From the IMG/VR virus record IMGVR_UViG_3300020198_000009, positions 1 to 64,000 of that record: DNA of 64,000 nucleotides; one strand, written 5' to 3'. This document shows positions 1-64,000 of this stretch, piece by piece. The position numbers were made by a program, and so were the translations under genes. The DNA is from a virus. The stretch's first letter is position 1. Each line of letters begins with the position of its first letter. The notes below the pieces were generated by a model. The model saw only the letters and a program-made list of their open reading frames with translations, had not been told where the DNA came from and did not search any database.

Positions 1-1
1 G

Positions 2-49
2 TTGTCCGTGATCCGGCAGTACATCGAGCAACAGGAGGCACCCGAATGA
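2..49 (+). CDS. C-terminal end of a gene entering from the left (partial)
   Basis: An open frame runs from the left edge to a TGA at 47-49 and gives 15 residues ending QQEAPE. Its stop overlaps the ATG of the next small frame as ATGA, the junction style used throughout this phage, which is the main reason to think it is a real gene end. Nothing can be said about function. Confidence 0.4.
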   Translation: MSVIRQYIEQQEAPE

Positions 50-177
50 GCCGCTCACGCAGCTATCGCGCTTCACCTCCCGCCAACCGTCCCGGTATGG
101 CGGGCGCACTGCGCGATTCTTTGGTAGGGGGGGCCCGATCGCACCGGGCCCCATGGAATCAGTCGTCGTCTCCGTAG
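46..177 (+). CDS. Possible 43-residue basic peptide
   Basis: This ATG frame sits 10 bases after an AGGAGG-like Shine-Dalgarno (about 33-38) and shares ATGA with the preceding stop. The predicted peptide is rich in Arg and Ser (starts MSRSRSYRAS) and has no recognisable domain. Its 3' end runs through the 130-152 hairpin and about 20 bases into the convergent gene that ends at 159. That is awkward, so the real product could be an artefact. The good ribosome site and coupling favour translation; composition gives no support. Confidence 0.3.
   Translation: MSRSRSYRASPPANRPGMAGALRDSLVGGARSHRAPWNQSSSP
130..152. terminator. Perfect 8-bp hairpin between convergent genes
   Basis: GGGGCCCG (130-137) and CGGGCCCC (145-152) form a perfect 8-bp stem with a 7-base loop, located where a rightward and a leftward gene converge. 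There is no T tract on either strand, so this is a candidate factor-dependent or bidirectional terminator rather than a classical intrinsic one. Confidence 0.5.
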
Positions 178-1658
178 TCGTTGCTGGCCCTCTTGCGGCC
201 ACCCCATTCCTTGGTAAGCTTGGCCAGGAGCTTGAGGTGCTCGATGGGGAAAGCGTGATCGACGCCGAACATGCGATCGACGTCTTCCAGGAAGGCCCGG
301 TGGAATTCCTCGGAATGCCGCTCGCCGGCCCGGTGCGCCCGCTCGTGAAGCACCGTGGTGAGGGCCTTCGAGAACGGTCCTGCGAAGAGCTCCTCGTTGA
401 GGGCGACCTCGTTCTCCTCGTAAACGCCCAGGAGCTTGATGTCCGCCTCGTTGTGCGCCTTGAAGACCTTGATCCGGGGCATCGGGATGCCGGCCGACTG
501 GAAGGCCTGGGTCAGGAGCATTATTTTGCGGGCATGACGTGAGCCGTCGGTGATCTTGATGGCGCTCGACCGGGTGATGGCGTCACGCTTGGCCTCCAGG
601 GACTCGACCCCCTCGTCCCTGAGGATGTCGATGAGCATGGGATCGGTGACCTGCTGGACGCCGAAGCGCCCCAACTTGTCGTACTCCCACTGGTTGCCGG
701 GCTCGTGCTCGCTGTAGCTGAAGCGCTTGAGGTTGAAGCTGTTCACTTCGCGCCAGATCTCGTGCCAGTTGTCGAGCCGCTTGAAGGCGGCGATTTCCGG
801 ATTGCCGGCGTAGTGCTGGATCATGTCGCCGCCGCGCTTCTCGATGAGGGTGGTGAACACCGACTTGGGGCAGAACGGCGAGGCGTAGCACTTGTGGATG
901 GCCGTGACCAGGGCCTCGAAGGACAACGTCTTGCGGTCGCGATCGTTGTCCTCGGGAAGCTTGTCGTCAATGCGGTAGATGAAACTAAGCCGGTAGTCCT
1001 CGCCGCGGTCGATGCCGGCCAGGAAGACCCGGCCGTAGGGCTGCCCTTCCGGTCGGGCATAGATCCCCGCGCCGATCGGTTGGGCCAGGAAGGGATTCCG
1101 GGATCCCGCGAAGAACGTGTCGACCGAGATGTCGTAGAATTCGCCGATGCGATCGATCGACCCGACCAATTCGACCTCCGAGAAGGTCGGGCCGTCGTAG
1201 CGATCCTCCTTGCTGATCTCGAAATGCAGGATCTTGGTGGGATGGTCGTCGATGTCGCGCTCGACCCAGACGGCCCTGGCCTCCCACTGACCGTCATATC
1301 GACCGGACCGATAGGTCACGTCGATGCCGAAATCCCGCAGCAGGAGCAGGGCGCAGATCTTGAGGCCTTCGCCCTTGTCGCCAATCTGTCCCTGGACACC
1401 CGCCTTGTCGGTAGCACCCAGGATGAGCACGTAGTCCAGGTTGAAGGCCGAGGGCCCGCGAACCACCAGGCGCTTGCGCCCGTCCGGGAGGTATTCGCTC
1501 CGCACGACGATTTGCGCCAGGGGATCGGCGATCCCTAGCTTGGTCATACCATCGAAGAAATTCTGGTAGAGGTCGCGCTTGACCCAGGTCAAGCTGTTCT
1601 TGACCCCGTAGGTCTCGGCGATGTTGGCGCTTTCGCGCAAGGTGGTCACACCCGACAT
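159..1658 (-). CDS. GHKL-type ATPase with C-terminal HExxH zinc-peptidase-like domain
   Basis: About 499 residues. The N-terminal part looks like a histidine-kinase-like (GHKL) ATPase: an N-box-like LYQNFFD near residue 35 and a GDKGEGLKI glycine lid near residue 95. The C-terminal part carries VLHERAH near residue 437, a HExxH zinc site, followed by a further His and Glu (HSEEF). ATP binding and metal binding are therefore predicted; the substrate is unknown. The ATG at 1658 is chosen because GGGAGG lies directly upstream; an in-frame TTG 12 bases earlier would sit on the Shine-Dalgarno itself. It is the last gene of the leftward block and meets a convergent gene at its 3' end. It could be a protein-remodelling or protein-cleaving factor, or a defence or anti-defence protein. 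Confidence 0.6.
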   Translation of the reverse strand: MSGVTTLRESANIAETYGVKNSLTWVKRDLYQNFFDGMTKLGIADPLAQIVVRSEYLPDGRKRLVVRGPSAFNLDYVLILGATDKAGVQGQIGDKGEGLKICALLLLRDFGIDVTYRSGRYDGQWEARAVWVERDIDDHPTKILHFEISKEDRYDGPTFSEVELVGSIDRIGEFYDISVDTFFAGSRNPFLAQPIGAGIYARPEGQPYGRVFLAGIDRGEDYRLSFIYRIDDKLPEDNDRDRKTLSFEALVTAIHKCYASPFCPKSVFTTLIEKRGGDMIQHYAGNPEIAAFKRLDNWHEIWREVNSFNLKRFSYSEHEPGNQWEYDKLGRFGVQQVTDPMLIDILRDEGVESLEAKRDAITRSSAIKITDGSRHARKIMLLTQAFQSAGIPMPRIKVFKAHNEADIKLLGVYEENEVALNEELFAGPFSKALTTVLHERAHRAGERHSEEFHRAFLEDVDRMFGVDHAFPIEHLKLLAKLTKEWGGRKRASNDYGDDD

Positions 1659-1720
1659 GATTCCTCCCAAACAAAAAGGACCACGATCCGGCTTGATCGG
1701 GTCCGGAACTGGGGTTGTCC

Positions 1721-1879
1721 TTATCGAGCCTTGGTCAGGTTACCGGCAGCCCACATGCACTTGAGGGCCAACGGCGAAAGAGGCGGCACGGCTGCGAGAT
1801 CGCGACCCTTGGGTGGTTGCACGATCACGACCTCGTGCATGACCCGCGCCTGTTCGATCTTGATCTCTTTGTCGCTCAT
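1721..1879 (-). CDS. Small conserved-looking protein, unknown function (52 aa)
   Basis: Starts MSDKEIKIEQ at an ATG that shares ATGA with the stop of the gene before it and has AGGAGG eight bases upstream. The peptide is mixed-charge at the N-terminus and ends with a short hydrophobic stretch and a basic tail; no signal peptide or motif is evident. Tight coupling to the 104-residue protein upstream suggests that the two act together. I do not recognise the family. Confidence 0.6.
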   Translation of the reverse strand: MSDKEIKIEQARVMHEVVIVQPPKGRDLAAVPPLSPLALKCMWAAGNLTKAR

Positions 1880-2190
1880 GCCAGCACCTCCTGCTGGAAT
1901 CCGGCCTGCTTGAGGATGTCCCAGACAAACCCGGGCACCGGATCGCTCTTTCCGAACTGGGCGATCAGCCCCTCGGGGGTATCGGCCACCATGACCGACG
2001 TGTGATCGATGGCGTGTTCGATCCGTGTCCTCTCGTGGATCTCCAGAACCAGCCGACCGTAGTCGGTCTCGTACAGTGTGGCCTCTATCCACTTGGGATT
2101 ATCGGGGGTCCGGGTATCGAGGCTGGCCAGCTGGCGACCCCGGAAGGTCATGGGCCATTTGGCGCTGGGGCGGACGGTATACTTGGGCAA
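1876..2190 (-). CDS. Unknown protein, 104 aa, TTG start
   Basis: The start chosen is a TTG at 2190 (first residues MPKYTVRPSAKW) because AAAGGAG lies eight bases upstream; longer in-frame extensions run through the zinc-finger gene next door and look non-coding. The protein looks like a small soluble beta-rich domain (TLYETDYGRLVLEIHERT). It ends QQEVLA and overlaps the next gene by ATGA. No family recognised. Confidence 0.6.
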   Translation of the reverse strand: MPKYTVRPSAKWPMTFRGRQLASLDTRTPDNPKWIEATLYETDYGRLVLEIHERTRIEHAIDHTSVMVADTPEGLIAQFGKSDPVPGFVWDILKQAGFQQEVLA

Positions 2191-2204
2191 GGCGAGGACT
2201 CCTT

Positions 2205-2321
2205 TCAAGTGCGCTGCATTTCGCCCGGCGGCCTGACCGGCACGGGCCTGGCGCCGCAATGGGGGCAGGCCGTCGCCAGCACGTCGTAACGGCGCCGGCA
2301 ATTTGGACAAGGCTTCTTCAT
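2205..2321 (-). CDS. Zinc-ribbon miniprotein (38 aa)
   Basis: The 38 residues contain two CxxC knuckles, CPNC near residue 5 and CPHC near residue 19, spaced as in a minimal zinc ribbon, and an Arg/Pro-rich tail. The ATG overlaps the stop of the Dam-type methylase as ATGA, so it is translationally coupled to it. Such miniproteins may bind nucleic acid or a protein partner; the partner here could be the methylase or the polymerase, which is inference. Confidence 0.65.
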   Translation of the reverse strand: MKKPCPNCRRRYDVLATACPHCGARPVPVRPPGEMQRT

Positions 2322-3205
2322 GTGTGGTAATTCCTGATCGCCAGCTCCCGGCGCACGCCGCGCTTGTCCTTGCTGGCGGCAATCGGCTGGCGCGCGGTTA
2401 CTTCGGTTAGATTCCAGATCGGCTCCTGGTAGAGTTCGCGCACCAGCGGCACATCGCTGTTGCTCAAGAAGATCCTGGCTCCCTGCCCGTGCCAATCCGT
2501 GAGCACCCTGGCGAGCGCGATGTGCTCGGCGTAGCCGAAGGCGTCCTGCTGGTAGCGGGTGAAGCTGGTCTCGTTGGCCGGCGCGTAGGGGGGATCGACC
2601 ACGATCAGGTAGTCCGGGAACTCCAGGGCGCCCATGACCGGATCGTCGTGACGCATCGTCCGCAACTCGACACCCTGGAGGGCCGCCGAGCAGGCGCGCA
2701 GGTTGTCGACATCGAACAGCCCGGCCCCGGGGTAGATAGCGCCATGCGAATTGCGACCGATCGGGACGTTGTGCCGCCCCCGGAAGTTGACCCGCCAGAG
2801 CCCGTTGTAACCAGCCCGGCACAGATACAGGAAGCGGGCGGCCCGCTCGATATCGGTCATCTCCCCGGGATCGAGGGCGCGGATTTCATAGTAGTACGGC
2901 TCCGAGTGCAGCCCTGCGATGCACTCCAGCTTGCCAAGCAACGCGCCGGGCCGATCGCGCAGCGCCCGGTAGGTACACATGAGATCGGTGTTGACATCCG
3001 AAATGATGGGGTGGCCGGTGATGCGCGGCCGCAGGCACCAGAAGACCGCAGCCCCTCCCGCCATGGGTTCCCAGTAATGTGTTATCTCCCGAGGAAGCAA
3101 CGGCTCGTACTGCCCCAGCAGTTGCCGCTTGCCGCCGGCCCACTTGACGAACGGGTGCGCCAGGGGGGCGACTTGCCCCACTTCCGGGGCGGGTTGGCAA
3201 GTCAT
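2318..3205 (-). CDS. DNA adenine N6-methyltransferase, Dam/D12 class
   Basis: 295 residues, the usual length for the class. Motif I is FVKWAGGKRQLL near residue 18 (S-adenosylmethionine binding), the DVNTDL acidic segment near residue 70 follows, and the catalytic DPPY is near residue 205. Order and spacing match the D12/Dam class, which transfers a methyl group to N6 of adenine. No restriction endonuclease is adjacent, so the likely roles are protecting phage DNA from host restriction or marking it for replication or packaging. The ATG shares ATGA with the preceding BRO-type gene and the stop is shared with the zinc miniprotein, giving a three-gene coupled unit. Confidence 0.9.
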   Translation of the reverse strand: MTCQPAPEVGQVAPLAHPFVKWAGGKRQLLGQYEPLLPREITHYWEPMAGGAAVFWCLRPRITGHPIISDVNTDLMCTYRALRDRPGALLGKLECIAGLHSEPYYYEIRALDPGEMTDIERAARFLYLCRAGYNGLWRVNFRGRHNVPIGRNSHGAIYPGAGLFDVDNLRACSAALQGVELRTMRHDDPVMGALEFPDYLIVVDPPYAPANETSFTRYQQDAFGYAEHIALARVLTDWHGQGARIFLSNSDVPLVRELYQEPIWNLTEVTARQPIAASKDKRGVRRELAIRNYHT

Positions 3206-4044
3206 GGCTGGCCGATTCTCGCCGCGCGGCGTGCCAGGAAGTCGGCCGGCTCGGGGATCGACGGAGTCTGCATCCCGAAACCGCGCATCTGCTGATACAC
3301 GGCTTCGAGAGCCGCCTTGGCATGGCGCGGATCCCGGATCTGGTTGCGCGGGCGACCGCCGGCCGCCGCCTTGGCGATCTTGTTGATCTGATGGAACTCG
3401 ACCGTGCGCTTCTGCTTCCAGGTGACCAATCTCCCGGGATCGTTGGGGCGCGGTCCTACCAGACGATCGACCAGCTCGGAAACCGCGTGCGAAGTCCGGA
3501 AGTTGAGAGCCTGGGTGAGGGTCTCGCGCTCCTCCCAGGCAACCATGCCCTCGTTGACCTTGGTCTCGACGGTCTGTTCGAGGTTGTCGGTGACCGCCTC
3601 GGCCTTCTGCTCGACCAACGCCACCCGCTCCTCGATGGCCGACTGCCGGGCCTCGATAGCGGGCACGTACCGGCCGATCAGGATGGCCAGCTTGTCCACT
3701 TCGGTCATCGGCCGAACCGAATAGGAGCCGGTCTTCCGGATGCTCGGCATGACCTCGCCGGCCACCTTCTTCTGGTAAGACAGGGCGCCCGGCTTGTCGC
3801 TCCTACCCAGGAAGAAGTACAAGCCCTGCTCGGAAAGCGTCAACATCTCCTGGTCTCCCGAGGGGGTCTGAACGGAATAGACCCCCCGCCACTCCTCTGG
3901 TACATGGCCGATCGTGGCGACGCCCTTCCAGGCATAGCCCAGGGCCTCGGCGACGTCTTTGGCGACGAACCAGTACTCGTCATCGATCATGAGGATACGG
4001 TTCTCGCGACCCTCGAATTCGAACGGGACGATGGCATTGCTCAT
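3202..4044 (-). CDS. BRO/antirepressor-family protein
   Basis: 280 residues. Residues about 5-105 fit a BRO-N domain: FEFEGRENRILMIDDEYWFV, then AKDVAEALGY, then LTLSEQGLYFFLGRSDKPGA and a conserved KKVAGEVMPSIRKTGSY. A Glu/Gln-rich helical linker (about 120-185) leads to a basic C-terminal segment with RTVEFHQINKIAKAA. BRO-N domains bind DNA in phage antirepressors and virus proteins. The ATG at 4044 follows AAGGAGAA; upstream in-frame sequence belongs to other genes. It is coupled to the 57-residue gene before it and the methylase after it, which suggests an early regulatory unit. Confidence 0.8.
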   Translation of the reverse strand: MSNAIVPFEFEGRENRILMIDDEYWFVAKDVAEALGYAWKGVATIGHVPEEWRGVYSVQTPSGDQEMLTLSEQGLYFFLGRSDKPGALSYQKKVAGEVMPSIRKTGSYSVRPMTEVDKLAILIGRYVPAIEARQSAIEERVALVEQKAEAVTDNLEQTVETKVNEGMVAWEERETLTQALNFRTSHAVSELVDRLVGPRPNDPGRLVTWKQKRTVEFHQINKIAKAAAGGRPRNQIRDPRHAKAALEAVYQQMRGFGMQTPSIPEPADFLARRAARIGQP

Positions 4045-4214
4045 GTTGCGACTTCTCCTTGTATGGCAACTTCCTCGATCTGGATCTCGCCACGCACGAC
4101 TACCCGCTTGTCGCCAGACAGCGTGATGACCAGGTTGTGGATCGCGCCCGGGTGGCCGTCGTAGCTGGCCTGGACGATCTTTCGGCCGACCAGCGACCCG
4201 AACGGCGCAATCAT
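4041..4214 (-). CDS. Unknown small protein (57 aa)
   Basis: Reads MIAPFGSLVGRKIVQASYDG at the start and ends with a charged beta-like segment (VVVRGEIQIEEVAIQ). Both ends share ATGA with neighbours, and its last codons contain the AAGGAG ribosome site of the BRO gene. That tight packing, rather than any motif, is the argument for the gene. It looks like a single small beta domain; family not recognised. Confidence 0.6.
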   Translation of the reverse strand: MIAPFGSLVGRKIVQASYDGHPGAIHNLVITLSGDKRVVVRGEIQIEEVAIQGEVAT

Positions 4215-4390
4215 GCGGACTTCGCATCGGCCTGGAGATCGGCCAACTGGTCCTCGATGGCGTTGATCGCCGCAAAGTCGAGGACGTTATGGGCATGGCG
4301 CAGGGCGCGCTTGAGTCCGGCGGCGGCCATGAAGTAGCCGTGCCTCCAGGCATGGAAGCACGCGCGGTCCTGGACGATGTCGTCGGCCAT
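4211..4390 (-). CDS. Unknown small helical protein (59 aa)
   Basis: Starts MADDIVQDRACFHAWRHGYF and continues as a mostly helical, Ala- and Asp-rich peptide. A GAGGAG ribosome site precedes the ATG, and the stop overlaps the next ATG. It is the first gene of the leftward unit running through the BRO protein and the Dam methylase to about 1721, directly downstream of the operator-bearing spacer at 4391-4559. Confidence 0.6.
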   Translation of the reverse strand: MADDIVQDRACFHAWRHGYFMAAAGLKRALRHAHNVLDFAAINAIEDQLADLQADAKSA

Positions 4391-4559
4391 GGATGACTCC
4401 TCGTTATGTTCGCTTGGCTGATACTACCATTCTCGGCGAGACCTAAAGGTAATACCAATGAAAAACTTTACAATCCCGCCATGCCGGGCACCGCTTGTCG
4501 GTAGGACCAACCTGGTCCCAGACGAGAAGCGATGCCCTGCACGGCAGGACTCTTTGACG
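4391..4559 (-). promoter_or_regulatory. Promoter/operator spacer of the leftward unit
   Basis: 169 bases without a convincing gene. It contains two copies of the recurrent operator: GGTAATACC at 4448-4456 and GGTAGGACC at 4500-4508. On the minus strand a TAGTAT -10-like box lies about 30 bases before the first ATG. The only frame here on the plus strand (from 4458) overlaps the HAD gene and is probably chance. The composition is locally AT-rich, as at other start sites of this phage. Confidence 0.55.
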
Positions 4560-5048
4560 CTAAGCGAGCAGCAGCGACTCGAACCAGCGCAGCAGCCGGC
4601 GCTTGTCCGGTTGGGGCTGACAGAGCGGCTCGACCAGGACCGTGTAGGCCCCGATCAACTTGCCGCCCAGGATGTCGGCCGTGAGGCGGTCGCCGATGAC
4701 GGCCACCTCATTGGCCCCTAACGAGATCATCCCGAGCGCCTTGCGAAACCCCCACGGCCCTGGCTTGTAGGCCAGGTGGACGTAAGGGCACCCCAGGCGC
4801 TCGGCCAAGCGCCGGGCCCGCCCCTCATTCCTGGTGTTGCTGACGATCGCCAACCGCAAGGTGTTGCTGGCGATCGTCAACCAGGCCGCGATGCGCGGCG
4901 ATACAACGTCGTCGCGACCATTTCCCCCGGGGTCCGGCAGGATGGTGTCATCGATGTCGATGAGCACCCCCTTTACGCGAGTCGCCAGATCTCCGACGTC
5001 GATGTCGGCGACCGAGGCGGCCCGCATGTCGGGCCTGATTATTGACAT
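4560..5048 (-). CDS. HAD-superfamily phosphatase, YqeG/HAD-IIIA-like
   Basis: 162 residues with the HAD motifs in order: motif I DIDDT (residues about 31-35), motif II SNT near residue 70, a lysine in AYKPGPWGFRKAL near 94, and motif III GDRLTADILGG near 118. The short cap-less layout resembles YqeG-type phosphatases of about 160-170 residues. Predicted activity is phosphate-ester hydrolysis with an aspartyl-phosphate intermediate; a nucleotide or polynucleotide 5'/3'-phosphate substrate would fit a phage, but this is inference. A nine-base gap separates it from the downstream small gene. Confidence 0.75.
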   Translation of the reverse strand: MSIIRPDMRAASVADIDVGDLATRVKGVLIDIDDTILPDPGGNGRDDVVSPRIAAWLTIASNTLRLAIVSNTRNEGRARRLAERLGCPYVHLAYKPGPWGFRKALGMISLGANEVAVIGDRLTADILGGKLIGAYTVLVEPLCQPQPDKRRLLRWFESLLLA

Positions 5049-5057
5049 ACCCCTGCC

Positions 5058-5255
5058 TCACTTGATGGGGATCTGCGCCCCCAGGGCGGCCCCCAGGGCG
5101 AAGAGATCCCCCTTGAGGGGGACCTCCACGTAACCCTCCGAGCGCCCCACCCGGACCGGGACAGCCAGATCCCGGCCCGAGCTCGGATGGGTGCCGACCA
5201 AGGTCAGCGACCCATCCGCATGGATGCGCAGCGCATTGGCACCCTTAGAGGCCAT
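5058..5255 (-). CDS. Unknown small protein (65 aa)
   Basis: Begins MASKGANALRIHADGSLTLV and looks like a short beta-rich domain with a Gly/Ala C-terminal segment. GGGAGG lies five bases before the ATG. It starts 11 bases inside the end of the preceding gene and is followed closely by the HAD gene, so it belongs to the same transcript. No family recognised. Confidence 0.6.
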   Translation of the reverse strand: MASKGANALRIHADGSLTLVGTHPSSGRDLAVPVRVGRSEGYVEVPLKGDLFALGAALGAQIPIK

Positions 5256-5520
5256 GGCGACCTCCCAGGAGCGCCACCAGGCGCTCGCGCATCCGCCCGA
5301 ACCCTACCGGATCCGGATCGTAGGGGCGGTAAGGGGGGTATGGTAAGCCGCCTGCCGGCCGGGCGCAGATCGCCACCTCCGCGCCAAAGGCCAGGCCCTC
5401 GCCATACACCCATGTCCGAGCCAGTTCCTTGCAAACCAGATCAGGGTCGGCCGCCTCGACGATCCCGGCGAGGATCGGCGTGGGCTGGGCGCTGGAGATG
5501 ATCTCATACTCTACGCGCAT
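5245..5520 (-). CDS. Unknown protein (91 aa)
   Basis: The start MRVEYEIISS is set by GGAGGAGA immediately upstream; longer versions would overlap the preceding gene in another frame. The body is a mixed alpha/beta domain followed by a Pro/Tyr-rich segment (GGLPYPPYRPYDPDP) and a basic helix. It overlaps the neighbouring genes at both ends. Function unknown. Confidence 0.6.
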   Translation of the reverse strand: MRVEYEIISSAQPTPILAGIVEAADPDLVCKELARTWVYGEGLAFGAEVAICARPAGGLPYPPYRPYDPDPVGFGRMRERLVALLGGRHGL

Positions 5521-6488
5521 GGGATCTCCTCCTGCCAGGCCAGGCCCCGGTCGAGGAACCGGGAATCCGGCCGCAGTCCCAGCAGCTGCATCACCTCGCA
5601 GTGAAGCAGCTTGATGCCGGGGTGCGCCGCCCGCAGCGCCGGGTGGCCGACCAGCAAGCGAACCCGGTACTCGATCAACCGGGCCGCCCGGGCATCCCCC
5701 GGCCCGGGATCCTCGACGTCCAGCAACAACCCAGCCAGGTCGTCGACGGCGTCGAGGACGGCCATGCCGGTTCCCTGCCGCTCCAGGGTGCCGAGGACCC
5801 GGCCCAGGGCCGAGAGGTCGACATGACCCGCGAGGGCCGAGTCGGCCGGGTTGCCATGGGCCTCGTCCCAGGTCCCGCCCTTGCGGACGTGGGCGTGGCT
5901 GACCGCCACCCCGAAGGCCGAGGCCGCCCTGGAGACCATGGAATGGCACTGCGGCGACCGCCAGGTCTCCGGGTGCTCCCCCAGCAGGGCCACCCGGTTG
6001 CGGAGCCATATGAGCATCTTGCGATGCTCATCCGACCCCCCGAGCAGGGCCGTAATCCGATCGGCGTTGGCCAGCACGACGGCCAGCCAGGCCGCAATCA
6101 GGCCGCCATCCCAGGCCTCGATGGCCGGCAGTCGCCGGTTGGCCGGCCGGTAGCTGCGGTCGCAATGCGCCCGAGCTGCCACCACCCGATCGGCGTTGAC
6201 GCCGACCAGGTATAACCAGGCGGCGACCTGGTCGATGTCCCAGGTCTCGACCTGGGAGTCGCCCAGAAAGGCCGACAGGTCGGCCATTCTGGGGTTGATG
6301 ATGACCCCCGGGGCGGTAATCTGTGCCTGGACAATCGGCACGCCGCCGATGATGGCGGCCTGCGACCGGCAGGCGCCGATCGGGAGCACCCGGCCGGCCC
6401 GGGCCGTGGTGTCCATGAGCGTCTGCCCGAGCCGGGCGAGACGCTCGACCTGGTCGGTCGTGGGCTTGGTCCTGACAACTGTGGCCAT
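5511..6488 (-). CDS. Unknown protein, 325 aa
   Basis: Begins MATVVRTKPTTDQVERLARL after AAAGGAGG. The sequence is Ala/Leu-rich and helical without membrane segments. It contains a possible repeated pattern, with two stretches reading AAWLYLVGVNADRV and AAWLAVVLANADRI about 50 residues apart, so an internal duplication is likely. No catalytic motif is visible. Its position in a block of uncharacterised leftward genes gives no functional clue. Confidence 0.6.
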   Translation of the reverse strand: MATVVRTKPTTDQVERLARLGQTLMDTTARAGRVLPIGACRSQAAIIGGVPIVQAQITAPGVIINPRMADLSAFLGDSQVETWDIDQVAAWLYLVGVNADRVVAARAHCDRSYRPANRRLPAIEAWDGGLIAAWLAVVLANADRITALLGGSDEHRKMLIWLRNRVALLGEHPETWRSPQCHSMVSRAASAFGVAVSHAHVRKGGTWDEAHGNPADSALAGHVDLSALGRVLGTLERQGTGMAVLDAVDDLAGLLLDVEDPGPGDARAARLIEYRVRLLVGHPALRAAHPGIKLLHCEVMQLLGLRPDSRFLDRGLAWQEEIPCA

Positions 6489-6523
6489 GGGGGACTGCCT
6501 CCTTTCAAGAGACGCGACGGGGT

Positions 6524-6961
6524 CTACGGGAACTGGCACTGGCGTTCGAGATCCGCCAGTGTGGTCTTGAGCAGCGCGACCCCCTGCGTCAGCTCAAGCA
6601 CGAAGAATGCCGCCGTGAAGGTCAACCGGGGGCGATCGCCCACGATCTCGGCCAGGATCGCGGGCTCCTGGCGGTCCATGGCGACATGGATACCGCCAGA
6701 GCCCTGAATGATTCGCCACCAGAACAGCTCCCGCACCGAGAGTCGATGCACAACCCCCAGTAGCTGGATCTCGGGGGCGCGGACGCCGTCGGGAACGGCG
6801 TCCATTACCGAGGGTGGCCCCTTGTGGCCGGAATAACCACGGGGCTTGGTGGCAACCCGTGCCTTGGCGGCCGGTGCGGCCGCCCCCGGCTGCTGGCGGC
6901 CGAGCAGATGCACGCCGACGCCCGCCGCCAGGGCACCGACGACTACAATCAGGGGAAGCAT
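6524..6961 (-). CDS. Membrane-anchored protein, unknown (145 aa)
   Basis: Residues 1-20 (MLPLIVVVGALAAGVGVHLL) form one hydrophobic segment that could anchor the protein or act as an uncleaved signal. An Ala/Pro-rich linker follows, then a soluble domain with a WWRIIQG segment. The ATG shares ATGA with the stop of the gene upstream. A role at the host membrane is plausible, but nothing identifies it as holin or spanin. Confidence 0.55.
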   Translation of the reverse strand: MLPLIVVVGALAAGVGVHLLGRQQPGAAAPAAKARVATKPRGYSGHKGPPSVMDAVPDGVRAPEIQLLGVVHRLSVRELFWWRIIQGSGGIHVAMDRQEPAILAEIVGDRPRLTFTAAFFVLELTQGVALLKTTLADLERQCQFP

Positions 6962-7233
6962 CAGTCGATCCGGTTCAGCAATTGCCAGACCGACATACCG
7001 GTCCCGAGCCGGCCGCCTACCCCCCGAATGGGCGACAGGAATATCGCCGCGACCGAGAGCGCCACCCTGATGGCATTCTTCTGGTCGGGAGACAAACTCC
7101 TAAACGCCTTGGTGACGGTCATACCGGCCGCCACCAGATTTTCCAGGGCGTCGACTGCGCCCTTCACTACGGGTTCCCAGTCCGTTCGCCGCACGCGGCT
7201 GACGAATGAGACCAGGTTGCTCCTCATGCTCAT
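6961..7233 (-). CDS. Unknown protein with a C-terminal hydrophobic segment (90 aa)
   Basis: Starts MSMRSNLVSFVSRV at an ATG seven bases after AGGAGG (a second ATG two codons later is possible). Residues about 58-72 (IRVALSVAAIFLSPI) are hydrophobic and may cross or touch a membrane. It is coupled by ATGA to the membrane-anchored gene that follows, so the two may act as a pair. It is the last gene before the noncoding segment at 7234-7801. Confidence 0.55.
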   Translation of the reverse strand: MSMRSNLVSFVSRVRRTDWEPVVKGAVDALENLVAAGMTVTKAFRSLSPDQKNAIRVALSVAAIFLSPIRGVGGRLGTGMSVWQLLNRID

Positions 7234-7801
7234 GGGCAATCCTCCTGTGGGGTGTCTTGATGGAGAGACGTGGAAAACCGCCCGCTGATCGGGAGGGGCT
7301 GGCCCCGGGCACCTAAAATCGAACCAGCACATCCGCCACGGATAACCCGCGCCGGCACGAGGCACCAGACGAGACCCGAAGGTCGTCAGGTGCCCCGCAC
7401 CGGCGCGGGACCCGAGAAGGAGGTGCCGGTCCTTGTGATTGCTGGGAAGTTACCAGCCCGGACGCCCTTGGCTGCCGTGAACGGGATGGGTTGCCAATCC
7501 CATCCCGCAGCACGCCTCCGGCGTCCGGTGACTGTCATTGCGGCGGGGTTCAAGCGCTCCAGGCTGTGGGCCCACCTGGAGACGGGCGGTCGTCATCCGC
7601 TCTCGCTAACCCCTTCGGCGGGTCGGGGCCCGCTATGCAATTCTGGGCGAACCGTCGCCCAGGAGGGGCGCCCCGTTCTTGCCACGGGGCCACAGCGCGC
7701 CCGCCAGTCGGGAACCGGCTGGGTGCGCGTCGTGAGACGCCACGAATCTCTCGCCATAACCGCAGGTTTGGCGGGAGAGGTTCAACGGCCGCCGGGATCA
7801 C
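7234..7801 (-). ncRNA. 568-base structured noncoding segment
   Basis: No credible gene on either strand. The DNA is full of long complementary arms. A two-tier hairpin has CCCGCGCCGG (7346-7355) pairing with 7400-7409 and an inner 11-bp stem with one A-A mismatch (7361-7372 with 7383-7394). A branch has CCGGACGCC (7458-7466) pairing with 7520-7528 and enclosing GGGATGGG/CCCATCCC (7483-7490, 7499-7506). Further hairpins lie at 7557-7581, 7671-7690 and about 7750-7780. Flanking genes are leftward, so a minus-strand RNA is assumed. It may be a stand-alone ncRNA or a folded leader of the gene ending at 7233. Confidence 0.5.
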
Positions 7802-8107
7802 CTAGCTCCGGATGAGGCAGCGGCAGCCGATGACGGCGCCCGCCTCGTCCCGGACCAGCTCTCCGGGAGCCAGGAGATCACCCCGGCCGCCCGCCGCCGC
7901 GGCGACGAGGGCGGAAACGACGAAGAACGTGTCGGCCTGCGGCTCCGGCAGGTCGACCACGGCGCCGAATTCCCGGCGCTGGCAGGGGATGCCGCCGACC
8001 GACCCGGCGTCGGTCAGCTCGGCGGCGACCCGCGCCACCCGCCCGGAGGGCGGAATGGGCGGGAAGCCAACGACCTGGATCTGGTGAGGGGTTAAATTTA
8101 CGATCAC
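7802..8107 (-). CDS. Small phage protein of the N-L-T-P-H type (101 aa)
   Basis: GTG start at 8107 seven bases after a GGGAGGAGGTG ribosome site, giving MIVNLTPHQIQVVGFPPIPP. The order LTPH, PPSGRVARV, IPCQRREFG, LPEPQADTFFVVSALVA, RGDLLAPGELVRDE and a closing GAVIGCRCL matches a small family often seen in actinobacteria and their phages. The family has no assigned biochemical role that I know of. The downstream and upstream sequences are noncoding and strongly folded. Confidence 0.7.
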   Translation of the reverse strand: MIVNLTPHQIQVVGFPPIPPSGRVARVAAELTDAGSVGGIPCQRREFGAVVDLPEPQADTFFVVSALVAAAAGGRGDLLAPGELVRDEAGAVIGCRCLIRS

Positions 8108-8402
8108 TGGGACACCTCCTCCCGCCTGATGCGGGGCAGATTGAGGGGATCCGCGGCCGGTATGTTTAACGTCCCCCGGCCGGGACGGGGCGCATACCCT
8201 CACGAGGTGGCGAGCCTCGCTACGCTTTGCGCTGAATGACCTCCGGCATCACCACGCCGGCCGCCGGGATCACGCCACGTACTGGAGCCTCTTGCGAGAC
8301 CTTTCCTGGCGTGCACCCCGGCGGAATAAGCGCTGGATATTCTCCCACCCTCCAGCGTGGCGGCCACCGCGCCCCCGGTGGCCAGGTGGGGGGGGTAGCT
8401 AG
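8108..8402 (-). other. Structured noncoding spacer (295 bases)
   Basis: No plausible gene. Nested stems GGTATG (8159-8164) with 8193-8198 and GTCCC (8171-8175) with 8182-8186, a CACGCCA/TGGCGTG pair around 8271-8312, CGCTGGA/TCCAGCG around 8330-8356 and GGCCACC/GGTGGCC (8362-8368, 8377-8383). The spacing looks like a chain of hairpins upstream of the ribosome site of the next leftward gene. Confidence 0.4.
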
Positions 8403-8705
8403 CTAGAGAATCGTACCCCCCTGGCAGAACCCGGAGCCGAAGCGCCGGGCTGCCTTGGCGTACCGCCCCTTGCGCCAGGGGCGGTGGGCGGCGGCCTGGC
8501 CCATCCTGACCCGGCCGACCAATTCGGCCAGGGTCAGGACGACCCCGGCCATCTCGACGGCGACCCCGGCCCCGCCCCGCAGGGCGGAGAACGCGGCCTT
8601 CGCCATGTCCTGGGCCTTGGCCCAAGACATGCCGGCTTCGGCGGGGTCGGCGGCTTCGGCGGCTTCGGCGGCGGCGGGGTCGGCGTTGGTGTTGGGATCC
8701 TGCAT
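8403..8705 (-). CDS. Unknown Ala-rich protein with hydrophobic centre (100 aa)
   Basis: Starts MQDPNTNADPAAAEAAEAAD with GGAGGTG five bases upstream. A low-complexity Ala/Glu segment leads to a helical region (WAKAQDMAKAAFSALRGGAG), a hydrophobic stretch VAVEMAGVVLTLAELVG near residues 50-68 and a basic C-terminus. The layout suggests a membrane-interacting or amphipathic helix protein. No family recognised; the gene stands alone between noncoding segments. Confidence 0.55.
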   Translation of the reverse strand: MQDPNTNADPAAAEAAEAADPAEAGMSWAKAQDMAKAAFSALRGGAGVAVEMAGVVLTLAELVGRVRMGQAAAHRPWRKGRYAKAARRFGSGFCQGGTIL

Positions 8706-8936
8706 GTAGCACCTCCGTGGGCCGCCCCCTGTAAGGGCGGCAGACTTGACCGGGCCCCCAGCGCGTCCCATCCACGGCCCCCGAGGGGACCATGGCTAGA
8801 GGACCGACCCTTACGGCTCAGGCTGCAACCATTCCTGGTCTGTGCCGAGCCTCGGGGGCCGTTTGCCCTGGGGCGGGGAAACTTGCGAGAACCCAAAGGG
8901 GTTCTCAAAGATATTTAACAGAAAACGCCGCTACCT
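8706..8936 (-). other. Structured noncoding spacer with a 13-bp inverted repeat
   Basis: ACGGCCCCCGAGG (8774-8786) pairs with CCTCGGGGGCCGT (8850-8862). Inside lies a hairpin with GGCTC/GAGCC arms and an inner GACCA-GGAA-TGGTT stem-loop. It also contains, on the minus strand, GCCGTAAGGGTCG, close to the 5' part of the tRNA-like element at 9742-9806. A second hairpin, GAGAACCC/GGGTTCTC near 8888-8907, lies downstream of the gene ending at 8937 and may act as its 3' end. Confidence 0.45.
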
Positions 8937-9233
8937 TTACGGGTCGCAGCGGACCATTTCGGCGGCCACCTGGTCCCGGGCGAGAGCGTCCGACGCCGCC
9001 CACTCGGGAACCCGGTTCTCCCGGACGGCCTCCTTGCAGAGGGTCTTCCGGGTCACGAAGAGCACCGCCATCTCCTCGCGGGCACAGGAATACTCGTCGT
9101 AGGCAGCCTGGGCCAGCGCCCAGGCGCCTGACGACCTGGCATCGGACTCGGCGGTTTCGTAAGCCAGGCGCGCCAGCCTGACCCACCACCAGGTCCGGTG
9201 AAATAGCGTCAAGAACTCCAGGTAGTCCTTCAC
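8937..9233 (-). CDS. Unknown helical protein (98 aa)
   Basis: GTG start at 9233 overlapping the upstream stop as GTGA; first residues MKDYLEFLTLFHRTWWWVRL. The protein is helical, aromatic at the N-terminus and mixed-charge later (ARLAYETAESDARSSG). The sequence contains no metal site or membrane segment. It is translated from the same message as the 136-residue gene, downstream of the tRNA-like elements. Confidence 0.6.
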   Translation of the reverse strand: MKDYLEFLTLFHRTWWWVRLARLAYETAESDARSSGAWALAQAAYDEYSCAREEMAVLFVTRKTLCKEAVRENRVPEWAASDALARDQVAAEMVRCDP

Positions 9234-9640
9234 GCGCCGCGGCCCCCCCGCGGGGCCTGGTAGTGCCGCCGGCGCTCGGCCAGCTGCGCGCGGATGAGCG
9301 CGCGCAGCCGATCCGCGTGATACCCGAGCCGGTCGGCCCACCAGGCCAACGAGCCCGGGGCCGCCCCTGTGGCGCCGAGCCAGGCCCACGTCTCTCCCCG
9401 GTCGCTCCGGAGGTCGGCGATGGCCTGCCGGACGACCGCCCAGGCGATCGTCCGCTCGGCGCCGGCGGCCAGATCGAGGGGCCGGCCGACCGTGGCCCTG
9501 GCCCGGTCGAGGACCTCCATGGCCTCGACCAGGTGGGCCTGGGCGTAGTCCCGGCCCTCGGGGGTGCGGCAACGCCGCGCGGCCCGTCGCCAGAAGGCGA
9601 CCAGGCGCTCGGCGTTGCCGAGGTAGAGCAGGTCCTGCAT
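9230..9640 (-). CDS. Unknown helical protein (136 aa)
   Basis: ATG preceded by AAAGGAGG. The sequence is Arg/Ala/Leu/Trp-rich (MQDLLYLGNAERLVAFWRRA), predicted helical throughout, with an Arg-rich C-terminus (RRRHYQAPRGGRGA) that could bind nucleic acid. It begins only 22 bases after the tRNA-like element at 9663-9740 and is probably co-transcribed with it. No family recognised. Confidence 0.6.
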   Translation of the reverse strand: MQDLLYLGNAERLVAFWRRAARRCRTPEGRDYAQAHLVEAMEVLDRARATVGRPLDLAAGAERTIAWAVVRQAIADLRSDRGETWAWLGATGAAPGSLAWWADRLGYHADRLRALIRAQLAERRRHYQAPRGGRGA

Positions 9641-9662
9641 GTGGACCTCCTTTCGACCTTAG

Positions 9663-9740
9663 TGGAACCACCGGGACTCGAACCCGGCTCCCTCCTGTGC
9701 GCTTTGGCTTTCGGGAGGGAGGGCACCTGCGACTGGTCCC
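9663..9740 (-). ncRNA. tRNA-like element 2, alanine-type acceptor stem, no anticodon arm
   Basis: Read on the minus strand it starts GGGACCA and ends TGGTTCC-A, a 7-bp acceptor stem whose third pair is G-U and whose next unpaired base is A. A canonical T arm precedes the 3' strand: CCGGG-TTCGAGT-CCCGG. Between them, instead of D and anticodon arms, lies a long CTCCCTCC/GGAGGGAG stem with a large loop. A G3-U70 pair plus A73 is the known alanyl-tRNA synthetase identity set and works on minihelices; charging here is inferred. CCA is not encoded. It begins one base after element 1. Confidence 0.6.
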
Positions 9741-9741
9741 A

Positions 9742-9806
9742 TGGTGGAGCCGGCGGGTACTGACCCCGCGTGCCAGGCTTGCGCCCGGTCGACCCTTTAC
9801 GGCCCC
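9742..9806 (-). ncRNA. tRNA-like element 1, tmRNA-end-like, alanine-type acceptor with encoded CCA
   Basis: Minus-strand sequence starting GGGGCCG and ending CGGCTCC-A-CCA: a 7-bp acceptor stem with a G3-U70 pair, A73 and encoded CCA. The T arm is GCGGG-GTCAGTA-CCCGC. Between acceptor and T arm are an unpaired TAAAGGGTCGA and a 6-bp CCGGGC/GCCTGG stem capped by a GCAA tetraloop. The 5' GGGTCGACCGGG and 3' end resemble the tRNA-like domain of tmRNA (GGxTTCGACxGGG and CCCGCxxGCTCCACCA), but there is no messenger domain and total length is only 65. The phage-type -10 box at 9812-9817 would place the transcript start at or near its first base. Confidence 0.6.
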
Positions 9807-9811
9807 ATGAA

Positions 9812-9817
9812 ATTATC
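9812..9817 (-). promoter_or_regulatory. -10 box of the tRNA-like transcript
   Basis: Minus-strand GATAAT followed by TTC, matching the TATAATTTC/TATAATTC boxes at other phage gene starts. The first base of tRNA-like element 1 lies six bases downstream, the usual distance to a transcription start. Confidence 0.5.
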
Positions 9818-10422
9818 GCCAGGGTGGCGCCTGGACTTCCAGTGATGGGGACGGGCTGCTCATACTGCCCGTCGCTCCCGGATCCCGGCTTGGTGTTTTG
9901 GGCCGCAAACCACAATCGGCCTCTTGCACCGGGAGCAAAACTTGGCGAGTGCCCGTCAGCGCTGCACGCAGTACCCCTGGAAACGGGGCAGATCCCGAAG
10001 GACCAGGACGGGTTTCTCGCCAGTATGGAGTATACCAGCCGACCCGGGGTTGGGTCAAGCTGGGGTTGCCCCTCGGCCTCCGGCCCCGGGCCGGGGGTCA
10101 TCGGACGCGACCGAAATCCCGGCGCCTCCCGTCCTCTGCGCCTGCCGGTCTATGGCTGCGCCGACGAGGACGGGAGTCGCCGAAAAGCCCTCGCGCGCTG
10201 TGTCGATGTTGTCGTTACGCGAGATGCGAGGGCCCGGGGGAGATCCCACCCGAGCGCCTGCTGCATGCTGCGCCGAGTGGGTGGGATCTCCTCGTAGCTG
10301 GCATCAGATCTCGATGCCAGCCTCCTCATGACTACCCCTTCCTGTCCCTCGCGGGACGGTCGCGGCGCAGTGGCGGCGGCTCGATGCCAGGCCTTGCGCC
10401 AGGTGGTGGTGGTGGGGGGGGG
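9818..10422 (-). ncRNA. 605-base structured noncoding segment
   Basis: No credible gene. Long perfect arms: GACGGGC (9850-9856) with 9867-9873; CTCCCGG (9875-9881) with 9929-9935; CTCCCGTCCTC (10126-10136) with 10166-10176; GGAGATCCCACCC (10239-10251) with 10279-10291; CTGGCAT/ATGCCAG at 10298-10320. A TATACT box on the minus strand (10029-10034) is a possible internal promoter. It ends just after the stop of the 119-residue gene. Candidate large structured RNA; class unknown. Confidence 0.5.
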
Positions 10423-10782
10423 CTACTCGGCGCGGTAGGTGGGGTCCCCCGGCCTCTGGTTGCAGAGGCCCGGGGGCACCCCGGCCGCCTGCGCCACGGC
10501 CGACGCGGCCAGGGCGGCGTCCAGCGCCACCTGCGGGCCGACCGTGTCCCGCGCCACGCGGGCGGCCGCCCGCGCGGACAAACCCTTCGTGGCGGCCTCC
10601 CACGCCTGCCACGACGCCTCCTCGGCGTCGTTAGCGGCGGCGAAGGCCGCCCGTGCCGCCTCGACGAGCACTACTTGCGTCGCGCTCAGGACGATGCGCC
10701 CGTCGGGCGCTATGGTCCGGGGCCGTGGGTCGTCGAGGTGGCGGCCGGACCCGCCGCCGATGTGCTCCCAGATCCCGCTCAT
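10423..10782 (-). CDS. Unknown Ala-rich helical protein (119 aa)
   Basis: ATG five bases after AAAGGAGG; begins MSGIWEHIGGGSGRHLDDP. Most of the length is a long Ala-rich helix (about residues 38-100), with Val/Ala heptad-like spacing that might form a coiled coil, and a Pro/Gly C-terminus. No motif identifies a function. It sits alone between two folded noncoding segments. Confidence 0.55.
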   Translation of the reverse strand: MSGIWEHIGGGSGRHLDDPRPRTIAPDGRIVLSATQVVLVEAARAAFAAANDAEEASWQAWEAATKGLSARAAARVARDTVGPQVALDAALAASAVAQAAGVPPGLCNQRPGDPTYRAE

Positions 10783-10984
10783 GCCCCCTCCTTTCTTCGC
10801 CCGTACTGGGCGTCCTTGTCCTCGGAACGGCCGGGAGCCGGGGAGTATTTCGCCACCCCCATGGCGCCCGCCCGAGATGGCGGGAAAAATCTTCGGCCGG
10901 AGCGGGCTTTGCCAGCAGCATGCCAGCGCCAGCCACCCGTACTACCCAGCCCTTCCGGACCGGGGTTCCTCGTGTTGGCAGCCC
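10783..10984 (-). other. Noncoding spacer (202 bases)
   Basis: No gene seen. Small hairpins such as CGCCC/GGGCG near 10799-10813 precede the ribosome site of the 119-residue gene; less clearly folded than the other spacers of this island. Confidence 0.35.
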
Positions 10985-11113
10985 CTAGAACCACGCCGGC
11001 CCGCTGGATAGAAACCAGCAAGCCAGCGCCATGCCAAGCGCCCCAAGAATGTACCTGACGACCGGCGGCTGGCGCCCGAGCCACCGGTCGAGGAGGGCCT
11101 CAAGCCGACGCAT
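10985..11113 (-). CDS. Single-span membrane miniprotein (42 aa)
   Basis: Begins MRRLEALLDRWLGRQPP, then a hydrophobic span about residues 19-35 (VRYILGALGMALACWFL) and a short tail ending WF. GGGAGGG lies five bases before the ATG, and the gene starts 14 bases inside the end of the preceding small gene. Size and topology would suit a lysis accessory or membrane-targeted phage peptide; nothing proves it. Confidence 0.55.
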   Translation of the reverse strand: MRRLEALLDRWLGRQPPVVRYILGALGMALACWFLSSGPAWF

Positions 11114-11291
11114 GAAACCCTCCCACCAGTTGCCGCAGCGACATGGTGGCCAGCGGGCCGACCAGCCGCTGCGGCGGCGGGGTCGTCGGGGGCGGTGTGG
11201 TGGTCCTGGCCTCGACGACGGCCACCCGGCGCTCCAGGGCGCCGAGGGCCGCCAGGACGACCAGGGCGGCGGAGAGGTCTCCTGCGCTCAC
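11100..11291 (-). CDS. Small protein with N-terminal hydrophobic helix and Pro/Thr linker (63 aa)
   Basis: The GTG at 11291 overlaps the upstream stop as GTGA, so it depends on coupled translation; there is only a weak ribosome site of its own. Residues about 5-18 (DLSAALVVLAALGA) are hydrophobic, then a charged helix and a Thr/Pro-rich linker (TTTPPPTTPPP). It is one of three coupled small, mostly membrane-type proteins (10985-11614). Confidence 0.55.
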   Translation of the reverse strand: MSAGDLSAALVVLAALGALERRVAVVEARTTTPPPTTPPPQRLVGPLATMSLRQLVGGFHASA

Positions 11292-11614
11292 GAGCCCAGG
11301 AGGTCCACCGCCTGGTCGTCGAGCTGGCCGGCGGCATAGTGCCGCCCCTGCTCCCTGAGGCGGTCCGCCATCGCCCGGAGCTCTCGGCTCCGGGCGATCT
11401 TGTCGCTGACCGGGGTCGTGTCGCTCGGCGGCGCGGCCATATCGGCCTCGGCCGCGAGGCGGTCGCGCTCGGCCCTATCGGCCTCGGCCTGCTCGGCCGC
11501 CTCGACCGAGGCCGCAGCCGCGCCGACGATGGCCAGGCCGGTGAGCACGGCCAAGCCGATGACGCCCAGGACGTTACCGGCGATCTCGCCGGCCTTCTTC
11601 GAATCAAAACCCAT
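11288..11614 (-). CDS. Membrane-anchored coiled-coil protein (108 aa)
   Basis: ATG five bases after AGGAGGTG; begins MGFDSKKAGEIAGNVLGVIG. A hydrophobic span about residues 12-34 is followed by an Ala/Glu/Arg coiled-coil-like helix (about 38-60) and a second charged helix. The topology of one membrane span plus coiled coil resembles spanin-like or scaffold membrane proteins, but no lipobox or partner gene is evident. First gene of the three-gene cluster. Confidence 0.55.
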   Translation of the reverse strand: MGFDSKKAGEIAGNVLGVIGLAVLTGLAIVGAAAASVEAAEQAEADRAERDRLAAEADMAAPPSDTTPVSDKIARSRELRAMADRLREQGRHYAAGQLDDQAVDLLGS

Positions 11615-11851
11615 TTTACACCTCCTGGAAAGGGAGGCCGGATGCCCAAAGGGCCGGCACCTGTCGATCGGCGCGGCCACCAAGATGGTGTAGCCGTCCG
11701 ACCTACCGGGTGCCGTTGCTCGGCCCATCTTGACGAAATGGCGGCAGCGGGGCATTGAACCCCGCTCGGGACCTTCAGACGACCGCGACACCCCGGAGGG
11801 GCTCGTTTGATCGCCTCTATGCCAGGCTGACACCCGGCATGTCCTTCAGCC

Positions 11852-11888
11852 CTCGCAGCCTGTCAGAGCCGCTTCCGCTTGCCGCTTG
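11852..11888 (+). repeat. 37-bp direct repeat, copy 1
   Basis: Identical to 11924-11960. Each copy contains three CCGCTT units in tandem-like spacing, reminiscent of iterons. The copies are 72 bases apart, with an AT-rich stretch between them in an otherwise GC-rich genome. Confidence 0.85.
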
Positions 11889-11923
11889 CTAAATAAATGA
11901 ATAACCCCTCCTAAGTAAAATTA

Positions 11924-11960
11924 CTCGCAGCCTGTCAGAGCCGCTTCCGCTTGCCGCTTG
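11924..11960 (+). repeat. 37-bp direct repeat, copy 2
   Basis: Perfect second copy of 11852-11888. Together with the intervening AAATAAATGAATAA-type sequence it could be a replication origin, a recombination site or a packaging signal. Confidence 0.85.
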
Positions 11961-12232
11961 GGATCCCCATGGCAGACGAGCATGGCCCGCCTGCCATGGG
12001 GATGCCGGGGAAGCTTCCCCGGCAAAAGGCGACCTGCCCGTGGACGACACGGCCTACGCCGTACCGGGGCCGATACGAGGTTCGCCACGCCCCGACCCCT
12101 TCACATCGCTACCCACGGGCACTTTTCTCGAAGCGCCGCGAAACACCGCCTTTCCGCCCGGCGGCAGGGGCATCGCTTAATTCATGGCGATCCTCCCTTC
12201 AACGAGCCCAAAAGCGCGTTTCAGGGATATTT

Positions 12233-12254
12233 AGCCGAAAAACACGGCTTTTTT
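12233..12254 (+). terminator. Hairpin with T run, rightward orientation
   Basis: AGCCG (12233-12237) pairs with CGGCT (12245-12249), followed by a run of T through 12254. This is an intrinsic terminator on the plus strand although both neighbouring genes are on the minus strand; it may stop a rightward noncoding or antisense transcript. Confidence 0.5.
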
Positions 12255-12301
12255 AGGTGCGCGTTAGCACCACAATGGCGCGATTTTTGGCGCGATTCGG
12301 G

Positions 12302-13765
12302 CTATTGGGATAGGGCCGTGAGCAGGATGCCCTCGTTGATGTACCGCGAGATTCGCGCCGTGAAACTGATCTCGGGCCGGGCGGGCACCGTCAGGAACGT
12401 GTCTGACTCCCGCTCGATCAGCGACCCGTCAGGCAGGAAGACCTGGGCGCCGATCATGAAGTCCTGGTGGACCAATCGTACTCCGGCCGCATGGATGGCC
12501 TCGGTGATCTTCGAGACGACGATGCCGTCCTGGCCCGAGACCGAGTTGACGTAGGCGTCCATCAGCCGACCGGCCTCGACGATCTGCCCGTCGGCGCCGT
12601 CCACGAAGATGTTGCCGTACAGCCAGACCGGCACGAAGTGGCGCACCAGGACGTTGGCCATCGACAACCGGTTGTCGGCGCCGTTGACCCAGTCGTTGAT
12701 GAGCACGACGTCCGGAGCGTAGGAGATGTCGAGCACCAGCACCCGATCGGCCAGGCCGGGGTCGACCGCCAAGGCCACTGGATCTACTGCCGAAAAACGG
12801 TAGCGCGGATCGCAGTTGACCAATTCGGTGTAGGGCGTGACGCCGTCCTGGCCCTTGACGGTCGCGCCGTGGATCTTGAGCAGCGCCCGGTACGGAGAGA
12901 GATCGACCGTCAGCGCGCCGGCGGGCACCGGGATTTCGACGGCCCGGCGCGTGATGGGGGTCCGGACATAGATGTCCGAATGGTTGCCCAGGTGGATGAG
13001 CATCTCGCCCAGCTCGGCATCGACGATGCGCTTGAGATCCCGGCGCATCTCGGGATCGGACATACCCACCGTGAGCAGGTCCTGGATGGTCTGACCGAAG
13101 ACCTCGCGCAGCAGGAAGTCCACCGACGGCGCATTGACGAGGTTGCGGGTGTAGCGGGCCTTGCGCGTGCGCTCGAAGAGCTCCTGGTTCCCCTCGCGAT
13201 CGAGACCACCCTGGATCGCCGAAACCACCAGGGCCTCGATGAAGTTGGCGTCCGAGGCGAGATCGGCAATCTCGGCCACCGCCCCCACGGCCACATCGAA
13301 GGCGGCGCCGACGTCTTCGGCCTCGATCGGGATGTCGACGAAGTAGTGGCCCAGGGTGCCGTCGCGGGAGAAGTCGAATTCCTCAAGGGCCACGGCCACC
13401 TGGGGGTGGTAGACGTTCTCGCCGATGCCGATGACGGCCTGCGCGTCGAGCGAGACGTCGCCGGGGGCCACGTACTTCAAGCGCAGGGTCCCGCGGCTCT
13501 TGGCGCCCTCGCTGCGAACGGCGAAGTTCTGGTAGGCCAGGGCGTCCGCCTGTTCGTCGCTGAAGTCGAGCCAGTTCGAGGCGTTGCGCGCCACCTCGGC
13601 ATCGTTGAGTTTCTCGACGATGCTGGCCACCATCGGCACATGGGGGGCGACAAGGGCGCTGTACTGCGGCGTGCCCTCACGCAAATCGAGGGAGGGATCG
13701 GCCTCGGTCATCGCCGCGATGATGAGATCCTTGGCCTGGCTGTAGATGATATCGCCAGCTGACAT
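12302..13765 (-). CDS. Baseplate J-like protein (baseplate wedge)
   Basis: 487 residues. The N-terminal region SLDLREGTPQYSALVAPHVP resembles the start of baseplate J/gp47-type wedge proteins. A central region with two mixed alpha/beta blocks, then repeated strand-rich segments (DPRYRFSAVDPVALAVDPGL) follows. The family forms the wedge ring of contractile-tail baseplates and contacts gp25. GGGGAG precedes the ATG. It directly follows the gp25-like gene, the usual pairing. Its stop is next to the large noncoding segment, so the transcript may end there. Confidence 0.75.
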   Translation of the reverse strand: MSAGDIIYSQAKDLIIAAMTEADPSLDLREGTPQYSALVAPHVPMVASIVEKLNDAEVARNASNWLDFSDEQADALAYQNFAVRSEGAKSRGTLRLKYVAPGDVSLDAQAVIGIGENVYHPQVAVALEEFDFSRDGTLGHYFVDIPIEAEDVGAAFDVAVGAVAEIADLASDANFIEALVVSAIQGGLDREGNQELFERTRKARYTRNLVNAPSVDFLLREVFGQTIQDLLTVGMSDPEMRRDLKRIVDAELGEMLIHLGNHSDIYVRTPITRRAVEIPVPAGALTVDLSPYRALLKIHGATVKGQDGVTPYTELVNCDPRYRFSAVDPVALAVDPGLADRVLVLDISYAPDVVLINDWVNGADNRLSMANVLVRHFVPVWLYGNIFVDGADGQIVEAGRLMDAYVNSVSGQDGIVVSKITEAIHAAGVRLVHQDFMIGAQVFLPDGSLIERESDTFLTVPARPEISFTARISRYINEGILLTALSQ

Positions 13766-13766
13766 C

Positions 13767-14231
13767 CTAGAAACTCCCCGTTATCACCGCGGTGGGCACT
13801 TCGAGTCCGACGGCCTGTTCGAGCTGGTTCACGATGGCGATTCGCAACGTAGCCTCGGCCTGCTCGCCATCCACCTCGACCTCGTCGAGCACGATGCGCG
13901 CGAGCTTCTCGGAAGGTGGTAGGGCCGCGGCGGCCTGCCTGAACTTGATGCGAGATTCTGCCTTATGGACTTCGATCGCCAACAAGGAGGCGATCTCCTT
14001 CTCGCTTCCGCCTATGGGCAACGTCCCGATGTAGGTACCGAGCAGCGTGCCACAGGTCGGATCGTCATGAATCGATCCCTCGGTCGTCAACAGGAAGAAG
14101 AGGACTTCCGACGCCAGCTTTTCCAGGCCGGTCGCACGACGTACGCTCAACGCGGCCGACTTGTCGAATTTGAGCCGGAACAGCCCGGCGCTGATGCGCT
14201 CGAAGGTCCCGATCGAGAATCCGACCGACAT
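13767..14231 (-). CDS. Baseplate gp25/W-like protein
   Basis: 154 residues starting MSVGFSIGTFERISAGLFRL. The segment EVLFFLLTTEGSIHDDPTCG followed by GTLLGTYIG matches the pattern of gp25-like baseplate proteins, in which a small lysozyme-like fold helps initiate sheath assembly. It sits between the baseplate J gene and another small baseplate-type gene in a tight leftward unit. Confidence rests on both the motif and the neighbour. Confidence 0.65.
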   Translation of the reverse strand: MSVGFSIGTFERISAGLFRLKFDKSAALSVRRATGLEKLASEVLFFLLTTEGSIHDDPTCGTLLGTYIGTLPIGGSEKEIASLLAIEVHKAESRIKFRQAAAALPPSEKLARIVLDEVEVDGEQAEATLRIAIVNQLEQAVGLEVPTAVITGSF

Positions 14232-14232
14232 A

Positions 14233-14583
14233 TCAGAGCAGGAAACTCTCGAACCGCTGCAAGCGACGGGCTTCGTAGGCGTCCTGGAAGCGCCTGGCCT
14301 CCATGTATCGCCGAGCATGATCACGGAAGGACAGTTTCCGCATATCTACCGCTCGCTTGGTTGCCATGATCAGATCCGAGGCCTGCTGAATGACGCCATG
14401 GACGCGGCCCGGCTCCCCCAGTCGTGGCAACATCGCCTTGAGACCGTCGATCCGGAACAACCCCGGATCGTCCGGAAACGCGGTGAACTTCCGGCTGGCT
14501 ACATCGTCCCGATAACGCTTGCGAAGCACCAGTAGGCGCGACAAGGCCTGATCGGTCGGTACTTTGTTTCCCATCATGGACAT
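14233..14583 (-). CDS. Unknown baseplate-cluster protein (116 aa)
   Basis: Starts MSMMGNKVPTDQALSRLLVL; helical, strongly basic in places (RLLVLRKRYRDDVASRKF) with an Arg-rich C-terminus. It is the first gene of the leftward baseplate unit, divergent from the hub gene only 17 bases away, so both promoters must overlap coding sequence. There is no clear ribosome site for the first ATG; the third ATG is an alternative start. A small baseplate or tail-completion protein is a guess from position. Confidence 0.55.
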   Translation of the reverse strand: MSMMGNKVPTDQALSRLLVLRKRYRDDVASRKFTAFPDDPGLFRIDGLKAMLPRLGEPGRVHGVIQQASDLIMATKRAVDMRKLSFRDHARRYMEARRFQDAYEARRLQRFESFLL

Positions 14584-14600
14584 GATAGACTCAAGCAAGG

Positions 14601-17039
14601 ATGGCGAGCAGGAAGCCAGGCACAAAAAATGAGAAGTTGGCCCGCGCCGACTTCGGTACCGTGCTGGCCGTCGATCCCGTACGGCAAACGGCCACTGTCG
14701 AGAGCGACCAGGGGAAACCCTACCCGGATTGTGGAATCGGCCTGGGGGGCCCGGCCAACTTCTCGACACCAGAGCCGGGCTGGCTCGCAGAAGTATCCGA
14801 ACATTTCGGCCTGGCGCAGATAGAGCGCTATCTTACCGGTTCAGGATCTCCGGAGTATCCGGAGCGGGATCCGGCAGGCCAGATAGACAGTTTCGTGACC
14901 ATGACGGGTGGCATCGACCTGTACCGACAGATTGCAGGCAAGCGCCTGAATTTCCGCGACAACAGACCCGTCGATCTGATCGCTGGCGATCAGGGATTCC
15001 GCTCGTCCGACGGCGCCATGGTGTTCGCCGGCCGGGGCCCCATCGCCGGCATGAAGGTCTCCGACCTCTGCCAGCTGCTGCTCAACGCGGTCGACGACCA
15101 TGCACGTCTGATCGGGCGCAATCTGGAAATAATGACCGACTGGGGGCAATTGCGGTTCGAGAACGCCAAGGGCCAGACGCGCCTGATCCTGCGCGGCGCC
15201 GGACAGGCCGACAAGACCTACGACGAAAGGCTTGACTTCGAGCTCAAGCTGGGCGGGCCAGATACGGCGGACGATCCCTTCCTGCAACTGGCGCTCTACG
15301 ACCGGAAAGGCAGGGCCGAGGGCGCCGGGGATGGCGACATCGCACTGGCGGTTCGTGCCGATCAACGCGGCCAGATCAGCCTGTTCTCTGCCGGCGATCG
15401 CTGGGACACGGTCCACGGCCAATCCGTCGCGACCGTGACACGGAGCGAAAAGCGCATCATCGGCGACTCGGCAAGTCATGAGATCGACGGAGATCTCGAA
15501 ACGATCGTCGGCAACGAGCACCAGCTGAGGGCCAGAAACTCGATCGAGACCCTCGCGGGCCACGCGTCGCCATCCGGAAAGATGCAGGGGAAAGTCATCA
15601 ACGCCCCGGCGGTCGCCCTGGGTAGTGAGGAGGGGCAAGCGGCCCCCATGGGAGAGACGCTCAAGGGCTTTCTGGAGTCGCTGGTCGACTGTATCCAGAG
15701 CCAGATCCTGGTGATCCAGGGCAAGCCGGGAACGCTGCTGCCCGTGCCGGGCGTGCCGGGAGATCTCCTGAGCGACGTCGTAACCTACCCGCAAAAACCA
15801 CGACCGGCCGGCGAACTCCGCGACGTGGTCCCGAGCCCCGCCACCCGCGTCGCCGCGCCAGCGGCGCCCATCAAGTGGCGGTCACTGGAGCCCACGGTGG
15901 TAATACCATCAAACGTCTTTCGGATGCTGATCAGTGCCTGGGCGATTCAATCAAACCTGGGATATGGCCAACTGTTTCCGGCCGAGCACCTCAAACCCGT
16001 CACCGCCCTGCGACGAGACATCTCGAAGAATTTCGGCGGCACCTTCGATCCCGAGGCAACCGAACTCCTGCGACAGATAGCCACCCAGATCAACGACAAG
16101 CTTCGAACTCTCGGTTGGTCATTCCGGATGGCGCGCGACATCCATGTCTTCACGATCAAAAAGATGCCGGCCGGCTTCGAGGCCTTCGCCAATCCGGGAG
16201 AGCGCTGGATCATGGCGACCCCGCAAGGGGCGTTCCGCACCGATGGTCGGGCCACATCCTGGCCAATGTTGCAAAATCAACTCAAGAACAAGCCGCAAGA
16301 TGTCATTCCGCTCCTGAATACCCTCGTGCACGAATTGGTCCACTGCTCGATGTCGATTGTGTTGACCAACTGGCTGTACCACGAAAGCACTTGGGCGGAT
16401 CTCGGCATCATCCCCGGGGTGCTCCCGTTGCCCTCCGGCCATGCGGGGACCCTGTGGGGCCGCGTGTTCCGGGAAAACCAGATGGAATCCCTAACGGACT
16501 ACCTATCCTTCATCCTCACCGGCCTCCTGGTCGGCGACGACGAGACGGCGTACGCGACTCGCAAGACGAGGCGCGGAGGCTACACGCTGTGGCCGAACGC
16601 CTTTTTCGCGCGCAACTGGGGGTATCTGGTCAACGAAATCCTAGCCAGCCACGCCGGCAACTCGACATCGGTCGGCCACAAGTTGCTGGGCATGTTGTCG
16701 AAATGGGGCATCCGGGATACCGATCTAGGTGCCGCACGGGCCTCTCATACCGTCAGGCCCGGCACGCGCATCATCCTGGTCGAGGAACTCCCGGCCACCA
16801 CTCTGGTAGAAGATCCCGGAGGCCGGGGCCTGGTTGCAGCCGGCGGCACCATGTACCTCGACCAGAACGGCGACCCGGGCCGCGGACCCGACAAGCTTGG
16901 CGCCGGTACTGATAGTTACGACCTGCCTTACGGCCTGGTCGATCTGCCCCAGGAAATGATCGAGACAATCGCAGACACGGATGTCGAGACCTTCGCGGTA
17001 CTGGCGGCCTTCGCCAAGCCCGGGGAGGGAATCGCCTGA
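14601..17039 (+). CDS. Baseplate hub/spike-like protein with zinc metallopeptidase domain
   Basis: 812 residues. The N-terminus (ADFGTVLAVDPVRQTATVES and onward to about residue 85) fits the OB-fold start of gp5/VgrG-like hub proteins, followed by strand-rich sequence to about residue 400. From about residue 435 a second module begins, with LVHELVHCSM near residue 575: a HExxH zinc site in an alpha-helical protein, with downstream ENQMESLTDYL supplying a possible third ligand. A peptidase on a tail tip would cleave surface protein or peptide cross-links during entry. The 3' end overlaps the next gene as TGATG. Confidence 0.65.
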   Translation: MASRKPGTKNEKLARADFGTVLAVDPVRQTATVESDQGKPYPDCGIGLGGPANFSTPEPGWLAEVSEHFGLAQIERYLTGSGSPEYPERDPAGQIDSFVTMTGGIDLYRQIAGKRLNFRDNRPVDLIAGDQGFRSSDGAMVFAGRGPIAGMKVSDLCQLLLNAVDDHARLIGRNLEIMTDWGQLRFENAKGQTRLILRGAGQADKTYDERLDFELKLGGPDTADDPFLQLALYDRKGRAEGAGDGDIALAVRADQRGQISLFSAGDRWDTVHGQSVATVTRSEKRIIGDSASHEIDGDLETIVGNEHQLRARNSIETLAGHASPSGKMQGKVINAPAVALGSEEGQAAPMGETLKGFLESLVDCIQSQILVIQGKPGTLLPVPGVPGDLLSDVVTYPQKPRPAGELRDVVPSPATRVAAPAAPIKWRSLEPTVVIPSNVFRMLISAWAIQSNLGYGQLFPAEHLKPVTALRRDISKNFGGTFDPEATELLRQIATQINDKLRTLGWSFRMARDIHVFTIKKMPAGFEAFANPGERWIMATPQGAFRTDGRATSWPMLQNQLKNKPQDVIPLLNTLVHELVHCSMSIVLTNWLYHESTWADLGIIPGVLPLPSGHAGTLWGRVFRENQMESLTDYLSFILTGLLVGDDETAYATRKTRRGGYTLWPNAFFARNWGYLVNEILASHAGNSTSVGHKLLGMLSKWGIRDTDLGAARASHTVRPGTRIILVEELPATTLVEDPGGRGLVAAGGTMYLDQNGDPGRGPDKLGAGTDSYDLPYGLVDLPQEMIETIADTDVETFAVLAAFAKPGEGIA

Positions 17040-17623
17040 TGCCAATCGTCAAGGGCACGGAACTCGTTGCCTGGCTCAGCACTGACCAGACGCGCAGGAA
17101 GCTGGCCGACGCCATCGAGAATGCGCTCAAGCCGGAAACCGACCTCACCGGCTCGCAGGACCTGTTCTTGCCGGGCGGCTTCCTGCCGAATCCCGCATAC
17201 AACAAGAACTACGGCAACCCAATCCTGACGCGCCCGGATCCGCTGAGGCACATCGACGAACGAACCGGTCGGGCTGTCGAAGCCGGCAAGGCGGATGAAC
17301 AACGCCCGCATGCCGCCGCCGATCTGACGACCGCCCTGCTGGACACCCTTAAAACCGCGTTGACGACGTTCGCACAAGAGACCGAGGTGCAGTTCAACGC
17401 CCTGGAGAACAGACACAACGAACTAGAGGCCAGACACAACGCCCTGCGCGCGGAGCACGACGCCCTCAAGGTGGCGTTCGACGAATTGGCCGCGAGACAC
17501 GGCGGGCATGTCCATACCTCGCTGGTCATCGACTGGCCCGGCGGCTTGCCGGTCCCGCACATTATCACGCCACTCGATATCTTGTGCCTGTTCCCGACCT
17601 CGCCACCGGTCGCTGCCGACTAA
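17039..17623 (+). CDS. Coiled-coil tail protein, unknown (194 aa)
   Basis: Starts by TGATG overlap with the hub gene. Residues about 90-160 form a charged coiled coil with a repeating NALENRHNELEARHNALRAE pattern, followed by a hydrophobic Pro-rich C-terminus (GGLPVPHIITPLDILCLFP). Trimeric coiled coils are common in tail-tip and fibre connectors, and its place after the hub fits, but the exact role is unknown. Confidence 0.6.
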   Translation: MPIVKGTELVAWLSTDQTRRKLADAIENALKPETDLTGSQDLFLPGGFLPNPAYNKNYGNPILTRPDPLRHIDERTGRAVEAGKADEQRPHAAADLTTALLDTLKTALTTFAQETEVQFNALENRHNELEARHNALRAEHDALKVAFDELAARHGGHVHTSLVIDWPGGLPVPHIITPLDILCLFPTSPPVAAD

Positions 17624-17625
17624 CG

Positions 17626-20037
17626 ATGGCGTTTCGTTTCGCCCTCAAGGGGACGCTCAAGCAAGCGTTCCCTGGCTTCGCGCCCGTGGTCAACATCCTC
17701 GAACTGATCGCTGTACCGCTCGCGGCAATCGGCAGTGTCGCCGGTGCCGCAATCGCCGTCGTGGACACGGTTCTGGCCGTCGTTGGCTTCATCCTGAAAT
17801 TGGCTCTTGCCCTGGTCTCGGGAGCCGGTGACGCCCTGGCCGGCATGCGCACGCCCATCACGGCGCTCGCCGACGAGATCTTCCGGCTCAAGGACATGGC
17901 CGCCAACGGTGCGGTCAGCCAGTACAAGTTCGAGGGTCCCATTACCAGACTGACCGCCGAGCTGCGTCACTTCTTCCAGAAGGGCATTCCCAACTCCCGC
18001 GGCACCCCGGCGCAACCCATCAGGGCCATGATGGTAATTGCAACGGCCCGCGCATCCTTCCAAGGACTTGGCGGACTGCTCGGCAGCCAGAAGGCCCAAG
18101 GCAAGATGATCATCCGCGCACCGCTGGGAATGACCATGGTCTTCCCCAAGGGCGCCACCTTCACCCGCGGAACCGGCGGCAACCTCCGGAAATACCGGCT
18201 GGTCAACGAGAATGCCGCACCGCTCAAATTCGATCCGATCGGCAAGCAGATCAGAATCGACGCGGACGATATGCTGGAACTGATGGACCAGCGCGCCGTC
18301 GCAGCCGGATCCGTTCGGCTCACCGTGCATCAGAAGAGGGATCTGTACTTCGATCCGGCCTGGTACCTGAAGACCGATCGCCAGGTAGGTCAAGCCCGTG
18401 CCGGTGCCCGGGTGGACTTTGCCTTCGAGCAGGCACCGTTCGCCAGGCCAGCGGGAGAGATGGCGCATCCCGCCTTTGGCGCCTTTCATCGGATTCCCGC
18501 TGAAACCTTGCTTGACAACCCCGAGGCCGCCGGACAGTTCTACGTCGACCTGCCGGTACGCGCCGGACGCCCGGGTGCCAAGTACAACTTCCCGATCGGC
18601 ACTGGCACCGTCCTGCAAGAAAGCAAGGTAGGCACCCCACGGCTCGCCAGGCCGTCGACCGTCAAGGCACGCGGCAAGGCGCAAATCATCCTGAACCGCC
18701 ATACGGATGTCCACCTACACAAATGGCGAACGCTCCTGTTCAGCGGGGAGCAGATCTACCGCCTGGAAGCCCCAGAGTACGACGATGGGTTCATTGCGCC
18801 CGGATCGGCGCTCACCGAGATCCTCACGGCTTCGGGGGCGCGTTACGGCCTGGAAGTCGACATCGTCGCCACGCAGCCGGGCGCGAGCGCCAATCGCGCG
18901 GCTGGGGCCATGTTCAGCCATATCGACATCACACCGGTCCAGGAGGCGCGCGTGCTGGCCATCGTCGCCAGCTCCCCCATCGCGGGCGGCCAGGACGTTC
19001 CGGTCCCCGGCTTCGAGGAGGGCAACGCGATCTCCTGGGGCCTGCTGGGCCTGGCGGGCGGAATGGATCCCGAATACCCGGAGGCCTTCATCGAGCTGGA
19101 TATCGTCGCCTTCAGCGACAACCCGGAAATCCCCGACACCGACGAGAGTTTCAATTGCCCCAAGGGTGCCGAGTTCCGGTTCGGGTCGTCCTCGGAGCTG
19201 ATCAAGATGGAAGCCTCTACCGATATCGGCGGGGGAAGGCCGGCGCTGGCCAACAAGCCAAGCCCGCCCGTCGAGGGGACGGACTACGGCTGGGACCCGG
19301 CAAGGAAGCCCCCGCCGAGCAACCCGAGCTCCGCGGCGCAGCACGCGGCGATCGGCGACCTGCTCGGCCAGCTCGAATGGACCGAGGCGCGACTCCTGCT
19401 GCCGGGGCGTACCTGGATTTACCCGGATCAGCCGATTTCCGGCCTCGATCGCATCGAGGCCGACATCGTCCTGGGTAAGCTCCGGACCTACCTCAGGAAG
19501 GCACCGCGCAAGCCGTCGGAGCCGGATCTCATCCCGGTACCCAGGGCCAGCCAACCCCAGGCCTTCAAGATGGACTTCGAGGGTCGGGTGGCCATGGGGG
19601 TAGCCTTCTCGTTCCTGAACGCAGCCGTATCCGTACTCGACAACCTCCGTGGCTTCATGGACGAGGCTGTAACGATGCTGGCCGCCTGGGTCAACAAGAT
19701 GCTGAACTTCAAGATCCAGATAGAGCGAGTCATCTGGGGCTTCGACCAACTGAGGGCCGAAGTGCTCTTCACGGTCGCCCTGGCCTCCTGGCACCTGGAG
19801 CAGGTCAACTTCTTCCTGGGCTTCTCGACCGGCCTGTTCGAGCTGGGCGACTACTGGATCTTCAAATACGAGGGTCCGGCCTGCGATTTCGCGGACGACG
19901 CGGAATTCCTGCTTGGCAACGGCCTGCCCGATGATCCCGAGGGCGCCGCGCAAAAGGTCTTCGGCAAGATCATCGTGGCGGAGGACAAGGCCAGCTGGGC
20001 CATCATCTCGGCCCTGGTGGTAGGGGGCGATGCCTGA
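17626..20037 (+). CDS. Large tail/baseplate-associated protein with N-terminal hydrophobic region (803 aa)
   Basis: ATG at 17626, two bases after the preceding stop; an upstream in-frame ATG would lie inside the previous gene. Residues about 15-60 are strongly hydrophobic (PVVNILELIAVPLAAIGSVA onward), enough for one or two membrane spans. The middle (200-520) is beta-rich, and a second hydrophobic helical segment lies near residue 655. Coupled by TGATG to the next gene. A tail-tip or injected membrane-interacting protein is plausible; family not recognised. Confidence 0.5.
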   Translation: MAFRFALKGTLKQAFPGFAPVVNILELIAVPLAAIGSVAGAAIAVVDTVLAVVGFILKLALALVSGAGDALAGMRTPITALADEIFRLKDMAANGAVSQYKFEGPITRLTAELRHFFQKGIPNSRGTPAQPIRAMMVIATARASFQGLGGLLGSQKAQGKMIIRAPLGMTMVFPKGATFTRGTGGNLRKYRLVNENAAPLKFDPIGKQIRIDADDMLELMDQRAVAAGSVRLTVHQKRDLYFDPAWYLKTDRQVGQARAGARVDFAFEQAPFARPAGEMAHPAFGAFHRIPAETLLDNPEAAGQFYVDLPVRAGRPGAKYNFPIGTGTVLQESKVGTPRLARPSTVKARGKAQIILNRHTDVHLHKWRTLLFSGEQIYRLEAPEYDDGFIAPGSALTEILTASGARYGLEVDIVATQPGASANRAAGAMFSHIDITPVQEARVLAIVASSPIAGGQDVPVPGFEEGNAISWGLLGLAGGMDPEYPEAFIELDIVAFSDNPEIPDTDESFNCPKGAEFRFGSSSELIKMEASTDIGGGRPALANKPSPPVEGTDYGWDPARKPPPSNPSSAAQHAAIGDLLGQLEWTEARLLLPGRTWIYPDQPISGLDRIEADIVLGKLRTYLRKAPRKPSEPDLIPVPRASQPQAFKMDFEGRVAMGVAFSFLNAAVSVLDNLRGFMDEAVTMLAAWVNKMLNFKIQIERVIWGFDQLRAEVLFTVALASWHLEQVNFFLGFSTGLFELGDYWIFKYEGPACDFADDAEFLLGNGLPDDPEGAAQKVFGKIIVAEDKASWAIISALVVGGDA

Positions 20038-21506
20038 TGCCCGGTGTCAAGCCGTTCTGGATGAGCAGCGAGCTCGGTCGACTGGAAATCGAGAACGCCC
20101 CGATCGGCGGCCTGGCCACCGCGATCGAGAAGAAGGTGGCCGAAGCCGCCAAGCCGCTCAAGCTCGACCAGGCCAAATTGGCGGACATCCTGGAACGGGC
20201 GGGCGCCTGGTATGACGCCCAGGTCGACAACACCGCGCAGCCAATCGTCGACCTGCTCGACGCCAGCGCAGGGTACCTCGACGACACCTGGACGACGGGG
20301 ATTCACCTGTTCCTACCCTACCCGGACTACGGCGGCTTCGGCTATCTCCGCTCGGCCCTGCTCGAAGCCATGGATCGCCAGACGGATCCGAACCGACCGC
20401 TGTTCAGCGACGACCTGTACGCCGGCGGAATCCTCCTGGTCTTTGCCGGCAGCGAGCTTACCGTACTGTCGGCCATGGCCGCCGTCGCATCCCTTTATGG
20501 CGGCAGTCCGCAGGTAATCATGGAGGTCATCGGCGAACTCCTGCTCACCAGCGCCCCCATGGCCAAGCTCGCGGACGGCTTCATCGAACTGGCCAACACC
20601 CCGGCACAGCTCTGGTCCCAGGGCACCAGGGCGCTCGATGGCTGGTATCGGGGCTCGGTGATCTCGAAGATCGCATCAGGCGGCTTCCCGGCGGATTTGC
20701 TAGCCGCGGCGACAGCCCCGCCCGATCCGGTCACTCCGTCCCAGCTCCAGGAAGGCCGAACGGCCAACGTCACCCTGCGGGGCAAATTTCCGCCCAACCT
20801 GGTGCTGTTCTATGGCAATACCGGCTTGCGACCCTATTCGCAGGACACCGAACGCATCGAGATTTCGGTGCCGGGTCGACTCATCAAGGCCGGCAGGGGG
20901 CAGTTCATCGGGCGAACGCTTGACGGGGCGGGCAACCTTTCCCAGGAACGCGTCCTGCTCGGCGAAGTGAGCGTCTCGCCAAAGAACCCGTACGATGCCC
21001 TGCCAGATCCTGGCGATGACAAGGTCTTCGATTTCTGGCGGGCCATGTCGGTCGGGACGGCCGTCGGAAGCGCCTTCCCGGGATCGATCAGCTTGGTCAG
21101 GATGGCCGTCAATGCCATCGATCAAGCCGGCCAGGCCCTCACTGAAACCGGAAACATGGTCAAGAGCTCCGTACGGTCCATCGGCCAGGCGGCAAACGGC
21201 ATCACGGGCAAAGTCAATTCCTTGATCGACCAGGTCCCGCCCGCAGCGGCCAGCCTGGTCTCGAATCTGGGCACCGCGGCAGCCGCCACCCTGATCATTC
21301 CACCCGAGAAGGGCGGTATCCACCAACTGGGCTTCGCGCTCGGGCAGGGATTGTCCGACCACGCCCTCAACGCCCCGGACATCAGCGAATCCGATGTGGT
21401 CGGGGCGGTATTCCTGTGCGCGGGCGCCGCGACGACCGAAGAGGTCTACCGGGCCATGCGGCAGTTCGGCCAATCGTTCGGCATCACCGCGCTCGCCAAC
21501 CTTTAG
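20037..21506 (+). CDS. Tail-associated protein, unknown (489 aa)
   Basis: Begins MPGVKPFWMSSELGRLEIEN. Hydrophobic helical segment near residues 130-165, a beta-rich domain near 235-315, and an Ala/Gly-rich C-terminal half with amphipathic helices (QAGQALTETGNMVKSSVRSI). It shares the helix-sheet-helix layout of the 803-residue protein before it and may be its partner. No family recognised; tail location is inferred from the coupled cluster. Confidence 0.5.
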   Translation: MPGVKPFWMSSELGRLEIENAPIGGLATAIEKKVAEAAKPLKLDQAKLADILERAGAWYDAQVDNTAQPIVDLLDASAGYLDDTWTTGIHLFLPYPDYGGFGYLRSALLEAMDRQTDPNRPLFSDDLYAGGILLVFAGSELTVLSAMAAVASLYGGSPQVIMEVIGELLLTSAPMAKLADGFIELANTPAQLWSQGTRALDGWYRGSVISKIASGGFPADLLAAATAPPDPVTPSQLQEGRTANVTLRGKFPPNLVLFYGNTGLRPYSQDTERIEISVPGRLIKAGRGQFIGRTLDGAGNLSQERVLLGEVSVSPKNPYDALPDPGDDKVFDFWRAMSVGTAVGSAFPGSISLVRMAVNAIDQAGQALTETGNMVKSSVRSIGQAANGITGKVNSLIDQVPPAAASLVSNLGTAAAATLIIPPEKGGIHQLGFALGQGLSDHALNAPDISESDVVGAVFLCAGAATTEEVYRAMRQFGQSFGITALANL

Positions 21507-21519
21507 GAGGGAACGACCC

Positions 21520-21909
21520 ATGGAGACCATCACGCAGCGGGACATCGTCGAGAAGCTCACCCGCAAGGACAAGCCCCTGATTGGGCCGACCACCCAGTTC
21601 GTCCTGATCCGGCCGGACGCGAACTTCCCCTCGCCACGCGACGGCTTGCTCACCGTGCAAATCAACCAGAGCGAATCGGCCAAGACCACGCGCTTCGAAA
21701 CCGACGGCCAATGGACCGACGGCGTGGCCGTCAGCTGGAGTGACGGCTGGACCAAGCAGCGTACCGTCGCCGACTGGTCCTACGTGGTCATCGAAAACGC
21801 CGTCAAACAGCAGGATGGCCGCAAGCTCGTGCAGACCTGCTACGCCAACGACAAGCCCCTGCTGCTGGCGTTGCGCGAAGCGGTAGGACTCCCACGAAGT
21901 CTGCGGTAG
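21520..21909 (+). CDS. Unknown protein (129 aa)
   Basis: ATG eight bases after AGGAGGG; begins METITQRDIVEKLTRKDKPL. Beta-rich single domain containing WTDGVAVSWSDGWTKQRTVA, ending in a helical C-terminus. Its last codons carry an operator copy (GGTAGGACC at 21905-21913) of the promoter for the next gene. No function can be assigned. Confidence 0.6.
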   Translation: METITQRDIVEKLTRKDKPLIGPTTQFVLIRPDANFPSPRDGLLTVQINQSESAKTTRFETDGQWTDGVAVSWSDGWTKQRTVADWSYVVIENAVKQQDGRKLVQTCYANDKPLLLALREAVGLPRSLR

Positions 21910-21938
21910 GACCCACCCGCCCGCCGCGAGCCTATAAT
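21905..21938 (+). promoter_or_regulatory. Phage promoter with upstream operator
   Basis: TATAAT at 21933-21938 in the context CCTATAATTTCC, 41 bases before the ATG at 21979. GGTAGGACC at 21905-21913 lies 19 bases upstream of the -10 box, overlapping the end of the previous gene. No -35 TTGACA is visible. Confidence 0.6.
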
Positions 21939-21978
21939 TTCCATGGAGGGCGCCCGGGCGTCCCACTTGGAGAGCTGC

Positions 21979-23109
21979 ATGGCGATCGACTTCTACGACG
22001 ACACGACCGGCGACATCCTGCGCCTCATCCTGGAAGAAAAGGGCGCCGCAGTCATTCCTGACTACGTGCGCGGCGACGACGCGCTGTATCCGGCCGAGGA
22101 GATCCGGCAATCCAAGGTCGCCTTCGCCTGGCCAGAGCGTAAGAAGTTCGCCCTCGACACCCGCGGGGACGTCTGGTTCTCGTGCATGTACTTCGAGAAG
22201 ACCGCCAGCCGCATCCCGTTCCAGCACCGCGAAGCCATCAGGGAGCGCATCGCCAAGGCTGCCGATCTTTTCGGGGTCGAACTACCGGCCGAGGAAGTCA
22301 AGGTCGCCATGATTCCCGACGAGGCATTCCTGGTGGTCCATCAGGTGGCCGGCGGCCACGAACTGGCCAAACGCGCCCACGACGCCATCGAGCATGACGA
22401 CCAGACCGTGACGCTGCGCCTGTACCCCGTCCACGACCGCGAGCATGCCGAGAAGTCCGCCATATGGTTCCCGCGCGACCTCTCGGGCGAGCTGGCAGGC
22501 TACCGCAAGAAAGTCGCCAACGGCCTGATGCAGGCCTGCGAACGATTCGCCCTCAACGCGCCCCTGGTCCTGGTCGACGAACTGGCGCCCATCAAACTCT
22601 CGACCCTGCTCTCGCACATCGAGGGGCGCATCAACATCCTGGCCGAGCAGGATCGCCGTGCCCAGAAGGCCGCGCGCTACACCGCGGGCGCCCAGGCGCG
22701 CGGCGTGACCTTGCCATACCCGATGCCCGATCAGCCGGCCGATCAGCGGCTGGCGGCCGGCTACCGGGAGCTCTTCAAGCAGGCGCAAGCCGACCCGCTA
22801 CCGGCCGGGTTCTGGGAAGCCTTCTGGCGCCTGGACAAGCTCGCCGGCTTCGACCTGCGCCCCGACGTGATGCCGGTAAGCGCCCTCGATCGGCCCATCT
22901 GCGACGACCAGCGCGTCAAGCTCTGCAAGGTGGCCGGCACCTTCCTGCCCATCAGCCAGGTCATCGACAAGGTTCCGGGCGAGACCTGGTCGGACATCGC
23001 CCCGGGGCTGGCCGGCAACCTCGCGGACCGGGCCAAGGTCGCCTCGGTCGTCGAGAGCCTCGACGACACGAGCCAGCGCATCATCCTCGCCAAGGTCCGG
23101 GGGTTCTAG
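21979..23109 (+). CDS. Virion-cluster protein, unknown (376 aa)
   Basis: The start MAIDFYDDTTGDILRLIL is chosen because GGAGAG lies just upstream and the transcript start would be near 21945. Mixed alpha/beta, charged, no membrane segment; contains SKVAFAWPERKKFALDTRGD. First gene of the rightward unit that includes the portal, so a head or neck role is plausible but unproven. Confidence 0.55.
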   Translation: MAIDFYDDTTGDILRLILEEKGAAVIPDYVRGDDALYPAEEIRQSKVAFAWPERKKFALDTRGDVWFSCMYFEKTASRIPFQHREAIRERIAKAADLFGVELPAEEVKVAMIPDEAFLVVHQVAGGHELAKRAHDAIEHDDQTVTLRLYPVHDREHAEKSAIWFPRDLSGELAGYRKKVANGLMQACERFALNAPLVLVDELAPIKLSTLLSHIEGRINILAEQDRRAQKAARYTAGAQARGVTLPYPMPDQPADQRLAAGYRELFKQAQADPLPAGFWEAFWRLDKLAGFDLRPDVMPVSALDRPICDDQRVKLCKVAGTFLPISQVIDKVPGETWSDIAPGLAGNLADRAKVASVVESLDDTSQRIILAKVRGF

Positions 23110-23114
23110 TCGCC

Positions 23115-23873
23115 ATGGCGGATCCCCGCCAGGATGCCCCGCCGCCGACCGAGCGCGAGCGGCAGATTCGCCTGGTGGTCGGCACGCTCAACAACCTGGC
23201 CAACGCGGCAGAAGGCCGCAACCCGCGGCGGGCGCTCGAACGCGCGGTGTCCAAGTCGCTGGCGATGGCCACCGATCGCCATATCAAGCAGGAAGTCGAG
23301 GAAATCACCAAGGACGCCAATCTACCGGACGATGCCCTGGCGATTGCCACGCGCATCGAGGGCACCCTGGGGTCGGACTGGGTCGACTTCGAACCAGAGA
23401 CTCTCGTCGAGGCCGGCTTCTCACTCCAGGAGGCCGGCCTGGCCCTGTGCGCCAAGCTCGTGCTCTATTCCTGGGCGCCCTTTGCCTACTGGCATGTCTT
23501 CGAGAAGATAGCCGTAGCGCTCGCCGGGCGCCACCCGGACTTCACCCTCCCCCAGGAGCTGACCCTCGAAGAGCTGGCCTGGGCCGTCGACGTCATCCGC
23601 CTCATCGATCCGGCCACACCGTTCTCGGATGAAATCAATAGCTACGTCGCGTGCGTGGCCATCAACCAGGGCTGGGCGGTCCTGCCGGACGCCCTGGGCT
23701 TCGCCGGATCGGCCCTGCGGCGCTTCCAGAGCGATCATGGCCGCCAGGTCGCCGACCAGGTCCGGCGAGGCGAGGAGACCGACGTGGCCGAAATCCAACG
23801 CGAGCGGCTCGGGGTGCTGGACCGATACCTGATAGAGCGCCATAAGCGCCTGGCAGCGGCGCTGGTGACCTAG
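23115..23873 (+). CDS. Unknown protein upstream of the portal (252 aa)
   Basis: ATG five bases after the preceding stop; begins MADPRQDAPPPTERERQIRL. Predominantly helical, with EITKDANLPDDALAIATRIE and a Trp-rich middle (LVLYSWAPFAYWHVFEKIAV). One base separates it from the portal ATG. Such small helical genes before portals are sometimes terminase- or head-related, but no family is recognisable here. Confidence 0.55.
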   Translation: MADPRQDAPPPTERERQIRLVVGTLNNLANAAEGRNPRRALERAVSKSLAMATDRHIKQEVEEITKDANLPDDALAIATRIEGTLGSDWVDFEPETLVEAGFSLQEAGLALCAKLVLYSWAPFAYWHVFEKIAVALAGRHPDFTLPQELTLEELAWAVDVIRLIDPATPFSDEINSYVACVAINQGWAVLPDALGFAGSALRRFQSDHGRQVADQVRRGEETDVAEIQRERLGVLDRYLIERHKRLAAALVT

Positions 23874-23874
23874 C

Positions 23875-25989
23875 ATGTGGCCCGAGAGCACCCGCGGCGA
23901 CACCTGGGAGAGCACGGCGCTCTTCTCGCGCTCGGCCTTCCAGCGAACCATGCTGGCCGAGAGCCAGTTCCAGATGTTCGAGCTGCTCAATCTGCCGCGC
24001 TCGCTGAAGGACGGCTTCCGCTGGGCTCACTACGCGTTCTCGACCAACGACACGGTCAACCCGGCCATCGAGAAGCTGGCCGAGTACCCCATCACCGAGT
24101 GGTTGTTCACACCCGAGCTCGACATCGATCCCACCGACAAGAACTACCAGCAGAACCTCAAGAGCCGCGAGGCGGCCGTCAAGAGCTGGCGTGAACTGTT
24201 CAACATCCAGATCCAGGCTAAAACCTTCGCCATCAGTCGCGCGATGGATTTCCTGCTCTACGGCAACAGTTTCGTCAGCGTCTACCAGCCATTTGATCGC
24301 ATCCTGGTCTGCGGCCGCAAGGGCTGCCGCGAGCAGGTCCTGATCCAGAAGGCCGACTACGAGTGGGACAGGGCTCGACTGGAATTCAAGCTCAAGTGCA
24401 AGAAATGCAGTCATCGCGGCTTTGCCAAGGTCATCGACCGGCCGGTACGCGACTGGCGGCGCATCAATCTCATCCACTTCTATCCGGGCAACATCGACAT
24501 CGACTTCGATCCCTACTCGGGCGAGCGGCAATACTACTACCACATCCCCCAGGAAGAGGCCGACAAGCTGCGCGAGGGTAACAAGCTCAAGCTCCAGTTC
24601 ACGCCCTGGGAAATCATCCAAGCCGTCAAGATTGGCGGGCGTGGGCGCTCGGCCAGCCCCAAGATCCGGTTGCACAAGCACAACGTCTTCCACCTGGTCC
24701 GCCAGGGGCCGTCGCGGCCCGGAACCGAGAGCCCCTGGGGGGCCTCGACGGTCACGCCGGTGTTGCGCAGCCTCCTGTACCTGAACATGATGCGCCGGGC
24801 GCAGACCAGTTTGCTCATGGATCATGTCATCCCCTTCCGCTGGATCTTCCCGGCGCACGATACCGGCCCGCAGAGCACCATCGGGGCCGTGGACCTGGGG
24901 TCGTGGTCCCGGCGCATGAAGGGCGAGATCGAGAAGTGGAAGCGCGATCCGCTCTACATCATGATCGCGCCGGTCGCCGTCGGACAGGGACAGATGGGCG
25001 GAGACGGCAAGGCGCTGATGCTCTTCCCGGAGATGGACCAGGTCAGGCTCGACATCACCAGCGGCCTCAACGTCCCCCAAGAGTTCATTCGTGGCGGTTT
25101 GCAGTACACCGGCAGCTCGGTTTCCCTGCGCATGCTCGAAAACAGCCTCCTGAACATGGTCGAGCAGGTCGAGAAGTGCTTCAACTGGGTGGCCGGCCGC
25201 ATCAGCCAGATAACCGGCCTGGCCGCCATGAACGTCTCGCTCAAGCGCTTCAAGATGGCCGACGACGTCCAGATGCGCCAGCTCGCCGTGACGATGTGGC
25301 AATTGCGGGCGATCTCCGGCCAGGCGCTGGGGCAGATCATGGACTTCGACTACCTGTCCGAGATGCGCCAGCGCAATGCCGAGGACGTCGACGCGGCCGT
25401 CGCGACCGCCCGGGCCCAGGCCGAGGCTGCCGCCAAGCTCATGAGTCTCCAATTCCTGCTCCAGAACATCCTGCCCCCCGAGGCCCAGGCGACGGTCAAC
25501 CAGGCCGACCCCATGGCCGTCGATCAGGTCTACCAGGGCATCCGCCAGATGAAGCCCATGGACCAGGCCTTCGCTATCGGCCAGATAGTCCAGCAGAACC
25601 CCGAGATGGCCCGCATGCTCCAACAAAAAGCCATGTCCGACACCGGTAACTGGGCGTCGCAGTTCCAGGCCCTGGCTGCGATGAACCCCCAGCAGCAGCA
25701 GGACTACATGGCCCAGCTCAAGGCAAACAGTCCCATCATGGCCATGCTGATGGCCAACCTGGCCCGGCAGTTCGGCCTCGACAACCTCATCGGCGGCCAG
25801 GATCCCACCGGAGCCAAGGCCCAAGCCCAACCCGGCCAGCCGGCCATGCTACCCTCGGTGCAGGCCCAGCTGATGCCGCAAGGCCCCGCCTTACCGCCGG
25901 GGATGGGCGGACCACCGGCCACGCCAGGAGTCGAACCGCCCATGCCAGAGCAGAAGCCGCCGCGCCGCCAGGGCGGCAGCCCCATGTAG
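23875..25989 (+). CDS. Portal protein
   Basis: 704 residues. A helical N-terminal wing with AIEKLAEYPITEWLF, a crown/stem region containing LNVPQEFIRGGLQYTGSSVS near residue 400 (the segment after which portals form the long stem helices) and a Gln/Pro/Met-rich C-terminal tail are typical of portals of large myophages. An unusual insert near residues 148-185 carries two Cys pairs (CGRKGC and CKKC), likely a zinc-binding loop. Portals form the dodecameric DNA gateway of the head; terminase is encoded elsewhere, at 50161. Confidence 0.75.
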   Translation: MWPESTRGDTWESTALFSRSAFQRTMLAESQFQMFELLNLPRSLKDGFRWAHYAFSTNDTVNPAIEKLAEYPITEWLFTPELDIDPTDKNYQQNLKSREAAVKSWRELFNIQIQAKTFAISRAMDFLLYGNSFVSVYQPFDRILVCGRKGCREQVLIQKADYEWDRARLEFKLKCKKCSHRGFAKVIDRPVRDWRRINLIHFYPGNIDIDFDPYSGERQYYYHIPQEEADKLREGNKLKLQFTPWEIIQAVKIGGRGRSASPKIRLHKHNVFHLVRQGPSRPGTESPWGASTVTPVLRSLLYLNMMRRAQTSLLMDHVIPFRWIFPAHDTGPQSTIGAVDLGSWSRRMKGEIEKWKRDPLYIMIAPVAVGQGQMGGDGKALMLFPEMDQVRLDITSGLNVPQEFIRGGLQYTGSSVSLRMLENSLLNMVEQVEKCFNWVAGRISQITGLAAMNVSLKRFKMADDVQMRQLAVTMWQLRAISGQALGQIMDFDYLSEMRQRNAEDVDAAVATARAQAEAAAKLMSLQFLLQNILPPEAQATVNQADPMAVDQVYQGIRQMKPMDQAFAIGQIVQQNPEMARMLQQKAMSDTGNWASQFQALAAMNPQQQQDYMAQLKANSPIMAMLMANLARQFGLDNLIGGQDPTGAKAQAQPGQPAMLPSVQAQLMPQGPALPPGMGGPPATPGVEPPMPEQKPPRRQGGSPM

Positions 25990-25992
25990 CGC

Positions 25993-26181
25993 GTGGGCCG
26001 CAAGAACCGCTTCAAGGCCGCAACCAGTTTATCCCGGGAACCTTCCCCCGCCTGCCAACACCTCTGGCAGACACACCAAACCATCAACGGCACCAAGTAC
26101 CAGTACTGCACGAAGAATTGCGGGGAATGGCGCTGGGTCCACACGCTCGATCCGCTTGAGGATGAGCCGGACTCCTGCTAG
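25993..26181 (+). CDS. Small Cys/His protein (62 aa)
   Basis: GTG start four bases after the portal stop; begins MGRKNRFKAATSLSREPSPA. Contains C-x-x-LW, a TKYQYCTKNCGEW segment with two Cys and a final DSC; the Cys and His spacing could bind one zinc. Ribosome site weak, so translation is probably coupled to the portal. Function unknown. Confidence 0.5.
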   Translation: MGRKNRFKAATSLSREPSPACQHLWQTHQTINGTKYQYCTKNCGEWRWVHTLDPLEDEPDSC

Positions 26182-26194
26182 ACTGGTAGGACCA
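26179..26194 (+). promoter_or_regulatory. -10 box and operator at the second methylase start
   Basis: TAGACT (26179-26184) is followed directly by the palindrome TGGTAGGACCA (26184-26194). The TTG start codon is at 26196, so the transcript would start inside the operator and have almost no leader. Confidence 0.5.
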
Positions 26195-26195
26195 A

Positions 26196-27272
26196 TTGAA
26201 CTACATCGGCAGCAAGGCGGGCCTGGTGGGACCACTCATCACCCGGGCCATGGCCGAACTCGGTATCGCCCCGCCCGGGATCTTCGTCGACGCCCTGGCG
26301 GGTACCCATGCGGTCGGGCGCGCCATGCAACACGCCGGCTGGTCGGTCATCGCCAACGACCAGATGCGCTACAGTGAAGTCGTCGGCCGGGCCCTGCTGG
26401 GCACCAAGGTGTTGCCCTTCTCGGAGCTCGCCGGCAAGATCTTCCTGGCGGGCCTGCCGGGCGGAGCCCGCTCGCAGGCCGTCATCGCTCACCTGGCCGA
26501 GCAACTGGCAGACCCTGAAGCCCATTACATCGCGCGCATCCATGGCTCCTGGTTCCTTGACAAGTACTGCGAGGGCGGCTCCGGGGGGAGGCTGTACTTC
26601 TCGCGCGATAACGGCAAGCGCATCCAGATAGCCCGCTGGCTCATCGACGAGTGGCCCCTGACGGCTTACGAGCGCGACACGCTCATCTACGCGGTCATGC
26701 GCGGGGCCGACAAGGTAGCCAACACGGCCTCGGTGTTCTACACCTTCCTCAAGCAGCTGAAACCCAGCGCACGCAAGCCCCTGAAACTGGAGGCACCCTC
26801 GCTGGCCACCGGCCCGGAAGCCACGGTCCGCAAGATGGAGCTCATAGACTTCCTGCAAAACCTCGACGGGGCCACGGTGGTCTACATCGATCCGCCCTAC
26901 AACGCGCGTCAATACGCCCCCAACTACCACCTACTCGAAACCATCTGCTGCTGGGATGATCCGGTGGCCTTCGGCCGCGGCGGGTTGCGCGACTACTCGA
27001 CCCAGAAGAGCAACTGGTGTTACCGCTCGGCGGTCCACGACGAACTCGACACGGCGTGTTTACTGGCCCCTGCCCACTGGGTACTCCTGAGCTACTCGTC
27101 CGAGGGCCTCATGGAACGCCGGGAAATCGCCGACATCATGGGCCGCCACGGACCGGTGCGTATCTTCGAGCACGAGCACCCGCGCTTCCGGGCCGACAAC
27201 GACGGGCCACATCGGCAATATGCCCGGAACCGGACCGTCGTCGAGTACCTGTTCGCCCTCAGGAAACTCTGA
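26196..27272 (+). CDS. D12-class DNA adenine methyltransferase (second)
   Basis: 358 residues from a TTG. Motif I is NYIGSKAGL near the N-terminus, ANDQMRYSEV is the following acidic segment near residue 53, and the catalytic motif is IDPPYNARQY near residue 230. This is the D12/COG3392-type layout, distinct in sequence from the Dam-type enzyme at 2318-3205. It methylates N6 of adenine; target site unknown. A beta promoter/operator directly overlaps its start, suggesting tight early control. No restriction partner is adjacent. Confidence 0.85.
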   Translation: MNYIGSKAGLVGPLITRAMAELGIAPPGIFVDALAGTHAVGRAMQHAGWSVIANDQMRYSEVVGRALLGTKVLPFSELAGKIFLAGLPGGARSQAVIAHLAEQLADPEAHYIARIHGSWFLDKYCEGGSGGRLYFSRDNGKRIQIARWLIDEWPLTAYERDTLIYAVMRGADKVANTASVFYTFLKQLKPSARKPLKLEAPSLATGPEATVRKMELIDFLQNLDGATVVYIDPPYNARQYAPNYHLLETICCWDDPVAFGRGGLRDYSTQKSNWCYRSAVHDELDTACLLAPAHWVLLSYSSEGLMERREIADIMGRHGPVRIFEHEHPRFRADNDGPHRQYARNRTVVEYLFALRKL

Positions 27273-27285
27273 AAGGAGCCAAGCC

Positions 27286-27909
27286 ATGAGCATCGGGAAG
27301 ACCGTCGCATGCCGACGCTGCCGCGAGCGCGGCAAGGACTGGGAGGGCGGCGATCCGGTCTGCGGCTTCGACCAGGGTGGGCTGTTCAGCGCAAGCAACT
27401 GGATGTGTGCGACGCTCTGCGACTTGCGCGAGCGCATCGAAGCGAGCGGCCAGGTGAGCTGGTGCAACGACACGTACTTTGGCACCGTCGGCTTCGAGTT
27501 CGAAGACGAGGACTTCGGCTTCCTGACCATGGCGTGGTACAAGCACCACGGCGAGACCTACTGGGCCGGCGTGGTCTTCGATGGCCGCACGCCCAAGCCG
27601 TTGACGCTGGACGTCGCCGAACGCATCCTGGGCGCCCTGCCGGCGCCAGACGGTCAATCTCCTGGCGCGGTCGGGACGTTGAACACCATCAAGGCCGACG
27701 AACCCCCCGTCAGGCTCCCGGTCGGCCAGACCCCTCTGCGCGTCGATGCCTGGGCGGTTTTGTCCCGCTGCGTCGAGGAAGGTATCGCCTACGGTTGGCG
27801 GCGCGCCCGCAAACACGTCGACAACCCCAGCGAGGACGCCGTCAAGGTCGAGATCGAAAACGCGGTGATGAACGCCGTCTGCGAGTACTTCCGCTTCTCG
27901 GACGACTAG
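27286..27909 (+). CDS. Protein with N-terminal Cys cluster, unknown (207 aa)
   Basis: Start MSIGKTVACRRCRERGKDWE follows GAAAGGAGCC. A CRRC pair and two further Cys in the first 45 residues suggest a zinc-binding module; the middle is beta-rich (NDTYFGTVGFEFEDEDFGFL) and the C-terminus helical. Co-transcribed with the methylase. Ends four bases into a convergent fibre gene. No function assignable. Confidence 0.55.
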   Translation: MSIGKTVACRRCRERGKDWEGGDPVCGFDQGGLFSASNWMCATLCDLRERIEASGQVSWCNDTYFGTVGFEFEDEDFGFLTMAWYKHHGETYWAGVVFDGRTPKPLTLDVAERILGALPAPDGQSPGAVGTLNTIKADEPPVRLPVGQTPLRVDAWAVLSRCVEEGIAYGWRRARKHVDNPSEDAVKVEIENAVMNAVCEYFRFSDD

Positions 27910-29414
27910 CGGTACACGAAGACGAACTTGTCGTCTGCCTTGACCGGCACACGCGGGTCGAGGTAACGGAAGACGTCGTCGAGGATCAGGAACTGGGCAG
28001 TCGGCCGCAACCGCAGGCCGTTCATGAGCACCAGGGCCTGCCCGGGATCATGCGGTGGTCGGGACAGACGGTAGCCCAGCGAAGTGCCGACATCGTCCAT
28101 GCCCGCCACGTAGTAGTCGTATTCGAGCGCTCCCGCCACGAAGGCGTCCTTCCAAAAGAGCACGACGGCCTTGTCGGTATTCTTGAGATCGAAGGCCCCG
28201 TTCCAGGTGATGTGCGAATCGTCGGGGAACAGCAGGTAACGCTCGCCGGCAAACCATTGACCGCCGAAGCTGCCGTCGGCCGACAGGAACAGGAGAGACT
28301 TGTGGATCTCGGGCACGCGTTCCCTCAGGTTCCAGGTCGGCTTGCCCGCCGAAACCGACAATTCCTTGATCTTGACCCCGACCCCGACCCGCTCGGACAG
28401 AAAGCCGATGAGTTCGAGGGTCTCGCCGGCCCGCAACGCCAGATCGTCCCAGGTCAGACCCCCGAGTGTCTGCTCGAAGCCATGGCCCTGGGCATAGCCA
28501 AGACCGTTCAGGGACACCATTGCCGCATGGCGGTAGGGCGGACGATCTCCGCCCAGCGCGAAGGCGACCTGGTCGTCCTCGGCGACCGGCACGTCCAGCC
28601 GGGTCAGGAAATGCTGGGGCACCCAGAGATCGTCGCGGGTCCGGTCCAGGTAGCCCCGAGCCGGCAGCGAGCTGATCGTGAGTACCGATCCGTGATCGAA
28701 CGGCACCGCCGAGCCCACCGTGAGCCGAAACTCTCCCAGAGCCCACTGATCGGTACCCTGGCCTTCGAAGTAACGCAGGCCATCGACATGGACTCGCACG
28801 TCACCTGCCCGACTGGGCACGACCGACAGTGTAAAGGTGCGGTTGCGACCAGGCCTGAGGGCGAAACTCTGCTGGGCGCATAGCCCGGCGCTGTCGCGCG
28901 TGCGCGGGTAAACCGCCACGATGCTCGCCCCGGCGCGCAGCCGGACCGACGGGTGGGTAAACGTCAGTCGATTGCCCGCTACACGCAAGAAGCCAGCCGC
29001 CTGCGGATAACACGATCCTTCGTAGTAGAGCTCAGCCCGGTCGCCCACGGGTATCCCGTCGAGCCGGAAATCGACCTGACCGGTCGCGGTGACGACGTGA
29101 CGCTCGGCGTGCAGTTGACCGGCAGCGGTCGACTGACCCAGGACCTCGACGACCACCTGTTTGCCCGGCGGCAAGGGCGGGAGGTGCCAGGATAGCGTCG
29201 AGCCCCTGACCGAGACGTCGGGCATAAAATAGGTCTTGCGATCGACGATGGCCGTCAGAATACCGGCCGGATTCGGAGTGAATCCGAGCGCAAAGGTCGC
29301 CTGGCCTGACGTGGCCACTGTGACCGTCACGCGCTGATGCGCGAAGCCTTGGTTCTCAGCCGGGACGGGCAGCGACGCGAACGGGATGTCGGACGCCCCA
29401 CGGTTGATGGCCAT
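27906..29414 (-). CDS. Fibre/appendage protein with repeated beta domains (502 aa)
   Basis: Starts MAINRGASDIPFASLPVPAE. Four or five strand-rich domains of similar layout (for example VTVTVATSGQATFALGFTPN and HVVTATGQVDFRLDGIPVGD, each followed by LRAGASIVAVYPR-type segments) indicate internal repeats of a phage beta-sandwich. It lies immediately downstream of the 1085-residue fibre-like gene, three bases apart. Host-surface binding or fibre attachment is inferred from composition and position. Confidence 0.6.
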   Translation of the reverse strand: MAINRGASDIPFASLPVPAENQGFAHQRVTVTVATSGQATFALGFTPNPAGILTAIVDRKTYFMPDVSVRGSTLSWHLPPLPPGKQVVVEVLGQSTAAGQLHAERHVVTATGQVDFRLDGIPVGDRAELYYEGSCYPQAAGFLRVAGNRLTFTHPSVRLRAGASIVAVYPRTRDSAGLCAQQSFALRPGRNRTFTLSVVPSRAGDVRVHVDGLRYFEGQGTDQWALGEFRLTVGSAVPFDHGSVLTISSLPARGYLDRTRDDLWVPQHFLTRLDVPVAEDDQVAFALGGDRPPYRHAAMVSLNGLGYAQGHGFEQTLGGLTWDDLALRAGETLELIGFLSERVGVGVKIKELSVSAGKPTWNLRERVPEIHKSLLFLSADGSFGGQWFAGERYLLFPDDSHITWNGAFDLKNTDKAVVLFWKDAFVAGALEYDYYVAGMDDVGTSLGYRLSRPPHDPGQALVLMNGLRLRPTAQFLILDDVFRYLDPRVPVKADDKFVFVYR

Positions 29415-29416
29415 GG

Positions 29417-32400
29417 CTAGACCTGCATGCGCGCGTGCGGGTAGGTCAGGAAGGCCTTGGCGGGATCGTCGGCCGTGAACGCCCCCTCGTTGCTGACGAC
29501 CGATAGGCCATAGAGCGCCCCGTCGAGTTCGACCAGGCTCATCCAGGCCATGAAGCCGCCATTGGGCACCACCACGCCCGCGCCCAGGGTGATGGTGCCA
29601 TCGAGCGCAAGGTCCATGCCTTCGAGCGGTATGGGTCCGCTCTGAGGCAGGGTGAGGATGTCCCGGAAGGTCGTCTCGGGGTCCTCGTCGACGCCGACCA
29701 GCTCACCGGCCATGGACGGGAACTTCTCGGTAACCGGATCGACATAGGCCTCCGGAGTGTTGGCGATGCTCGAATTCGAGGCCAGCAGGTAGCCCCTGGC
29801 CGCCAGCTTGAAACTGTCGTCGGCCGTCACGGGCAGGGATGGCATCCCGGCGTAGTCGTAGGTCAGCAGGAGCGTCTCCTGCGCGCCCAGCGAACTGGCC
29901 CGCAGCAAGGGGAGCTTGAGACCGTAGGCCCCCGCCCGCAACTGGTAGACCTGGCCACCGAGAGTCTCCCACTTGGTCTGTTCGGGCGCCGGCAACGCCA
30001 GGTACTCGGCGCTGGAAATCGTCAGATCGATCTGGACGCGGTTACGATCGAAGCCGCCGTAGGTGCATGGGTATAGCCGATCGTCGACATAGACGCCACC
30101 CACCTTGTTGCCGCCGCTCTGGTGGACGAATCCCAGCGCGCCCAGCAGGACCGAGTTGGCTGGCAGTGCCAGGCCGTAGCCGGTCGCGCCGCCCGCGATT
30201 TCCAGTTCCTGCCAGCTGGCGATTGCCAGATCGTCGAGACTGCGATTGCGCGGCCGGTAGTTGGCCACCTGGCCGCCCAGCGCCAGCACGACCTTGACCT
30301 GCCGGCCAGCCACGATCACGTCGGCGAATTCCAGGGAATGATTCTGCTCTCCGAGCTTGAAGGTCTGTATACCGACCACGTCCCCGAGGATCTCGGCCGA
30401 GATGGGCCCGAGCACCGCCCGGCCAGCCAAGGACAGCGGGATACTGATGGCATTGGTGCCGTTGGCCACGAAGACCTTCTCGATGGCGACCGCGTCCCCC
30501 TTGGTCGTCGCACCGACGGGTGTACGCAGCTCGGTGCCGTCGGCCACCACGACCCGCGTCTCGGGCACGGCGCCGTCGACCAGTTGAACGTCAGTAGCCC
30601 CGCGGATCGCGCCGTAGACCGTGACGGGCACATGGGCCAGGAAACTTCCAGCACTCTGCCGGACCCGGTACGAAACGCAGACCGTGCCGGCTGGATCGTA
30701 GTCGGGATCCTCGATGTCGAACAGGATGGATGCCGAATCCGGGCTCTCGCCCACCGACCAGGGGCCCAGGACCCCGACCGGCCCGCCGCTGCCCAACCAG
30801 GTAAGGGCAGTGACGGGCTGATCCGATCCGGGGCCGCCAAGGTAGAGATGGCCGTCGACGGGCGCGTTGATGATCAAGGTCTTGGACCCGTCCTCGTAGG
30901 TCACCAGGGCGTCGGTGTAATCGCCTGAAACCGCAAAGTGCGTACCCACCCAGTAAGGATCGGCGCCCGGCGTCCAGCGCCGGCGTATGCCATCGGCCGC
31001 TCCCAGCCAGTTGGCGCCATCAACCGCCTCGGGAGCGATGGCCTCGACCTGGAGCGGCCGCTTCGAATAGTGGCCAGCCACCAGGCTCGACGCGCCCATC
31101 TGGTTGGGGTGATTGGCACGCAGGACACTGTCGACGACCTGGCCGAGCAGCATGGAGTAGTTGAGGCTGCCGAAATGCAACACCGGGGCGACCACCTCGA
31201 TTTCATCCTGGTGGAAACGATCGTGGCGCTTGTCGTCCGGGCGCGTGGGATTGCCGTTGTTCAGGCCGCCACCGGCCAGGTTGGAAACCAGGTAGGGATC
31301 GCGATTGAAGCGCGAGACCAGAGCGACCGGAACGGCCCAACTCTCGCCGTCCGACGACGCCCCATACGCGCTCTTGTAGTAACCGCCCTCGGCGAGCGCG
31401 TAGGCGCCGCCGCCGATCGCCACGACTGCCGGATTGGCCATGAGCTTCTCGGCCCGATCGTAGGCAACCCCGGCTGCCACTGTGACGCGCACGCGGGTGG
31501 CTACATAGCCCACGCCCGTCAGCGGCACGTAGAACGATCCGTCGGTGGGCGGCGCGGCCAGGATCACCCGCCAGGCCTCCAGGAACAGGAGATCCGTGCG
31601 CACTCCAGCAAGCGGTGCCTCGGGTAATACGACATGCTGGGTAGGGACCGGGAACATCACGCCATTGAGTATGGCCAGGTTGGCCGCGATGTCGAGCTGA
31701 TTGGCCGCCTCGGCGCCCGAGACCGCCAACGGCCGCGCAAACCCCGAGCGGCGCGCCTTGCGGTGCAACTCGACCTCGGCGCCGGTCTGGATGTTCGCCT
31801 GGGCGATTTCGTTGGCCAGGATCCACAGCAGATCCTGGCAGCCGGCCATGCCGTCTGTCACGTCGGCATAAGCCGCCAGTACGCCCAGTTCGGTCGAATA
31901 GGCCGTGCCCGAGCCTACCGCGCCGGTATCCTGATTGACCCAGACGTAGATCCGCTCATCGACCAACTGCGTGACATCGTAGCTGAACGTCGCCTCGGCC
32001 AGAGTCTGGAGCACACGGTAATGCTCCCTGCCTCCCGAGACCAGGCGCAGGAAGACCTTGAAGGGCGCCACCGCAACCTGTTGCCCAAGACCGTTGATGT
32101 CGCCCGCATTGATGAGCACGACATTGTACTGGGCTCCGCCGCGCAACCGCAGCTCGGCCTGAAGGACTTCCGAGAGGACGGACATCGAGACCAGCGGACC
32201 GTTAAAGGCCGCGTCCCCGAAGTCCATGCCCGCATCGTACAGATCGCCGGGCGCCAGGGGGTCTGGTGTGTCTATGACCCGGCTCTGGGTGCGCTCGTCG
32301 GTTGCCAGGGATAGGTCGGCCATGGCGTCGGAATTAGCCCCCCAACTGACCTTGGCCAGCACGATGTGGGTATTGGCCGCCTGGGGTACGACAGTGACTT

Positions 32401-32674
32401 CCCGGGTGTCGTCGGGCTCGAAGACCACATAGGCCGACCCGGCGGTCGCCGGCAAGTCGAGCCCGAAGATGGGCGGATCCAGATCGCTGGGGCGGTAGAC
32501 CGTCGCGGCGAAGCCCGCTTGCCCGAAGCGCACCGAGATCTCGCGATCGCCGATCGCCAGGTTGTCGCCGCCCTTGTCGCGCATGATGGCCGCACCCACC
32601 ACGAGCTTGTCGGCACTGGGATGCTTGCTGACGACCCCGCCTGCATAGACCCCGTAGGTCCCGTTGACCGGCAT
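29417..32674 (-). CDS. Large tail-fibre-like structural protein (1085 aa)
   Basis: N-terminal segment MPVNGTYGVYAGGVVSKHPS, long strand-rich body, a charged SRFNRDPYLVSNLAGGG-NGNPTRPDDKRHDRFHQ-type segment near residue 470, and beta repeats to the end. Low Cys, high Gly/Val/Asp/Ala and absence of enzyme motifs fit a tail fibre or baseplate adhesin. It lies between two other fibre-type genes in one leftward unit from the promoter at 33215-33236. The specific class cannot be assigned by eye. Confidence 0.6.
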   Translation of the reverse strand: MPVNGTYGVYAGGVVSKHPSADKLVVGAAIMRDKGGDNLAIGDREISVRFGQAGFAATVYRPSDLDPPIFGLDLPATAGSAYVVFEPDDTREVTVVPQAANTHIVLAKVSWGANSDAMADLSLATDERTQSRVIDTPDPLAPGDLYDAGMDFGDAAFNGPLVSMSVLSEVLQAELRLRGGAQYNVVLINAGDINGLGQQVAVAPFKVFLRLVSGGREHYRVLQTLAEATFSYDVTQLVDERIYVWVNQDTGAVGSGTAYSTELGVLAAYADVTDGMAGCQDLLWILANEIAQANIQTGAEVELHRKARRSGFARPLAVSGAEAANQLDIAANLAILNGVMFPVPTQHVVLPEAPLAGVRTDLLFLEAWRVILAAPPTDGSFYVPLTGVGYVATRVRVTVAAGVAYDRAEKLMANPAVVAIGGGAYALAEGGYYKSAYGASSDGESWAVPVALVSRFNRDPYLVSNLAGGGLNNGNPTRPDDKRHDRFHQDEIEVVAPVLHFGSLNYSMLLGQVVDSVLRANHPNQMGASSLVAGHYSKRPLQVEAIAPEAVDGANWLGAADGIRRRWTPGADPYWVGTHFAVSGDYTDALVTYEDGSKTLIINAPVDGHLYLGGPGSDQPVTALTWLGSGGPVGVLGPWSVGESPDSASILFDIEDPDYDPAGTVCVSYRVRQSAGSFLAHVPVTVYGAIRGATDVQLVDGAVPETRVVVADGTELRTPVGATTKGDAVAIEKVFVANGTNAISIPLSLAGRAVLGPISAEILGDVVGIQTFKLGEQNHSLEFADVIVAGRQVKVVLALGGQVANYRPRNRSLDDLAIASWQELEIAGGATGYGLALPANSVLLGALGFVHQSGGNKVGGVYVDDRLYPCTYGGFDRNRVQIDLTISSAEYLALPAPEQTKWETLGGQVYQLRAGAYGLKLPLLRASSLGAQETLLLTYDYAGMPSLPVTADDSFKLAARGYLLASNSSIANTPEAYVDPVTEKFPSMAGELVGVDEDPETTFRDILTLPQSGPIPLEGMDLALDGTITLGAGVVVPNGGFMAWMSLVELDGALYGLSVVSNEGAFTADDPAKAFLTYPHARMQV

Positions 32675-32678
32675 CAGG

Positions 32679-33194
32679 CTACCTCACGAAGACGATTTGC
32701 CAGGAGACCGTCAGGCGCAACCGGGCGAACTTGTCGAGGGGCGGGAAGGTGAAGCGCGCGAACAGCTTACCGTTGCCGCTCTTGAGCCCCACCTCGCTGA
32801 ACTGCTGGCCGGTTCCCACTCCAGGAGCCATCGTACTGGTGAAGACCACGCTGTCGACCGTCGGATAGGCCGCCGGGCTGATGACCTCGGTGGCCAGCAC
32901 TTCGTTTTCGAGGGCCTCGTCGGTGGCGGCCGGCTCGGTGGCGCCATCCCCCCAGCCGACGCTCGTGACGAACCCGCCCTCGTCGCCGGCCAGGGCCCGG
33001 GCCAGGATGCCGCGTGCGTCGTTGACGATGGTATTGTACGCGTAGCAGTAGGCGACCTGGCCGTGATCGGGGGAAAAAATGTCGTCGACCACGCCCTTGA
33101 TCTCGACCCGGCCGAAGACGGGCCGGCGCAAGCGGCTGATGTGCTTGATGAGGCCGCCAACGGCGCCGATAGCACGTTGTAACCAGTCGCGCAC
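32679..33194 (-). CDS. Small tail/fibre-associated protein (171 aa)
   Basis: Contains the run NTIVNDARGILARALAGDEG, then VSVGWGDGATEPAA-like sequence, then GQQFSEVGLKSGNGKLFARF and LRLTVSWQIVF at the end. I recognise this order from small phage structural proteins near tail fibres, where it may be a fibre-binding adaptor; no named function. First gene of the leftward fibre unit, 20 bases after the operator at 33215-33225. Confidence 0.6.
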   Translation of the reverse strand: MRDWLQRAIGAVGGLIKHISRLRRPVFGRVEIKGVVDDIFSPDHGQVAYCYAYNTIVNDARGILARALAGDEGGFVTSVGWGDGATEPAATDEALENEVLATEVISPAAYPTVDSVVFTSTMAPGVGTGQQFSEVGLKSGNGKLFARFTFPPLDKFARLRLTVSWQIVFVR

Positions 33195-33214
33195 GCTGCC
33201 TTACTCCATGAATG

Positions 33215-33236
33215 TGGTCCTACCAGTTGAATTATA
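33215..33236 (-). promoter_or_regulatory. Phage promoter with downstream operator
   Basis: Minus-strand TATAAT (33231-33236), five bases, then TGGTAGGACCA (33215-33225), then 20 bases to the ATG at 33194. The operator sits in the initially transcribed region. No -35 element is visible. The clearest copy of the promoter/operator unit. Confidence 0.65.
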
Positions 33237-33249
33237 GAATCGCCGCCGG

Positions 33250-34365
33250 TCAGGCCAGATGACCCAGGTCGGGCCGGTACTTCTCGATGATGGCGCGAAA
33301 ACGCGTCCTGGTGCGATCTATCAGCTTCTTGATGGCCGCCGGAGTCTTGCCCACCTCCAGCCCGAAACCCCGAGATCCAGCGGTCGCGTCCAGCCCGTCG
33401 GGGGTCGCAACGATTTCCGAGACCTCGCCGGCGATGTCGCGCTCGTCGAGGGGCACGGTGTGGTGATAGAGTCCGTGGAATGCCCCGAAGACGCTGCCCT
33501 CCATCGCTGACAGGTGGCTGACCAGCTGATTGAGCGATTCGACCGTCTCGTCGCTGACCAGGTACTCGACCAGATCCGAGCCGATGGGCAGATCGGTGAC
33601 CTGGGCGTAGCCGGTGTCCTCCTTCTGACTGTCGGGGGCATGGCTCACATCGGTCGGGTGAATCGACAATGCCCCGCCCAGCAGTGCCTGAATGTGAATG
33701 GCCTTGGTGGTGCCGAGCATGCGCAACTCGTCATGGAGGGCCGCGGCGCTCTCGGGATCCGGGGCCGAGGTCACCACGACGGCATTTTCTGGGATATCGT
33801 CCTCGGGGCCTATCAACAGCAGCTTGATTTCAGTGGGTTCCGGTTCTTTTTTCAGTTTTTCCGGCTGACCTTCCGGATCTTCCGGGTTTTCCAGGAATTC
33901 CGTACGACTGGGCACGAGCTTGCGGGTCCTGGCCTTCTTGGCGACCGTCACGCGCACGACCTTCCATGGGAGATCCGGGGTGAAGGTCTCGCAGGCGTGC
34001 CGGTTGAGGATCTTCTTGAGCTTCATGATGTCCTGGAAGGGCACCTTGGCGGCATAGCCCATCTCCGAGAGGTACTTGACGATTTCCTTGCGGACATGCC
34101 AACCGGCAAACGTCAGCAACCGGTAGCCCTGGGACATGTCGAAATGCCGGATTCCATGGAGGAGGCCCAGGATGGCCGACTGCTCCAGGTCCGCATGCTC
34201 GACCCAGGTCGGGGCCGTGAAGCGGTTGATCATCGTGGCGACAAAGGGCCGATGCGCCTCGATGAGCTCCTGGACGGCCCACTTGGCTGCCCGCGCATCG
34301 GGCCCCTGGGCAACGGCCAGCAGTTCGTACTCGTGCTTGGCCGTGATGACCTTGTGCGGTTTCAA
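33250..34365 (-). CDS. Phage sigma-70-family factor
   Basis: 371 residues from a TTG that overlaps the upstream stop as TTGA, with GGAAAG upstream. Residues about 28-110 match sigma region 2: LIEAHRPFVATMINRF, EHADLEQSAILGLLHGIRHF then TFAGWHVRKEIVKYL. After a long charged linker, the C-terminus has LDERDIAGEVSEIV and GKTPAAIKKLIDRTRTRFRA, consistent with region 4 (the -35-binding helix-turn-helix). It would direct core polymerase to phage promoters. Its partner could be host RNA polymerase or the phage beta/beta-prime protein at 59346. The acidic linker with Pro/Glu (about 150-200) is unusual. Confidence 0.8.
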   Translation of the reverse strand: MKPHKVITAKHEYELLAVAQGPDARAAKWAVQELIEAHRPFVATMINRFTAPTWVEHADLEQSAILGLLHGIRHFDMSQGYRLLTFAGWHVRKEIVKYLSEMGYAAKVPFQDIMKLKKILNRHACETFTPDLPWKVVRVTVAKKARTRKLVPSRTEFLENPEDPEGQPEKLKKEPEPTEIKLLLIGPEDDIPENAVVVTSAPDPESAAALHDELRMLGTTKAIHIQALLGGALSIHPTDVSHAPDSQKEDTGYAQVTDLPIGSDLVEYLVSDETVESLNQLVSHLSAMEGSVFGAFHGLYHHTVPLDERDIAGEVSEIVATPDGLDATAGSRGFGLEVGKTPAAIKKLIDRTRTRFRAIIEKYRPDLGHLA

Positions 34366-34790
34366 GCAGCGGGACTCTTTCCGGCCTTGGCGGCCTCGTA
34401 GGCACGATCGCAACCCAGCGGCAACCCGACGTCATGCCCATGGTGGTAGCCGATCTGGGGATCGCGCCGGTAGCCGACCGCCGCCCGGGCCGGTCGCCAG
34501 GCCTCGCCCCCGAACGGCGACTGCTTGGGATAGCACAAGGTGTAGAGCACGGCCCAGAACGCTTCGAGCTGGTAGTCCGCCGGCACCTGGGGCAAGAAGC
34601 GCACGTGCTCGACCGTCATGCCGCCAGGCGCGAAGGCGAAGACGAGCTCCTCGATGGCAAAACCGCGATCCGCCAGGTCCTTGAGGGCGCATTCGATACC
34701 GATGCAAGCGTCGGCGAACTGGCCACCCCCTTCGCGCAACGCGGCCGCAATGGCCTCTTGGAGGTAGTCGGCTGCGTCGGATTCGGTCAC
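34362..34790 (-). CDS. Unknown protein coupled to the sigma factor (142 aa)
   Basis: GTG at 34790 with GGAG eight bases upstream; begins MTESDAADYLQEAIAAALRE. Helical N-terminal half, then FAFAPGGMTVEHVRFLPQVP and a His-rich segment (YRRDPQIGYHHGHDVGLP). Its stop shares TTGA with the sigma factor start, so the two are made together; an anti-sigma or sigma-partner role is possible but purely from position. Confidence 0.55.
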   Translation of the reverse strand: MTESDAADYLQEAIAAALREGGGQFADACIGIECALKDLADRGFAIEELVFAFAPGGMTVEHVRFLPQVPADYQLEAFWAVLYTLCYPKQSPFGGEAWRPARAAVGYRRDPQIGYHHGHDVGLPLGCDRAYEAAKAGKSPAA

Positions 34791-34803
34791 GAGGCCGGCT
34801 CCT

Positions 34804-34850
34804 ATAATCCCAATGGATAGGGTGGGACCGCAGAAAAAACGGTCCTACCA
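34804..34850 (+). promoter_or_regulatory. Sheath promoter and leader hairpin
   Basis: TATAAT at 34804-34809. In the leader, GGTGGGACCG (34822-34831) pairs with CGGTCCTACC (34841-34850), a 10-bp stem with one G-U pair around an A-rich loop; the 3' arm is an operator half-site. AAGGAG precedes the ATG at 34886. The divergent GTG gene at 34790 shares the region. Confidence 0.6.
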
Positions 34851-34885
34851 CAGAGTTTACCAGTCAACCAAGGAGCTCCGCAACC

Positions 34886-36814
34886 ATGATTGCCAGGTAC
34901 GTCCGGCCAGGCGTCGAGATCCAGCAGGTCTTCCTGTCAGCCAACCCCACGCTGGTAGCCCCCGACCTGCCGACGGTCGTCGTGGGTCCGAACTACCAAA
35001 TCGTCGAGGGCGGCGAGGGCGCGGCCTATGCGGGCGCCGAACTGGCCCTGGCCTACCCGGACCTCGAAGCGGGCGCCATCATCCTGGAAGACGAGGTGGG
35101 CGTCAAGCTCTCGGCCGTGATCAACAAGGTCATGGGCCAGGCCGATTTGACCTGCGACGTGGCAGACGATGCGCTGACCATCGAGCCGGGCGAGAATGAT
35201 CCCACCTTCGAGGCGACGGGCGTGGCGGTGGGCGATAGGATTGCCATCACCAAGGACAACGCGACCTACAGCGTCAAGGTCAAGGCCGTGGTCGACGCCA
35301 CCACGCTGACCATCGACAAGGATCTCGATCTGGCTGGCGCGGCCTTCCTGATCACCCGGCCGCATGCGGCCTTCTACATCCCGGTCGACTCGCTGACGGT
35401 CACGGCCGACGACGTGACCATCGCCGCAGACCTGATGGTCGACGACCTGTCGGTCTACAGCGCGACGGCCACGGTCGATTACCGGGCGTTGCGCACCGGT
35501 ACGGCCAACAAGCTGACGACCGTCAACCGGGCCAGCGACATCACCGCCAAGCTCGGGAAAATCGACGAGCTCAACCCGTTGGCCCTGGGCGCCTCGTTCG
35601 CCAAGGCCAACACGGTCAGCTCGGTGCTGGCCATGGGCATCGAGGGCACCGACGCGGCCGACTGGCTAACGGCCCTCGGCTTCTTGCAGAACGAGGACGT
35701 CTACACGGTGGTCCTGCTCACCCAGGACAGTGCCGTCCAGTCCCAGGTCAAGGCCCATGTCGACGGCATGTCGGTTCCCGAGAAGAGCCGTTTCCGCATC
35801 GGCTTCATCAATCTGGCCCACCCGCGCGAGTCGGTTGCGGCCGAACCGCTCACCCAGGCCTCCCTGGTCCGGGCCGGCGGGGTGGTCAGCGTCTCGCATG
35901 CCCAGGCCAATTTCTCGGGCAACGTCCTGGCCGGCGACTACGTCATCGTCACCAAGCGCACCGCCGCCCCGGCGACCGCCGATCCGACCCTGGAGGGGGC
36001 CTACATGGTCTCCTCGGTCAAGAATGACAGCACGTTGGTCGTCGAGTCCAAGCAGTACACCGGCTCGAATGGCACGTACAGCTTCGTCAAGAATCTCACG
36101 CAGGATTTCGCGGCCAACTCGGTTGACATCAAGGTGGTCCGGGTCCTCGACAAGGACGGCCAGGCGATGGCCATCGCCCGGACCGCCGATTCGTACGGCG
36201 ACCGCCGGATCTTCTACATCACCAACCACGAGTGCGCGGCCACCGTTGGCGGCCAGGACCTGGTGCTGCCGGGCTACTACCTGTGCGCGGGCTTTGGCGG
36301 CATGAACGCCGGCAACCCGCCCCACCAGGGCTTCACCAACCTGGGCCTGCTGGGCTTCAAGAAGGTCCACTACGGGTCGAAGTACTTCAACGAGGATCAG
36401 TGCCAGCTCATCGCGGGATCGGGCGGTTGGCTGGTTATGCAGGAAACCGACGAGGGCCTGCCCTTCGCCTACCTCCAGACCTCGACCGACAACAGCACCA
36501 TCCAGCGCCGGGAGCTGTCCATCACCAAGACCCTCGACTACTACAGCAAGGGCCTCAAGGCAGTGGTGGGTCGCTTCATCGGCCCGTACAACATCGTCGA
36601 CGAGACCCTTACGGCGCTGCACAACGGCATCGAAGGCTTCCATCAGGGTCTCAAGAGCACGCGGTACGACAAGATTGGCGCGGTGCTCCTATCGGCCGAA
36701 ATCGTCGAGATCAAGCAGGACGATCTCGAATCGGATACCACCCGCATCACCACCCAGGTCGACATCCCGACGCCCTTCAACCGTGCCAAGGTGCGGGTCG
36801 AAGTCCAGTCGTAG
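34886..36814 (+). CDS. Contractile tail sheath protein
   Basis: 642 residues. The N-terminus RPGVEIQQVFLSANPTLVAP and the C-terminus ending TTQVDIPTPFNRAKVRVEV are the conserved ends through which sheath subunits interlock. A long inserted beta-rich region (about 70-210) and a sheath core with TSTDNSTIQRRELSITKTLD follow. It makes the phage a myovirus type. AAGGAG ribosome site, strong promoter upstream, and the two tube-like genes follow directly. Confidence 0.8.
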   Translation: MIARYVRPGVEIQQVFLSANPTLVAPDLPTVVVGPNYQIVEGGEGAAYAGAELALAYPDLEAGAIILEDEVGVKLSAVINKVMGQADLTCDVADDALTIEPGENDPTFEATGVAVGDRIAITKDNATYSVKVKAVVDATTLTIDKDLDLAGAAFLITRPHAAFYIPVDSLTVTADDVTIAADLMVDDLSVYSATATVDYRALRTGTANKLTTVNRASDITAKLGKIDELNPLALGASFAKANTVSSVLAMGIEGTDAADWLTALGFLQNEDVYTVVLLTQDSAVQSQVKAHVDGMSVPEKSRFRIGFINLAHPRESVAAEPLTQASLVRAGGVVSVSHAQANFSGNVLAGDYVIVTKRTAAPATADPTLEGAYMVSSVKNDSTLVVESKQYTGSNGTYSFVKNLTQDFAANSVDIKVVRVLDKDGQAMAIARTADSYGDRRIFYITNHECAATVGGQDLVLPGYYLCAGFGGMNAGNPPHQGFTNLGLLGFKKVHYGSKYFNEDQCQLIAGSGGWLVMQETDEGLPFAYLQTSTDNSTIQRRELSITKTLDYYSKGLKAVVGRFIGPYNIVDETLTALHNGIEGFHQGLKSTRYDKIGAVLLSAEIVEIKQDDLESDTTRITTQVDIPTPFNRAKVRVEVQS

Positions 36815-36827
36815 GAGGAGCAGGTAG

Positions 36828-37598
36828 ATGGGTTCGCTTTCAGAGTTCCTGGCCCAGGAGAACTTCTTCAAGGACACCGCCCTGGTGGGTGGCAGCACTC
36901 CGAACCTCGACTTCGCCAACAAGTTCGTCCAGTTCAACGACGACCCGCTGCGGGTAGCCTCGGGCGAGGCATCCATCCTGTTTGCCGGGCCGCCCATCCT
37001 GGGCAAGCCGGCTGGCGACTTCGCCAGCCTGCTCATGCCCATCGGCGGCGTCCAGGGCATCCAGGACGGGGGCACGGCCAACGTGGTGCCCTATCGCGAG
37101 GTGGGCTCGAAGCTCAAGCGCGCCGCTCGCGCCAGCGCCGACTACCGCATCAGCATCGGCAAGGTCGTGACCTGGCACTCGAACCTGCTCCACGCGTTCT
37201 ACTCCTGGATCCCCAAGCTGACGAGCAAGACCACCACGTCGAAAGAACTGGAGATGCTCCTGGCACCGGGCAGCCCCAACGCGGGCGGCGGCAGCGATTC
37301 GACCGAAAAGAAGGAGGTCGGCCTGGGGCACTGGATCAACCTGGATTCGGACATCTTCGCCGTGCCATTCGGCTGCCTGTTCCTGACCGTCACGGGCGGC
37401 GGCGAGATCCTGTCGCAGGAGTACTGGGAGCGCTGCCTGATCGCCGATCTCGGCAAGACGACCGGCGCGGGCCAACCCATGATCCAGGAGCAGGTCAGCC
37501 TGATCGTGGGCCGGAAGGTCCCGGCCGGCAACATCGCGGTCGGCATGACGGGGGCCAAGTTCAAGATCACGACCGGCAACGTCCCAGCCTCCAGATAG
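36828..37598 (+). CDS. Tail-tube-like protein 1 (256 aa)
   Basis: GGAGG ahead of the ATG. Beta-rich; conserved blocks shared with the next gene: PIGGVQGIQDG near residue 63, LKRAARASADYRISIGKVVT, a W-x-SNLLHAFY segment, then SDIFAVPFGCLF and SQEYWERCL. Position directly after the sheath is where phages encode the tail tube, the basis for the call. Probably one of two tube or tube-terminator proteins. Confidence 0.6.
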   Translation: MGSLSEFLAQENFFKDTALVGGSTPNLDFANKFVQFNDDPLRVASGEASILFAGPPILGKPAGDFASLLMPIGGVQGIQDGGTANVVPYREVGSKLKRAARASADYRISIGKVVTWHSNLLHAFYSWIPKLTSKTTTSKELEMLLAPGSPNAGGGSDSTEKKEVGLGHWINLDSDIFAVPFGCLFLTVTGGGEILSQEYWERCLIADLGKTTGAGQPMIQEQVSLIVGRKVPAGNIAVGMTGAKFKITTGNVPASR

Positions 37599-37607
37599 GC
37601 GGCAGAA

Positions 37608-38417
37608 ATGGCCGGCCTGCGAGATCTCGACGGGCGCCGCTACGACGCCTTCACGAGGCTGGGCGACAGCGAAGCCCCGCCTAATCCGACCTCCAAGGTC
37701 GTCTGGCGAGACGAGCTGGCGGGAGACCTGCCCAACCCGGCCTTCACCTTCCTGCTCTCGGGTCCGCCCGAGGCGGCCATGGCCCATGTCGGGTCCATGA
37801 CCCCCATCGGCATGGTGCAGGGCATCCAGTACGCCACCGCCCGGCAATCGGCCGACATCCCCGAACTGGGCGCCAAGCACTACCACACCTTCGGGTCGCG
37901 GTTCAAGCACAACATCACCATCGGGCGCATCTGGGCGCGATCGGCCAATCTGCTCGGAGCCCTGTACCGCTGGCACATCCGGCAACTCACGACCGATAAC
38001 GTCCAGGGCGGAAGCCCGGGAGCCAGGCTGATGTACGACCCGGCTTACCGGCAGCCCGTCGAGGCCAAGGCGCCCACGGTACCCGCAAGGGATCAGGGGC
38101 GAAGCTACCAGATCATGAGCGTCGATTCCGACCTGCTGGCCATCCCGCTGGGCCTGTACGTGCTCTACCTGACCGACGACGGCCAGGCGATCGCCGGCGA
38201 GTTCTGGGAGCGCTGCATGGTCATGCAGCTCGCCCGGGCGATCGACGTCAACAACCCGCTCATGCTGGAGAACATGCAGCTGGTCGCCCGGCGCGTGGTC
38301 CCTATGCTCTTCGGGGCGCCCTCGGGCGGCTTTGCTCGCCAGAAGGTGATCATCCCGGATCGCTCCGAGGGGCCCGACTTCCGCCCACCCCCGCGCCCCG
38401 CCATGGAATCGGCCTAG
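37608..38417 (+). CDS. Tail-tube-like protein 2, paralogue of the preceding gene (269 aa)
   Basis: Shares with the previous gene PIGMVQGIQ, a RFKHNITIGRIWARSANLLG block aligned with the other protein's IGKVVTWHSNLLHAF, then SDLLAIPLGLYVLYLTDDGQ and GEFWERCMVMQLARA, and LVARRVVP near the end. This is a tandem duplication that diverged widely. One copy may form the tube and the other a tube-end or neck protein. It ends overlapping a convergent small gene by four bases. Confidence 0.6.
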   Translation: MAGLRDLDGRRYDAFTRLGDSEAPPNPTSKVVWRDELAGDLPNPAFTFLLSGPPEAAMAHVGSMTPIGMVQGIQYATARQSADIPELGAKHYHTFGSRFKHNITIGRIWARSANLLGALYRWHIRQLTTDNVQGGSPGARLMYDPAYRQPVEAKAPTVPARDQGRSYQIMSVDSDLLAIPLGLYVLYLTDDGQAIAGEFWERCMVMQLARAIDVNNPLMLENMQLVARRVVPMLFGAPSGGFARQKVIIPDRSEGPDFRPPPRPAMESA

Positions 38418-38614
38418 GCTTCGAGGCGCGGCAACGGACCGACGTCCGGTGCCAGCCGGGGCAGACCCATGTCGGGCAGGACGGACTCGGACGACGTGTC
38501 AGGACCAGACGCCGGTTTCGGGGTTGCGCGTGCCAGGTCCTGCTCCAGTCGCCGAAGGTCGATACCCGGGCCCATCCTCCGCACCGCCGAGCGAATCCTT
38601 TGCCATGGCTGCAT
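38414..38614 (-). CDS. Small protein overlapping the next gene out of frame (66 aa)
   Basis: Begins MQPWQRIRSAVRRMGPGIDL and ends with a Pro-rich tail (DMGLPRLAPDVGPLPRLEA). GGAGGTG lies five bases before the ATG, one of the best ribosome sites in the block, although the first 116 bases overlap the 3' end of the 314-residue gene in another frame. A translated overlapping gene is likely; function unknown. Confidence 0.5.
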   Translation of the reverse strand: MQPWQRIRSAVRRMGPGIDLRRLEQDLARATPKPASGPDTSSESVLPDMGLPRLAPDVGPLPRLEA

Positions 38615-39443
38615 CGAGCACCTCCGCGAAGACCGTCTCGAAATCCCGGCCCTCGACCGGATCGAGATACCACATCCGGGATCTGTCTGGAAAGGCGAAG
38701 TCGGGGATGGGCAGGCGCGCCAGCGGCCCACCGATGTCGGCTTCCTTGATCGTGAGGATCTGGCGCACGCCATAGCGCCGGCGCTCGGTGCGCTGGACGC
38801 CCGTGACGTGCCAGACGTGGTTGGGCGGCACCATCTCGACCAGCACATCCTCGGGGGCGATGAGCGTCCAGTTGCTGGTCCAGCAGTTCCCGTTGGAATT
38901 CTCGCTGATGATTTCCTCGCGCACCTCGACCCCCTGGCTCTTGAGGGCCTGGATGCCGATGTAAAAGGGGACCGGTGGGTAGTAGCCGCCCTCCAGGCCA
39001 ACCCCGAAGCACACGGTGCAGTTGCTTCCGGCCGGCCCGCGCACCGGATCGCGCGCGCAGCGCGTACAGCGCTTGCCGCTGCGCCGACGCGCGTAGAGCA
39101 GGGCCGGCACGCCATCGAAACGGGCCAGCTGGAAGCGCTCGCGCCGCCCGAAGCGCAGGGCCGCATCGTCGGGGGCCACCGACAGCGCCGCGACGTTCGA
39201 GACCACCCGCTCGCCCTCGACGATGGCCTCAACCCGGTAGAAAAGTGGATCGAACTTGCCGTGACGCACGATGCGATCGACGTAGGCCAGGGCCTTGACG
39301 GCCCCCACCGGCTCGAAACCCGTGACGGCGCTGCCCGAGCGCTGGACCTCGAAGCGCACGTCGTCCTCGATGTCCTCGGAGGGCTCCCAGCGCAGCGCAA
39401 TGCGATCGTGCGACACGAAGAGCGTCTGGAGCCGGATCTCCAT
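38499..39443 (-). CDS. Zinc-containing virion-cluster protein (314 aa)
   Basis: Starts MEIRLQTLFVSHDRIALRWE: an immunoglobulin or fibronectin-like beta domain in residues 1-90 (SHDRIALRWEPSEDIEDDVR). Then a four-Cys zinc cluster, CTRC near residue 126 and CTVC near residue 142. A beta-rich C-terminal domain and a Gly/Ala tail follow. It sits in the leftward head-to-tail block between a 173-residue protein and the sheath cluster, so a neck or tail-completion role is possible. Confidence 0.55.
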   Translation of the reverse strand: MEIRLQTLFVSHDRIALRWEPSEDIEDDVRFEVQRSGSAVTGFEPVGAVKALAYVDRIVRHGKFDPLFYRVEAIVEGERVVSNVAALSVAPDDAALRFGRRERFQLARFDGVPALLYARRRSGKRCTRCARDPVRGPAGSNCTVCFGVGLEGGYYPPVPFYIGIQALKSQGVEVREEIISENSNGNCWTSNWTLIAPEDVLVEMVPPNHVWHVTGVQRTERRRYGVRQILTIKEADIGGPLARLPIPDFAFPDRSRMWYLDPVEGRDFETVFAEVLDAAMAKDSLGGAEDGPGYRPSATGAGPGTRNPETGVWS

Positions 39444-39446
39444 GGC

Positions 39447-39968
39447 CTAGAGCCAGCCCCAGCCGCCGGGCGACCCGACCCCCGACCAGCCGTTGGCGAC
39501 GTTGAGGCGTGCCTTGAGCTTGTTCATGCGATCGTCGTTGCGCGCCTCCTCGTGGCGGGCGATTTGCAGCAATGGCTGCCATTGCTCGTGGATGGGCACC
39601 TGCAAGCCGGCATCCTGGGCCGACCATTGCTGGCGGGCATGCCAGGTGTAGAGCTTCTGGAGGGCGCCCGCGACGGCCATGTCTTCGAGCAGTTTCCGAT
39701 CGGGGAAGTCCTTGGGCCCATACTGGGTGAACATGGGCGGTGCGGCATTGAACTCGGCGATGGCGTCGACCACGCAGTTGCAGTACTCGTCGTCGGTGAG
39801 CTCGTAGCGCACCAGCTCGTTGAGGTGCGGGTAGTCGCGCAACTCGCCCCGCACGTCCTCGATGGTGATGGCCACCTGGTCCATCACGTCGGCCGGAATC
39901 GGCACCTTGGCCTGGTTCTCATCGAGGGTGTAACCCTTGATGAGATCCTTGGCGCCGTAGGTGGGCAT
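39447..39968 (-). CDS. Possible head-completion/neck protein (173 aa)
   Basis: Helical, acidic; begins MPTYGAKDLIKGYTLDENQA. Charged helices (LTDDEYCNCVVDAIAEFNAA and KLYTWHARQQWSAQDAGLQV) end in a Gly/Trp C-terminus (GVGSPGGWGWL). AAAGGA precedes the ATG. The size and place between capsid-cluster genes and the tail sheath fit a connector, but I do not recognise the family. Confidence 0.5.
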   Translation of the reverse strand: MPTYGAKDLIKGYTLDENQAKVPIPADVMDQVAITIEDVRGELRDYPHLNELVRYELTDDEYCNCVVDAIAEFNAAPPMFTQYGPKDFPDRKLLEDMAVAGALQKLYTWHARQQWSAQDAGLQVPIHEQWQPLLQIARHEEARNDDRMNKLKARLNVANGWSGVGSPGGWGWL

Positions 39969-40050
39969 GGTAGGGTCCTTTCACCAGCAGGCGCCCGCGG
40001 CCGAACCGCGAGCGCCGGGCTGTTGTCGGGTGTCTAGGGGGGGGCGTCGG

Positions 40051-40422
40051 TTATCTCTTGCCGCGCCGCCGCGGCTTGGCGCTGACCCGCTCGGGCCCCA
40101 TGGCCTCGGGCTCGGGAGACTGATCGTCGGCGTCGGTGGCCAGCGGGTCGTCGACCAGGATGGCTGGACCTTCCGGGGCCGGCTCGGGCGCCGGTGGCGA
40201 GGCGGCTGCCATGGCCGGCTTAGGCCTGGGCTTGGCCTCGACCTTGACGGGCGCCGGGCCGATGGCAATCCGGGGCGGATTGGCTTCCAGCCAGCGCCGG
40301 CCGTGATGGCGCAGCCAGTGGTCGAACTGGCGCTGCTCGATGTCCCGGCCCTGGCCCGGGCCGATGGACTTGCCGGCCACGACGATCGTGGCGCGATCGA
40401 GCAGATTGGTCACATAGGGCAT
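40051..40422 (-). CDS. Small protein with Pro/Ala-rich tail (123 aa)
   Basis: Start MPYVTNLLDRATIVVAGKSI set by the promoter at 40441-40462; earlier starts would precede the transcript. A folded N-terminal 60 residues (RDIEQRQFDHWLRHHGRRWL) leads to a low-complexity Pro/Ala tail ending in a basic KPRRRGKR. May be a head-vertex or spacer protein; unknown. Confidence 0.55.
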   Translation of the reverse strand: MPYVTNLLDRATIVVAGKSIGPGQGRDIEQRQFDHWLRHHGRRWLEANPPRIAIGPAPVKVEAKPRPKPAMAAASPPAPEPAPEGPAILVDDPLATDADDQSPEPEAMGPERVSAKPRRRGKR

Positions 40423-40440
40423 GCCGCTTCCTCGCTCTGT

Positions 40441-40462
40441 AGGTCCTACCACTTGAATTATA
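40441..40462 (-). promoter_or_regulatory. Phage promoter with downstream operator
   Basis: Minus-strand TATAAT (40457-40462) followed by TCAAG and the operator GGTAGGACC (40442-40450), almost the same as at 33215-33236. About 19 bases then lead to the ATG at 40422. Confidence 0.65.
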
Positions 40463-40513
40463 GGCCGCCGCCCTGCGAGGGGCGACGGCCAGACCAGGCT
40501 CGCGGGCGCCGAC

Positions 40514-41443
40514 CTAGGTCAACGTCTGCTTGAGCACGCCGCGCCGGTTCATGATTGACCGACCGATGATTTCGCGCGTATTGGTCGAGAGGATGCCGTC
40601 CTCGAACTTGAGCCACTGCTCGGCGTCGGCGAGCATCTTGGCGACGCCCAGGTACTTCTGGGGGGCCAGGTAGTATAGTATGCCTTCTGGGATGACGTCC
40701 GAATTATTCGTCGTCGCCCAGACAAGGCCGAACCAGGACTTGTAGCTCGTAGCGTCGCCCTTGGCGCCGTGTTCGACGATCGGCTGCATCACCAGCGAGC
40801 CCACTTCGCTGCTATTCCAACGAAGGATGTCTGCGTACGTCGCTTCGTGCAGCGCTACGCTCTGGACCATCAGTCGATTCCGGCTGACGGCCTTGAGCGC
40901 CTCGGACAGGGCGTCCTTGCTGAACGGGGCTGCGCTGGAGATGTCGTTGTCGTCACCGACCGAAGCGACACAGCGCTCGAAAGCGTTCACCAGGAAGATG
41001 TCCTCGACCGCGAGGATGTCATTCTTGGCGACGCTTTCGACAAAAGTTCGTATCGGGTAGTTGTTGGCGAGCAGCTGGGTCTCGGTCAGGCGGATCGTCT
41101 TGGTCTTGATGGGTTTGAAGTACACCGGCGCGACGCTCGACCGGAACCAGAGATCCTTGGACGGCTGCATGAAGTCGACGGCCGTCGCCAAGTACTCGTT
41201 GAACTGAACGGCCACCGGCACGAAAATGACCGGCACGTCGGGATAGTCCTTGTCGGTCGACAGCTGCATGGGCGTCACCGGCTCGAAGGGGAGCAGGCGA
41301 CGGCCGATGCCGTCTTCCCGGAGCAGGGTCAGGACGATGTCCTCGTTGATGGTGTTGGCCACCTTCTCGCGGCCCGCTTCGCCGTTGCGCAATTCGAGCA
41401 AAAGGCCCTGATTGAGCGTCCGGGCGTCTGCCATGTCACTCAT
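40514..41443 (-). CDS. Major capsid protein
   Basis: 309 residues, beginning MSDMADARTLNQGLLLELRN and with ATINEDIV-like helix, then a beta region (VAPVYFKPIKTKTIRLTETQ) and an alpha/beta core with NAFERCVASVGDDNDISSAA, a P-loop-like ILYYLAPQKYLGVAKMLADA. This is a compact HK97-type coat. Strong GAGGAGAA ribosome site. The transcription order protease, scaffold-like proteins, decoration, capsid supports the assignment. Stop at 40514 is followed by the next promoter. Confidence 0.7.
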   Translation of the reverse strand: MSDMADARTLNQGLLLELRNGEAGREKVANTINEDIVLTLLREDGIGRRLLPFEPVTPMQLSTDKDYPDVPVIFVPVAVQFNEYLATAVDFMQPSKDLWFRSSVAPVYFKPIKTKTIRLTETQLLANNYPIRTFVESVAKNDILAVEDIFLVNAFERCVASVGDDNDISSAAPFSKDALSEALKAVSRNRLMVQSVALHEATYADILRWNSSEVGSLVMQPIVEHGAKGDATSYKSWFGLVWATTNNSDVIPEGILYYLAPQKYLGVAKMLADAEQWLKFEDGILSTNTREIIGRSIMNRRGVLKQTLT

Positions 41444-41468
41444 TGTTCGTTTCTCCTCGTTGCTGCGC

Positions 41469-41981
41469 TTACAGCGTGATGCGCGCGGCGATTGAGCTCG
41501 CGCCGACCACTGTCGCCGGAGCCAGGACCTGCCCGATGACCGTGTCGTTGTCGCCGGCCACGTCGAGCTTGCCGTTGGTGATGGTGAGGTTGGCGCCGGC
41601 CGTGTAGTCAGCCAGCTGGGTGCCGCCGTCGGCGATGGTGAGCACCGCGCTCGGCCAGACGCCCTCGATGGTGCCGGCCAGGCCGGTGGGAGTGTCGGTG
41701 CGATCCTCGCCCGGGAATGCGCTGTTCTCGTCGACGATCGCGATGATGCGCTCGGAAAACGCCGTGAAGATGAGCACGCGCTTGCCGGCCGCGGTGTCGG
41801 CCGAGACCCACTTGCCCTGGCCGTCCGGCTTGAGGAACATTCCGTCCTTGATCGCGGCCGCCACGTCGACGGTACTCGCGAGCGGGCAGGGCTGCTTGTA
41901 GTAGTTGCCGGCGATCAGATCGAACTTGCCATCGTCGATGGTCTTGCGCAGATCGCCCGGCTTACCGAAACTGATAGGCAT
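41469..41981 (-). CDS. Head decoration/cement-type protein
   Basis: 170 residues; short beta-rich protein: MPISFGKPGDLRKTIDDGKF, DVAAAIKDGMFLKPDGQGKW, then TLAGTIEGVW-type segments. The layout resembles capsid decoration proteins that bind HK97-type coats and are encoded just upstream of the capsid gene. Ends 25 bases before the capsid ATG. Assigned from fold-like features and position, not from a diagnostic motif. Confidence 0.55.
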   Translation of the reverse strand: MPISFGKPGDLRKTIDDGKFDLIAGNYYKQPCPLASTVDVAAAIKDGMFLKPDGQGKWVSADTAAGKRVLIFTAFSERIIAIVDENSAFPGEDRTDTPTGLAGTIEGVWPSAVLTIADGGTQLADYTAGANLTITNGKLDVAGDNDTVIGQVLAPATVVGASSIAARITL

Positions 41982-41999
41982 GGTCTTTGCGTCTCCTCG

Positions 42000-42887
42000 T
42001 TAGAGCCCGGAATGGCCGCGATAGGCGTCCAGGCACATCTGCTCGAACCCGTTGGTCTGGGGCTTGCCGGGCGTCTCGGCCCCGACGGCCTCGCCCAGTC
42101 CGGCGGTCTTGAGATTCTCCTGACCGCGCAGGAAGGCCGAGAACAGCGTCTGGGCATCCTCGGGGCTGCGTAGGTAGGTGTCCTCGAAGATCCGCGCGTG
42201 CTTGTCGAGCTCGGCATCCGCGATGACCCCGGCGTCGACCAAGTCGCGGGCGTACTTGGCACCATTGGCCATCGCCGGGATGCGTTCGAGCAGGTCGGCG
42301 GCGGCTTGCAGGTGCGCACTGGCACTCATGGACTCGTGACTCCTCTTTTCTTCCAGGTGCCGGGCGATTTCGGTTCCGCCGTAGGCCGCCGCCGCGTCGG
42401 TGGCGATGTTGCGAACGGTCTTACCGGCTTCGCCCGTGAGGCTGGGGACTCGCACCCCGTGGAAAGTCGTGGCGAAATCCCTGTTCTTGCGGGCTTTTGC
42501 CACCAGGCTCCGGATGTCCTCGCTGGGATTATAGTGATTCTCAATGAGATCCCGGAGGTGATCGCGCAGTACTTTTTCACGCCCTGGGTCCGTTTTTCGG
42601 ACGTTTTCGAGTTTTTTCGCGATTCGCTCCCAATCCTCGGCGCGCACCGTGAGATCCTCGCGCCGCACGAAGGCCCGGTGACGTGGCGCCAAGGCGAAAT
42701 CCACCTTCTCGCCCAGGCGCGCCAGGGCCGCCCCCCATTCGCGGGGATCGGCCGCGGCGGGCAGCGATCGGCCCGTGAACTCGCGACTGACGGCCGAGAT
42801 GGGCCGGTACAGCACATGATGGCCGATGTCGGCCAACAGGCTGCCGTTCTCGGGCCGGACCAGCAGGTCGTGGATGTCGGCCCGCAT
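42000..42887 (-). CDS. Possible scaffold or virion protein with internal start (295 aa)
   Basis: Helical, highly charged (DWERIAKKLENVRKTDPGRE, then IRSLVAKARKNRDFATTFHG). Inside it an ATG at 42329 (MSASAHLQAAADLLERIPAM) follows AGAGGAG, giving a nested 109-residue product in the same frame, as scaffolds of other phages do. Neighbours are short scaffold-like genes and the decoration gene. The shorter product may be the main one. No motif settles the function. Confidence 0.5.
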   Translation of the reverse strand: MRADIHDLLVRPENGSLLADIGHHVLYRPISAVSREFTGRSLPAAADPREWGAALARLGEKVDFALAPRHRAFVRREDLTVRAEDWERIAKKLENVRKTDPGREKVLRDHLRDLIENHYNPSEDIRSLVAKARKNRDFATTFHGVRVPSLTGEAGKTVRNIATDAAAAYGGTEIARHLEEKRSHESMSASAHLQAAADLLERIPAMANGAKYARDLVDAGVIADAELDKHARIFEDTYLRSPEDAQTLFSAFLRGQENLKTAGLGEAVGAETPGKPQTNGFEQMCLDAYRGHSGL

Positions 42888-42904
42888 CGCGGGACCCCCG
42901 GGGC

Positions 42905-43108
42905 CTAGGCCAATGGAGGCTGGTTGCAGAGCTCCATGAAGATCAGGTCCTCATAGATGCCGGCCAGCTTCTCGGTGTAGATCGGGTCGAACCCGGCGGC
43001 CGCAGCGCCCGGCACCGTGCCGGCGGCCTTCTCGGCGCCCAGCTGCATGGCCGCGGCGCGGAGTTCGGCGGCGACCTTGCCCAGCGCTTCTTCGATCTTG
43101 GGATCCAT
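42905..43108 (-). CDS. Small acidic helical protein (67 aa)
   Basis: Begins MDPKIEEALGKVAAELRAAA; Ala/Glu-rich helix, then a segment ending IYEDLIFMELCNQPPLA. TAGGAGAT precedes the ATG. Its place between scaffold-like genes and its composition suggest a capsid-assembly accessory. Starts with MDP but lacks the PYxxY of its neighbours. Confidence 0.5.
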   Translation of the reverse strand: MDPKIEEALGKVAAELRAAAMQLGAEKAAGTVPGAAAAGFDPIYTEKLAGIYEDLIFMELCNQPPLA

Positions 43109-43120
43109 GGGGATGATCTC

Positions 43121-43402
43121 CTAAGAGGCGGCGTAGCCGGCGTTGAAGGCGGCCTGCTTGTCGAGTTCGAACAGGATGGCGTCGAACTCGGGATCGGCGG
43201 CGGCGAGTTTGTCGAGCTGGTCGTAGAAGGCCGTGTTGAAGAGATCGGAAGCCGCGTCGTCCTGGGCATAGGCGCTCTTGACGGCCAGTTCTTCCCAGTA
43301 GGCGTTGTTCCAGGCGATCTCGGCGGCCGATTTGGTCTGCTGGAGCTCGGGGACCGCGCCCTGATTGGCCAGCAGGTTCTGGTAGGCGGTGTAGGGATCC
43401 AT
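43121..43402 (-). CDS. Scaffold-like tag protein, MDPYTAY start (93 aa)
   Basis: Starts MDPYTAYQNLLANQ, one of seven proteins here with an M-[TDS]-P-Y-x-x-Y start. The C-terminal 40 residues (DKLAAADPEFDAILFELDKQ) are nearly the same as those of the next gene upstream (43412-43861); a 116-bp DNA stretch is about 85% identical between them. Short helical, acidic; probably part of the same assembly or internal-head set. Confidence 0.6.
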   Translation of the reverse strand: MDPYTAYQNLLANQGAVPELQQTKSAAEIAWNNAYWEELAVKSAYAQDDAASDLFNTAFYDQLDKLAAADPEFDAILFELDKQAAFNAGYAAS

Positions 43403-43543
43403 GTCTTCCTCCTACTGGACGGAACCAGCGGCGTAGCCGGCGTTGAAGGCGGCCTGCTTCTGCTGCTCGAACAAGAGGGCGTCGAACTCGGGGTCGGCCG
43501 CAGCGAGCTTGTCTATCTGATCGAAGAAGGCCTCGTTGAAGAG
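43128..43543 (-). repeat. Duplicated 116-bp module in two adjacent genes
   Basis: 43128-43243 and 43428-43543 align without gaps, with 17 mismatches by hand count. They encode the shared C-terminal DKLAAADPEFDA module of the two neighbouring proteins, so the duplication is recent or kept alike by selection or conversion. Confidence 0.8.
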
Positions 43544-43861
43544 GGCCTGCTTGGTCTGGGGATCGAAATCGTACTCGGCGGCCTCTTTGGCGACCAGGTC
43601 GCCCAGCAGCAGGTTGCGCTCGGCCAGGGCCGCGTTGTAGCGGGTGATGGCCGCGGTCGCGTACGCCGCCTTGATGTGATCGGGCAGATTCGCGATGTCC
43701 TGCGCGATCTTCTCGGCCGGGACTTCCGGATTGCCCTGGCCGGCCGCCTTGATCTCCGGGGCGGCCGGGTCGATCGCCGGAGTCTCGGCGGGTGCCGCCG
43801 CAGCGGCCTTGGTGACCTGTTCCTGCTCCATTGCGGTCAGGAGATCGTCGAGGTAGCTCAT
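43412..43861 (-). CDS. Scaffold-like protein (149 aa)
   Basis: Begins MSYLDDLLTAMEQEQVTKAA; Ala/Pro-rich N-terminal region, helices, then the C-terminal module DQIDKLAAADPEFDALLFEQ and KQAAFNAGYAA shared with the next gene. First gene of a transcript from the promoter at 43888-43910. Helical acidic proteins with such a C-terminus fit scaffold or core proteins, but this is by analogy. Confidence 0.6.
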   Translation of the reverse strand: MSYLDDLLTAMEQEQVTKAAAAAPAETPAIDPAAPEIKAAGQGNPEVPAEKIAQDIANLPDHIKAAYATAAITRYNAALAERNLLLGDLVAKEAAEYDFDPQTKQALFNEAFFDQIDKLAAADPEFDALLFEQQKQAAFNAGYAAGSVQ

Positions 43862-43887
43862 GGTTTTTCGCAGGGCCTCCTGTTCGA

Positions 43888-43910
43888 ATTATAGAGTGGT
43901 GGTATTACCA
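43888..43910 (-). promoter_or_regulatory. Phage promoter with upstream operator
   Basis: Minus-strand TATAAT (43888-43893) seven bases after the palindrome TGGTAATACCA (43900-43910). Both overlap the 3' end of the upstream gene, whose TAA lies inside the -10 box. The transcript would start near 43881, 20 bases before the ATG. Confidence 0.6.
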
Positions 43911-44128
43911 ACGCCGGTGGCGGACTCGATGCCGCCCGCCAGCGCCCGCACGGCCGGCGGGAAGAGTGCGTAGTCGACGACCGCTCCGGCCCCCTGACCG
44001 ATCAGACCGGCCGGCCCGCGGCCCGGGTAGGTGAAGAAACCCACCAGCGCAGGGATGGCCGACGGATGCCGCTCATCGCCTTCGGCCGCGGCCTTGGCGC
44101 GGGCCATGTACAGCTCGTAGGGCGTCAT
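43889..44128 (-). CDS. Tag-family protein, MTPYELY start (79 aa)
   Basis: Start MTPYELYMARAKAAAEGDER is fixed by ATGA overlap with the protease-like gene. After the tag and a charged stretch there is a Gly/Pro/Ala-rich hydrophobic segment (LVGFFTYPGRGPAGLIGQGA) that could insert in or touch a membrane. The last codons contain the operator of the next promoter. No further function. Confidence 0.6.
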   Translation of the reverse strand: MTPYELYMARAKAAAEGDERHPSAIPALVGFFTYPGRGPAGLIGQGAGAVVDYALFPPAVRALAGGIESATGVGNTTTL

Positions 44129-45477
44129 GGCAGGGCGATCCCCAGGCTGCCGTACCCGCACGATCCGGTCGCCGCCTTGTAGAGCCCGTGGTAGATCCCG
44201 AGCCATCGGGCCTGCTCGGCCGAGACCGCCGCGGGTTCTGGATGACGCGCGCCGCTCTTGAGCAATCGGGCCGACAGATGCGGCTCGCGGTAGCTACGGG
44301 CCCAGGCATAGGGTTCTAGCCAGCCGTGGGCCAGGGCAATCTTGGTCCGGTCGGTATCGAGCAGGGGGGTCTGGGCCAGCTTGGCAATGCCCGGCACGTC
44401 GCAATCCGGCCGGGGCGGCGTCGAGACGACCAGTTCGTCGAGATCCAGTGCTGCCACCTTGGCCGCGGGCCCGAAGACCACCCCGAGCAGCTCCGAGGGC
44501 CGCAGGGCCATCCCGAGCTGCTCGCAAGCCGCCAGCGCGTTGCCCAGGCCCAAGCCGGCCAACTTGTCCAGCACGAAGCCCGGCAGGGCCGGCTCGCGAT
44601 CGTAGAGCCCCACCAGGTGGTCCAGGGCGATGTCGGCCGGCAGGTCGAGATCCTTCTTGACGATGGTGGCGTCCTTGGAGTTGCGACCTGTATTCTCAGA
44701 AGCGACCTTCATGAGCAGCATGGCCTCGGGCGCGGCCGGACTCTCGACGAGGCTCTCGTCGAAAAAGTCCGGGAAATCATTTATCATCACGACAGCAACG
44801 CCGTCGGGACGTATCTGACGCAGGGCATAGTCGGGAGAGCCTGGGCGCAGATGACCGCAGTATTGCCGGCGTGTCGGGGCCAGGTTGCCGCAGAGCGGGC
44901 AGCGATCGTAAGGCACACGCGCCGCCATTGATGTTGCGACGTTAAGTCCTCGGTCTGCCCGCTCGGCCCACTTGCGCCCCCGGGTGCGATCGAAGCTGAT
45001 GAGGTTCTCGACCCGGTGCATGCGCGGGTTCCAGAAGGTGTCAAGCACGTTACCCAGGGCCGTCCTGGGGTCCTTGTTGCGGTGCTCCTCGAAGACGTGG
45101 GCCTTGCGGAAGGTCGTATAGCCCCAGGTCTTGGGCAGGCGATGGGCGTAGCGATCGAAGAAGCTCATGGGCACGTCGGCTGGTGGCCGGCCCAGGAGGG
45201 CATTCTCGGGCCACGCGTCGCCGTTGTTGTTGGGCCCCCAGTGCTCGGTCGACCCCAGGCCGATGACCAGCAGGTAGCACTTGCCCTTCTCGGGCACCAC
45301 CTCGCTGGCGGCCTTGACGGCTTCTTCGGCCGCGGCGGTCTTGACCTTGCCATGGCCCAGGCGATCGTCGACCTCCAGGCGGCCACGGCACTCGACCAGG
45401 GGCACGCTGTGCTGCTCGCCCTCGCCCAGGTAGTCGTGCTCGCCGGGCGTGACGAACTTGACGAGATCGTCGCTCAT
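44125..45477 (-). CDS. Prohead-protease-like protein with zinc motif (450 aa)
   Basis: Contains GLGSTEHWGPNNNGDAWPEN near residue 72, then FRKAHVFEEHRNKDPRTALG with His residues placed as in phage head maturation proteases, HRVENLISFDR and SMAARVPYDRCPLCGNLAPT followed by YCGHL: a C-x2-C / C-x2-H zinc site I associate with large-phage prohead proteases. The long C-terminal half is helical. The gene order protease-scaffold-decoration-capsid supports the call. Catalytic residues are not certain by eye. Confidence 0.55.
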   Translation of the reverse strand: MSDDLVKFVTPGEHDYLGEGEQHSVPLVECRGRLEVDDRLGHGKVKTAAAEEAVKAASEVVPEKGKCYLLVIGLGSTEHWGPNNNGDAWPENALLGRPPADVPMSFFDRYAHRLPKTWGYTTFRKAHVFEEHRNKDPRTALGNVLDTFWNPRMHRVENLISFDRTRGRKWAERADRGLNVATSMAARVPYDRCPLCGNLAPTRRQYCGHLRPGSPDYALRQIRPDGVAVVMINDFPDFFDESLVESPAAPEAMLLMKVASENTGRNSKDATIVKKDLDLPADIALDHLVGLYDREPALPGFVLDKLAGLGLGNALAACEQLGMALRPSELLGVVFGPAAKVAALDLDELVVSTPPRPDCDVPGIAKLAQTPLLDTDRTKIALAHGWLEPYAWARSYREPHLSARLLKSGARHPEPAAVSAEQARWLGIYHGLYKAATGSCGYGSLGIALP

Positions 45478-47510
45478 CGTTGGGAGCCAACCGGCCCGAG
45501 GGCAATCGGCTTTGGCGTGGGGCGACCCAATGGTCCCCCCATCCCCCAGTCGGCCCGCGTCGGCCGGGCATAGTGCTGCGGCAACAGCGCCGCTAAATCG
45601 CCGCGGGCGCGAAGTGACGCCCTGCCATCTGCCATGATGGCCATTCCTTCATCCCATCCCAAGGGCGCCCCGGGAAGGGAGGGGTGTGGCATGCGGCCGC
45701 TATTGAAGAGCCTGGTAATTCGCTCGGCCTTGGGGTTGATCTGGGCCTTGGCGGCCATTACCTGGCTGACAGCCCGCTGGCGAGCCGCGGGGTAGACGCG
45801 ATCCAATGCCCGAAATTCGTCGGCCTTCCTGGCGTAACCGACAGCATGTCCTACCCCCCGAAGGGCACTGTCCAGGAAGCCGGCCTCCTTGACCTGCTCG
45901 CGCGCAAACGCAAACCCCTCCCAGTAGAGCCTTCCGAGTTCAGCCTGCTTGACGACCCGGGCCGGAGAATCGGCGGGCACGGGGCGACCTTTCAACTTGG
46001 CCAGGGCGGCCGCCACGGCTTCGAGGCCGCGGCCCAAGTGGTCCTTGCCGATGATTTCCTGGGCGATTGGCCAGAGCGGATCGTCGGGACCGACCGGTCG
46101 CAAGGTACCGGGCGGCAGGAAGCCGGCGGCACGCTTGACGCGGCGGCCCGACCAGGCCAGGCGGTTCATCACCTGGGGTGATTGTGCAGCGCTGGCCTGC
46201 GCGGAAGCCATAGCCGCGGCGAACGTATCACGGTTCGTGCGATCCAGGGCGATCGGCAACCTGGCCGACCAGCGACCTCCGGCGTCGCCATGCAAGGCGT
46301 CGATGTGCGCGAAGGCATCGCTCAAAATGGGTCGACGAAACGTTCCATCGCCCGCCTCGGCAGCTGGCACGACTTGGGGTGTCTTTTGCCAGGCGCGCGT
46401 CAGCAAATCACGACTCTGTTGCGTGCGCACGGCGGCTTGTTGGGCCTTCTCGGCCCGCCGTGCCGCCTGGGTGGTGGGCATGTACTTGGCGATATCTCGC
46501 GCCGCCTCGGCCCCGAAAAGATGCTCATTAGCCCGGGCGCCCATCTGATGCACCAGCGTGTCCTGGCCCATCTGCATGAGTTTTGACCCCTGGGGGCCAC
46601 TCGCGAACTCGAATACTTTCTCGAAAATCTGCGCCTGGCGTTGCGGATCGTTGCGCGCCGTGAGGCCATGGACCACCCCGAAGCCGTTCGCGGTGGTAAG
46701 GGCATGCATTTCGGTCGCCTTGCGCGCCGCGAGTAGATCAAGGACGGGCTCATGAGGAACGGGTTGCCCGGTCCGTAACTCGTCGCCCCGGATTTGCAGC
46801 CGATTAGCGACAGCATGGGGATCGACTCGCCGCAACGACCGAGACAAGCCCTCGACACCCTCGGCCCGATAAGGCGCGATGGCCTGCCCGATGCGATGCG
46901 CCCGCAGCAGCTGGGCCGGAGTGTCGGCCGTACGCAGGATTTGCGCCAAGCGCGTCGCGGCCACCTTCTCGGGCACCCCGGCGCCGAACTTGGGTGGCAG
47001 ATGCTCCAGCAGATTGCCGGCCGGACGAAAAAGGCCAGCGGCTGGTCCATGGCTCGCCGGCAACGGCTCGAACAACGGCATGCCAGCCGAAAGGCGCCCC
47101 TTCTGCCGCATGTCTCTCGGATCGGCGGCGCCGAGCCCTAACTTCCTGGGGGGCGCCAAGCGCAGCGCGCCGTCCGGCAATCTCTCCACCAGCGGCGTGT
47201 TGAATTGCCGCATTTCATTCCGCTGACGCGCGTAAGACGCCTCCAGGGCCTCCTCGATGTCATCGGCCGCGCTCTTGTACCCCAGCTGCATGAGCAAGGC
47301 GTCCCGGTGCATGTTGGCCCGGTTGAACCCCGAGGCCGCCCCTACCAATCCGCCGATTGCCGATCCCGCCCCCATGGCCTCCAGGTTCCGCCTGAAGACC
47401 AACCCCGCCAGAGCCCCCAAACCCAGGCCCTTGACCGAGTCCTTGGCCACCTCACCGCCGGTGTAGGCAATGGGGTTGGTCAGGGGTTCGTTGGGGTCGC
47501 CGTAGCTCAT
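45474..47510 (-). CDS. Large helical internal-virion-type protein (678 aa)
   Basis: N-terminal GGEVAKDSVKGLGLGALAGL and AGSAIGGLVGAASGFNRANM are Gly/Ala-rich hydrophobic helices of the kind seen in injected or membrane-penetrating virion proteins. The rest is long basic/Ala helices (RREAEKAQQAAVRTQQ-type). ATGA overlap with the protease-like gene. Ejection or internal-core role is inferred from composition and context; no catalytic motif found. Confidence 0.5.
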   Translation of the reverse strand: MSYGDPNEPLTNPIAYTGGEVAKDSVKGLGLGALAGLVFRRNLEAMGAGSAIGGLVGAASGFNRANMHRDALLMQLGYKSAADDIEEALEASYARQRNEMRQFNTPLVERLPDGALRLAPPRKLGLGAADPRDMRQKGRLSAGMPLFEPLPASHGPAAGLFRPAGNLLEHLPPKFGAGVPEKVAATRLAQILRTADTPAQLLRAHRIGQAIAPYRAEGVEGLSRSLRRVDPHAVANRLQIRGDELRTGQPVPHEPVLDLLAARKATEMHALTTANGFGVVHGLTARNDPQRQAQIFEKVFEFASGPQGSKLMQMGQDTLVHQMGARANEHLFGAEAARDIAKYMPTTQAARRAEKAQQAAVRTQQSRDLLTRAWQKTPQVVPAAEAGDGTFRRPILSDAFAHIDALHGDAGGRWSARLPIALDRTNRDTFAAAMASAQASAAQSPQVMNRLAWSGRRVKRAAGFLPPGTLRPVGPDDPLWPIAQEIIGKDHLGRGLEAVAAALAKLKGRPVPADSPARVVKQAELGRLYWEGFAFAREQVKEAGFLDSALRGVGHAVGYARKADEFRALDRVYPAARQRAVSQVMAAKAQINPKAERITRLFNSGRMPHPSLPGAPLGWDEGMAIMADGRASLRARGDLAALLPQHYARPTRADWGMGGPLGRPTPKPIALGPVGSQR

Positions 47511-47592
47511 GGGGTCCTTTACGGCCGATCGGCGGTCGGCCTTGGGAGACCGCCGCCGATCGGGCTTGCCTTGCTTGCGTAAGGGGAGGTTG

Positions 47593-48261
47593 TCAGGAAA
47601 CCTGGAACCCGGCCGCCTTGAAGGCCGTGCCTTCCTGGTAGAGGGCCTCCAGGATGGCCTGGCGTTCGGCGGCTACGTCGTGGGCAGCCTTCCCGAAGAG
47701 CGCCCCGGCGCCCACCTGGGCGGCATCCATCGGGTACTGGGCGGCCAGCTGCTGCGCCCGGATGAGGGCAAGCTGCTTGGCGTTCGCGGCGCCCTGGGCG
47801 GCCAGCGGCAGGGCCGGCACCGGCGCCCCGGCGGCCATCGCGGCCGCGGTGGGCTGCCCGGCGTTCATGGCTTCCTTGGCTACCTGGCCGGGAAAGGGGG
47901 CATCCACGGCGCCTGCCGCCCCCTTGACCTCCAGGTACCAGGCGTTGGCGAACTCGCGCGCCTCGTTCTCGATCGCCGCGGCCTTGACATCCGCGAACAT
48001 CTGGAGGCTGGGCGAGGTGCCGGGCGCCGGGTTCGACCAGCCGGCCCCGCCGTCGGCGCTGGGGTTCTGCATGATCGGTGCGGCTCCCTGCGCGGCGCGC
48101 TGGAGTGCGATCTGCGTGTTGGTGGCCATGGCCGGATTCGAGTCCATCGAACCGGTGGTCCCCGGGTTGGGGCCCGCACCGACCTGGCCGGGCACCAGAG
48201 CATCGACCGCCTGCTTCTGGCTCTGGGCCAGCAGCTGCTGATAGGCCGTGTACGGATCCAT
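47593..48261 (-). CDS. Tag-family protein, MDPYTAY start (222 aa)
   Basis: Starts MDPYTAYQQLLAQSQKQAVD, nearly identical in its first ten residues to the 93-residue protein at 43121. The rest is Ala/Gly/Pro-rich, low-complexity with helices and a C-terminal charged helix. It is the first gene of a transcript from the promoter at 48304-48330. Probably an internal-head or injected protein by family resemblance. Confidence 0.6.
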   Translation of the reverse strand: MDPYTAYQQLLAQSQKQAVDALVPGQVGAGPNPGTTGSMDSNPAMATNTQIALQRAAQGAAPIMQNPSADGGAGWSNPAPGTSPSLQMFADVKAAAIENEAREFANAWYLEVKGAAGAVDAPFPGQVAKEAMNAGQPTAAAMAAGAPVPALPLAAQGAANAKQLALIRAQQLAAQYPMDAAQVGAGALFGKAAHDVAAERQAILEALYQEGTAFKAAGFQVS

Positions 48262-48303
48262 TAGTCGTCGTCCTCCTGGAAAAGTGATCTGACCTTCGAA
48301 GGA

Positions 48304-48330
48304 ATTATAGAGATTACCCTCTTGGTCCTA
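48304..48330 (-). promoter_or_regulatory. Phage promoter with upstream operator half
   Basis: Minus-strand TATAAT (48304-48309) preceded by GTAGGACCAA (48322-48331), with the operator overlapping the TAG of the upstream gene. The ATG at 48261 lies 42 bases downstream. Confidence 0.55.
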
Positions 48331-48858
48331 CGGCCTCCCATAGGCGTGAGCCAATGAGAGCCCGTGGTGGATGAAATTGATGGCATTGGACTCGGCCCCA
48401 CGCGCCGCGGCGTCGATGGTGCCCTGGGCACTGATGAGATCCTTGAAGGCCCCGTGATCGACCCCGTCGTAGGCGATGAAGCGCTTGATCAGGTTGCCGA
48501 CCACCAGCGGGTTCTCGGCGGTGCTCGGCGAGCCCTGGGCGATCGAGTCGAAGTAGAGCCGGACCTTCTCGGGCTTCTCGCGCTGGAGCTCGGGATAGAC
48601 TTGAAGCATCTTGGAGTAGGACTGCTGGAGCTTGATCGAATCCGACAGCATCCCCACGCCCTTGAGGGCCAGCGCCCCGCCGGCCAGCATGCCGGCATGC
48701 TGGGCCAGCGCCCCGAAGCCCAGGGGCTTGGGCCGGGTGGCATACTCCAGACCCTTGAACGCCAGGCCCCCCAGAGTGCCGATGGCACCAACCGCGGCAT
48801 TGGTTCGCCCCATCCAGTCGGGCCTGAAGATGCGCTGAGCATCGGTATACCAGGGCAT
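48328..48858 (-). CDS. Hydrophobic-region protein, unknown (176 aa)
   Basis: Start MPWYTDAQRIFRPDWMGRTN with GGAGGGG five bases upstream. Two Gly/Ala-rich hydrophobic segments (AAVGAIGTLGGLAFKGLEYA and AGMLAGGALALKGVGML) suggest membrane contact; the C-terminal half is helical and soluble. It follows the 252-residue gene by one base. A virion membrane-interacting role is possible. Confidence 0.5.
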   Translation of the reverse strand: MPWYTDAQRIFRPDWMGRTNAAVGAIGTLGGLAFKGLEYATRPKPLGFGALAQHAGMLAGGALALKGVGMLSDSIKLQQSYSKMLQVYPELQREKPEKVRLYFDSIAQGSPSTAENPLVVGNLIKRFIAYDGVDHGAFKDLISAQGTIDAAARGAESNAINFIHHGLSLAHAYGRP

Positions 48859-48859
48859 A

Positions 48860-49618
48860 TTACCCCTCCTGGAGCTGGACCAGATGGTCCCGGACATTGC
48901 GGCGCCGCGCCCGCAGATCGATCACCGCGGCCATCCGGGCGGCTGCGGTCTTGGCGAGTTCGACCAGGTCGGTGGCGTGCCGCTGGGTCTCGGGCACCAG
49001 GATGCGCAGTTGCCCGCGAGTAAACGCGTGCTTCTCGATCGCCGTAGCCTCGAAGACCCGATCGACCAGCTGGCGCTCGAAAGGAGAGAGTGTCTCGAAC
49101 TGCTGCTGGTAGACCCCCAGCTTCTCGATGCCGAGCTCCTTGGCGCGAGCCACCCGGGACTCCATGGTGGCGAGCAGGTCGCGAATTTCGGCCATGGCCA
49201 CCTTGATCTGCGAATCGAGCTGGCTACGACGGGCGGCGAGTTTTTGCAGGAGTGCCGGCGTGTCGTCGAAGGCGATGCCGCCCGGGCGGGCGCTGGAGTA
49301 CCCAGACCCCGAGCCGAGCGTCGTACGCACGGCCAGGCCGGGACTTGCCGACGCGGCCTTGACGGCCTGTTTTTCGCCATGCATGGCCAGTAGCACCCTT
49401 TCGGCGTAAGCGGGCGGGAACTCGTCGCACTTGTCGAGCTCCATGGCCTTCTTGAAGGCATGGCGGTTCACCAGCTGCGTCAGGCTCCGGACGGTATGGT
49501 CGTTGTAGCCGAGCGCCGAGGCGTGCTTGGCGATGGCCTCATGGATATCGGCGCCCTGGCGGACCGACTCGACGATTTGCTGGGCCTCGGCATCCAGCTT
49601 GGGCTTGATGTTTCCCAC
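48860..49618 (-). CDS. Helical protein with a leaderless-type start (252 aa)
   Basis: GTG start (MGNIKPKLDAEAQQIVESVR) lies only seven bases from a TATAAT box, so the transcript would begin at or next to the start codon with no ribosome site; the next Met is about 60 residues in, too far into a continuous helix. Long charged helices (RRSQLDSQIKVAMAEIRDLL). No family recognised. Confidence 0.5.
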   Translation of the reverse strand: MGNIKPKLDAEAQQIVESVRQGADIHEAIAKHASALGYNDHTVRSLTQLVNRHAFKKAMELDKCDEFPPAYAERVLLAMHGEKQAVKAASASPGLAVRTTLGSGSGYSSARPGGIAFDDTPALLQKLAARRSQLDSQIKVAMAEIRDLLATMESRVARAKELGIEKLGVYQQQFETLSPFERQLVDRVFEATAIEKHAFTRGQLRILVPETQRHATDLVELAKTAAARMAAVIDLRARRRNVRDHLVQLQEG

Positions 49619-49732
49619 GCTGGGATTATAGATGTCGCCCGCCGAGCACCGCGGAGGACGGTTCCGGCCCAGCGCAAGAGGCGCCCGAGGACCCCCGGCC
49701 GCAGCCGGAGGCCGAGGAGCCAGCCCGGGAGC
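49619..49732 (-). promoter_or_regulatory. Spacer with -10 box of the leaderless-type gene
   Basis: TATAAT on the minus strand at 49625-49630 ends seven bases before the GTG at 49618. The remaining 100 bases are GC-rich with no gene and no palindromic operator copy. Confidence 0.5.
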
Positions 49733-50104
49733 CTAGCCCCCGATGGCCATGGCCGAGGCGTTGGGATCGGTGATGCGGCTGTTGTCGAACTTGGGCATGT
49801 TGAGGACCCGCTGGCGCATGTCGTCATCGGCGGCGAACTTGGCCTTGCCATCCTGCCGGTAGTAGTTCTCGATGAACCGCTCCATGTCGGGCAGCTGATG
49901 AGCGCAGCCTGGCTCGATGCGGAAGATCAGGGGCTTGCGGTCGTCCTTGAAATGCCACTCGCTCTCGTCGTCCGAATTCACGACGATGTCGAAGTCGTCG
50001 TATGGATAGATGGTGCCCTTGTAGGTCAGGCCGTCACGAATGAGCTCGGGAACGGGAACTTGGGTGTTGACGGTGGCGCCGCGCAACGGCAGTCGAAAAC
50101 CCAT
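49733..50104 (-). CDS. Small protein, unknown (123 aa)
   Basis: Starts MGFRLPLRGATVNTQVPVPE after AAGGAGAT. Beta-rich first half (DDFDIVVNSDDESEWHFKDD) and a helical, acidic C-terminus. It is divergent from the terminase gene and shares with it the operator at 50137-50147. No family recognised. Confidence 0.55.
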   Translation of the reverse strand: MGFRLPLRGATVNTQVPVPELIRDGLTYKGTIYPYDDFDIVVNSDDESEWHFKDDRKPLIFRIEPGCAHQLPDMERFIENYYRQDGKAKFAADDDMRQRVLNMPKFDNSRITDPNASAMAIGG

Positions 50105-50160
50105 CTTTTCACGATCTCCTTGTATCTGAGTGTCTGGTGGTATTACCATACTAGCACAGG
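50105..50160. promoter_or_regulatory. Divergent promoter/operator of the terminase gene
   Basis: The palindrome TGGTATTACCA at 50137-50147 lies between two divergent genes. On the minus strand TAGTAT directly precedes it, and on the plus strand ATACTAG-like sequence lies between it and the terminase ATG at 50161. One operator would control both directions. Confidence 0.55.
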
Positions 50161-53058
50161 ATGTCGAGCGAGACCTTCATCGAGGACGGCGAAACCGGAC
50201 GCCGCGTCATCGTCACGGACCGAAAGAAGATTGCCGAGGCGGTACTGCATCTCAAGGGCAGGCCCCTCAAGCTCGACAACTACCGGCCCTTCCATGCCAT
50301 CTACCGCACTTCGGCACAAAACCTTGTGATACAGGCGGGACGGCAAGTGTCAAAATGTGGCACCGGCGAGAACATGATCCCCATGTTCAACGGCATGCCG
50401 GCCAGGCTCGGCGCCCTCCGGCCAGGCGATAAGGTTTTGTCTCTGGCATCTGGCTACCGCCTGGTGACTGGACAGGTGAGCGACACCATCCAAGCCGGCA
50501 GGAAGCCATGCGTGCGCCTGACGACCCGCTTGGGGCACGAGCTGGAGGTCGCCCGGAGTCATCCGATTCGCGGTCTGTTCGACTACTATCCGGCGGGCGA
50601 ACTCAAGATTGGCGACCGAGTGGCGGCTGTGCGTCGCGGCGGCTCCTTCACAGACCTGAACCCCATAACGCCGACCGAGGCCATGGTGCTCGCCTACATG
50701 ATTGGCGACGGCAGCGCTCAGGGTAAGCAGAACTTCGGCTTCACGAACTCCAAACCGGAGATCTTGGCCGAGTTCCGGTCATGCTGCGCCATGCTGGGCC
50801 AGGTCGCGCCACGAGAGTACGAACGCAAGGGCTCCTTGACGCTTCGGCTCTCGCTGGCATCGGATGCCCCGGTTCGTCGTCTCCTGGAACATCAGGGTAT
50901 CTATGGCAAGACCTCGGAAACGAAGTTCATCCCAGCCGAGGTATTCGACCTCGATCGCGAGCGCACGGCGCTCTTCCTGAATCGACTCTGGGCGTGCGAT
51001 GGCCATGCCAAGCAACTCAATCCTGGGAAATATGAAATCCACTACGCCACAATCTCGAAAAAACTGGCCCATGGCGTTCAAGCGCTCCTGTGGAAGTTCG
51101 GAATCCCGGCCTCGGTATCCCGGAGTCAACCGAAAGTCTATATAGGCACCAACAAATTCGCCTACAAGGTGCGAATTGAAACCCAAGAAGGTATCCGCCG
51201 CTTCTTGACCGAGATCGGCGCTTTCATGAAGAGCGAGAGCATCCCACTTCCGGCAGCCGAGAGTAACAATAACCGCGATACCATCCCGCAGGACGTGCAA
51301 AAGCTCATCACGGCACTCTACGAGCGCGCCCTGGCCCGGGATGCCCTGTGCGGACCCGGGCGTGCGGGGCGGCCTAGGGCTAGCATCACGGATCACGGCC
51401 TGCGCGCCACCCTAAAATACCCCCCCTCGCCACGAAAGATCGCCCAATACGTCGAGTTCTTTCAGCAGATCGGGCTCGGAGACGAACCGGAAACCATTAC
51501 CCTCGAATCACTGATCAACAACGACGTGATCTGGGATAAGATTATTGCGATCGAAGACATCGGCATGCAGGATTGTTACGACATCGAAGTCGATGTTCTG
51601 CACAACTACATCCTGGGCGGCGTTGTCACCCATAACTCGACCACCCTGGGAAACTGGTCCATCACCGACGCCATCGGCGTGCCCCATTCCGAGCAGTTGA
51701 TCGTCCTGCCCTCGATCATGCAGATGCGCCGCTTCTCATCGGACAAAGTGGGAAAAATCGTCGCCACCAGCCCGCTTGTCAAGAAATGGTTCGTCGACCA
51801 CACCTGCGAGCGCGCCATCTACAAACGCAGCTTCCTCAACGGCTCGACCATGGAATTCGCCGCCATGACCCAGATGGAATCCATACGCGGCGGCGCCAAG
51901 AACCGGGTGTCGGAAGACGAAGTGCAGGACATGGACCTGGACGCGCTTGCCATAGTGGAGGAGGTGCTAAGCGGACAAGCAAGTGACAAGATAGCAATTG
52001 CCCGCACCGGCACGGCCAAGACCGTCGGCAACACGCTGGATGTGACGTTCAAGAAATCGAGCCAGTGCGAATGGATAGTGCCATGCCCAAGCGGTCACCA
52101 CAACGTCCCGAGCCCGGACAACATCGGCGATCGGGGCTTCATTTGCAAGAAATGCCGCAGCCTCTGCGACGTGCGCGGTGGCTACTGGCGCTCCATGGCG
52201 GGCCTCGACGCCGAGTGGATGGGCTTCCACATCCCCCAGATCATCCTGCCGCTCCATACCGAGGACCAAGGAAACTGGCGCAAGCTCCTGCGAAAGCGCA
52301 ACGGCGGCGTCAGCCCGGTCGTCTTTCTCAACGAGGTCATGGGCATTCCTGCCGGCTCGGGCATCACCGCCCTGACCGAAGAGGACCTGATCAAGTGCTG
52401 CGAACCGGTCTACGAGATAGACCCCCACTACTTCCGCGGCAAGGACCACGACATCGCCGTGGTATTCGGTACCTGCGACTGGGGCCTGATGGCCATCAAG
52501 AGCTTCACGATTGCCAGCATCTGGGGGATCACCAAGGCCGGGCGCATCAAGCTGCTGTTTGCCTATCGCTTCCTGGACCCCGATCCCTACAAGCAGGTCG
52601 AGCAGATCATCCGGCTCTTCACGAACGCGGGGGTCGAGCTGGTCGGCTGCGACTGGGGCATGGGCATGATCCAGAGCCGCATCATCGAGGAGCAGATGCC
52701 CCAGGTCCCGGTCCATCGCTTTATGTACGTCGGCGAGCAGCGGGCCCTGATGAGCTGGTACAAGGAGGGCAAGCTCTGGCGGGTGAACCGTACCCAGGCC
52801 ATGACCGAAGCTTTCGTCTGGATGAAGCGCCAGCGTTTCTGGTTCCCGAACTGGTCATGGTTCAAGGAATACATCGCGCCGGATATATTATGTATTTACG
52901 AAGAGGCAGTAAATCAAGTCACATTCAAGAACGATGTCATACGGTACGCACACCCCGATTCCCAGGCCGATGACGCCACTCACACCTGCGTCTACGCCCT
53001 GCTGCTCCTTTGGATCCTTTATGACCGCGGCCGTACGGAGTTCCATCTGGCAGGCTAG
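50161..53058 (+). CDS. terL: Terminase large subunit with an intein (TerL precursor)
   Basis: 965-residue precursor: 538 residues of terminase interrupted by a 427-residue intein. The flanking exteins rejoin as GRQVSK-STTLGNW, a terminase Walker A. Later motifs include a Walker B-like SEDEVQDMD, and nuclease-domain aspartates in CDWGLMAIKSF, GCDWGMGM and DSQADDATH. TerL cuts concatemers and pumps DNA through the portal. Lone rightward gene between two leftward blocks, controlled by the operator at 50137. Activity depends on splicing, because the intein splits the ATP-binding loop. Confidence 0.9.
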   Translation: MSSETFIEDGETGRRVIVTDRKKIAEAVLHLKGRPLKLDNYRPFHAIYRTSAQNLVIQAGRQVSKCGTGENMIPMFNGMPARLGALRPGDKVLSLASGYRLVTGQVSDTIQAGRKPCVRLTTRLGHELEVARSHPIRGLFDYYPAGELKIGDRVAAVRRGGSFTDLNPITPTEAMVLAYMIGDGSAQGKQNFGFTNSKPEILAEFRSCCAMLGQVAPREYERKGSLTLRLSLASDAPVRRLLEHQGIYGKTSETKFIPAEVFDLDRERTALFLNRLWACDGHAKQLNPGKYEIHYATISKKLAHGVQALLWKFGIPASVSRSQPKVYIGTNKFAYKVRIETQEGIRRFLTEIGAFMKSESIPLPAAESNNNRDTIPQDVQKLITALYERALARDALCGPGRAGRPRASITDHGLRATLKYPPSPRKIAQYVEFFQQIGLGDEPETITLESLINNDVIWDKIIAIEDIGMQDCYDIEVDVLHNYILGGVVTHNSTTLGNWSITDAIGVPHSEQLIVLPSIMQMRRFSSDKVGKIVATSPLVKKWFVDHTCERAIYKRSFLNGSTMEFAAMTQMESIRGGAKNRVSEDEVQDMDLDALAIVEEVLSGQASDKIAIARTGTAKTVGNTLDVTFKKSSQCEWIVPCPSGHHNVPSPDNIGDRGFICKKCRSLCDVRGGYWRSMAGLDAEWMGFHIPQIILPLHTEDQGNWRKLLRKRNGGVSPVVFLNEVMGIPAGSGITALTEEDLIKCCEPVYEIDPHYFRGKDHDIAVVFGTCDWGLMAIKSFTIASIWGITKAGRIKLLFAYRFLDPDPYKQVEQIIRLFTNAGVELVGCDWGMGMIQSRIIEEQMPQVPVHRFMYVGEQRALMSWYKEGKLWRVNRTQAMTEAFVWMKRQRFWFPNWSWFKEYIAPDILCIYEEAVNQVTFKNDVIRYAHPDSQADDATHTCVYALLLLWILYDRGRTEFHLAG
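50356..51636 (+). mobile_element. Intein with LAGLIDADG-type homing endonuclease in the TerL P-loop
   Basis: Begins with Cys (CGTGENMIPMFNG, block A), has a block-B-like ARSHPIRG, two LAGLIDADG-like helices (AYMIGDGSAQG near residue 180 of the intein-containing precursor and LNRLWACDGHAK near residue 275), and ends VDVLHNYILGGVVTHN before Ser. These are the N- and C-terminal splicing motifs with an Asn/Ser junction. All expected residues appear intact, so protein splicing and homing are predicted. Exact insertion is between Lys and Ser of the Walker A. Confidence 0.85.
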
Positions 53059-53204
53059 GCCCGATGCGTCGCCCCGCAGTCCCGGCAAATCACGACCTGC
53101 TCGCTCTGGGCCAACGCACCGTCCGAGCCGCGCTTTTCGAGTTCCTGGGTATCGACGTTGCCCGACTCGCAGACCTGGCAGTGGAGGCGTCCGTCCTTGA
53201 TCAT
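53055..53204 (-). CDS. Zinc-ribbon miniprotein (49 aa)
   Basis: Starts MIKDGRLHCQVCESGNVDTQ and has CQVC near residue 9 and CRDC near residue 41, a minimal treble or ribbon zinc site. Convergent with terL, overlapping its last four bases. Last gene of the leftward lysis-type block. Possible regulator or protein adaptor; unknown. Confidence 0.6.
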   Translation of the reverse strand: MIKDGRLHCQVCESGNVDTQELEKRGSDGALAQSEQVVICRDCGATHRA

Positions 53205-53206
53205 GG

Positions 53207-53698
53207 CTAGGCCGCCAGATTGAGGTAACGCAGCGCGTAGCGCTTGTCGAGGGATATCAGATGGCGTGAATACGCTGGGTCGGTGGCGTACCCGCACTCG
53301 CGCAGCCCGTTGGCCCAGCCCTCGAAATCCCCCTTGGCCAGCTTGAAGAGCGGTCGATACCGCTTGCCCAGTAGGAACTTGGCGTGATCCACGAAGGACT
53401 CGACCATGCTAGGGTAGGCCCGGAAGTAGTGGTACTCGGTCACGTAGCGGCCATGGCGCCACTCCTTGGTGCGTCGCAGGACCTTGGGGCCGGCCCAACG
53501 CTCGTCGGCCTTGACCCCGAAGTAGTTCTTGGCGCCGCCGGCATCGCTCTTGCCGCCGTTGGATTCGAGTAGCCACTGGGCGAACGTGATGCCGGCCGGC
53601 ACCCCGAAGAGCCGCTCGGTGGCCTGGGAGGCCTTGGCGGCCTCGTCCCAGAGGGCCCGGGCGGACGTGCCGGGCTTGGGCCAGTTGCTATTGGGCAT
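53207..53698 (-). CDS. Endolysin, glucosaminidase (GH73/FlgJ-like)
   Basis: 163 residues. PAGITFAQWLLESNGGKSDA carries the catalytic-type Glu in the ESxxGKS motif, followed by KNYFGVKADERWAGPKVLRR, YVTEYHYFRAYPSMVESFVD and GLRECGYATDPAYSRHLISL, the conserved sequence of endo-beta-N-acetylglucosaminidases that cut peptidoglycan glycan strands. No signal peptide, so it needs a holin or equivalent. It overlaps the preceding gene by 11 bases and precedes a zinc miniprotein. Confidence 0.8.
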   Translation of the reverse strand: MPNSNWPKPGTSARALWDEAAKASQATERLFGVPAGITFAQWLLESNGGKSDAGGAKNYFGVKADERWAGPKVLRRTKEWRHGRYVTEYHYFRAYPSMVESFVDHAKFLLGKRYRPLFKLAKGDFEGWANGLRECGYATDPAYSRHLISLDKRYALRYLNLAA

Positions 53699-54137
53699 CC
53701 GATGTTCCCTCTATCGCGGCGACGTAAGCCTGACGGGAGACCTTCTCGAAGGTCTTGTTGAGCGAAATCGTCCAACAGTCGGCCTTCATCACCAGGACCA
53801 GGGTGGCACCTGGCAAGACGCCAACCCATTGCGACGATTGCTCGTGGAGAATGGACATTCGAACACCGCGCAAAGCGGCCTCAAGCTTGAGGGTTTGCTT
53901 CCGATCGCTGGTGTCGTCAATCAGCACGAAGCTGAACGCGTCATCCTGGTTGACCCCGCTCCAGCGGGCCAGTTTCCCCTGCACATCGACGTACTCGAAC
54001 TCGCAGCCCACCTGGGGGATCTGGGGCTCGTAGTAGAGCTGGAAGGCGATCAGGTTGCCGGGATCGATGGCCTGGCCATCGAGATCGATCCGGGTGGTCG
54101 CGAGCGTGCCTTCCGAGGTGGCCTTGACGACGCTCAT
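53688..54137 (-). CDS. Unknown beta-rich protein (149 aa)
   Basis: The start MSVVKATSEGTLATTRIDLD follows GGGAGG; upstream in-frame codons lie in another gene. Strand-rich: LIAFQLYYEPQIPQVGCEFE, FSFVLIDDTSDRKQTLKLEA, ending in a helical SRQAYVAAIEGTSDAQ. Overlaps the endolysin start. No family recognised; lysis or virion role undetermined. Confidence 0.55.
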   Translation of the reverse strand: MSVVKATSEGTLATTRIDLDGQAIDPGNLIAFQLYYEPQIPQVGCEFEYVDVQGKLARWSGVNQDDAFSFVLIDDTSDRKQTLKLEAALRGVRMSILHEQSSQWVGVLPGATLVLVMKADCWTISLNKTFEKVSRQAYVAAIEGTSDAQ

Positions 54138-54427
54138 GGGGTAGCCTCCCCGGACGGCTCCTGCGCCTCCATGAAGTCCGGAAGCAAGCGCCGACTGATG
54201 CCGCTCTCCGAGAGAATGTTCCAGACGACACCGCCATTGACGAGCCGAGCAGCCTGGTCTTCGAGGACGTCGACACCGACCCATGCCTCCTCGTCGGTCT
54301 CGAACTGCGAACGGATGGACCGGAAGACCTCCTGGCGCTCGGCGGCGGGCTTGCGCATGGCGAGCGGATTTGCGCGCAGCGCCGCCAGAAAGCCCTGGTC
54401 GAGTTGGCGCGCCTCGTCTATTCCCAT
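54134..54427 (-). CDS. Unknown helical protein (97 aa)
   Basis: Begins MGIDEARQLDQGFLAALRAN. Helical with AMRKPAAERQEVFRSIRSQF and an acidic C-terminal half. Shares bases with genes on both sides (ATG inside the previous gene, stop overlapping the next ATG). The ribosome site is weak, so coupled translation is likely. Confidence 0.5.
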   Translation of the reverse strand: MGIDEARQLDQGFLAALRANPLAMRKPAAERQEVFRSIRSQFETDEEAWVGVDVLEDQAARLVNGGVVWNILSESGISRRLLPDFMEAQEPSGEATP

Positions 54428-54528
54428 GGATCGATCTCGCTCTCGAACTCCTTGTCGGCCAGCGCCTGGCGCAACCAGGGATCGATCGGGGCCACCTCGC
54501 CCGGGATGGTCTGACTGGTCTCGTCCAT
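54418..54528 (-). CDS. Very small acidic peptide (36 aa)
   Basis: Reads MDETSQTIPGEVAPIDPWLR and ends DKEFESEIDPWE. The coding evidence is its place at the head of the leftward coupled series with end overlap; no ribosome site is visible before the ATG, and TTATTATT just upstream resembles a -10 box, so translation may be leaderless. Function unknown. Confidence 0.4.
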   Translation of the reverse strand: MDETSQTIPGEVAPIDPWLRQALADKEFESEIDPWE

Positions 54529-54568
54529 GAATAATAAGGATAGCAGGTAGGACCAGCAGGAGCAACCA
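54529..54568. promoter_or_regulatory. Divergent promoter/operator before the rightward tag-protein unit
   Basis: AATAAT on the plus strand at 54530-54535, operator GGTAGGACC at 54546-54554, then AGGAG and a TTG start at 54569. The AT-rich spot serves both directions. Confidence 0.55.
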
Positions 54569-55123
54569 TTGGATCGAGCCTGGGAAATCGCCGCCGCCCT
54601 CGACTTCGTGGCCGAGTGCCGGGGCAAGGCGGCCGCCATCCACATCGGCCCCAACTCGGAGCGCCTGGCCGAGAAACTCCTGGTCATGCGCCGCATTCCT
54701 ACCGAACGCGCCCCGCTCGACGCAATCGGCAAGCAGCGATTTGCGCGGGCATTCGAGAATCTTTCCGAAGAAGGGAAAGACCGCCTGTCGGTGCGCGTCC
54801 AGCCCTTCAAGCAGGCCAGCGAGTTCGCCTACATCTCCGAAGTGCCCATCGCCGGCGAGCACTTCTCGAACCAGCGCCTGGAAAACGACTACATGTTCAA
54901 GCATCCGGTCATCAGCACGCTCCATCCAGCCCCCTGGGTCGGGGCGGCGCTGGGGGCCGTCGTGGGCCGACGGTTACACAAGAACCTCCTGGGCTCGGCC
55001 ATGATCGGCGGCTCCGCCGGCCTGCTCGCCGAGGGCGCCCATCGCCTGAATTTCCTGCTCGGGGCCCGCAAACAGCTCCAGGCAGGCAAGAACCCGCTCG
55101 ATCGCAGGTTCGCCAAGCTGTGA
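54569..55123 (+). CDS. Unknown protein with C-terminal hydrophobic region (184 aa)
   Basis: TTG start after AGCAGGAG; begins MDRAWEIAAALDFVAECRGK. First half soluble and helical (EKLLVMRRIPTERAPLDAIG). Second half contains two Gly/Ala-rich helices (PAPWVGAALGAVVGRRLHKN and SAMIGGSAGLLAEG) typical of small virion membrane-interacting proteins of this phage. GTGA overlap with the next gene. Confidence 0.55.
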   Translation: MDRAWEIAAALDFVAECRGKAAAIHIGPNSERLAEKLLVMRRIPTERAPLDAIGKQRFARAFENLSEEGKDRLSVRVQPFKQASEFAYISEVPIAGEHFSNQRLENDYMFKHPVISTLHPAPWVGAALGAVVGRRLHKNLLGSAMIGGSAGLLAEGAHRLNFLLGARKQLQAGKNPLDRRFAKL

Positions 55124-55314
55124 CCAGCGAGTTCCTGGTGAACTGGCACCACGTCGCCCTGGCGGGATTGTTCGCCGTCAGCCCCCTCCTGCTCGCCGGC
55201 CTCATCATCCTGGCCAGCATCCTCCAGGGCCGCTGTACGGCCTGCGCCGGGAAGCTCGCCGGCAGGCACTTCCCCTGGTGGCTGTGCGCGGCATGCAAGG
55301 CGGGCAGACCATGA
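55120..55314 (+). CDS. Membrane-span plus zinc-ribbon miniprotein (64 aa)
   Basis: GTG start by GTGA overlap. A hydrophobic span about residues 13-34 (ALAGLFAVSPLLLAGLIILA) precedes CTAC and CAAC knuckles separated by about 15 residues, giving a membrane-tethered zinc ribbon. ATGA overlap with the following gene. Unknown role, possibly recruitment to a membrane or virion site. Confidence 0.6.
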   Translation: MTSEFLVNWHHVALAGLFAVSPLLLAGLIILASILQGRCTACAGKLAGRHFPWWLCAACKAGRP

Positions 55315-56426
55315 TCCGCACCACCAAGTCGCTCTACCTGCGCACGGTCGAACTGGCCAAGGACACGGTACCCGAGCCCTTCCTGAATTACGGCCACGCC
55401 GACGATCTGGGCCTGGGCTGGTTTCCATCGCGCGAGGCGTTCTCGGACAATGCCGATCCGGTCTTTTGGCGTGGGTTGCCACGCTTCTGCGGGGCGGTCT
55501 TCCCCTACCGCCACAACTTCCAGACCCTCTCACACCTGACCATCATCCCCTATACCGAATTCAATCAGCTCGATCGCCAGAAACGCTTCTGTCTGCCCAA
55601 CCGGCGACGCACCGGCAAGACGCCCGCCGGAGTCTTCGGCATCGAGCGCCTGCGCCGCAAACACAAGGTCCTGGTGGTCACCGACGACGAGGCCGCGGTC
55701 TGCAAGGATCCCGACACGATCGCCGTGAGCAACCTCGACGCCACCCTGATTCGCTTCATCTGCCGCGCGGCCCACAACATCGAGGTACAGGGCTCGACCG
55801 CGGGCTGGACGGCCAGGATGTTCGATCTCGCGCGCCATGGCACCCCGGTGAGCGTCAACGGCGTGGACATGGTCGAGCACGTCGCGGGCAAGATCCTGGA
55901 GATGTTCCACCAGCGCGCATCGCTGCCCATCCTGACCCACCGCGCCGTCGAGTACCTCAACTGCCTGCTGCCCATCCAGCGCATGGCCGTCATCGGCATC
56001 CTCAAGCAGGAGCACAACCTCGATCTGTCCCGCACGTTGCCCGACGACTTCCATGTCTTCCGCCGCGAGGGGGATTTCTATGATGCCGTGGGGCAGGCGC
56101 TCCGTGCCAAGCTGGCCGACGCGCGCTTCGAACCGCCTTTCGGGATCCAGGTGACCAGCCGGGACGGCAGGCGCCTGCTGGTGCCCTACGAACGGGGAGT
56201 CCTGGGGGCGGTACTGGCCGAGCTGGTGGGCGCCAGGCTCGACCTGCTCGACTGGGCCTATGATCAATTGCAGGAGCTCCCTCACTTCTATCTCTTCAAG
56301 GAGCACGAGCAGCTGGCCACCCGGGCCGAGGTCTCGCGCAAGGTCGAAGAGGTGGCCCTGGCCGTCTTGAGCCGCATGGCCGCCGAGGCCGACGCCCGCA
56401 AACCGATCGGGAGGATAGCGCAATGA
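55311..56426 (+). CDS. Unknown protein, 371 aa
   Basis: Start MIRTTKSLYLRTVELAKDTV fixed by ATGA overlap with the upstream stop. Mixed alpha/beta with a basic segment (RFCLPNRRRTGKTPAGVFGI) and HKVLVVTDDEAAVCKDPDTI, a strand-plus-acidic pattern that could be a Toprim- or nuclease-like core, but no complete motif is seen. The C-terminal half is helical. It precedes the tag-protein series and is coupled to it. Confidence 0.5.
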   Translation: MIRTTKSLYLRTVELAKDTVPEPFLNYGHADDLGLGWFPSREAFSDNADPVFWRGLPRFCGAVFPYRHNFQTLSHLTIIPYTEFNQLDRQKRFCLPNRRRTGKTPAGVFGIERLRRKHKVLVVTDDEAAVCKDPDTIAVSNLDATLIRFICRAAHNIEVQGSTAGWTARMFDLARHGTPVSVNGVDMVEHVAGKILEMFHQRASLPILTHRAVEYLNCLLPIQRMAVIGILKQEHNLDLSRTLPDDFHVFRREGDFYDAVGQALRAKLADARFEPPFGIQVTSRDGRRLLVPYERGVLGAVLAELVGARLDLLDWAYDQLQELPHFYLFKEHEQLATRAEVSRKVEEVALAVLSRMAAEADARKPIGRIAQ

Positions 56427-57883
56427 CCCCCTACGAGCACTACCTGCTGGCCAAGGAAGCGAACTGGCTGGGGAATATCGGCCAGGGGTTTGCGCAAGCC
56501 GGCCGCAACGTCGGCCAGGCCGCCAAGCAGACCTGGACATTCGCGCGCAACCAAGGCCAGGAGCAGTCGGCCAATTGGTTTGGCCGCCAGCTGGGTGAAA
56601 ACGCCATACGGGGCTATCGCAACGAGCCCCTCTCAGCCTGGGGGCAACTCAAGGCCTTCGGGGTCGGCGTCTTGAGTCCGACTGCCGGCCAGGCCATGCT
56701 CGCCAGCCACTCGGGCGGGCGGGCAGTCGGGGGCGCTCAGGCGATCGCCGACTGGGCGCGGCCCCACCTGGCTCGCTTCGGTCGGCCCAAGCCCCAACCG
56801 GTCCATCCGGGGCTGCTGATCGCCGGCGGCCTGGGTGCCGGGGCGGCGGGCTACGGGGCCGCCCGGCTCATCGACGCCAAACAGCAGGAGGCCCAGGCGC
56901 AACGCCAGAACGCCCTGCTATCGCGCCAATTGACGCCCTACGAGGAGGCTCCGTACCAGAAGGTCGCCCAGATCCGGGCCCTGCTGGACACCGAGCGCGA
57001 CCTGCGCGCGGGCCTGATGGCCTCAGCCAAGGCCGCCGCGGCCCGGCGTGCCGAAGCCTGGCGCCACGGATCCCGCGAGGCCGAAGCCGAATCGGAAGGC
57101 GAGCCGGGCGGCGTCAAGCGGGCCGAGCTCGATCGCACCGCCACCAGGCTCCTGCGCGCCATCGAGCCGAAGTATGGCGGCTGCTGCCAGGATCTCGTCG
57201 AAGGCAAGGCGCTCGACAACGCCCATGCCCGTGGTGACCACCTACTAACCGAAAACGATGTCCAGAAAGCCTGGCGGGAGCATGGCCGGCCCTACCTCAT
57301 CCGTGAGAAGCTCGAAAAATCCGAGAGCTTGCCACACAAACTCGCCAGCCGCATCTTCCTGGGCGGGGCGGTCTCGGGCCCGCAGGCCAACTGGCGTGAG
57401 GGGATCAAGCGCAAGCTCTGGGAGAAGGGCCACAGCGTCATCGATCCCCGCAAGCCCTTCGTCAAGTGGAATCCGCTCTCGGACATCTACAAGGAGCTCG
57501 CGGGCATGATGAGGGCCGACAAGGTGTTCTTCTTCCGGCCCGGGGGCTTTTCTGAGCGCGAGAAGGCCGTGCTGGAGGCCGCGAAGAAACCCTACCAGGT
57601 GGTGCGCAAGCCCGAGGAGATCGTCCAGGCCGTCGAACAGAAGCGGGCCTACGATGCTATGCTGCCGGTCGATCTGCGCGGGGCCGGGACCCAGACGCCC
57701 TCGGCCTTCCCGGTCGACCAGCACGGCCAGCCCATGACCACCTTGCGCGGCATGCTCGAAGGCGACCTCGCTATGATCACCCTGGCAAGGTACCTGCGCG
57801 ACAAGAAGCTCAGCGAATTCGATCCCATCCTCTTGTCGCTGCTCGAACAGGCGGGCAAGCGCGCACTGACCAGGAGGCCCTGA
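56423..57883 (+). CDS. Tag-family protein with deoxyribosyltransferase-like C-terminus (486 aa)
   Basis: Starts MTPYEHYLLAKEANWLGNIG. N-terminal third: Gly/Ala-rich hydrophobic helices (PGLLIAGGLGAGAAGYGAAR). C-terminal domain contains ASRIFLGGAVSGPQANWREG, a strand followed by a GG-x-V turn and W, and KRKLWEKGHSVIDPRK: the pattern of the nucleoside 2-deoxyribosyltransferase/SIR2-like fold group. Enzyme identity is uncertain. A tag, a membrane-active region and a possible nucleoside-binding domain in one protein suggests an injected effector. Confidence 0.5.
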   Translation: MTPYEHYLLAKEANWLGNIGQGFAQAGRNVGQAAKQTWTFARNQGQEQSANWFGRQLGENAIRGYRNEPLSAWGQLKAFGVGVLSPTAGQAMLASHSGGRAVGGAQAIADWARPHLARFGRPKPQPVHPGLLIAGGLGAGAAGYGAARLIDAKQQEAQAQRQNALLSRQLTPYEEAPYQKVAQIRALLDTERDLRAGLMASAKAAAARRAEAWRHGSREAEAESEGEPGGVKRAELDRTATRLLRAIEPKYGGCCQDLVEGKALDNAHARGDHLLTENDVQKAWREHGRPYLIREKLEKSESLPHKLASRIFLGGAVSGPQANWREGIKRKLWEKGHSVIDPRKPFVKWNPLSDIYKELAGMMRADKVFFFRPGGFSEREKAVLEAAKKPYQVVRKPEEIVQAVEQKRAYDAMLPVDLRGAGTQTPSAFPVDQHGQPMTTLRGMLEGDLAMITLARYLRDKKLSEFDPILLSLLEQAGKRALTRRP

Positions 57884-57884
57884 C

Positions 57885-58493
57885 ATGACCCCGTACGAGT
57901 GCTACATGGAGCTGATGAAGACGGCCCATTCGGCCGAGATGGATCGCCTATCGGACCTGGAAAAGGAAGCTTTCTTCGGGGCGCTGGCAGCGGGACTTGG
58001 TCGCGGTTTCGCGGGGGCGGGCGCGGCGATGCGCGCGGGTGGCGGATTGGGGCAAACCCTCGGCGCTTTTACCAGCCGGTTCAGCCGGGGATGGAGATCC
58101 GCCACGCAGCCGCGAGTAGCGAGCCGGGGCCTCGGCACCAACCAAACCTTCAGACGGCCCCCAAGACCGGCAGCGCCCACTTCAACCGCCACGGCGAGTG
58201 GCCAGACGTCTTCGGGAGTCGCCAGCGGCAACGCCCCGGGCTTCATGGGCACGCCCATCGGAACGACCATGAAGAACTGGAAACAGATGACCCCGGCTGA
58301 GATGATGCAAGGGGCAGGATCGGTCCTGGCGGGCGCCGGCGGCCTGCTCACCGGCCTGGGGCTCATGCGGCCGGCCGCCAAGGCGCGCAGCCTCATGGGT
58401 CCGGCCGCGACGGTCGCCACCGGCCTGGCCATCGGCGGTGGCCTCTCGGGAGCGGGCAAGGCCCTGGCGGGTCCGGGATACACCAACTACTAG
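57885..58493 (+). CDS. Tag-family protein, MTPYECY start (202 aa)
   Basis: Begins MTPYECYMELMKTAHSAEMD. After the tag, a helix with FFGALAAGLGRGFAGAGAAM, a Pro/Thr/Ser-rich central linker and a Gly/Ala hydrophobic C-terminal segment (GSVLAGAGGLLTGLGLMRPA) ending YTNY. No enzymatic motif. Composition resembles pore-forming or membrane-active virion proteins. Confidence 0.6.
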   Translation: MTPYECYMELMKTAHSAEMDRLSDLEKEAFFGALAAGLGRGFAGAGAAMRAGGGLGQTLGAFTSRFSRGWRSATQPRVASRGLGTNQTFRRPPRPAAPTSTATASGQTSSGVASGNAPGFMGTPIGTTMKNWKQMTPAEMMQGAGSVLAGAGGLLTGLGLMRPAAKARSLMGPAATVATGLAIGGGLSGAGKALAGPGYTNY

Positions 58494-58506
58494 GAGGGCA
58501 GGCACC

Positions 58507-58929
58507 ATGACCCCATACGAGCTGTACATGGCCAGGCAGAAGGAAGCGGCCTGGTCCGACTTCACCGATGCGTTCGTGAACGCCAAGAACTACTTCGGCG
58601 GTCGCAATCCCCAGGGGCTCAGGCAGGCCGCCACCGCCGCCAAGTTCGGCTTGGGCGATCTCGGCCGAGGGGCCGCCAATGTCTTGGGGCACATCCCCCA
58701 GGCCTATCCCCACCTGGCCGGCGCCGCCACCGCCGCCAGCCTCGGCAGCATGGCCCTGGGGGGTCTGCGGGCCCTGCGCGAAGACCGCATGGCCGCCCAG
58801 GCCGGCCAGGAAGTCACCAGGGCCTTCAAGCCGCAGGCCACCAGACTGACCGACAGCGGCAAACTCGCCCTGGTAGGGGCTGCCGGCGTCGGCGGCGGCT
58901 ACCTGCTCGGCCGGGCCGGCAACCAGTAG
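58507..58929 (+). CDS. Tag-family protein, MTPYELY start (140 aa)
   Basis: Start MTPYELYMARQKEAAWSDFT after AGGAGGGCAGGCACC. Helical with NYFGGRNPQGLRQAATAAKF and Gly/Ala hydrophobic segments at the centre and C-terminus (GKLALVGAAGVGGGYLLGRA). Same architecture as its two neighbours, so they are probably paralogues or co-selected parts of one assembly. Confidence 0.6.
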   Translation: MTPYELYMARQKEAAWSDFTDAFVNAKNYFGGRNPQGLRQAATAAKFGLGDLGRGAANVLGHIPQAYPHLAGAATAASLGSMALGGLRALREDRMAAQAGQEVTRAFKPQATRLTDSGKLALVGAAGVGGGYLLGRAGNQ

Positions 58930-58936
58930 GCACGCC

Positions 58937-59341
58937 ATGTCTCCCTACGGCCTGTACATGGCGCAAAAACGCGGCAGTATCCACGGCGTGTTTCCCGAAC
59001 TCGCCGCCGGGCCCGGGGTGCTCGACGCCATGGCCACGGCCTGGCGAGACATGCGCCATACCCGCATCCGCTCGCAGCGCGACGCACTCCTGGCCCAGGC
59101 CGATACGGCCGCCAGCCCCGCCCAGGCCAGCCGCCTGCGCGTCCAGGCCAACCAGCTGAGAGCCAAGCTGCCACTTCCGCCGCGACACGGACCGGCAGCC
59201 CCCGCGCGGGCCGATAGCCGGCATCACCCCGCCTTCGATCCGCCGCCGATTCCCGAATCGCCCGGCTCCTACGAGGAGCTGGCGGCCATGCGCGATCGGG
59301 CACGCCAGCTCGCCCAGGGCCAGACACCAGCCAAGCGATAA
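58937..59341 (+). CDS. Tag-family protein, MSPYGLY start (134 aa)
   Basis: Begins MSPYGLYMAQKRGSIHGVFP. After the tag come charged helices (RDMRHTRIRSQRDALLAQAD and SRLRVQANQLRAKLPLPPR) and a Pro-rich middle; no membrane segment, unlike the other tag proteins. Ends five bases before the RNA polymerase gene. Function unknown; a structural or chaperone role to the polymerase is only a guess from position. Confidence 0.55.
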   Translation: MSPYGLYMAQKRGSIHGVFPELAAGPGVLDAMATAWRDMRHTRIRSQRDALLAQADTAASPAQASRLRVQANQLRAKLPLPPRHGPAAPARADSRHHPAFDPPPIPESPGSYEELAAMRDRARQLAQGQTPAKR

Positions 59342-59345
59342 GGCC

Positions 59346-62300
59346 ATGCGCGCGCCAGCCGAGACCCACCAGGCGATGACCCGGGCGCTGGAAGCCGGCC
59401 TCAAGCAGGTATTCCCGGTTGCGGCCGGCAACCGCATGCTCGATCTGGTCGCGGTCCATGCCCCCGACCTGCCGGATCCCCATGACTGGAACGGCCAGAA
59501 GGACGCGGTCATGGATGGTAGGACCTGGGGCAGCCCACTGCGCGCCACCCTGGCGCTCAAGGATGCACAGGGCAAGGTGCTCGACCAGAAGGCCGTGAGG
59601 CTGGCCACCATACCGGCTCCGACCAATCGCCACACGTTCATCGTCGATGGCCGGGAGTACCAGGTCAACTACCAGCGCCGGCTGAAACCCGGGATCTACA
59701 CCAAGGTCGATCGCACCGGCGCACCGGTGGCCGACTTCAACCTCGGACATGGCCGCAACTTCGCCGTCACGCTCGACCCGGAACGGAACCAGTTCCATCT
59801 GCGCCTGGGCAACGCCCACATCCCCCTGGGCCATGTCCTGGCTGGCCTGCGCGAATCGGGAGATCCCTCCCTGGGGCTGGGCAAGGCCTTCGAGCACCCG
59901 GCGGGCCCGGAGGAGACCGAGCGCGCCTTGCGGGAATTCTATGTCCAGACCCACCGCAACAAACCCATCCCTGCCGACCTGGCAGGCCTCAAGGCCGCCG
60001 TCCGCACCTGGTTCGACCACGCTACGCTCTCGCCCGAGACCACCCGGCTCACGGTCGGCGAATCCTACGGCCATGTCACCGACCAGGCGTTGCGGACTGC
60101 CGCGAGGCATGTCCTGGAAATCCACCGCGGCGATCGTCATCCGACCCACAAGGATCAGCTGGCTTACCAGGAGATCCACGGGGTCGAGGACTTCCTCAAG
60201 GAACGCCTGGTCAAGAACAAGCTGGGGCTGCACGGCCGGTTGCGCCAGACCCTCGATCGGGCCGACAAGCTCGCGGACCTCAACCTACCGGCGACCTTCG
60301 GGCCGTCAGTGCACCACTTCTTCACCCAGAGCTCGCTCTCGAACCATCCCATGCAGGTCAACCCGCTGGAAATGGCCGAGAACGCCCACAAGATCACCTC
60401 GATGGGCGAAGGCGGCATCGGAGACGCCAACGCCATCCCGATCGAGGTCAGGAACATCCATCCATCCACGTTGGGCTTCATCGACCCGGTCCGCACGCCC
60501 GACAACGCCCATGCCGGCGTGGATGTCCGCACCACCGTGCGCTCCCGCAAGGTCGGGAACCAGCTGGCGATTCCCGTCCGCGATGCCAGGACCGGCCGGG
60601 AGGTCTTCAAGACCCCTGGCGAGCTGTTCGACACGCACGTCGCCCACGACAGGGAGCCCGCCGAGAACGGCGTGGTACGCGCCATCCACCAGGGCCATGT
60701 CGTCTGGGCAAAGCCAGAGCAGATAGACTACCACCTCCCGACCGAGCACCAGTTCACGGTCAGTACGGCCCTGGTGCCCTTCATCCCCAACAGCCACGCC
60801 CACCGGGTGGCCATGGGCGCCAAGATGCTGGGCCAAGCCGTCAGTCTCGACGACCGCGAGGCGCCGATCGTGCGGACCGCCCATGCAAATACCGCGATCT
60901 CGGGCCTGTTGCCGCGCAGCCCGGTCGACGGGACCGTGGCCACGATCGTGAACGGAGCCATCAAGATCCAGGACAAGGACGGCAAGAGTCACCTCGCGCA
61001 CTATCCGCACGAGTTTCCGCTCAACGGCGGCTCGTTCCTGCATGCAGACCTGCATGTCAAGCCCGGCGACCGGGTCTCGCAAGGGCAGGTCCTCGGCGAC
61101 TTGAACTTCACCCGCGACGGCAACCTTGCACTTGGAAAAAATTTAACCGTTGCTTATCTGCCGTATCGTGGCCATAACTTCGAAGACGGCCTGGTGGTTA
61201 CCGAACAGGGTGCCCGCAAGCTTACCAGCAGCCACCTGCATACCGAAGTCGCCCTCAAGGACGGCCGCAACGTCTACGATCTCAAGCAGTTCAAGGGCCA
61301 CTTCCCCTCGACCTACACCCACGAGCAGCTCGGCAAACTCGATCCCCATGGCGTGGTACGCGTGGGCCAGGAGGTCGTCGAGGGCGACCCGCTGGTCGCG
61401 GGCCTGCGCAAGCGCGTGGTCGATCCCGAGCAGCTCATCCTGGGTAAGGCCCACAAGGGCCTCATGGAGCCCTACCGGGACGCCAGCCTGACCTGGGACA
61501 AGCCCTACGCCGGCAAGATCACGGCCGTATCCAAGACCGGCGACCAAATAAAGGTGACCATCCAGGCCAAGGCGCCGCTCCAGTTGGCCGACAAAATCTC
61601 TAATTTGTACGGCGCGAAGGGCGTCGTGACAACGATCATCCCCGACCACGAGGCGCCCCGGACAGCCAGCGGTGAGATCCCCGACGTCATCCAGAACTCG
61701 GCGGGCCTGATCAGCCGCATGAACAACGGCCAGCTCTACCACCTGACCGCCGCCAAGGCCGTCAAGGCCCTGGGGCTCGATCACATGGTCTTCCCGCAGT
61801 TCCTGGGCCAGGACGCCCACGAAGTGGTCTCGCGCCTGGCCGAAAAGGCCGGCATCGCCCCGGAAGAAGAGCTGTTCGACCCCAAGACCAATCGCAGTCT
61901 GGGTAAGGTGATGATCGGCCCGCAGTACATGCTCAAGCTCTTCAAACAAGCCGAGACCGGCTTCTCGGCGCGGGCCGGCGGGCGTTATGACGTCGATCTG
62001 CGACCGGCCAAGGGCGGCGAGGAGGGGGCCAAGTCCATCGGCTACCTCGACGTCTTCGGGTTGCTCAGTCACGGCAGCCGTGGCCTGTTGCGCCAGGCGG
62101 CGACCACCAATGCCGAATTCAACCCCGAGGTCTTGCAAGCCATATGGCGGGGCCAGCCCCTGCCGCCCCCCAGGCCCACGTTTGCCTGGCGGAAGTTCGA
62201 GGCCATGTTGCGCGGGGCGGGCGTCAACGTCACCCAGGACGGCCACAAGCTGGTCATGCTGCCGATGACCGACCAGGACACCCTGCGAGTCTCGCAGGGC

Positions 62301-63635
62301 CAGATCCGCAAACCCCTGCTGGTCAACGCCAAGGAGGACCCTCGCACCGGCCTGCCCTTCCGGCCCGAAACGGGCGGTCTGTTCGATCACGAGTCCACCG
62401 GCGGCCTGGTCGGCAACAAGTGGTCGCATATCACGTTGCCCGAGCCCGTGGTGAGCCCGCTGTTCGCCCGGCCGGCCCGCATCCTGCTCGGAATGAGCCA
62501 GCAGGCTTTCGGTGAGACGATGGCCACCGAGGGCGGGGCGGGTATCGCCAAGCGCCTGGCCGGGATCGATCCGAAGACGCGCATCGCCGAACTCGGCGAG
62601 CGGCTCAAGACGACCAGCGCGGCGGCCAAGCGCGACCAGATCCACAAGCAGCTCAAGTACCTCAAGCCGCTGGCCGCCCACGGCATCAGCCCGGCCGACG
62701 CGTACGTCGTGCGCCATGTGCCGGTCATCCCTCCCGCGATGCGGCCCATCTACCCGGACGCCGACACCGGCAAGCTGGTCAACTCGGATGCCAACCTGCT
62801 CTACCAGCACCTGCTGCTCATCGGGGATCAGCTGGCCCACCACCAGCACGAGGGCGATCCCGACACCGTGCGCGAATTGCGCCTGGGGCTGCATGACGCC
62901 CTGGCCAAGGTGCAGGGCCTCGACCCGACCACTGAATCCATGGGCAAGGGCTACGAGCCGCAGGGCTTCCTCAAGCTCATCACGGGCTCGCGCGCCAAGG
63001 AAGGCTTCTTCCAGAGTAAATTGCTCTCGCGGCGCCAGGACATCGCCGGCCGCGGGGTCATCACGCCCAATCCGGCGCTGGGTATCGACGAGCTGGGCTT
63101 GCCTGAGCCGATGGCCTGGAAGCTCTACCGCAACCATGTGGTGGGTGAGTTGACCCGGGCCGGCCTGCCGCTCGAAAGTATCGCCAAGCATGTCGAAGAG
63201 CAGACACCCCTGGCGCGCAAGGCCCTGCAAGCAACCATGGCCGACAATCCGGTGATCATGACCCGGGCGCCCAGCCTGCACCGCTTCAACCTCATGGCCT
63301 TCAAGCCGCAACTGACCAGCGGCAAGCACATCGAGGTTCCAAACCTGGTCGTCAAGGGCTTTAACGCTGACTTCGACGGTGACGCGGTCAACGTCCACAT
63401 CCCCATCACCCCGGAGGCCAAGGCCGACGCCTGGCGCGTGCTGCCATCGAAGAACCTATTCTCGACGCTCAACAAGAGCCCGATGCACACGCCCAGCCAG
63501 GAGGTCACCATGGGGCTCTGGAAGCTCGGCCAGCCCAATGGTAAGGCCACCCGGACCTTCAAGAGCCGCGCCGAAGCCATCGCCGCCTACAAGAAGGGCG
63601 ACATCGGCATCGCCGACCCGATCGAAATAGGTTGA
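59346..63635 (+). CDS. Phage RNA polymerase: beta fused to the N-terminal half of beta-prime
   Basis: 1429 residues. Beta motifs in order: HHFFTQSSLSNHPMQVNPLE near residue 325, DPVRTPDNAHAG, VAYLPYRGHNFEDGLVVTE near 600, ADKISNLYGAKGVVTTIIPD near 747, and a beta C-terminus GYLDVFGLLSHGSRGLLRQ near 898. Without a stop it passes into beta-prime: LLSRRQDIAGRGVITPNPAL, NPVIMTRAPSLHRFNL and the catalytic metal-binding NADFDGD at 1340-1346, then PSQEVTMGLW, ending at residue 1429. The rest of beta-prime (bridge helix and trigger loop) is absent and must be another gene. This is the core of a phage-encoded polymerase. Confidence 0.9.
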   Translation: MRAPAETHQAMTRALEAGLKQVFPVAAGNRMLDLVAVHAPDLPDPHDWNGQKDAVMDGRTWGSPLRATLALKDAQGKVLDQKAVRLATIPAPTNRHTFIVDGREYQVNYQRRLKPGIYTKVDRTGAPVADFNLGHGRNFAVTLDPERNQFHLRLGNAHIPLGHVLAGLRESGDPSLGLGKAFEHPAGPEETERALREFYVQTHRNKPIPADLAGLKAAVRTWFDHATLSPETTRLTVGESYGHVTDQALRTAARHVLEIHRGDRHPTHKDQLAYQEIHGVEDFLKERLVKNKLGLHGRLRQTLDRADKLADLNLPATFGPSVHHFFTQSSLSNHPMQVNPLEMAENAHKITSMGEGGIGDANAIPIEVRNIHPSTLGFIDPVRTPDNAHAGVDVRTTVRSRKVGNQLAIPVRDARTGREVFKTPGELFDTHVAHDREPAENGVVRAIHQGHVVWAKPEQIDYHLPTEHQFTVSTALVPFIPNSHAHRVAMGAKMLGQAVSLDDREAPIVRTAHANTAISGLLPRSPVDGTVATIVNGAIKIQDKDGKSHLAHYPHEFPLNGGSFLHADLHVKPGDRVSQGQVLGDLNFTRDGNLALGKNLTVAYLPYRGHNFEDGLVVTEQGARKLTSSHLHTEVALKDGRNVYDLKQFKGHFPSTYTHEQLGKLDPHGVVRVGQEVVEGDPLVAGLRKRVVDPEQLILGKAHKGLMEPYRDASLTWDKPYAGKITAVSKTGDQIKVTIQAKAPLQLADKISNLYGAKGVVTTIIPDHEAPRTASGEIPDVIQNSAGLISRMNNGQLYHLTAAKAVKALGLDHMVFPQFLGQDAHEVVSRLAEKAGIAPEEELFDPKTNRSLGKVMIGPQYMLKLFKQAETGFSARAGGRYDVDLRPAKGGEEGAKSIGYLDVFGLLSHGSRGLLRQAATTNAEFNPEVLQAIWRGQPLPPPRPTFAWRKFEAMLRGAGVNVTQDGHKLVMLPMTDQDTLRVSQGQIRKPLLVNAKEDPRTGLPFRPETGGLFDHESTGGLVGNKWSHITLPEPVVSPLFARPARILLGMSQQAFGETMATEGGAGIAKRLAGIDPKTRIAELGERLKTTSAAAKRDQIHKQLKYLKPLAAHGISPADAYVVRHVPVIPPAMRPIYPDADTGKLVNSDANLLYQHLLLIGDQLAHHQHEGDPDTVRELRLGLHDALAKVQGLDPTTESMGKGYEPQGFLKLITGSRAKEGFFQSKLLSRRQDIAGRGVITPNPALGIDELGLPEPMAWKLYRNHVVGELTRAGLPLESIAKHVEEQTPLARKALQATMADNPVIMTRAPSLHRFNLMAFKPQLTSGKHIEVPNLVVKGFNADFDGDAVNVHIPITPEAKADAWRVLPSKNLFSTLNKSPMHTPSQEVTMGLWKLGQPNGKATRTFKSRAEAIAAYKKGDIGIADPIEIG

Positions 63636-63654
63636 ATTAGAACACCCTTTCGAT

Positions 63655-63690
63655 TGCAACCAACCAAGGAAGCGTCGTATCGTGGTTGCA
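63655..63690 (+). promoter_or_regulatory. Hairpin around a ribosome site
   Basis: TGCAACCA (63655-63662) and TGGTTGCA (63683-63690) are inverted repeats; the AAGGAAG ribosome site lies in the loop and the A of the ATG at 63690 ends the second arm. Such a hairpin can restrain translation, so the nuclease gene may be translationally regulated. Confidence 0.45.
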
Positions 63691-64000
63691 TGTCCGAGAA
63701 GCGCTACAAGCCCTACGTCTGGGTCACCTGGATCACCAAGCTGCTGGCTGGCGAATCGCATTGTCGCTGGTCGGCCTGGTTCCGGGCCAACTACAAGTAC
63801 AGCAAGCTGCCGAGCGATTTCTCGTTCGCCAAATGGAAGGCCGAGCACTCGGAACTGGTCAGCAGGCGCGCCAAGGAGCTGCGCGACGCGGGCTACACGG
63901 TCAAGCTGGAAGACCAGAACGCCTTCAAGCTCGACGGCCGAAACGGCGTGACACTCGCGGGCAAGCCCGATCTGATCGCCTTCCGGACGGCCGTCGAGAA
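63690..64000 (+). CDS. PD-(D/E)XK-type nuclease, N-terminal part (partial)
   Basis: Begins MSEKRYKPYVWVTWITKLLA. The aligned pattern LVSRRAKELRDAGYTVKLED, QNAFKLDG and LAGKPDLIAFRTAVE matches the Cas4/RecB-type nuclease core, where GKPDL provides a catalytic Asp and the next strand, cut off at the window edge, should supply the E-x-K. Open at the right edge. It follows the polymerase fusion and could process phage DNA ends or replication intermediates. Confidence 0.6.
   Translation, partial: MSEKRYKPYVWVTWITKLLAGESHCRWSAWFRANYKYSKLPSDFSFAKWKAEHSELVSRRAKELRDAGYTVKLEDQNAFKLDGRNGVTLAGKPDLIAFRTAVE

What the first reader, a model, noticed from the sequence alone, without database searches (positions are those of the whole stretch)
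7234..12301. ncRNA-rich island between strongly SD-led mini-genes
About 2.8 kb of the 5.07 kb is noncoding here, whereas the rest of the window has almost no gap over 170 bases. Every gap holds long GC-rich complementary arms, and each of eight genes has a near-perfect ribosome site. Two tRNA-like elements and a promoter sit inside. This looks like a cluster of structured RNAs or riboregulators, comparable in position and size to the large ornate RNAs (such as GOLLD or ROOL class) that phages carry near tRNA-like genes, but without sequence recognition by eye.
Basis: partly seen in the sequence, partly recalled or inferred. Interest (0 to 1): 0.7.

Follow-up and report, generated by a model that had tools for sequence, protein, structure and literature searches.

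The report
Tag-less tmRNA decoy in phage island
A phage genome holds an unusually noncoding island that encodes a shrunken copy of the bacterial ribosome-rescue RNA (tmRNA) with its tag-coding part missing, most likely a decoy that blocks the host's rescue system; the same kind of RNA, known until now from about one phage, turns up in at least 170 other viral contigs.

Summary
The island is 57% noncoding, against about 3% for the rest of this 80-kb virus record, and contains its six largest gaps and five of its seven strongest ribosome sites. The gaps fold more stably than shuffles, but so do the island's own genes. Structured RNA is present, but nothing matches GOLLD or ROOL. The two tRNA-like elements are not tRNAs. 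TLE1 (9742-9806, minus) is a tmRNA tRNA-like domain without tag or pseudoknots: a covariance model built from tag-less elements of other phages finds it as the best hit in the record (46.6 bits, E about 1e-8), above every tRNA tested (34.6 or less). TLE2 (9664-9740, minus) directly follows, keeps the alanine-type G3.U70 pair and has no anticodon arm; its score (35.4) alone does not separate it from tRNA-Ala. Published precedent: mycobacteriophage DS6A carries a 'TLD-only' tmRNA, and such RNA inhibits tmRNA in E. coli. My scans found 170 viral contigs with tag-less elements (strong covariation). Most likely function: an RNA decoy against host trans-translation. This is inferred, not shown. TLE1's T-loop is atypical, so decay is possible. 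The other hairpins remain unexplained.

The parts
9742..9806 (-). TLE1: tag-less tmRNA (tRNA-like domain only): acceptor GGGGCCG/CGGCTCC with G3.U70 and encoded CCA; D-loop TAAAGGGTCGA without D-stem; 6-bp P2-like hairpin closed by a GCAA tetraloop; T-arm GCGGG-GTCAGTA-CCCGC (atypical loop)
   Evidence: R1 model 46.6 bits, E 9.3e-9, filters off; RF00023 full-length alignment with internal deletion, 29.5 bits, below the cut-off of 47; folds as drawn
9664..9740 (-). TLE2: second tRNA-like element directly after TLE1: GGGACCA/TGGTTCC with G3.U70, 8-bp P2-like arm CTCCCTCC/GGAGGGAG with 18-nt loop, canonical T-arm CCGGG-TTCGAGT-CCCGG, no anticodon arm
   Evidence: R1 35.4 bits, E 4e-6, second and last significant hit in the record; tRNA-Ala genes reach 34.6; no RF00005 tRNA match even at E 5
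10029..10058 (-). sigma70-like promoter TTGACC-18 nt-TATACT with TG before the -10
   Evidence: only site with 10/12 matches in 80 kb
9807..10023 (-). putative structured leader RNA between the promoter and TLE1 (branched structure closed by TGGCGAG/CTCGCCA)
   Evidence: fold of 9660-10023: z -2.1, 1 of 100 shuffles as stable; no relatives found
10126..10322 (-). four tandem hairpins with 10-13-bp stems (10126-10176, 10185-10235, 10239-10291, 10296-10322)
   Evidence: windows with z -4.6 to -5.5; stems listed
11748..11767 (-). T-arm-like hairpin CGGGG-TTCAATG-CCCCG; no convincing acceptor partner
   Evidence: T-arm regex; R1 only 9.8 bits, not significant
11963..12003 (-). 19-bp hairpin
7346..7409 (-). 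21-bp GC-rich hairpin
9230..9640 (-). mini-gene (136 aa, unknown) with strong SD AAGGAGGT; its start lies about 20 nt after the end of TLE2
8937..9233 (-). mini-gene (98 aa, unknown), overlaps the end of 9230-9640
10423..10782 (-). mini-gene (119 aa, unknown), strong SD
11288..11614 (-). mini-gene (108 aa, N-terminal hydrophobic stretch), strong SD
11100..11291 (-). mini-gene (63 aa)
10987..11113 (-). small ORF (42 aa), possible membrane peptide; not called by codon usage
   Evidence: read from the sequence
8403..8705 (-). mini-gene (100 aa, unknown), strong SD
7802..8107 (-). mini-gene (101 aa), phrog_21731/phrog_30542, function unknown; strong SD

Best explanation
TLE1 is a tag-less tmRNA: the tRNA-like domain of tmRNA without the mRNA-like domain. 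TLE2, directly behind it, is probably a second, more diverged tRNA-like element of the same sort. Proposed mechanism (inferred): the transcript, possibly from the promoter at 10058, is cut by host RNase P and 3' processing into small RNAs. Their G3.U70 acceptor ends can be charged with alanine and bind EF-Tu, and the tmRNA-type D-loop and T-arm elbow binds SmpB. With no resume codon they cannot complete trans-translation, so they sequester SmpB or jam the pathway and dampen host ribosome rescue and tagging during infection. Shown here: sequence and structure identity of TLE1, G3.U70, absence of a tag frame, and existence of a widespread phage class. Inferred: transcription, processing, charging, SmpB binding, inhibition.
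For: TLE1's 5' end GGGGCCGTAAAGGGTCGACCGGG is nearly that of a real tmRNA in a relative with the same type of fused RNA polymerase (L088, GGGGGCGTAAAGGGTTCGACTGGG); six of 40 such relatives carry full tmRNAs. Model R1, built from 39 tag-less elements without the window, ranks TLE1 first in the record; tRNAs and full tmRNAs stay at or below 34.6 bits; other tag-less elements found independently of the model score from 48.9 up. The class is real: 118 of 120 first hits have all 7 acceptor pairs although only 4 were forced by the pattern; 97% of cells paired, covariation 0.714 versus 0.144 shuffled and 0.09-0.125 slid; 40 of 42 records score over the Rfam tmRNA cut-off with a 60-80-nt element and none has a second, full tmRNA. 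G3.U70 is also kept where no pattern forced it: TLE1, TLE2, pSt2308, Riptide. Precedent: DS6A is 'TLD only', and a similar RNA strongly inhibits tmRNA, perhaps by titrating SmpB (PMC4131195, citing Mao et al. 2009; PMC11915505).
Against: TLE1's T-loop is GTCAGTA instead of TTCRANN, its RF00023 score (29.5) is below the cut-off and its R1 score is below nearly all of the class, so it may be decaying. TLE2's score lies at the tRNA-Ala range. No expression data. One phage (Riptide) carries a tag-less-like element and a full tmRNA together, which a simple decoy would also inhibit. The decoy effect was measured by others for a different phage's RNA.
Confidence: 0.55

Rival explanations
1. Processing punctuation: TLE1 and TLE2 act in cis as RNase P and 3'-processing sites that cut a long transcript, releasing the upstream structured RNA and giving the mRNA of gene 9230-9640 a short 5' leader just before its SD.
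For: TLE2 ends about 20 nt before the start codon of 9640, and the SD follows directly. Of 170 tag-less elements, 52 have an SD-preceded start within 30 nt downstream.
Against: It does not explain conservation of G3.U70 and of the tmRNA-type D-loop. In the class, -10-like boxes upstream are enriched 2.3-fold (p 2e-5), suggesting some have their own promoter. The count of downstream starts has no random control.
Confidence: 0.2
2. Remnant: TLE1 and TLE2 are decaying pieces of a phage tmRNA and a tRNA-Ala without function.
For: Six relatives have full tmRNAs; TLE1's T-loop is abnormal and its scores are low.
Against: All stems are intact (7/7, 5/5, P2 6 bp with a GNRA loop; 7/7, 5/5, 8 bp). The record keeps only about 3% noncoding DNA elsewhere. 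The form matches a conserved class.
Confidence: 0.17
3. Productive rescue: the tag-less RNA with host SmpB helps release stalled ribosomes without tagging, as proposed for mitochondrial tmRNAs without a tag frame.
For: Tag-less mitochondrial tmRNAs are conserved with SmpB (PMC11915505). Full tmRNAs in relatives suggest that some of these phages gain from rescue.
Against: The similar RNA tested in E. coli inhibited tmRNA (PMC4131195, PMC11915505). No SmpB in this record or in 42 records with tag-less elements.
Confidence: 0.06
4. A large ornate RNA of the GOLLD/ROOL type.
For: Position beside tRNA-like elements; GOLLD does lie next to a permuted tmRNA in Roseobacter phage DSS3P8.
Against: No GOLLD or ROOL match, even at E up to 5. 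The structured stretch between promoter and TLE1 is only about 220 nt.
Confidence: 0.02

Closest known systems
TLD-only tmRNA of mycobacteriophage DS6A (Mao et al. 2009, cited in PMC4131195 and PMC11915505)
   Same: tRNA-like domain of tmRNA, no tag frame, phage-borne. A record of 60,588 b (L321), the DS6A genome length as I remember it (not verified here), has the same acceptor GGGGCCG/CGGCTCC, the same GTCGAC D-loop and the same GGCACGCG before the T-loop.
   Different: TLE1 is shorter (65 against 83 nt), lacks the inner hairpin, has an abnormal T-loop, is followed by a second tRNA-like element, and sits in a phage with its own fused beta-beta' RNA polymerase.
Standard tmRNA (RF00023)
   Same: 5' GGGGnnG...TCGAC, 3' ACGCGGG...CGGCTCCACCA, G3.U70.
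   Different: No mRNA-like domain, tag or pseudoknots; 29.5 bits against a cut-off of 47.
mascRNA/menRNA (RF01684)
   Same: Short tRNA-like RNA without anticodon; weak hit to TLE2 (29.6 bits, cut-off 42.5).
   Different: Eukaryotic lncRNA element; the hit is below the cut-off.
GOLLD (RF02032) and ROOL RNAs
   Same: Phage noncoding RNA near tRNA-like genes.
   Different: No match at E up to 5.

Membership tests
Tag-less (TLD-only) tmRNA | 7-bp acceptor with G3.U70 next to the T-arm | tested here: met
   GGGGCCG/CGGCTCC in TLE1, GGGACCA/TGGTTCC in TLE2
Tag-less (TLD-only) tmRNA | tmRNA-type D-loop (GGnTTCGAC) without D-stem | tested here: met
   TLE1: AAAGGGTCGAC, one base shorter; TLE2 does not show it
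Tag-less (TLD-only) tmRNA | canonical T-loop TTCRANN | tested here: not met
   TLE1 has GTCAGTA; TLE2 has TTCGAGT (met)
Tag-less (TLD-only) tmRNA | score above tRNAs and full tmRNAs in a class-specific model | tested here: met
   TLE1 46.6 against a maximum of 34.6; TLE2 35.4 is borderline
Tag-less (TLD-only) tmRNA | inhibits host tmRNA or binds SmpB | not testable with these tools
   needs a bench assay
Full tmRNA | tag reading frame and pseudoknots between the two halves | tested here: not met
   30 nt between acceptor and T-arm in TLE1; ARAGORN's 145-nt call joins TLE1's 5' end to TLE2's 3' end with an implausible 31-aa tag
tRNA | anticodon arm | tested here: not met
   TLE1 has a GCAA-capped stem, TLE2 an 8-bp stem with 18-nt loop; no RF00005 match
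GOLLD/ROOL | match to the Rfam covariance model | tested here: not met
   none at the gathering score or at E up to 5
Integration site (attP in the 3' part of a tRNA or tmRNA gene) | integrase nearby | tested here: not met
   no PF00589 in the 80-kb record, which may be incomplete

The most novel reading that the evidence does not exclude
Phages widely encode tag-less tmRNAs as RNA decoys against bacterial ribosome rescue (at least 170 contigs found here, an estimated 450-1,200 in IMG/VR, also in Nostocales genomes), and this phage carries a tandem pair inside a dedicated structured-RNA island transcribed with its mini-genes.
Probability: 0.35. Interest if true: 0.8.

Novelty: new member of a known kind. 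Interest (0 to 1): 0.6.

Why it matters
Phage-encoded inhibitors of trans-translation had essentially one RNA precedent (DS6A); the current tmRNA database lists 9 unique 'standard, no CDS' sequences among 97,179 (PMC11915505). If hundreds of unrelated phages carry such an RNA, blocking or redirecting ribosome rescue is a common phage strategy. It can be tested directly in isolates such as Streptomyces phages pSt2308 and Riptide, where the elements lie unannotated. The gene finder ARAGORN misses the class: in the listed part of the output it called none as tmRNA.

Tried and rejected
GOLLD/ROOL and other Rfam families: none over the cut-off; the mraW hit (33 bits) matches both strands of a palindrome. 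Coding frames in the spacers: no PHROG match. ARAGORN's tmRNA at 9662-9806: spans two separate elements. Permuted tmRNA: weak partial hit (30.5 bits), no second half. Several phage isolates hit by blastn turned out to carry true permuted tmRNAs (S-CRM01, SM1, DSS3P8, XM05, PHB04), so they were not counted as tag-less. Close relatives for covariation of the island: none by baseplate protein, RNA polymerase, DNA or the 37-nt repeat. Search of 77 fused-RNAP viral contigs and two phage isolates for tag-less elements: best hits are mostly tRNA-Ala, none above 34.6 bits. A terminator downstream of the elements: not enriched (1/166 versus 10/1517). attP: no integrase.

Full report
Setting. The window is bases 1-64000 of an 80,429-b IMG/VR virus record. 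It encodes a tailed phage with a baseplate J-like protein, portal, terminase, a sigma factor and a 1,429-aa fused beta-beta' RNA polymerase; its nearest named relatives are Salmonella phage Arash and Vibrio phages D181/D148/D69 at 24-33% protein identity. The island is coded on the minus strand.

Observation. Gene calling by codon usage gives 57% noncoding in 7234-12301 and 3.3% elsewhere; the six largest gaps of the record are there, and five of its seven strongest ribosome sites. Gap windows fold more stably than dinucleotide shuffles (mean z -1.80, control genes -0.28, p 4e-6), but the island's own genes do too (-2.13), so folding alone does not mark the spacers as RNA genes. No spacer ORF matches a PHROG family.

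What the tRNA-like elements are. ARAGORN joins two elements into one false tmRNA. At low threshold Rfam aligns 9742-9806 to both ends of tmRNA with the middle missing. The 5' sequence matches real tmRNAs carried by relatives with the same type of polymerase. Both elements fold as tRNA-like domains with G3.U70 acceptors and no anticodon arm. A sigma70-like promoter lies upstream at 10058, with a structured leader of about 217 nt before TLE1.

A class of tag-less tmRNAs. 118 of 120 have perfect 7-bp acceptors. Across 78 non-redundant sequences, acceptor and T-stem show all four Watson-Crick pairs at most free positions, and on the 39-sequence alignment the structure keeps 97% of cells paired with a covariation score of 0.714 versus 0.144 in shuffles. 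40 of 42 records exceed the Rfam tmRNA cut-off, and none has another, full tmRNA; none encodes SmpB. Two narrower scans found 30 and 34 contigs, of which 3 and 9 were in the first sample; this suggests about 1,200 or 450 in all, a rough estimate. In total 170 loci have 7/7 acceptor pairs. In 84,980 bacterial and archaeal species genomes the same pattern gave 35 hits, 26 with full acceptors, about half of them in Nostocales and related cyanobacteria. Two phage isolates have an unannotated element: Streptomyces phages pSt2308 (73.8 bits) and Riptide (48.9); Riptide also has a full tmRNA.

Is TLE1 a member? A model built from 39 class members, window excluded, finds TLE1 (46.6 bits, E 9e-9) and TLE2 (35.4 bits, E 4e-6) as the only significant hits in the record. 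Controls: tRNA-Ala genes reach 34.6, full tmRNA halves 31.1; exact-pattern elements score 51.9-87.6, apart from one truncated case at 38.9. TLE1 is therefore a diverged member with one unmet feature, its T-loop. TLE2 is tRNA-like, but score alone does not separate it from tRNA-Ala; lack of an anticodon arm and of any RF00005 match does. L321, from a 60,588-b record that I believe but did not verify to be DS6A, shares TLE1's acceptor, GTCGAC D-loop and GGCACGCG.

Function. [quoted passage not shown] PMC11915505). By analogy the elements are decoys against host trans-translation. Retained G3.U70 where no pattern forced it (four of four elements) suggests that charging matters. Processing punctuation, decay and productive tag-less rescue remain possible.

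Novelty. The kind is known from one phage, plus organelles. New here: a tandem arrangement, a host phage of a different lineage, and evidence that the class is common in viral contigs and mostly unannotated. The literature search covered open-access text only, so a recent report could have been missed. The tandem hairpins, AT-rich motifs and repeats of the island stay unexplained.

Noticed in passing
window 10126-10322, minus strand: Four hairpins in tandem with 10-13-bp stems (three with 27-31-nt loops); the loops of 10239-10291 and 10126-10176 share CGGCGCAGC..GCAGGCGC. Function unknown.
   Followed up: partly
window 8903-8926 and 12219-12242, minus strand: AT-rich motif GTTTTYnGnTAAATATCnnTGARA, exactly two places in the 80-kb record (up to 5 mismatches allowed), both in island spacers; candidate promoter for the phage's own RNA polymerase.
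   Followed up: partly
window 11852-11888 and 11924-11960: Exact 37-nt direct repeat around a 35-nt AT-rich linker; its 24-nt core is absent from other viral contigs.
   Followed up: partly
window 59346-63635: Fused beta-beta' RNA polymerase (1,429 aa); 310 viral contig stretches encode relatives.
   Followed up: partly
L088, L089, L090, L091, L092, L093: Full-length tmRNA genes in six phages with the fused RNA polymerase.
   Followed up: partly
L257, L262, L263, L264, L273, L274, L278, L280, L281, L284, L290, L291: Very similar 82-nt tag-less tmRNA-like elements in Nostocales and related cyanobacterial genomes; context not examined.
   Followed up: no
L299:2472-2551: Streptomyces phage Riptide carries an unannotated tag-less-like element and a full tmRNA elsewhere.
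   Followed up: partly
L297:1714-2982: Erythrobacter phage XM05: unannotated permuted tmRNA about 0.4 kb before an annotated HslV-family peptidase; possible tag-and-degrade pair.
   Followed up: no
L296:1845-2835: Roseobacter phage DSS3P8: GOLLD RNA shortly before an unannotated alpha-type tmRNA.
   Followed up: no
L095:1470-1600, minus strand: In fused-RNAP phage G011 a tmRNA-like 3' end (31.8 bits, not called as tRNA) is followed by a strong terminator-like hairpin; 5' half not found.
   Followed up: no
window 50161-53058: Terminase large subunit frame of 965 aa whose matches to the nearest terminases start at about residue 473-501, with a long N-terminal part resembling an insertion such as an intein.
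   Followed up: no

What the first reader, a model, noticed from the sequence alone, without database searches (positions are those of the whole stretch)
9663..9806. Tandem tRNA-like RNAs with alanine identity acceptor stems but no anticodon
Seen: two consecutive minus-strand elements (65 and 78 bases, one base apart). Each has a 7-bp acceptor stem with a G-U at the third pair, followed by A, and a T-arm hairpin with a 7-base loop. Element 1 ends in CCA and element 2 has the canonical TTCGAGT T loop. Neither has D or anticodon arms: element 1 has a GCAA-capped stem, element 2 a long GC stem. Known: G3-U70 with A73 is the alanyl-tRNA synthetase identity set and works on acceptor/T minihelices. 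Element 1 also resembles the tRNA-like domain of tmRNA stripped of its message. Inferred: the phage makes alanylatable RNAs that cannot decode, perhaps decoys of tmRNA/ribosome rescue or Ala donors. A phage -10 box starts at the right place.
Basis: partly seen in the sequence, partly recalled or inferred. Interest (0 to 1): 0.82.

Follow-up and report, generated by a model that had tools for sequence, protein, structure and literature searches.

The report
Phage tagless tmRNAs, tandem copies
This phage carries two head-to-tail copies of the tRNA-like end of tmRNA (the bacterial RNA that frees stalled ribosomes) without the part that tags proteins for destruction; similar cut-down RNAs turn out to be common in viruses of bacteria, probably to jam or bypass the host's ribosome-rescue system.

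Summary
Element 1 (9742-9806, minus strand, 65 nt) is a tmRNA reduced to its tRNA-like domain (TLD): acceptor stem with G3-U70, A73 and CCA, tmRNA D-loop (GGGTCGAC), short P2 hairpin, T-arm, and no tag or pseudoknots. A covariance model built only from other viruses scores it 54.9 bits (1.9e-10); phage tRNAs reach at most 32 bits. Element 2 (9663-9740) is probably a second TLD: G3-U70, no anticodon arm, and a loop motif shared with tmRNA, but its model score is only tRNA-like and its D-loop is divergent. Such RNAs are widespread. I collected 133 viral contigs (100 distinct sequences) with strong covariation; G3-U70 occurs in 78 of 80 in a set where that pair was left free. They are nearly absent from bacterial genomes, and no SmpB gene was found in 41 carrier records. 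One phage example, DS6A, was already published; that kind of RNA inhibits host tmRNA in E. coli. About a fifth of the related RNA-polymerase phages carry full-length tmRNAs, so the window's RNA is probably a stripped, duplicated descendant. Best mechanism: alanylatable, SmpB-binding decoys that suppress trans-translation (inferred). Identity is well supported; function is not tested here.

The parts
9742..9806 (-). Element 1: TLD-only (tagless) tmRNA, 65 nt with encoded CCA; acceptor 9800-9806/9746-9752, D-loop TAAAGGGTCGA, P2 CCGGGC-GCAA-GCCTGG, linker CAC, T-arm GCGGG-GTCAGTA-CCCGC
   Evidence: 54.9 bits, E 1.9e-10 with held-out model R1 and 47.1 bits with R2; phage tRNAs at most 32.1 bits under R1 and 34.9 under R2; Rfam tmRNA RF00023 end to end with the 312-nt middle deleted, 29.5 bits, below the gathering score
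9663..9740 (-). Element 2: probable second TLD, 78 nt plus CTA; acceptor GGGACCA/TGGTTCC with G3-U70, P2-like 8-bp stem with loop CGAAAGCCAAAGCGCACA, T-arm CCGGG-TTCGAGT-CCCGG
   Evidence: 36.5 bits with R2, not above the best phage tRNA by a useful margin (34.9); loop motif GAAAGCCAAAGCGCA matches class-2 TLDs (446 of 100000 shuffles as good) and 12 of 15 bases of the E. coli tmRNA segment typed in from memory; all 20 stem pairs form
10029..10058 (-). Candidate promoter TTGACC-18-TATACT (extended -10), about 215 nt upstream of element 1
   Evidence: Consensus scan, 10 of 12, none in 50 shuffles; not evidence of function
9230..9640 (-). Downstream ORF (136 aa) with Shine-Dalgarno AAAGGAGG, 22 nt after element 2; unknown protein
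   Evidence: no PHROGs or Pfam match

Best explanation
Element 1, and probably element 2, are phage-encoded tmRNAs reduced to the tRNA-like domain. They are transcribed (inferred) and cut out like tRNAs (inferred). Host alanyl-tRNA synthetase charges them through G3-U70/A73, and they bind SmpB and EF-Tu through the retained acceptor/T-arm/D-loop body (inferred from the retained parts). Having no resume codon, tag or pseudoknots, they cannot carry out tagging. They therefore compete with the host's full tmRNA for SmpB, EF-Tu and stalled ribosomes and damp trans-translation during infection, sparing truncated or slowly made phage proteins and keeping SmpB-dependent systems off. They most likely arose from a full-length phage tmRNA of the kind still present in related RNA-polymerase phages, by loss of the mRNA-like domain; the second copy may be a duplication.
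For: Identity of element 1: held-out model R1 54.9 bits against at most 32.1 for phage tRNAs. Minimal features expected 0.2 times per window, found twice and adjacent. Class: 133 viral contigs, 100 distinct RNAs of 62-84 nt; covariation score 0.64 and 0.71 against 0.15 and 0.17 in shuffles and at most 0.17 when slid; G3-U70 in 78 of 80 when 3:70 was left free. Ten loci scanned with Rfam: nine reach the tmRNA gathering score over the whole model with the middle missing. Not cellular: 2 of 119 matches of a similar scan of 84,980 genomes were TLD-only. No SmpB in 41 carrier records or in four isolate genomes, and no second tmRNA above cut-off in the 41. Origin: 9 of 46 RNAP-related phage records carry tmRNA of 348-398 nt, six with an ARAGORN tag reading frame; L551 starts GGGGGCGTAAAGGGTTCGACTGGG against GGGGCCGTAAAGGGTCGACCGGG in element 1. 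Function precedent: TLD-only RNA of phage DS6A and a similar molecule inhibit tmRNA, chargeable or not, perhaps by titrating SmpB (PMC4131195; PMC11915505, both citing Mao 2009, not read).
Against: No transcript data. Element 1's T-loop (GTCAGTA) loses U54 and A58, and element 2's D-loop loses the TCGAC motif and encodes CTA rather than CCA, so either could be partly decayed or retuned. Element 2's model score is at tRNA level. Tandem copies were not seen in any other locus, and no close relative of this phage was found, so conservation of the pair itself could not be tested. The 80 RNAP-related records had no TLD-only RNA above tRNA level.
Confidence: 0.6

Rival explanations
1. Tagless rescue: the charged TLD with SmpB enters stalled ribosomes and accepts the nascent chain onto alanine, giving a phage-favourable release or rescue without degradation tagging, as suggested for jakobid mitochondrial tagless tmRNAs.
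For: All charging features are kept; tagless mitochondrial tmRNAs co-occur with SmpB (PMC11915505).
Against: No ORF or stop codon to end translation; phages supply no SmpB and no release-factor-like protein (0 of 41 carrier records); published effect of such RNAs is inhibition.
Confidence: 0.13
2. Decoy against host RNA-targeting defence that senses or cuts tmRNA or tRNA, rather than against trans-translation itself.
For: CoCoNuT restriction systems carry SmpB-like domains predicted to bind tmRNA (PMC11090510); the RNAs are viral and sporadic.
Against: No defence target shown; indirect inference only.
Confidence: 0.1
3. Decaying remnants: a degenerate phage tmRNA or duplicated fragments, or an integration-site scar, with no present function.
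For: T-loop of element 1 and D-loop of element 2 deviate from consensus; some phages hold only tmRNA 3' ends beside integrase genes (LilSpotty).
Against: All 18 and 20 stem pairs are intact with G-U at acceptor pair 3:70 in both; both 5' and 3' halves are present, unlike an att scar; the class as a whole covaries strongly.
Confidence: 0.14
4. Non-translational alanine donor: Ala-charged minihelices feed a tRNA-dependent ligase or transferase.
For: Alanine identity is kept and there is no anticodon.
Against: Keeping the tmRNA D-loop and P2 points to SmpB; the 136-aa downstream gene matches no family and no transferase was found or specifically sought.
Confidence: 0.03

Closest known systems
TLD-only tmRNA of Mycobacterium phage DS6A (Hudson et al. 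2014 PMC4131195; Mao et al. 2009 as cited there)
   Same: Phage-encoded tmRNA consisting of little more than the TLD; no tag
   Different: Single copy in DS6A as described; here two tandem elements, in a phage with its own RNA polymerase. DS6A's sequence was not in the collection, so no direct comparison was made
Tagless mitochondrial (jakobid) and about 65-bp plastid (Mallomonadaceae) tmRNAs (PMC11915505)
   Different: Organellar; in jakobids co-occurring with nucleus-encoded SmpB. Here viral, no SmpB gene
Full-length phage tmRNAs (Mycobacterium phages Bxz1, Wildcat; L543-L551 here)
   Same: Same TLD; L551 shares most of the first 23 bases with element 1
   Different: About 350-400 nt; most with a tag reading frame
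Permuted two-piece tmRNA (RF04321; e.g. phage Melnitz)
   Same: tmRNA-derived, in phages
   Different: There the 3' half precedes the 5' half; here each element is complete in the normal order, and the permuted pairing has two mismatches

Membership tests
tmRNA (RF00023) | Score at or above the curated gathering threshold (47 bits) | tested here: not met
   Element 1 scores 29.5 bits; no match at threshold
tmRNA (RF00023) | mRNA-like domain: resume codon, tag ORF, pseudoknots | tested here: not met
   65 nt with the 312-nt model middle absent; no other tmRNA hit in the 80-kb record
TLD-only (tagless) phage tmRNA, element 1 | Acceptor with G3-U70, A73, CCA; D-loop GG..TCGAC without D-stem; P2 hairpin; 3-nt linker; T-arm | tested here: met
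   (54.9 bits, held out). T-loop deviates (GTCAGTA)
TLD-only (tagless) phage tmRNA, element 2 | Same features | tested here: inconclusive
   G3-U70, A73, T-arm, P2-like stem and loop motif present; D-loop motif and CCA absent; 36.5 bits against tRNA maximum 34.9
TLD-only (tagless) phage tmRNA | Inhibits host trans-translation | not testable with these tools
   Known for DS6A-type RNA only from papers
Canonical tRNA | D-stem, anticodon arm, anticodon | tested here: not met
   ARAGORN calls no tRNA; folds lack both arms
Permuted tmRNA (RF04321) | 3' TLD half upstream of the 5' half, pairing together | tested here: not met
   CGGCTCC against GGGACCA gives two A-C mismatches (pairs 4 and 7) while each pairs fully with its own partner; 30.5 bits against 47

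The most novel reading that the evidence does not exclude
TLD-only tmRNAs are a widespread, independently maintained class of viral anti-rescue (or anti-defence) RNAs, and this phage carries a tandem pair whose members have diverged (one atypical T-loop, one atypical D-loop) to hit different partners, for example SmpB/ribosome and alanyl-tRNA synthetase/EF-Tu.
Probability: 0.2. Interest if true: 0.88.

Novelty: new variant of a known kind. Interest (0 to 1): 0.72.

Why it matters
Phage TLD-only tmRNA was a single curiosity (DS6A) in the papers I could read. Here at least 133 viral contigs carry one, with strong covariation and with kept alanine identity, and almost none occur in bacterial genomes. 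That points to a common viral strategy aimed at ribosome rescue, a pathway whose role in infection is poorly understood. Isolated Streptomyces phages (pSt2308, LuckySocke, GiJojo, BRock) carry unannotated members, so it can be tested. Annotation tools miss or mislabel these RNAs.

Tried and rejected
Conservation in close relatives of the window phage: no relatives by DNA or by portal, RNA-polymerase or downstream-gene protein patterns. An alignment query found 80 distant RNAP relatives without TLD-only RNAs. SmpB partner on the phage: none. Alternative rescue factor (RF-1 domain) as partner: suggested by Tunturiibacter phage Tunturi_4, but that phage holds a tmRNA end rather than a TLD-only RNA, and 0 of 41 carriers have the factor. 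Stenotrophomonas, Xanthomonas and Tunturiibacter BLAST hits: only 3' tmRNA ends match, not TLD-only. Permuted tmRNA: rejected by pairing. tRNA-array membership: only 15 of 133 lie within 200 bp of a tRNA. Other tandem pairs: none; the dedicated scan mostly returns what looks like permuted tmRNAs (not classified in detail). Folding z-scores are not informative in this GC-rich genome. DS6A's sequence is not in the phage collection, and Mao 2009 is not held. The c-di-GMP and mascRNA Rfam matches are sub-threshold.

Full report
What is there. On the minus strand, 9806-9742 reads GGGGCCG-TAAAGGGTCGA-CCGGGC-GCAA-GCCTGG-CAC-GCGGG-GTCAGTA-CCCGC-CGGCTCC-A-CCA, and one base later 9740-9663 reads GGGACCA-GTCGCAGGTGCC-CTCCCTCC-CGAAAGCCAAAGCGCACA-GGAGGGAG-CCGGG-TTCGAGT-CCCGG-TGGTTCC-A, followed by CTA. 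Every stem pair forms, with G-U at acceptor pair 3 in both. ARAGORN merges the two into a 145-nt 'tmRNA' whose tag runs through the T-arm, and Rfam reports nothing at its thresholds. At relaxed thresholds the Rfam tmRNA model aligns to element 1 from first to last position with the 312-nt middle removed (29.5 bits). That score alone is not decisive, because weak tmRNA-model hits of 27-33 bits, not classified here but in the range expected of tRNAs, occur in other phage records.

A viral class of such RNAs. I scanned IMG/VR with a pattern for a compact TLD (GGGGNNG, TCGAC, TCRR, CTCCACCA within about 82 nt). That pattern fixes 3:70, so a second scan left the whole 5' acceptor strand and position 70 free. 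Of 122 distinct matches 80 have a paired acceptor and T-arm, and 78 of those have G3-U70. The two exceptions look like tRNAs. Pairs 4:69 to 7:66 and most T-stem pairs swap freely; some of the 80 came in through the first scan. In all, 133 viral contigs carry 100 distinct RNAs, one per locus. Two forms exist: class 1 (62-74 nt, short P2 hairpin, like element 1) and class 2 (76-84 nt, P2 with an inner AA..CC.AA.GGG-type loop). P2, which the patterns did not constrain, covaries strongly.

Placing the window. Models R1 (class 1) and R2 (class 2) were built without the window. R1 gives element 1 54.9 bits (E 1.9e-10), and the next match in 64 kb outside this pair scores 12.9. In 16 loci rich in tRNAs, TLDs score 51-83 and tRNAs at most 32.1 with R1. 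With R2 the loci that hold a TLD score 46.9-85 and tRNAs reach 34.9. Element 1 is therefore a TLD-only tmRNA. Element 2 scores 36.5 with R2 and 24.8 with R1, which does not separate it from tRNAs. Its case rests on G3-U70, A73, the missing anticodon arm, its head-to-tail position, and the loop GAAAGCCAAAGCGCA. I put element 2 at about 0.75 to be tmRNA-derived. The pair is not chance: 0.2 minimal elements are expected per window, and the only two present are adjacent.

Where these RNAs live. None of 41 viral records with a TLD (including the window's) encodes SmpB, and none has another tmRNA above the family cut-off. Most records are fragments, so absence is weak for each one alone, but the Streptomyces phage genomes pSt2308, LuckySocke, GiJojo and BRock (112-115 kb) also lack SmpB. 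They carry unannotated TLD-only RNAs (52-58 bits). Between these isolates pair 4:69 changes from G-C to U-A and 5:68 from C-G to U-A while G3-U70 stays.

Origin. The window phage encodes RNA polymerase related to that of Salmonella phage Arash and a sigma-70 region 2 protein. Of 46 RNAP-related viral records searched, 9 carry tmRNA of 348-398 nt above the Rfam cut-off; ARAGORN reads a tag in six, such as GAHAPALAA, AENQLPIAA, ANPNTGSFTAPLAAVA. One (L551) begins GGGGGCGTAAAGGGTTCGACTGGG, against GGGGCCGTAAAGGGTCGACCGGG in element 1. None of the 80 RNAP-related records has a TLD-only RNA above tRNA level. The simplest history, an inference, is loss of the mRNA-like domain from a phage tmRNA and then duplication. 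No other tandem pair was found in the held loci.

How it probably works. Shown by sequence: parts needed for alanine charging and most of the TLD body are kept, while tag and pseudoknots are gone. From papers: a TLD-only RNA is known from Mycobacterium phage DS6A, and such an RNA inhibits endogenous tmRNA in E. coli, with or without charging, perhaps by titrating SmpB (PMC4131195; PMC11915505; the primary paper, Mao et al. 2009, is not held). Inferred: the window RNAs do the same during infection. Tagless rescue, a defence decoy, and decay remain open. The atypical T-loop of element 1 and D-loop of element 2 keep decay or specialisation in play.

Novelty. The kind (phage TLD-only tmRNA) is known from one phage in the literature I could search. 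New here are its breadth in viruses, the two structural classes, the isolates, and the tandem form. I rate it a new variant of a known kind.

Noticed in passing
window 9807-10058, minus strand: Between a sigma70-like promoter match (10058-10029) and element 1 lie about 215 nt without a convincing ORF that can form nested long stems (TGGCGAG/CTCGCCA starting at the predicted +1, GCTCCCGG/CCGGGAGC, GACGGGC/GCCCGTC); possibly a structured leader or further ncRNA.
   Followed up: partly
window 56423-56461 (+) and L003 4049-4861 (-), 7304-8374, 8977-9453, 19165-19953 (+): Several otherwise different proteins carry a near-identical start or internal stretch (MTPYxxYMxKVA, also MNPYALYMSLVKEA), perhaps a shared targeting or processing leader of virion proteins.
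   Followed up: no
window 50161-53058 (+): The large terminase ORF (965 aa) matches terminase only from about residue 446 on; the preceding part looks like an intein.
   Followed up: no
window 33250-34413 (-) and 59346-63635 (+): Phage sigma-70 region 2 protein and a large RNA polymerase subunit related to Salmonella phage Arash and Vibrio phages D69/D181.
   Followed up: partly
L543-L551: tmRNAs of 348-398 nt in 9 of 46 RNAP-related viral records; several encode no CCA (e.g. ending CCACTG, CCACTA), as element 2 does.
   Followed up: partly
L320 (Tunturiibacter phage Tunturi_4): An RF-1-domain release/rescue-factor gene ends just upstream of a tmRNA 3' end.
   Followed up: partly
L336 (Streptomyces phage GiJojo) 299-541: An annotated hypothetical protein gene covers the TLD-only RNA and may be a mis-annotation.
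   Followed up: no
L267: Rumen Bacillota MAG contig with a TLD-only RNA among 21 tRNA genes in 8 kb; probably a phage contig binned with the bacterium.
   Followed up: no

What the first reader, a model, noticed from the sequence alone, without database searches (positions are those of the whole stretch)
59346..63635. Single-chain RNA polymerase: beta fused to half of beta-prime, ending after the catalytic loop
Beta motifs are followed without a stop by beta-prime motifs up to NADFDGD and PSQEVTMGLW, then the protein stops. Known large-phage multisubunit polymerases split beta and beta-prime into separate pieces; beta/beta-prime fusions are known in a few bacteria, but there the full beta-prime is present. 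A fusion that crosses the natural boundary and then splits inside beta-prime, before the bridge helix and trigger loop, would be a distinct architecture. The remaining piece must be elsewhere in this genome.
Basis: partly seen in the sequence, partly recalled or inferred. Interest (0 to 1): 0.8.

Follow-up and report, generated by a model that had tools for sequence, protein, structure and literature searches.

The report
Fused-then-split phage RNA polymerase
This bacterial virus carries its own cell-type RNA polymerase in an unusual form, with one large chain joining the beta subunit to the first half of beta-prime and the rest of beta-prime encoded 14 kb further on, and relatives suggest it arose by splitting a one-piece enzyme that many uncultured viruses still have.

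Summary
In detail: 59346-63635 is one open 1429-aa frame carrying beta and then beta-prime up to 83 residues past NADFDGD. The missing half exists: a 616-aa gene at 77719-79569 of the same 80.4-kb virus record, outside the window, starts where the first stops and carries bridge helix and trigger loop. It is not an assembly error: Salmonella phage Arash and Vibrio phages D69, D148 and D181 have the same pair with the same break, as do dozens of IMG/VR contigs. The bigger surprise is a large related set (117 loci) with beta and all of beta-prime in one ~2080-aa chain. In a 48-row tree the four layouts need only three changes. Best reading: one fusion made a single-chain enzyme, one later fission after the catalytic barrel made the two-chain form, a second fission a three-chain form. 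The record has a sigma factor but no detectable alpha or omega. Published mass spectrometry puts both Arash chains in the virion, so a packaged early-transcription enzyme is likely here, by homology. The beta-prime cut alone is known (cyanobacteria, phiKZ-type phages); the combination and the single-chain clade were not found described in the papers searched. New variant of a known kind.

The parts
59346..63635 (+). Chain 1: beta fused to the N-terminal half of beta-prime, 1429 aa. Its partner, chain 2 (beta-prime C half, 616 aa, bridge helix, Zn site, trigger loop), lies OUTSIDE the window at 77719-79569 (+) of the 80,429-base record (window = record bases 1-64000)
   Evidence: open frame; Pfam and PHROGs domains; end-to-end relatives in Arash and Vibrio phages. 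Chain 2:
59346..62234 (+). beta part of chain 1, about residues 1-963
   Evidence: Rpb2 domains; best solved-structure matches are bacterial beta chains
62235..63632 (+). beta-prime N half of chain 1, about residues 964-1429 (clamp, catalytic barrel); boundary approximate
   Evidence: Rpb1_2; beta-prime chains in PDB matched from residue 1054; junction comparison
61593..61619 (+). the two conserved catalytic lysines of beta, K750 and K758
   Evidence: alignment columns conserved in phages and cells
63363..63383 (+). catalytic NADFDGD motif of beta-prime, residues 1340-1346
   Evidence: translation, conserved columns
63633..63635 (+). TGA stop at the beta-prime break (...DPIEIG*)
   Evidence: DNA read; same break in relatives
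33250..34413 (-). sigma-70-like factor, 387 aa, probable promoter-recognition partner (inferred)
   Evidence: Sigma70_r2 over cut-off; homologous to Arash gp196

Best explanation
This is the large chain of a two-chain, cellular-type (two-barrel) phage RNA polymerase. Chain 1 (59346-63635) is beta joined directly to the clamp, catalytic barrel and NADFDGD loop of beta-prime. Chain 2 (77719-79569 of the record) is the rest of beta-prime with bridge helix, Zn site and trigger loop. The two chains would assemble across a cut hairpin, without alpha or omega, and use a phage sigma factor to find phage promoters. In phage Arash both chains are major virion proteins, so the enzyme is probably packaged and delivered with the DNA to start early transcription. 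The layout arose in two steps: one beta/beta-prime fusion gave a single-chain enzyme that many relatives keep, then one fission after the catalytic barrel gave the two-chain form. Shown: the ORFs, motifs, common break point, clade structure, sigma gene, no detectable alpha/omega. From a paper: virion presence in Arash. Inferred: assembly, promoter use, packaging in this phage.
For: Domains and motifs of both halves. Same pair and same break in Arash, D69, D148, D181 and in dozens of IMG/VR contigs. 117 loci with one chain, seamless at the break. Tree: four layouts need 3 changes against a shuffled mean of 23.3, 4 against 38.7 in the larger set. Sigma present, alpha and omega not found. AlphaFold models match cellular beta and beta-prime folds; the break falls on a hairpin turn. 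Arash virion proteomics lists gp206 first (3516 spectra) and gp216 with 1210 (PMC10585845). The gene lies next to portal and structural genes in relatives.
Against: No activity of any member has been tested. In this genome both genes have moved away from portal and structural genes, so packaging rests on homology. The record is probably a fragment, so further subunits may be missing. The window row is a long branch; the AU test does not reject its grouping with the single-chain set (p 0.245), so an independent fission at the same site is possible. In the split clade the trigger-helix arginine is replaced, mostly by Ser or Gly (labels corrected by one column).
Confidence: 0.8

Rival explanations
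1. Assembly or sequencing error: a false stop at 63633 or a false join splits what is really one beta-prime gene, or joins two genes into one.
For: The record is a metagenomic contig; the halves are 14 kb apart, farther than in any relative measured (605-4977 bases).
Against: Isolates and many independent contigs show the same fusion and break; the second gene has its own start and ribosome-binding-like site; base composition is even.
Confidence: 0.03
2. The polymerase is a non-virion enzyme made after infection for middle or late genes, not a packaged one.
For: Here the two genes lie away from the portal and structural genes, unlike in relatives; a sigma gene is present. The Arash authors themselves note that abundant enzymes could be carried over into particles.
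Against: The orthologues in Arash are among the most detected virion proteins.
Confidence: 0.25
3. The split is reversed by protein or RNA splicing (trans-splicing), so one full beta-prime is made after all.
For: Inteins and homing genes are common in this polymerase family.
Against: No Rfam intron; the halves stop and start cleanly with no intein parts visible at the break; Arash proteomics lists the two as separate proteins.
Confidence: 0.03
4. Split forms are ancestral in this clade and the single-chain forms were made by re-fusion; or the window's lineage split independently.
For: The deepest viral fork is unresolved; AU tests leave room.
Against: Needs one more event than fusion followed by fission; all split forms share one break point and one clade with support 99.
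Confidence: 0.2

Closest known systems
Salmonella phage Arash gp206 + gp216; Vibrio phages D69, D148, D181
   Same: Same fusion, same break, two chains; 35%/32% and 29% identity. In Arash both chains are in the virion (PMC10585845).
   Different: Annotated only as 'beta' and 'beta-prime' or hypothetical; genes 0.6-4.7 kb apart and near structural genes, here 14 kb apart and displaced.
phiKZ-type jumbo phage vRNAP and nvRNAP
   Same: Viral two-barrel enzymes without alpha/omega; beta-prime cut after the catalytic barrel (PMC7598289, PMC8287921).
   Different: Their beta is itself split and not fused to beta-prime, and they have no recognised sigma factor; here beta is intact, fused, and a sigma gene is present.
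Cyanobacterial and plastid RpoC1/RpoC2
   Same: beta-prime cut close by, between catalytic barrel and bridge helix.
   Different: beta is a separate chain; RpoC2 starts about 15-20 positions later; cellular enzyme with alpha.
Yeast virus-like element polymerase (pGKL2 ORF6 + ORF7)
   Same: Fusion of beta with part of beta-prime plus a small chain with the beta-prime C end (PMC6211774).
   Different: Cut later, between conserved regions a15 and a16, and most of the clamp is missing; related to poxvirus enzymes in that paper.
rpoB-rpoC fusions of Helicobacter and Wolbachia (from general knowledge)
   Same: beta joined to beta-prime in one chain.
   Different: Full beta-prime in the same chain, in a cellular enzyme; the single-chain relatives found here resemble that plan.
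mReC phages (Weinheimer and Aylward 2020)
   Same: Tailed phages with recognisable cell-type beta and beta-prime forming a clade apart from cells (PMC7481178); probably the same lineage.
   Different: Main text treats beta and beta-prime as subunits and cites fusion only for crAssphage; supplement not available here.
crAss-like phage and YonO single-chain polymerases
   Same: Both barrels in one chain; crAss-like enzyme is in the virion.
   Different: Highly divergent, related to RNA-interference polymerases according to the papers read; ours is matched readily by ordinary beta/beta-prime profiles.

Membership tests
Two-barrel (multisubunit-type) RNA polymerases | DxDGD loop in the beta-prime barrel | tested here: met
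   NADFDGD
Two-barrel (multisubunit-type) RNA polymerases | two basic residues in the beta barrel | tested here: met
   K750 and K758
Two-barrel (multisubunit-type) RNA polymerases | bridge helix and trigger loop | tested here: met
   in chain 2 by alignment to solved beta-prime; trigger-loop His kept, Arg replaced
Cellular RNA polymerase core | alpha and omega subunits | tested here: not met
   no PF01000 or PF01192 match in the record; no PF01000 in 13 viral relatives; the record may be incomplete
phiKZ-type phage polymerases | beta-prime cut after the catalytic barrel | tested here: met
phiKZ-type phage polymerases | beta split into separate chains | tested here: not met
   beta is intact in one chain
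phiKZ-type phage polymerases | two enzyme sets (virion and non-virion) | tested here: inconclusive
   one set found in the record, which is probably partial
Yeast virus-like element polymerase | beta plus part of beta-prime in one chain | tested here: met
Yeast virus-like element polymerase | cut between a15 and a16, clamp mostly lost | tested here: not met
   cut lies before the bridge helix; region between beta and NADFDGD is about 375 residues
Bacterial rpoBC fusion | complete beta-prime in the fused chain | tested here: not met
   chain 1 ends 83 residues after NADFDGD
mReC phages | viral beta/beta-prime clade apart from cells | tested here: met
   support 100
mReC phages | membership of the published set of contigs | not testable with these tools
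   supplementary tables not available
Virion RNA polymerases | present inside particles | not testable with these tools
   published for Arash only (PMC10585845)

The most novel reading that the evidence does not exclude
A broad clade of tailed phages carries a one-piece, alpha-free, cellular-type RNA polymerase (beta and complete beta-prime in one ~2080-aa chain), usually encoded near the portal gene and probably packaged. Within it one fission after the catalytic barrel produced the two-chain enzyme seen here, close to the site used by cyanobacteria and phiKZ-type phages, and a second fission a three-chain form. The number of chains of a cellular-type polymerase is then a variable that can be studied inside one virus lineage.
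Probability: 0.7. Interest if true: 0.75.

Novelty: new variant of a known kind. Interest (0 to 1): 0.65.

Why it matters
Bacterial RNA polymerase uses alpha as the platform that brings beta and beta-prime together. One viral clade here offers one-, two- and three-chain versions of the same cell-type enzyme, with recognisable motifs and, in several, a sigma factor. Two questions become directly testable: whether fusing beta to beta-prime replaces alpha-dependent assembly, and why the beta-prime break keeps falling between the catalytic barrel and the bridge helix in cyanobacteria, phiKZ-type phages and these phages. It also corrects annotation: Arash 'beta' is beta plus half of beta-prime, and trees that assume separate subunits may mishandle such sequences. 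Arash, isolated on a laboratory Salmonella strain, is a ready model.

Tried and rejected
Single-sequence scans of IMG/VR with either chain found nothing; alignments were needed. An intron or other known RNA at the break: no Rfam match. A homing gene between the halves as the cause of the split: in most relatives the intervening gene is a proline/alanine-rich or other protein, and apart from a few cases where a helicase-like gene lies there, it is not related to the genes downstream of the single-chain enzyme. AU tests under the mixture model did not finish; under LG+G4 they neither show nor reject a single-chain clade (p 0.547). The best plasmid hits were rpoB/rpoC pairs or unannotated matches of 26-29% identity in large records that look bacterial. 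Several 'phage' GenBank records with separate rpoB and rpoC (for example OR846602, AFYI01000006) look like bacterial contigs and served only as cellular outgroup. In one search the trigger-loop residue labels are one column early; the statement here is corrected for that.

Full report
Observation. The frame 59346-63635 is open for 1429 codons. Pfam places beta domains (Rpb2_3, Rpb2_6) and the beta-prime catalytic domain (Rpb1_2) in the same chain; PHROGs gives a beta family (321-949) and a beta-prime family matched only to position 538 of 1216. The chain ends ...GDIGIADPIEIG followed by TGA.

The missing half. The window is bases 1-64000 of an 80,429-base IMG/VR virus record. The same beta-prime family continues in a second gene at 77719-79569 of the record, 616 aa, beginning MRTTVGHLLLSAGLPEG, with an AGGA-type site shortly before its ATG. 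Its profile matches solved beta-prime chains over bridge helix, C-terminal Zn site and trigger loop. Together the chains make a nearly complete beta plus beta-prime; the N-terminal beta-prime Zn finger appears to be absent (read from the sequence).

Not an artefact. Among 50,697 GenBank phage records, Salmonella phage Arash and Vibrio phages D69, D148 and D181 carry the same pair. Alignments run end to end at 35% and 32% identity for chain 1 and 29% for chain 2, and stop and restart at the same place. In D181 a homing endonuclease also interrupts the beta part (D148 shows the same pattern). Base composition is even across 60-80 kb of this record.

Survey of layouts. Profiles for beta, beta-prime N half and beta-prime C half were run on every ORF of the fetched loci. 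117 loci have all three in one ORF (median 2083 aa over the 107 that are complete), 51 have the fusion plus a separate C half, 5 have three pieces with all parts in view, and 75 have separate beta and beta-prime; the last are nearly all bacterial genome contigs and serve as the cellular comparison. Counts include duplicate contigs and some truncated or intein-bearing copies, and the second viral scan used single-chain sequences as query, so proportions are not abundances. No isolate with the single-chain form appeared among the listed best hits in the phage collection.

Junctions. From the end of the beta profile to the start of the beta-prime profile there are 37-44 residues in all viral forms shown, so the fusion has almost no linker. 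At the beta-prime break the single-chain forms run on with 1-21, mostly 2-6, residues between the two profile matches (for example IITVG-GHET-TLGRL), while the split forms stop and restart there. In the AlphaFold model of the single-chain beta-prime of L018 the break falls on the turn between strands 479-482 and 485-488 (numbering from L018 residue 1001). The model of the last 1200 residues of the window chain has mean pLDDT 83 with the fusion region well predicted. Foldseek's best matches are cellular beta chains for that model and cellular beta-prime chains for the L018 model.

Tree. On 97 rows the layouts need 4 changes (shuffled mean 38.7, none of 200 as low). With a site-mixture model and eight cellular outgroup rows, 48 rows need 3 changes (shuffled mean 23.3); the viral sequences are one clade (100), the two- plus three-chain forms one clade (99), and the three-chain forms a clade inside it (100). 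The parsimonious history is one fusion, one fission, one further fission. Caveats: the deepest viral fork is unresolved; support in these quick trees is SH-aLRT only; the window row is a long branch, and holding it with the single-chain set costs 20 log units yet is not rejected by the AU test (p 0.245).

How it probably works. No alpha or omega gene was found in the record, nor alpha in 13 viral relatives. A sigma-70 region 2 protein is encoded here (33250-34413) and in 7 of the 13 viral relatives searched, 6 of them over the family cut-off. In relatives of both kinds the polymerase gene commonly lies downstream of the portal gene and upstream of genes listed as structural in Arash. Published Arash virion proteomics ranks gp206 first (3516 spectra, 100% coverage), lists gp216 with 1210 spectra and a sigma factor gp10 with 467 (PMC10585845). 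Divided by length (1525 and 606 aa) that is 2.31 and 2.00 spectra per residue, compatible with equal amounts, though spectral counts are rough. I infer a packaged enzyme that starts early transcription. In this genome both genes have moved away from portal (23875-25989) and other structural genes, so packaging here rests on homology alone.

Comparison. The beta-prime break matches phiKZ-type and cyanobacterial enzymes (PMC7598289; the cyanobacterial RpoC2 chains start about 15-20 positions later by the profile match), but phiKZ beta is split and unfused. The yeast virus-like element enzyme has the same plan, beta plus part of beta-prime and then a small subunit, but is cut after the bridge helix and has lost most of the clamp (PMC6211774). 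The mReC phages of Weinheimer and Aylward are probably this lineage, but the parts of the main text read do not describe fusion within it (PMC7481178). Jumbo-phage and P23-45 papers do not describe this layout in the passages read. The literature library holds only open-licence PMC papers, so an earlier description elsewhere cannot be excluded.

Verdict. Real, conserved and correctly spotted; a new variant of a known kind, with the single-chain relatives as the more surprising finding.

Noticed in passing
44128-, 56423+, 57885+, 58507+, 58937+; record 65290-, 68159+, 69409+, 69899+, 79621+, 80399+; also MDPYTAYQ at 43402-, 48261-: Many otherwise different proteins start with the same N-terminal tag, MTPYELYMxKxA or close to it. 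Relatives have their own repeated tags (L050 MITASELGxL six times, L052 MFDLLGFWTT five, L096/L097 MNKYLEKIA three). A packaging or targeting tag is a guess.
   Followed up: partly
50161-53058: The large terminase gene carries an intein with a LAGLIDADG homing domain.
   Followed up: partly
L036, L059, L089, L110, L117 (and probably L114): Insertions of about 350-500 aa inside the polymerase of relatives match LAGLIDADG homing domains and, in some, intein splicing domains (L114 seen only as an insertion).
   Followed up: partly
L090:6173-11680: The polymerase frame of this relative is broken only by nine in-frame TGA codons, which suggests a phage that reads TGA as an amino acid.
   Followed up: partly
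record 74056-75072 (L005:10056-11072): A response-regulator plus GGDEF (diguanylate cyclase) gene in a phage record.
   Followed up: no
record 65548-67731 (L005:1548-3731): A 727-aa protein with a weak protein-kinase match below the Pfam cut-off.
   Followed up: no
9662-9806 (-): ARAGORN predicts a tmRNA gene with a 31-residue tag, unusually long; not confirmed by Rfam.
   Followed up: no
chain 2 of split forms: In the split clade the trigger-helix arginine is replaced, mostly by Ser or Gly, with Lys next to the conserved His; most single-chain forms keep Lys or Arg (labels corrected by one column).
   Followed up: partly
23875-25989 (+), 44128-45648 (-), 48331-49732 (-): Portal and other structural genes that sit beside the polymerase in relatives are 10-33 kb away from it here, so this genome is rearranged.
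   Followed up: partly
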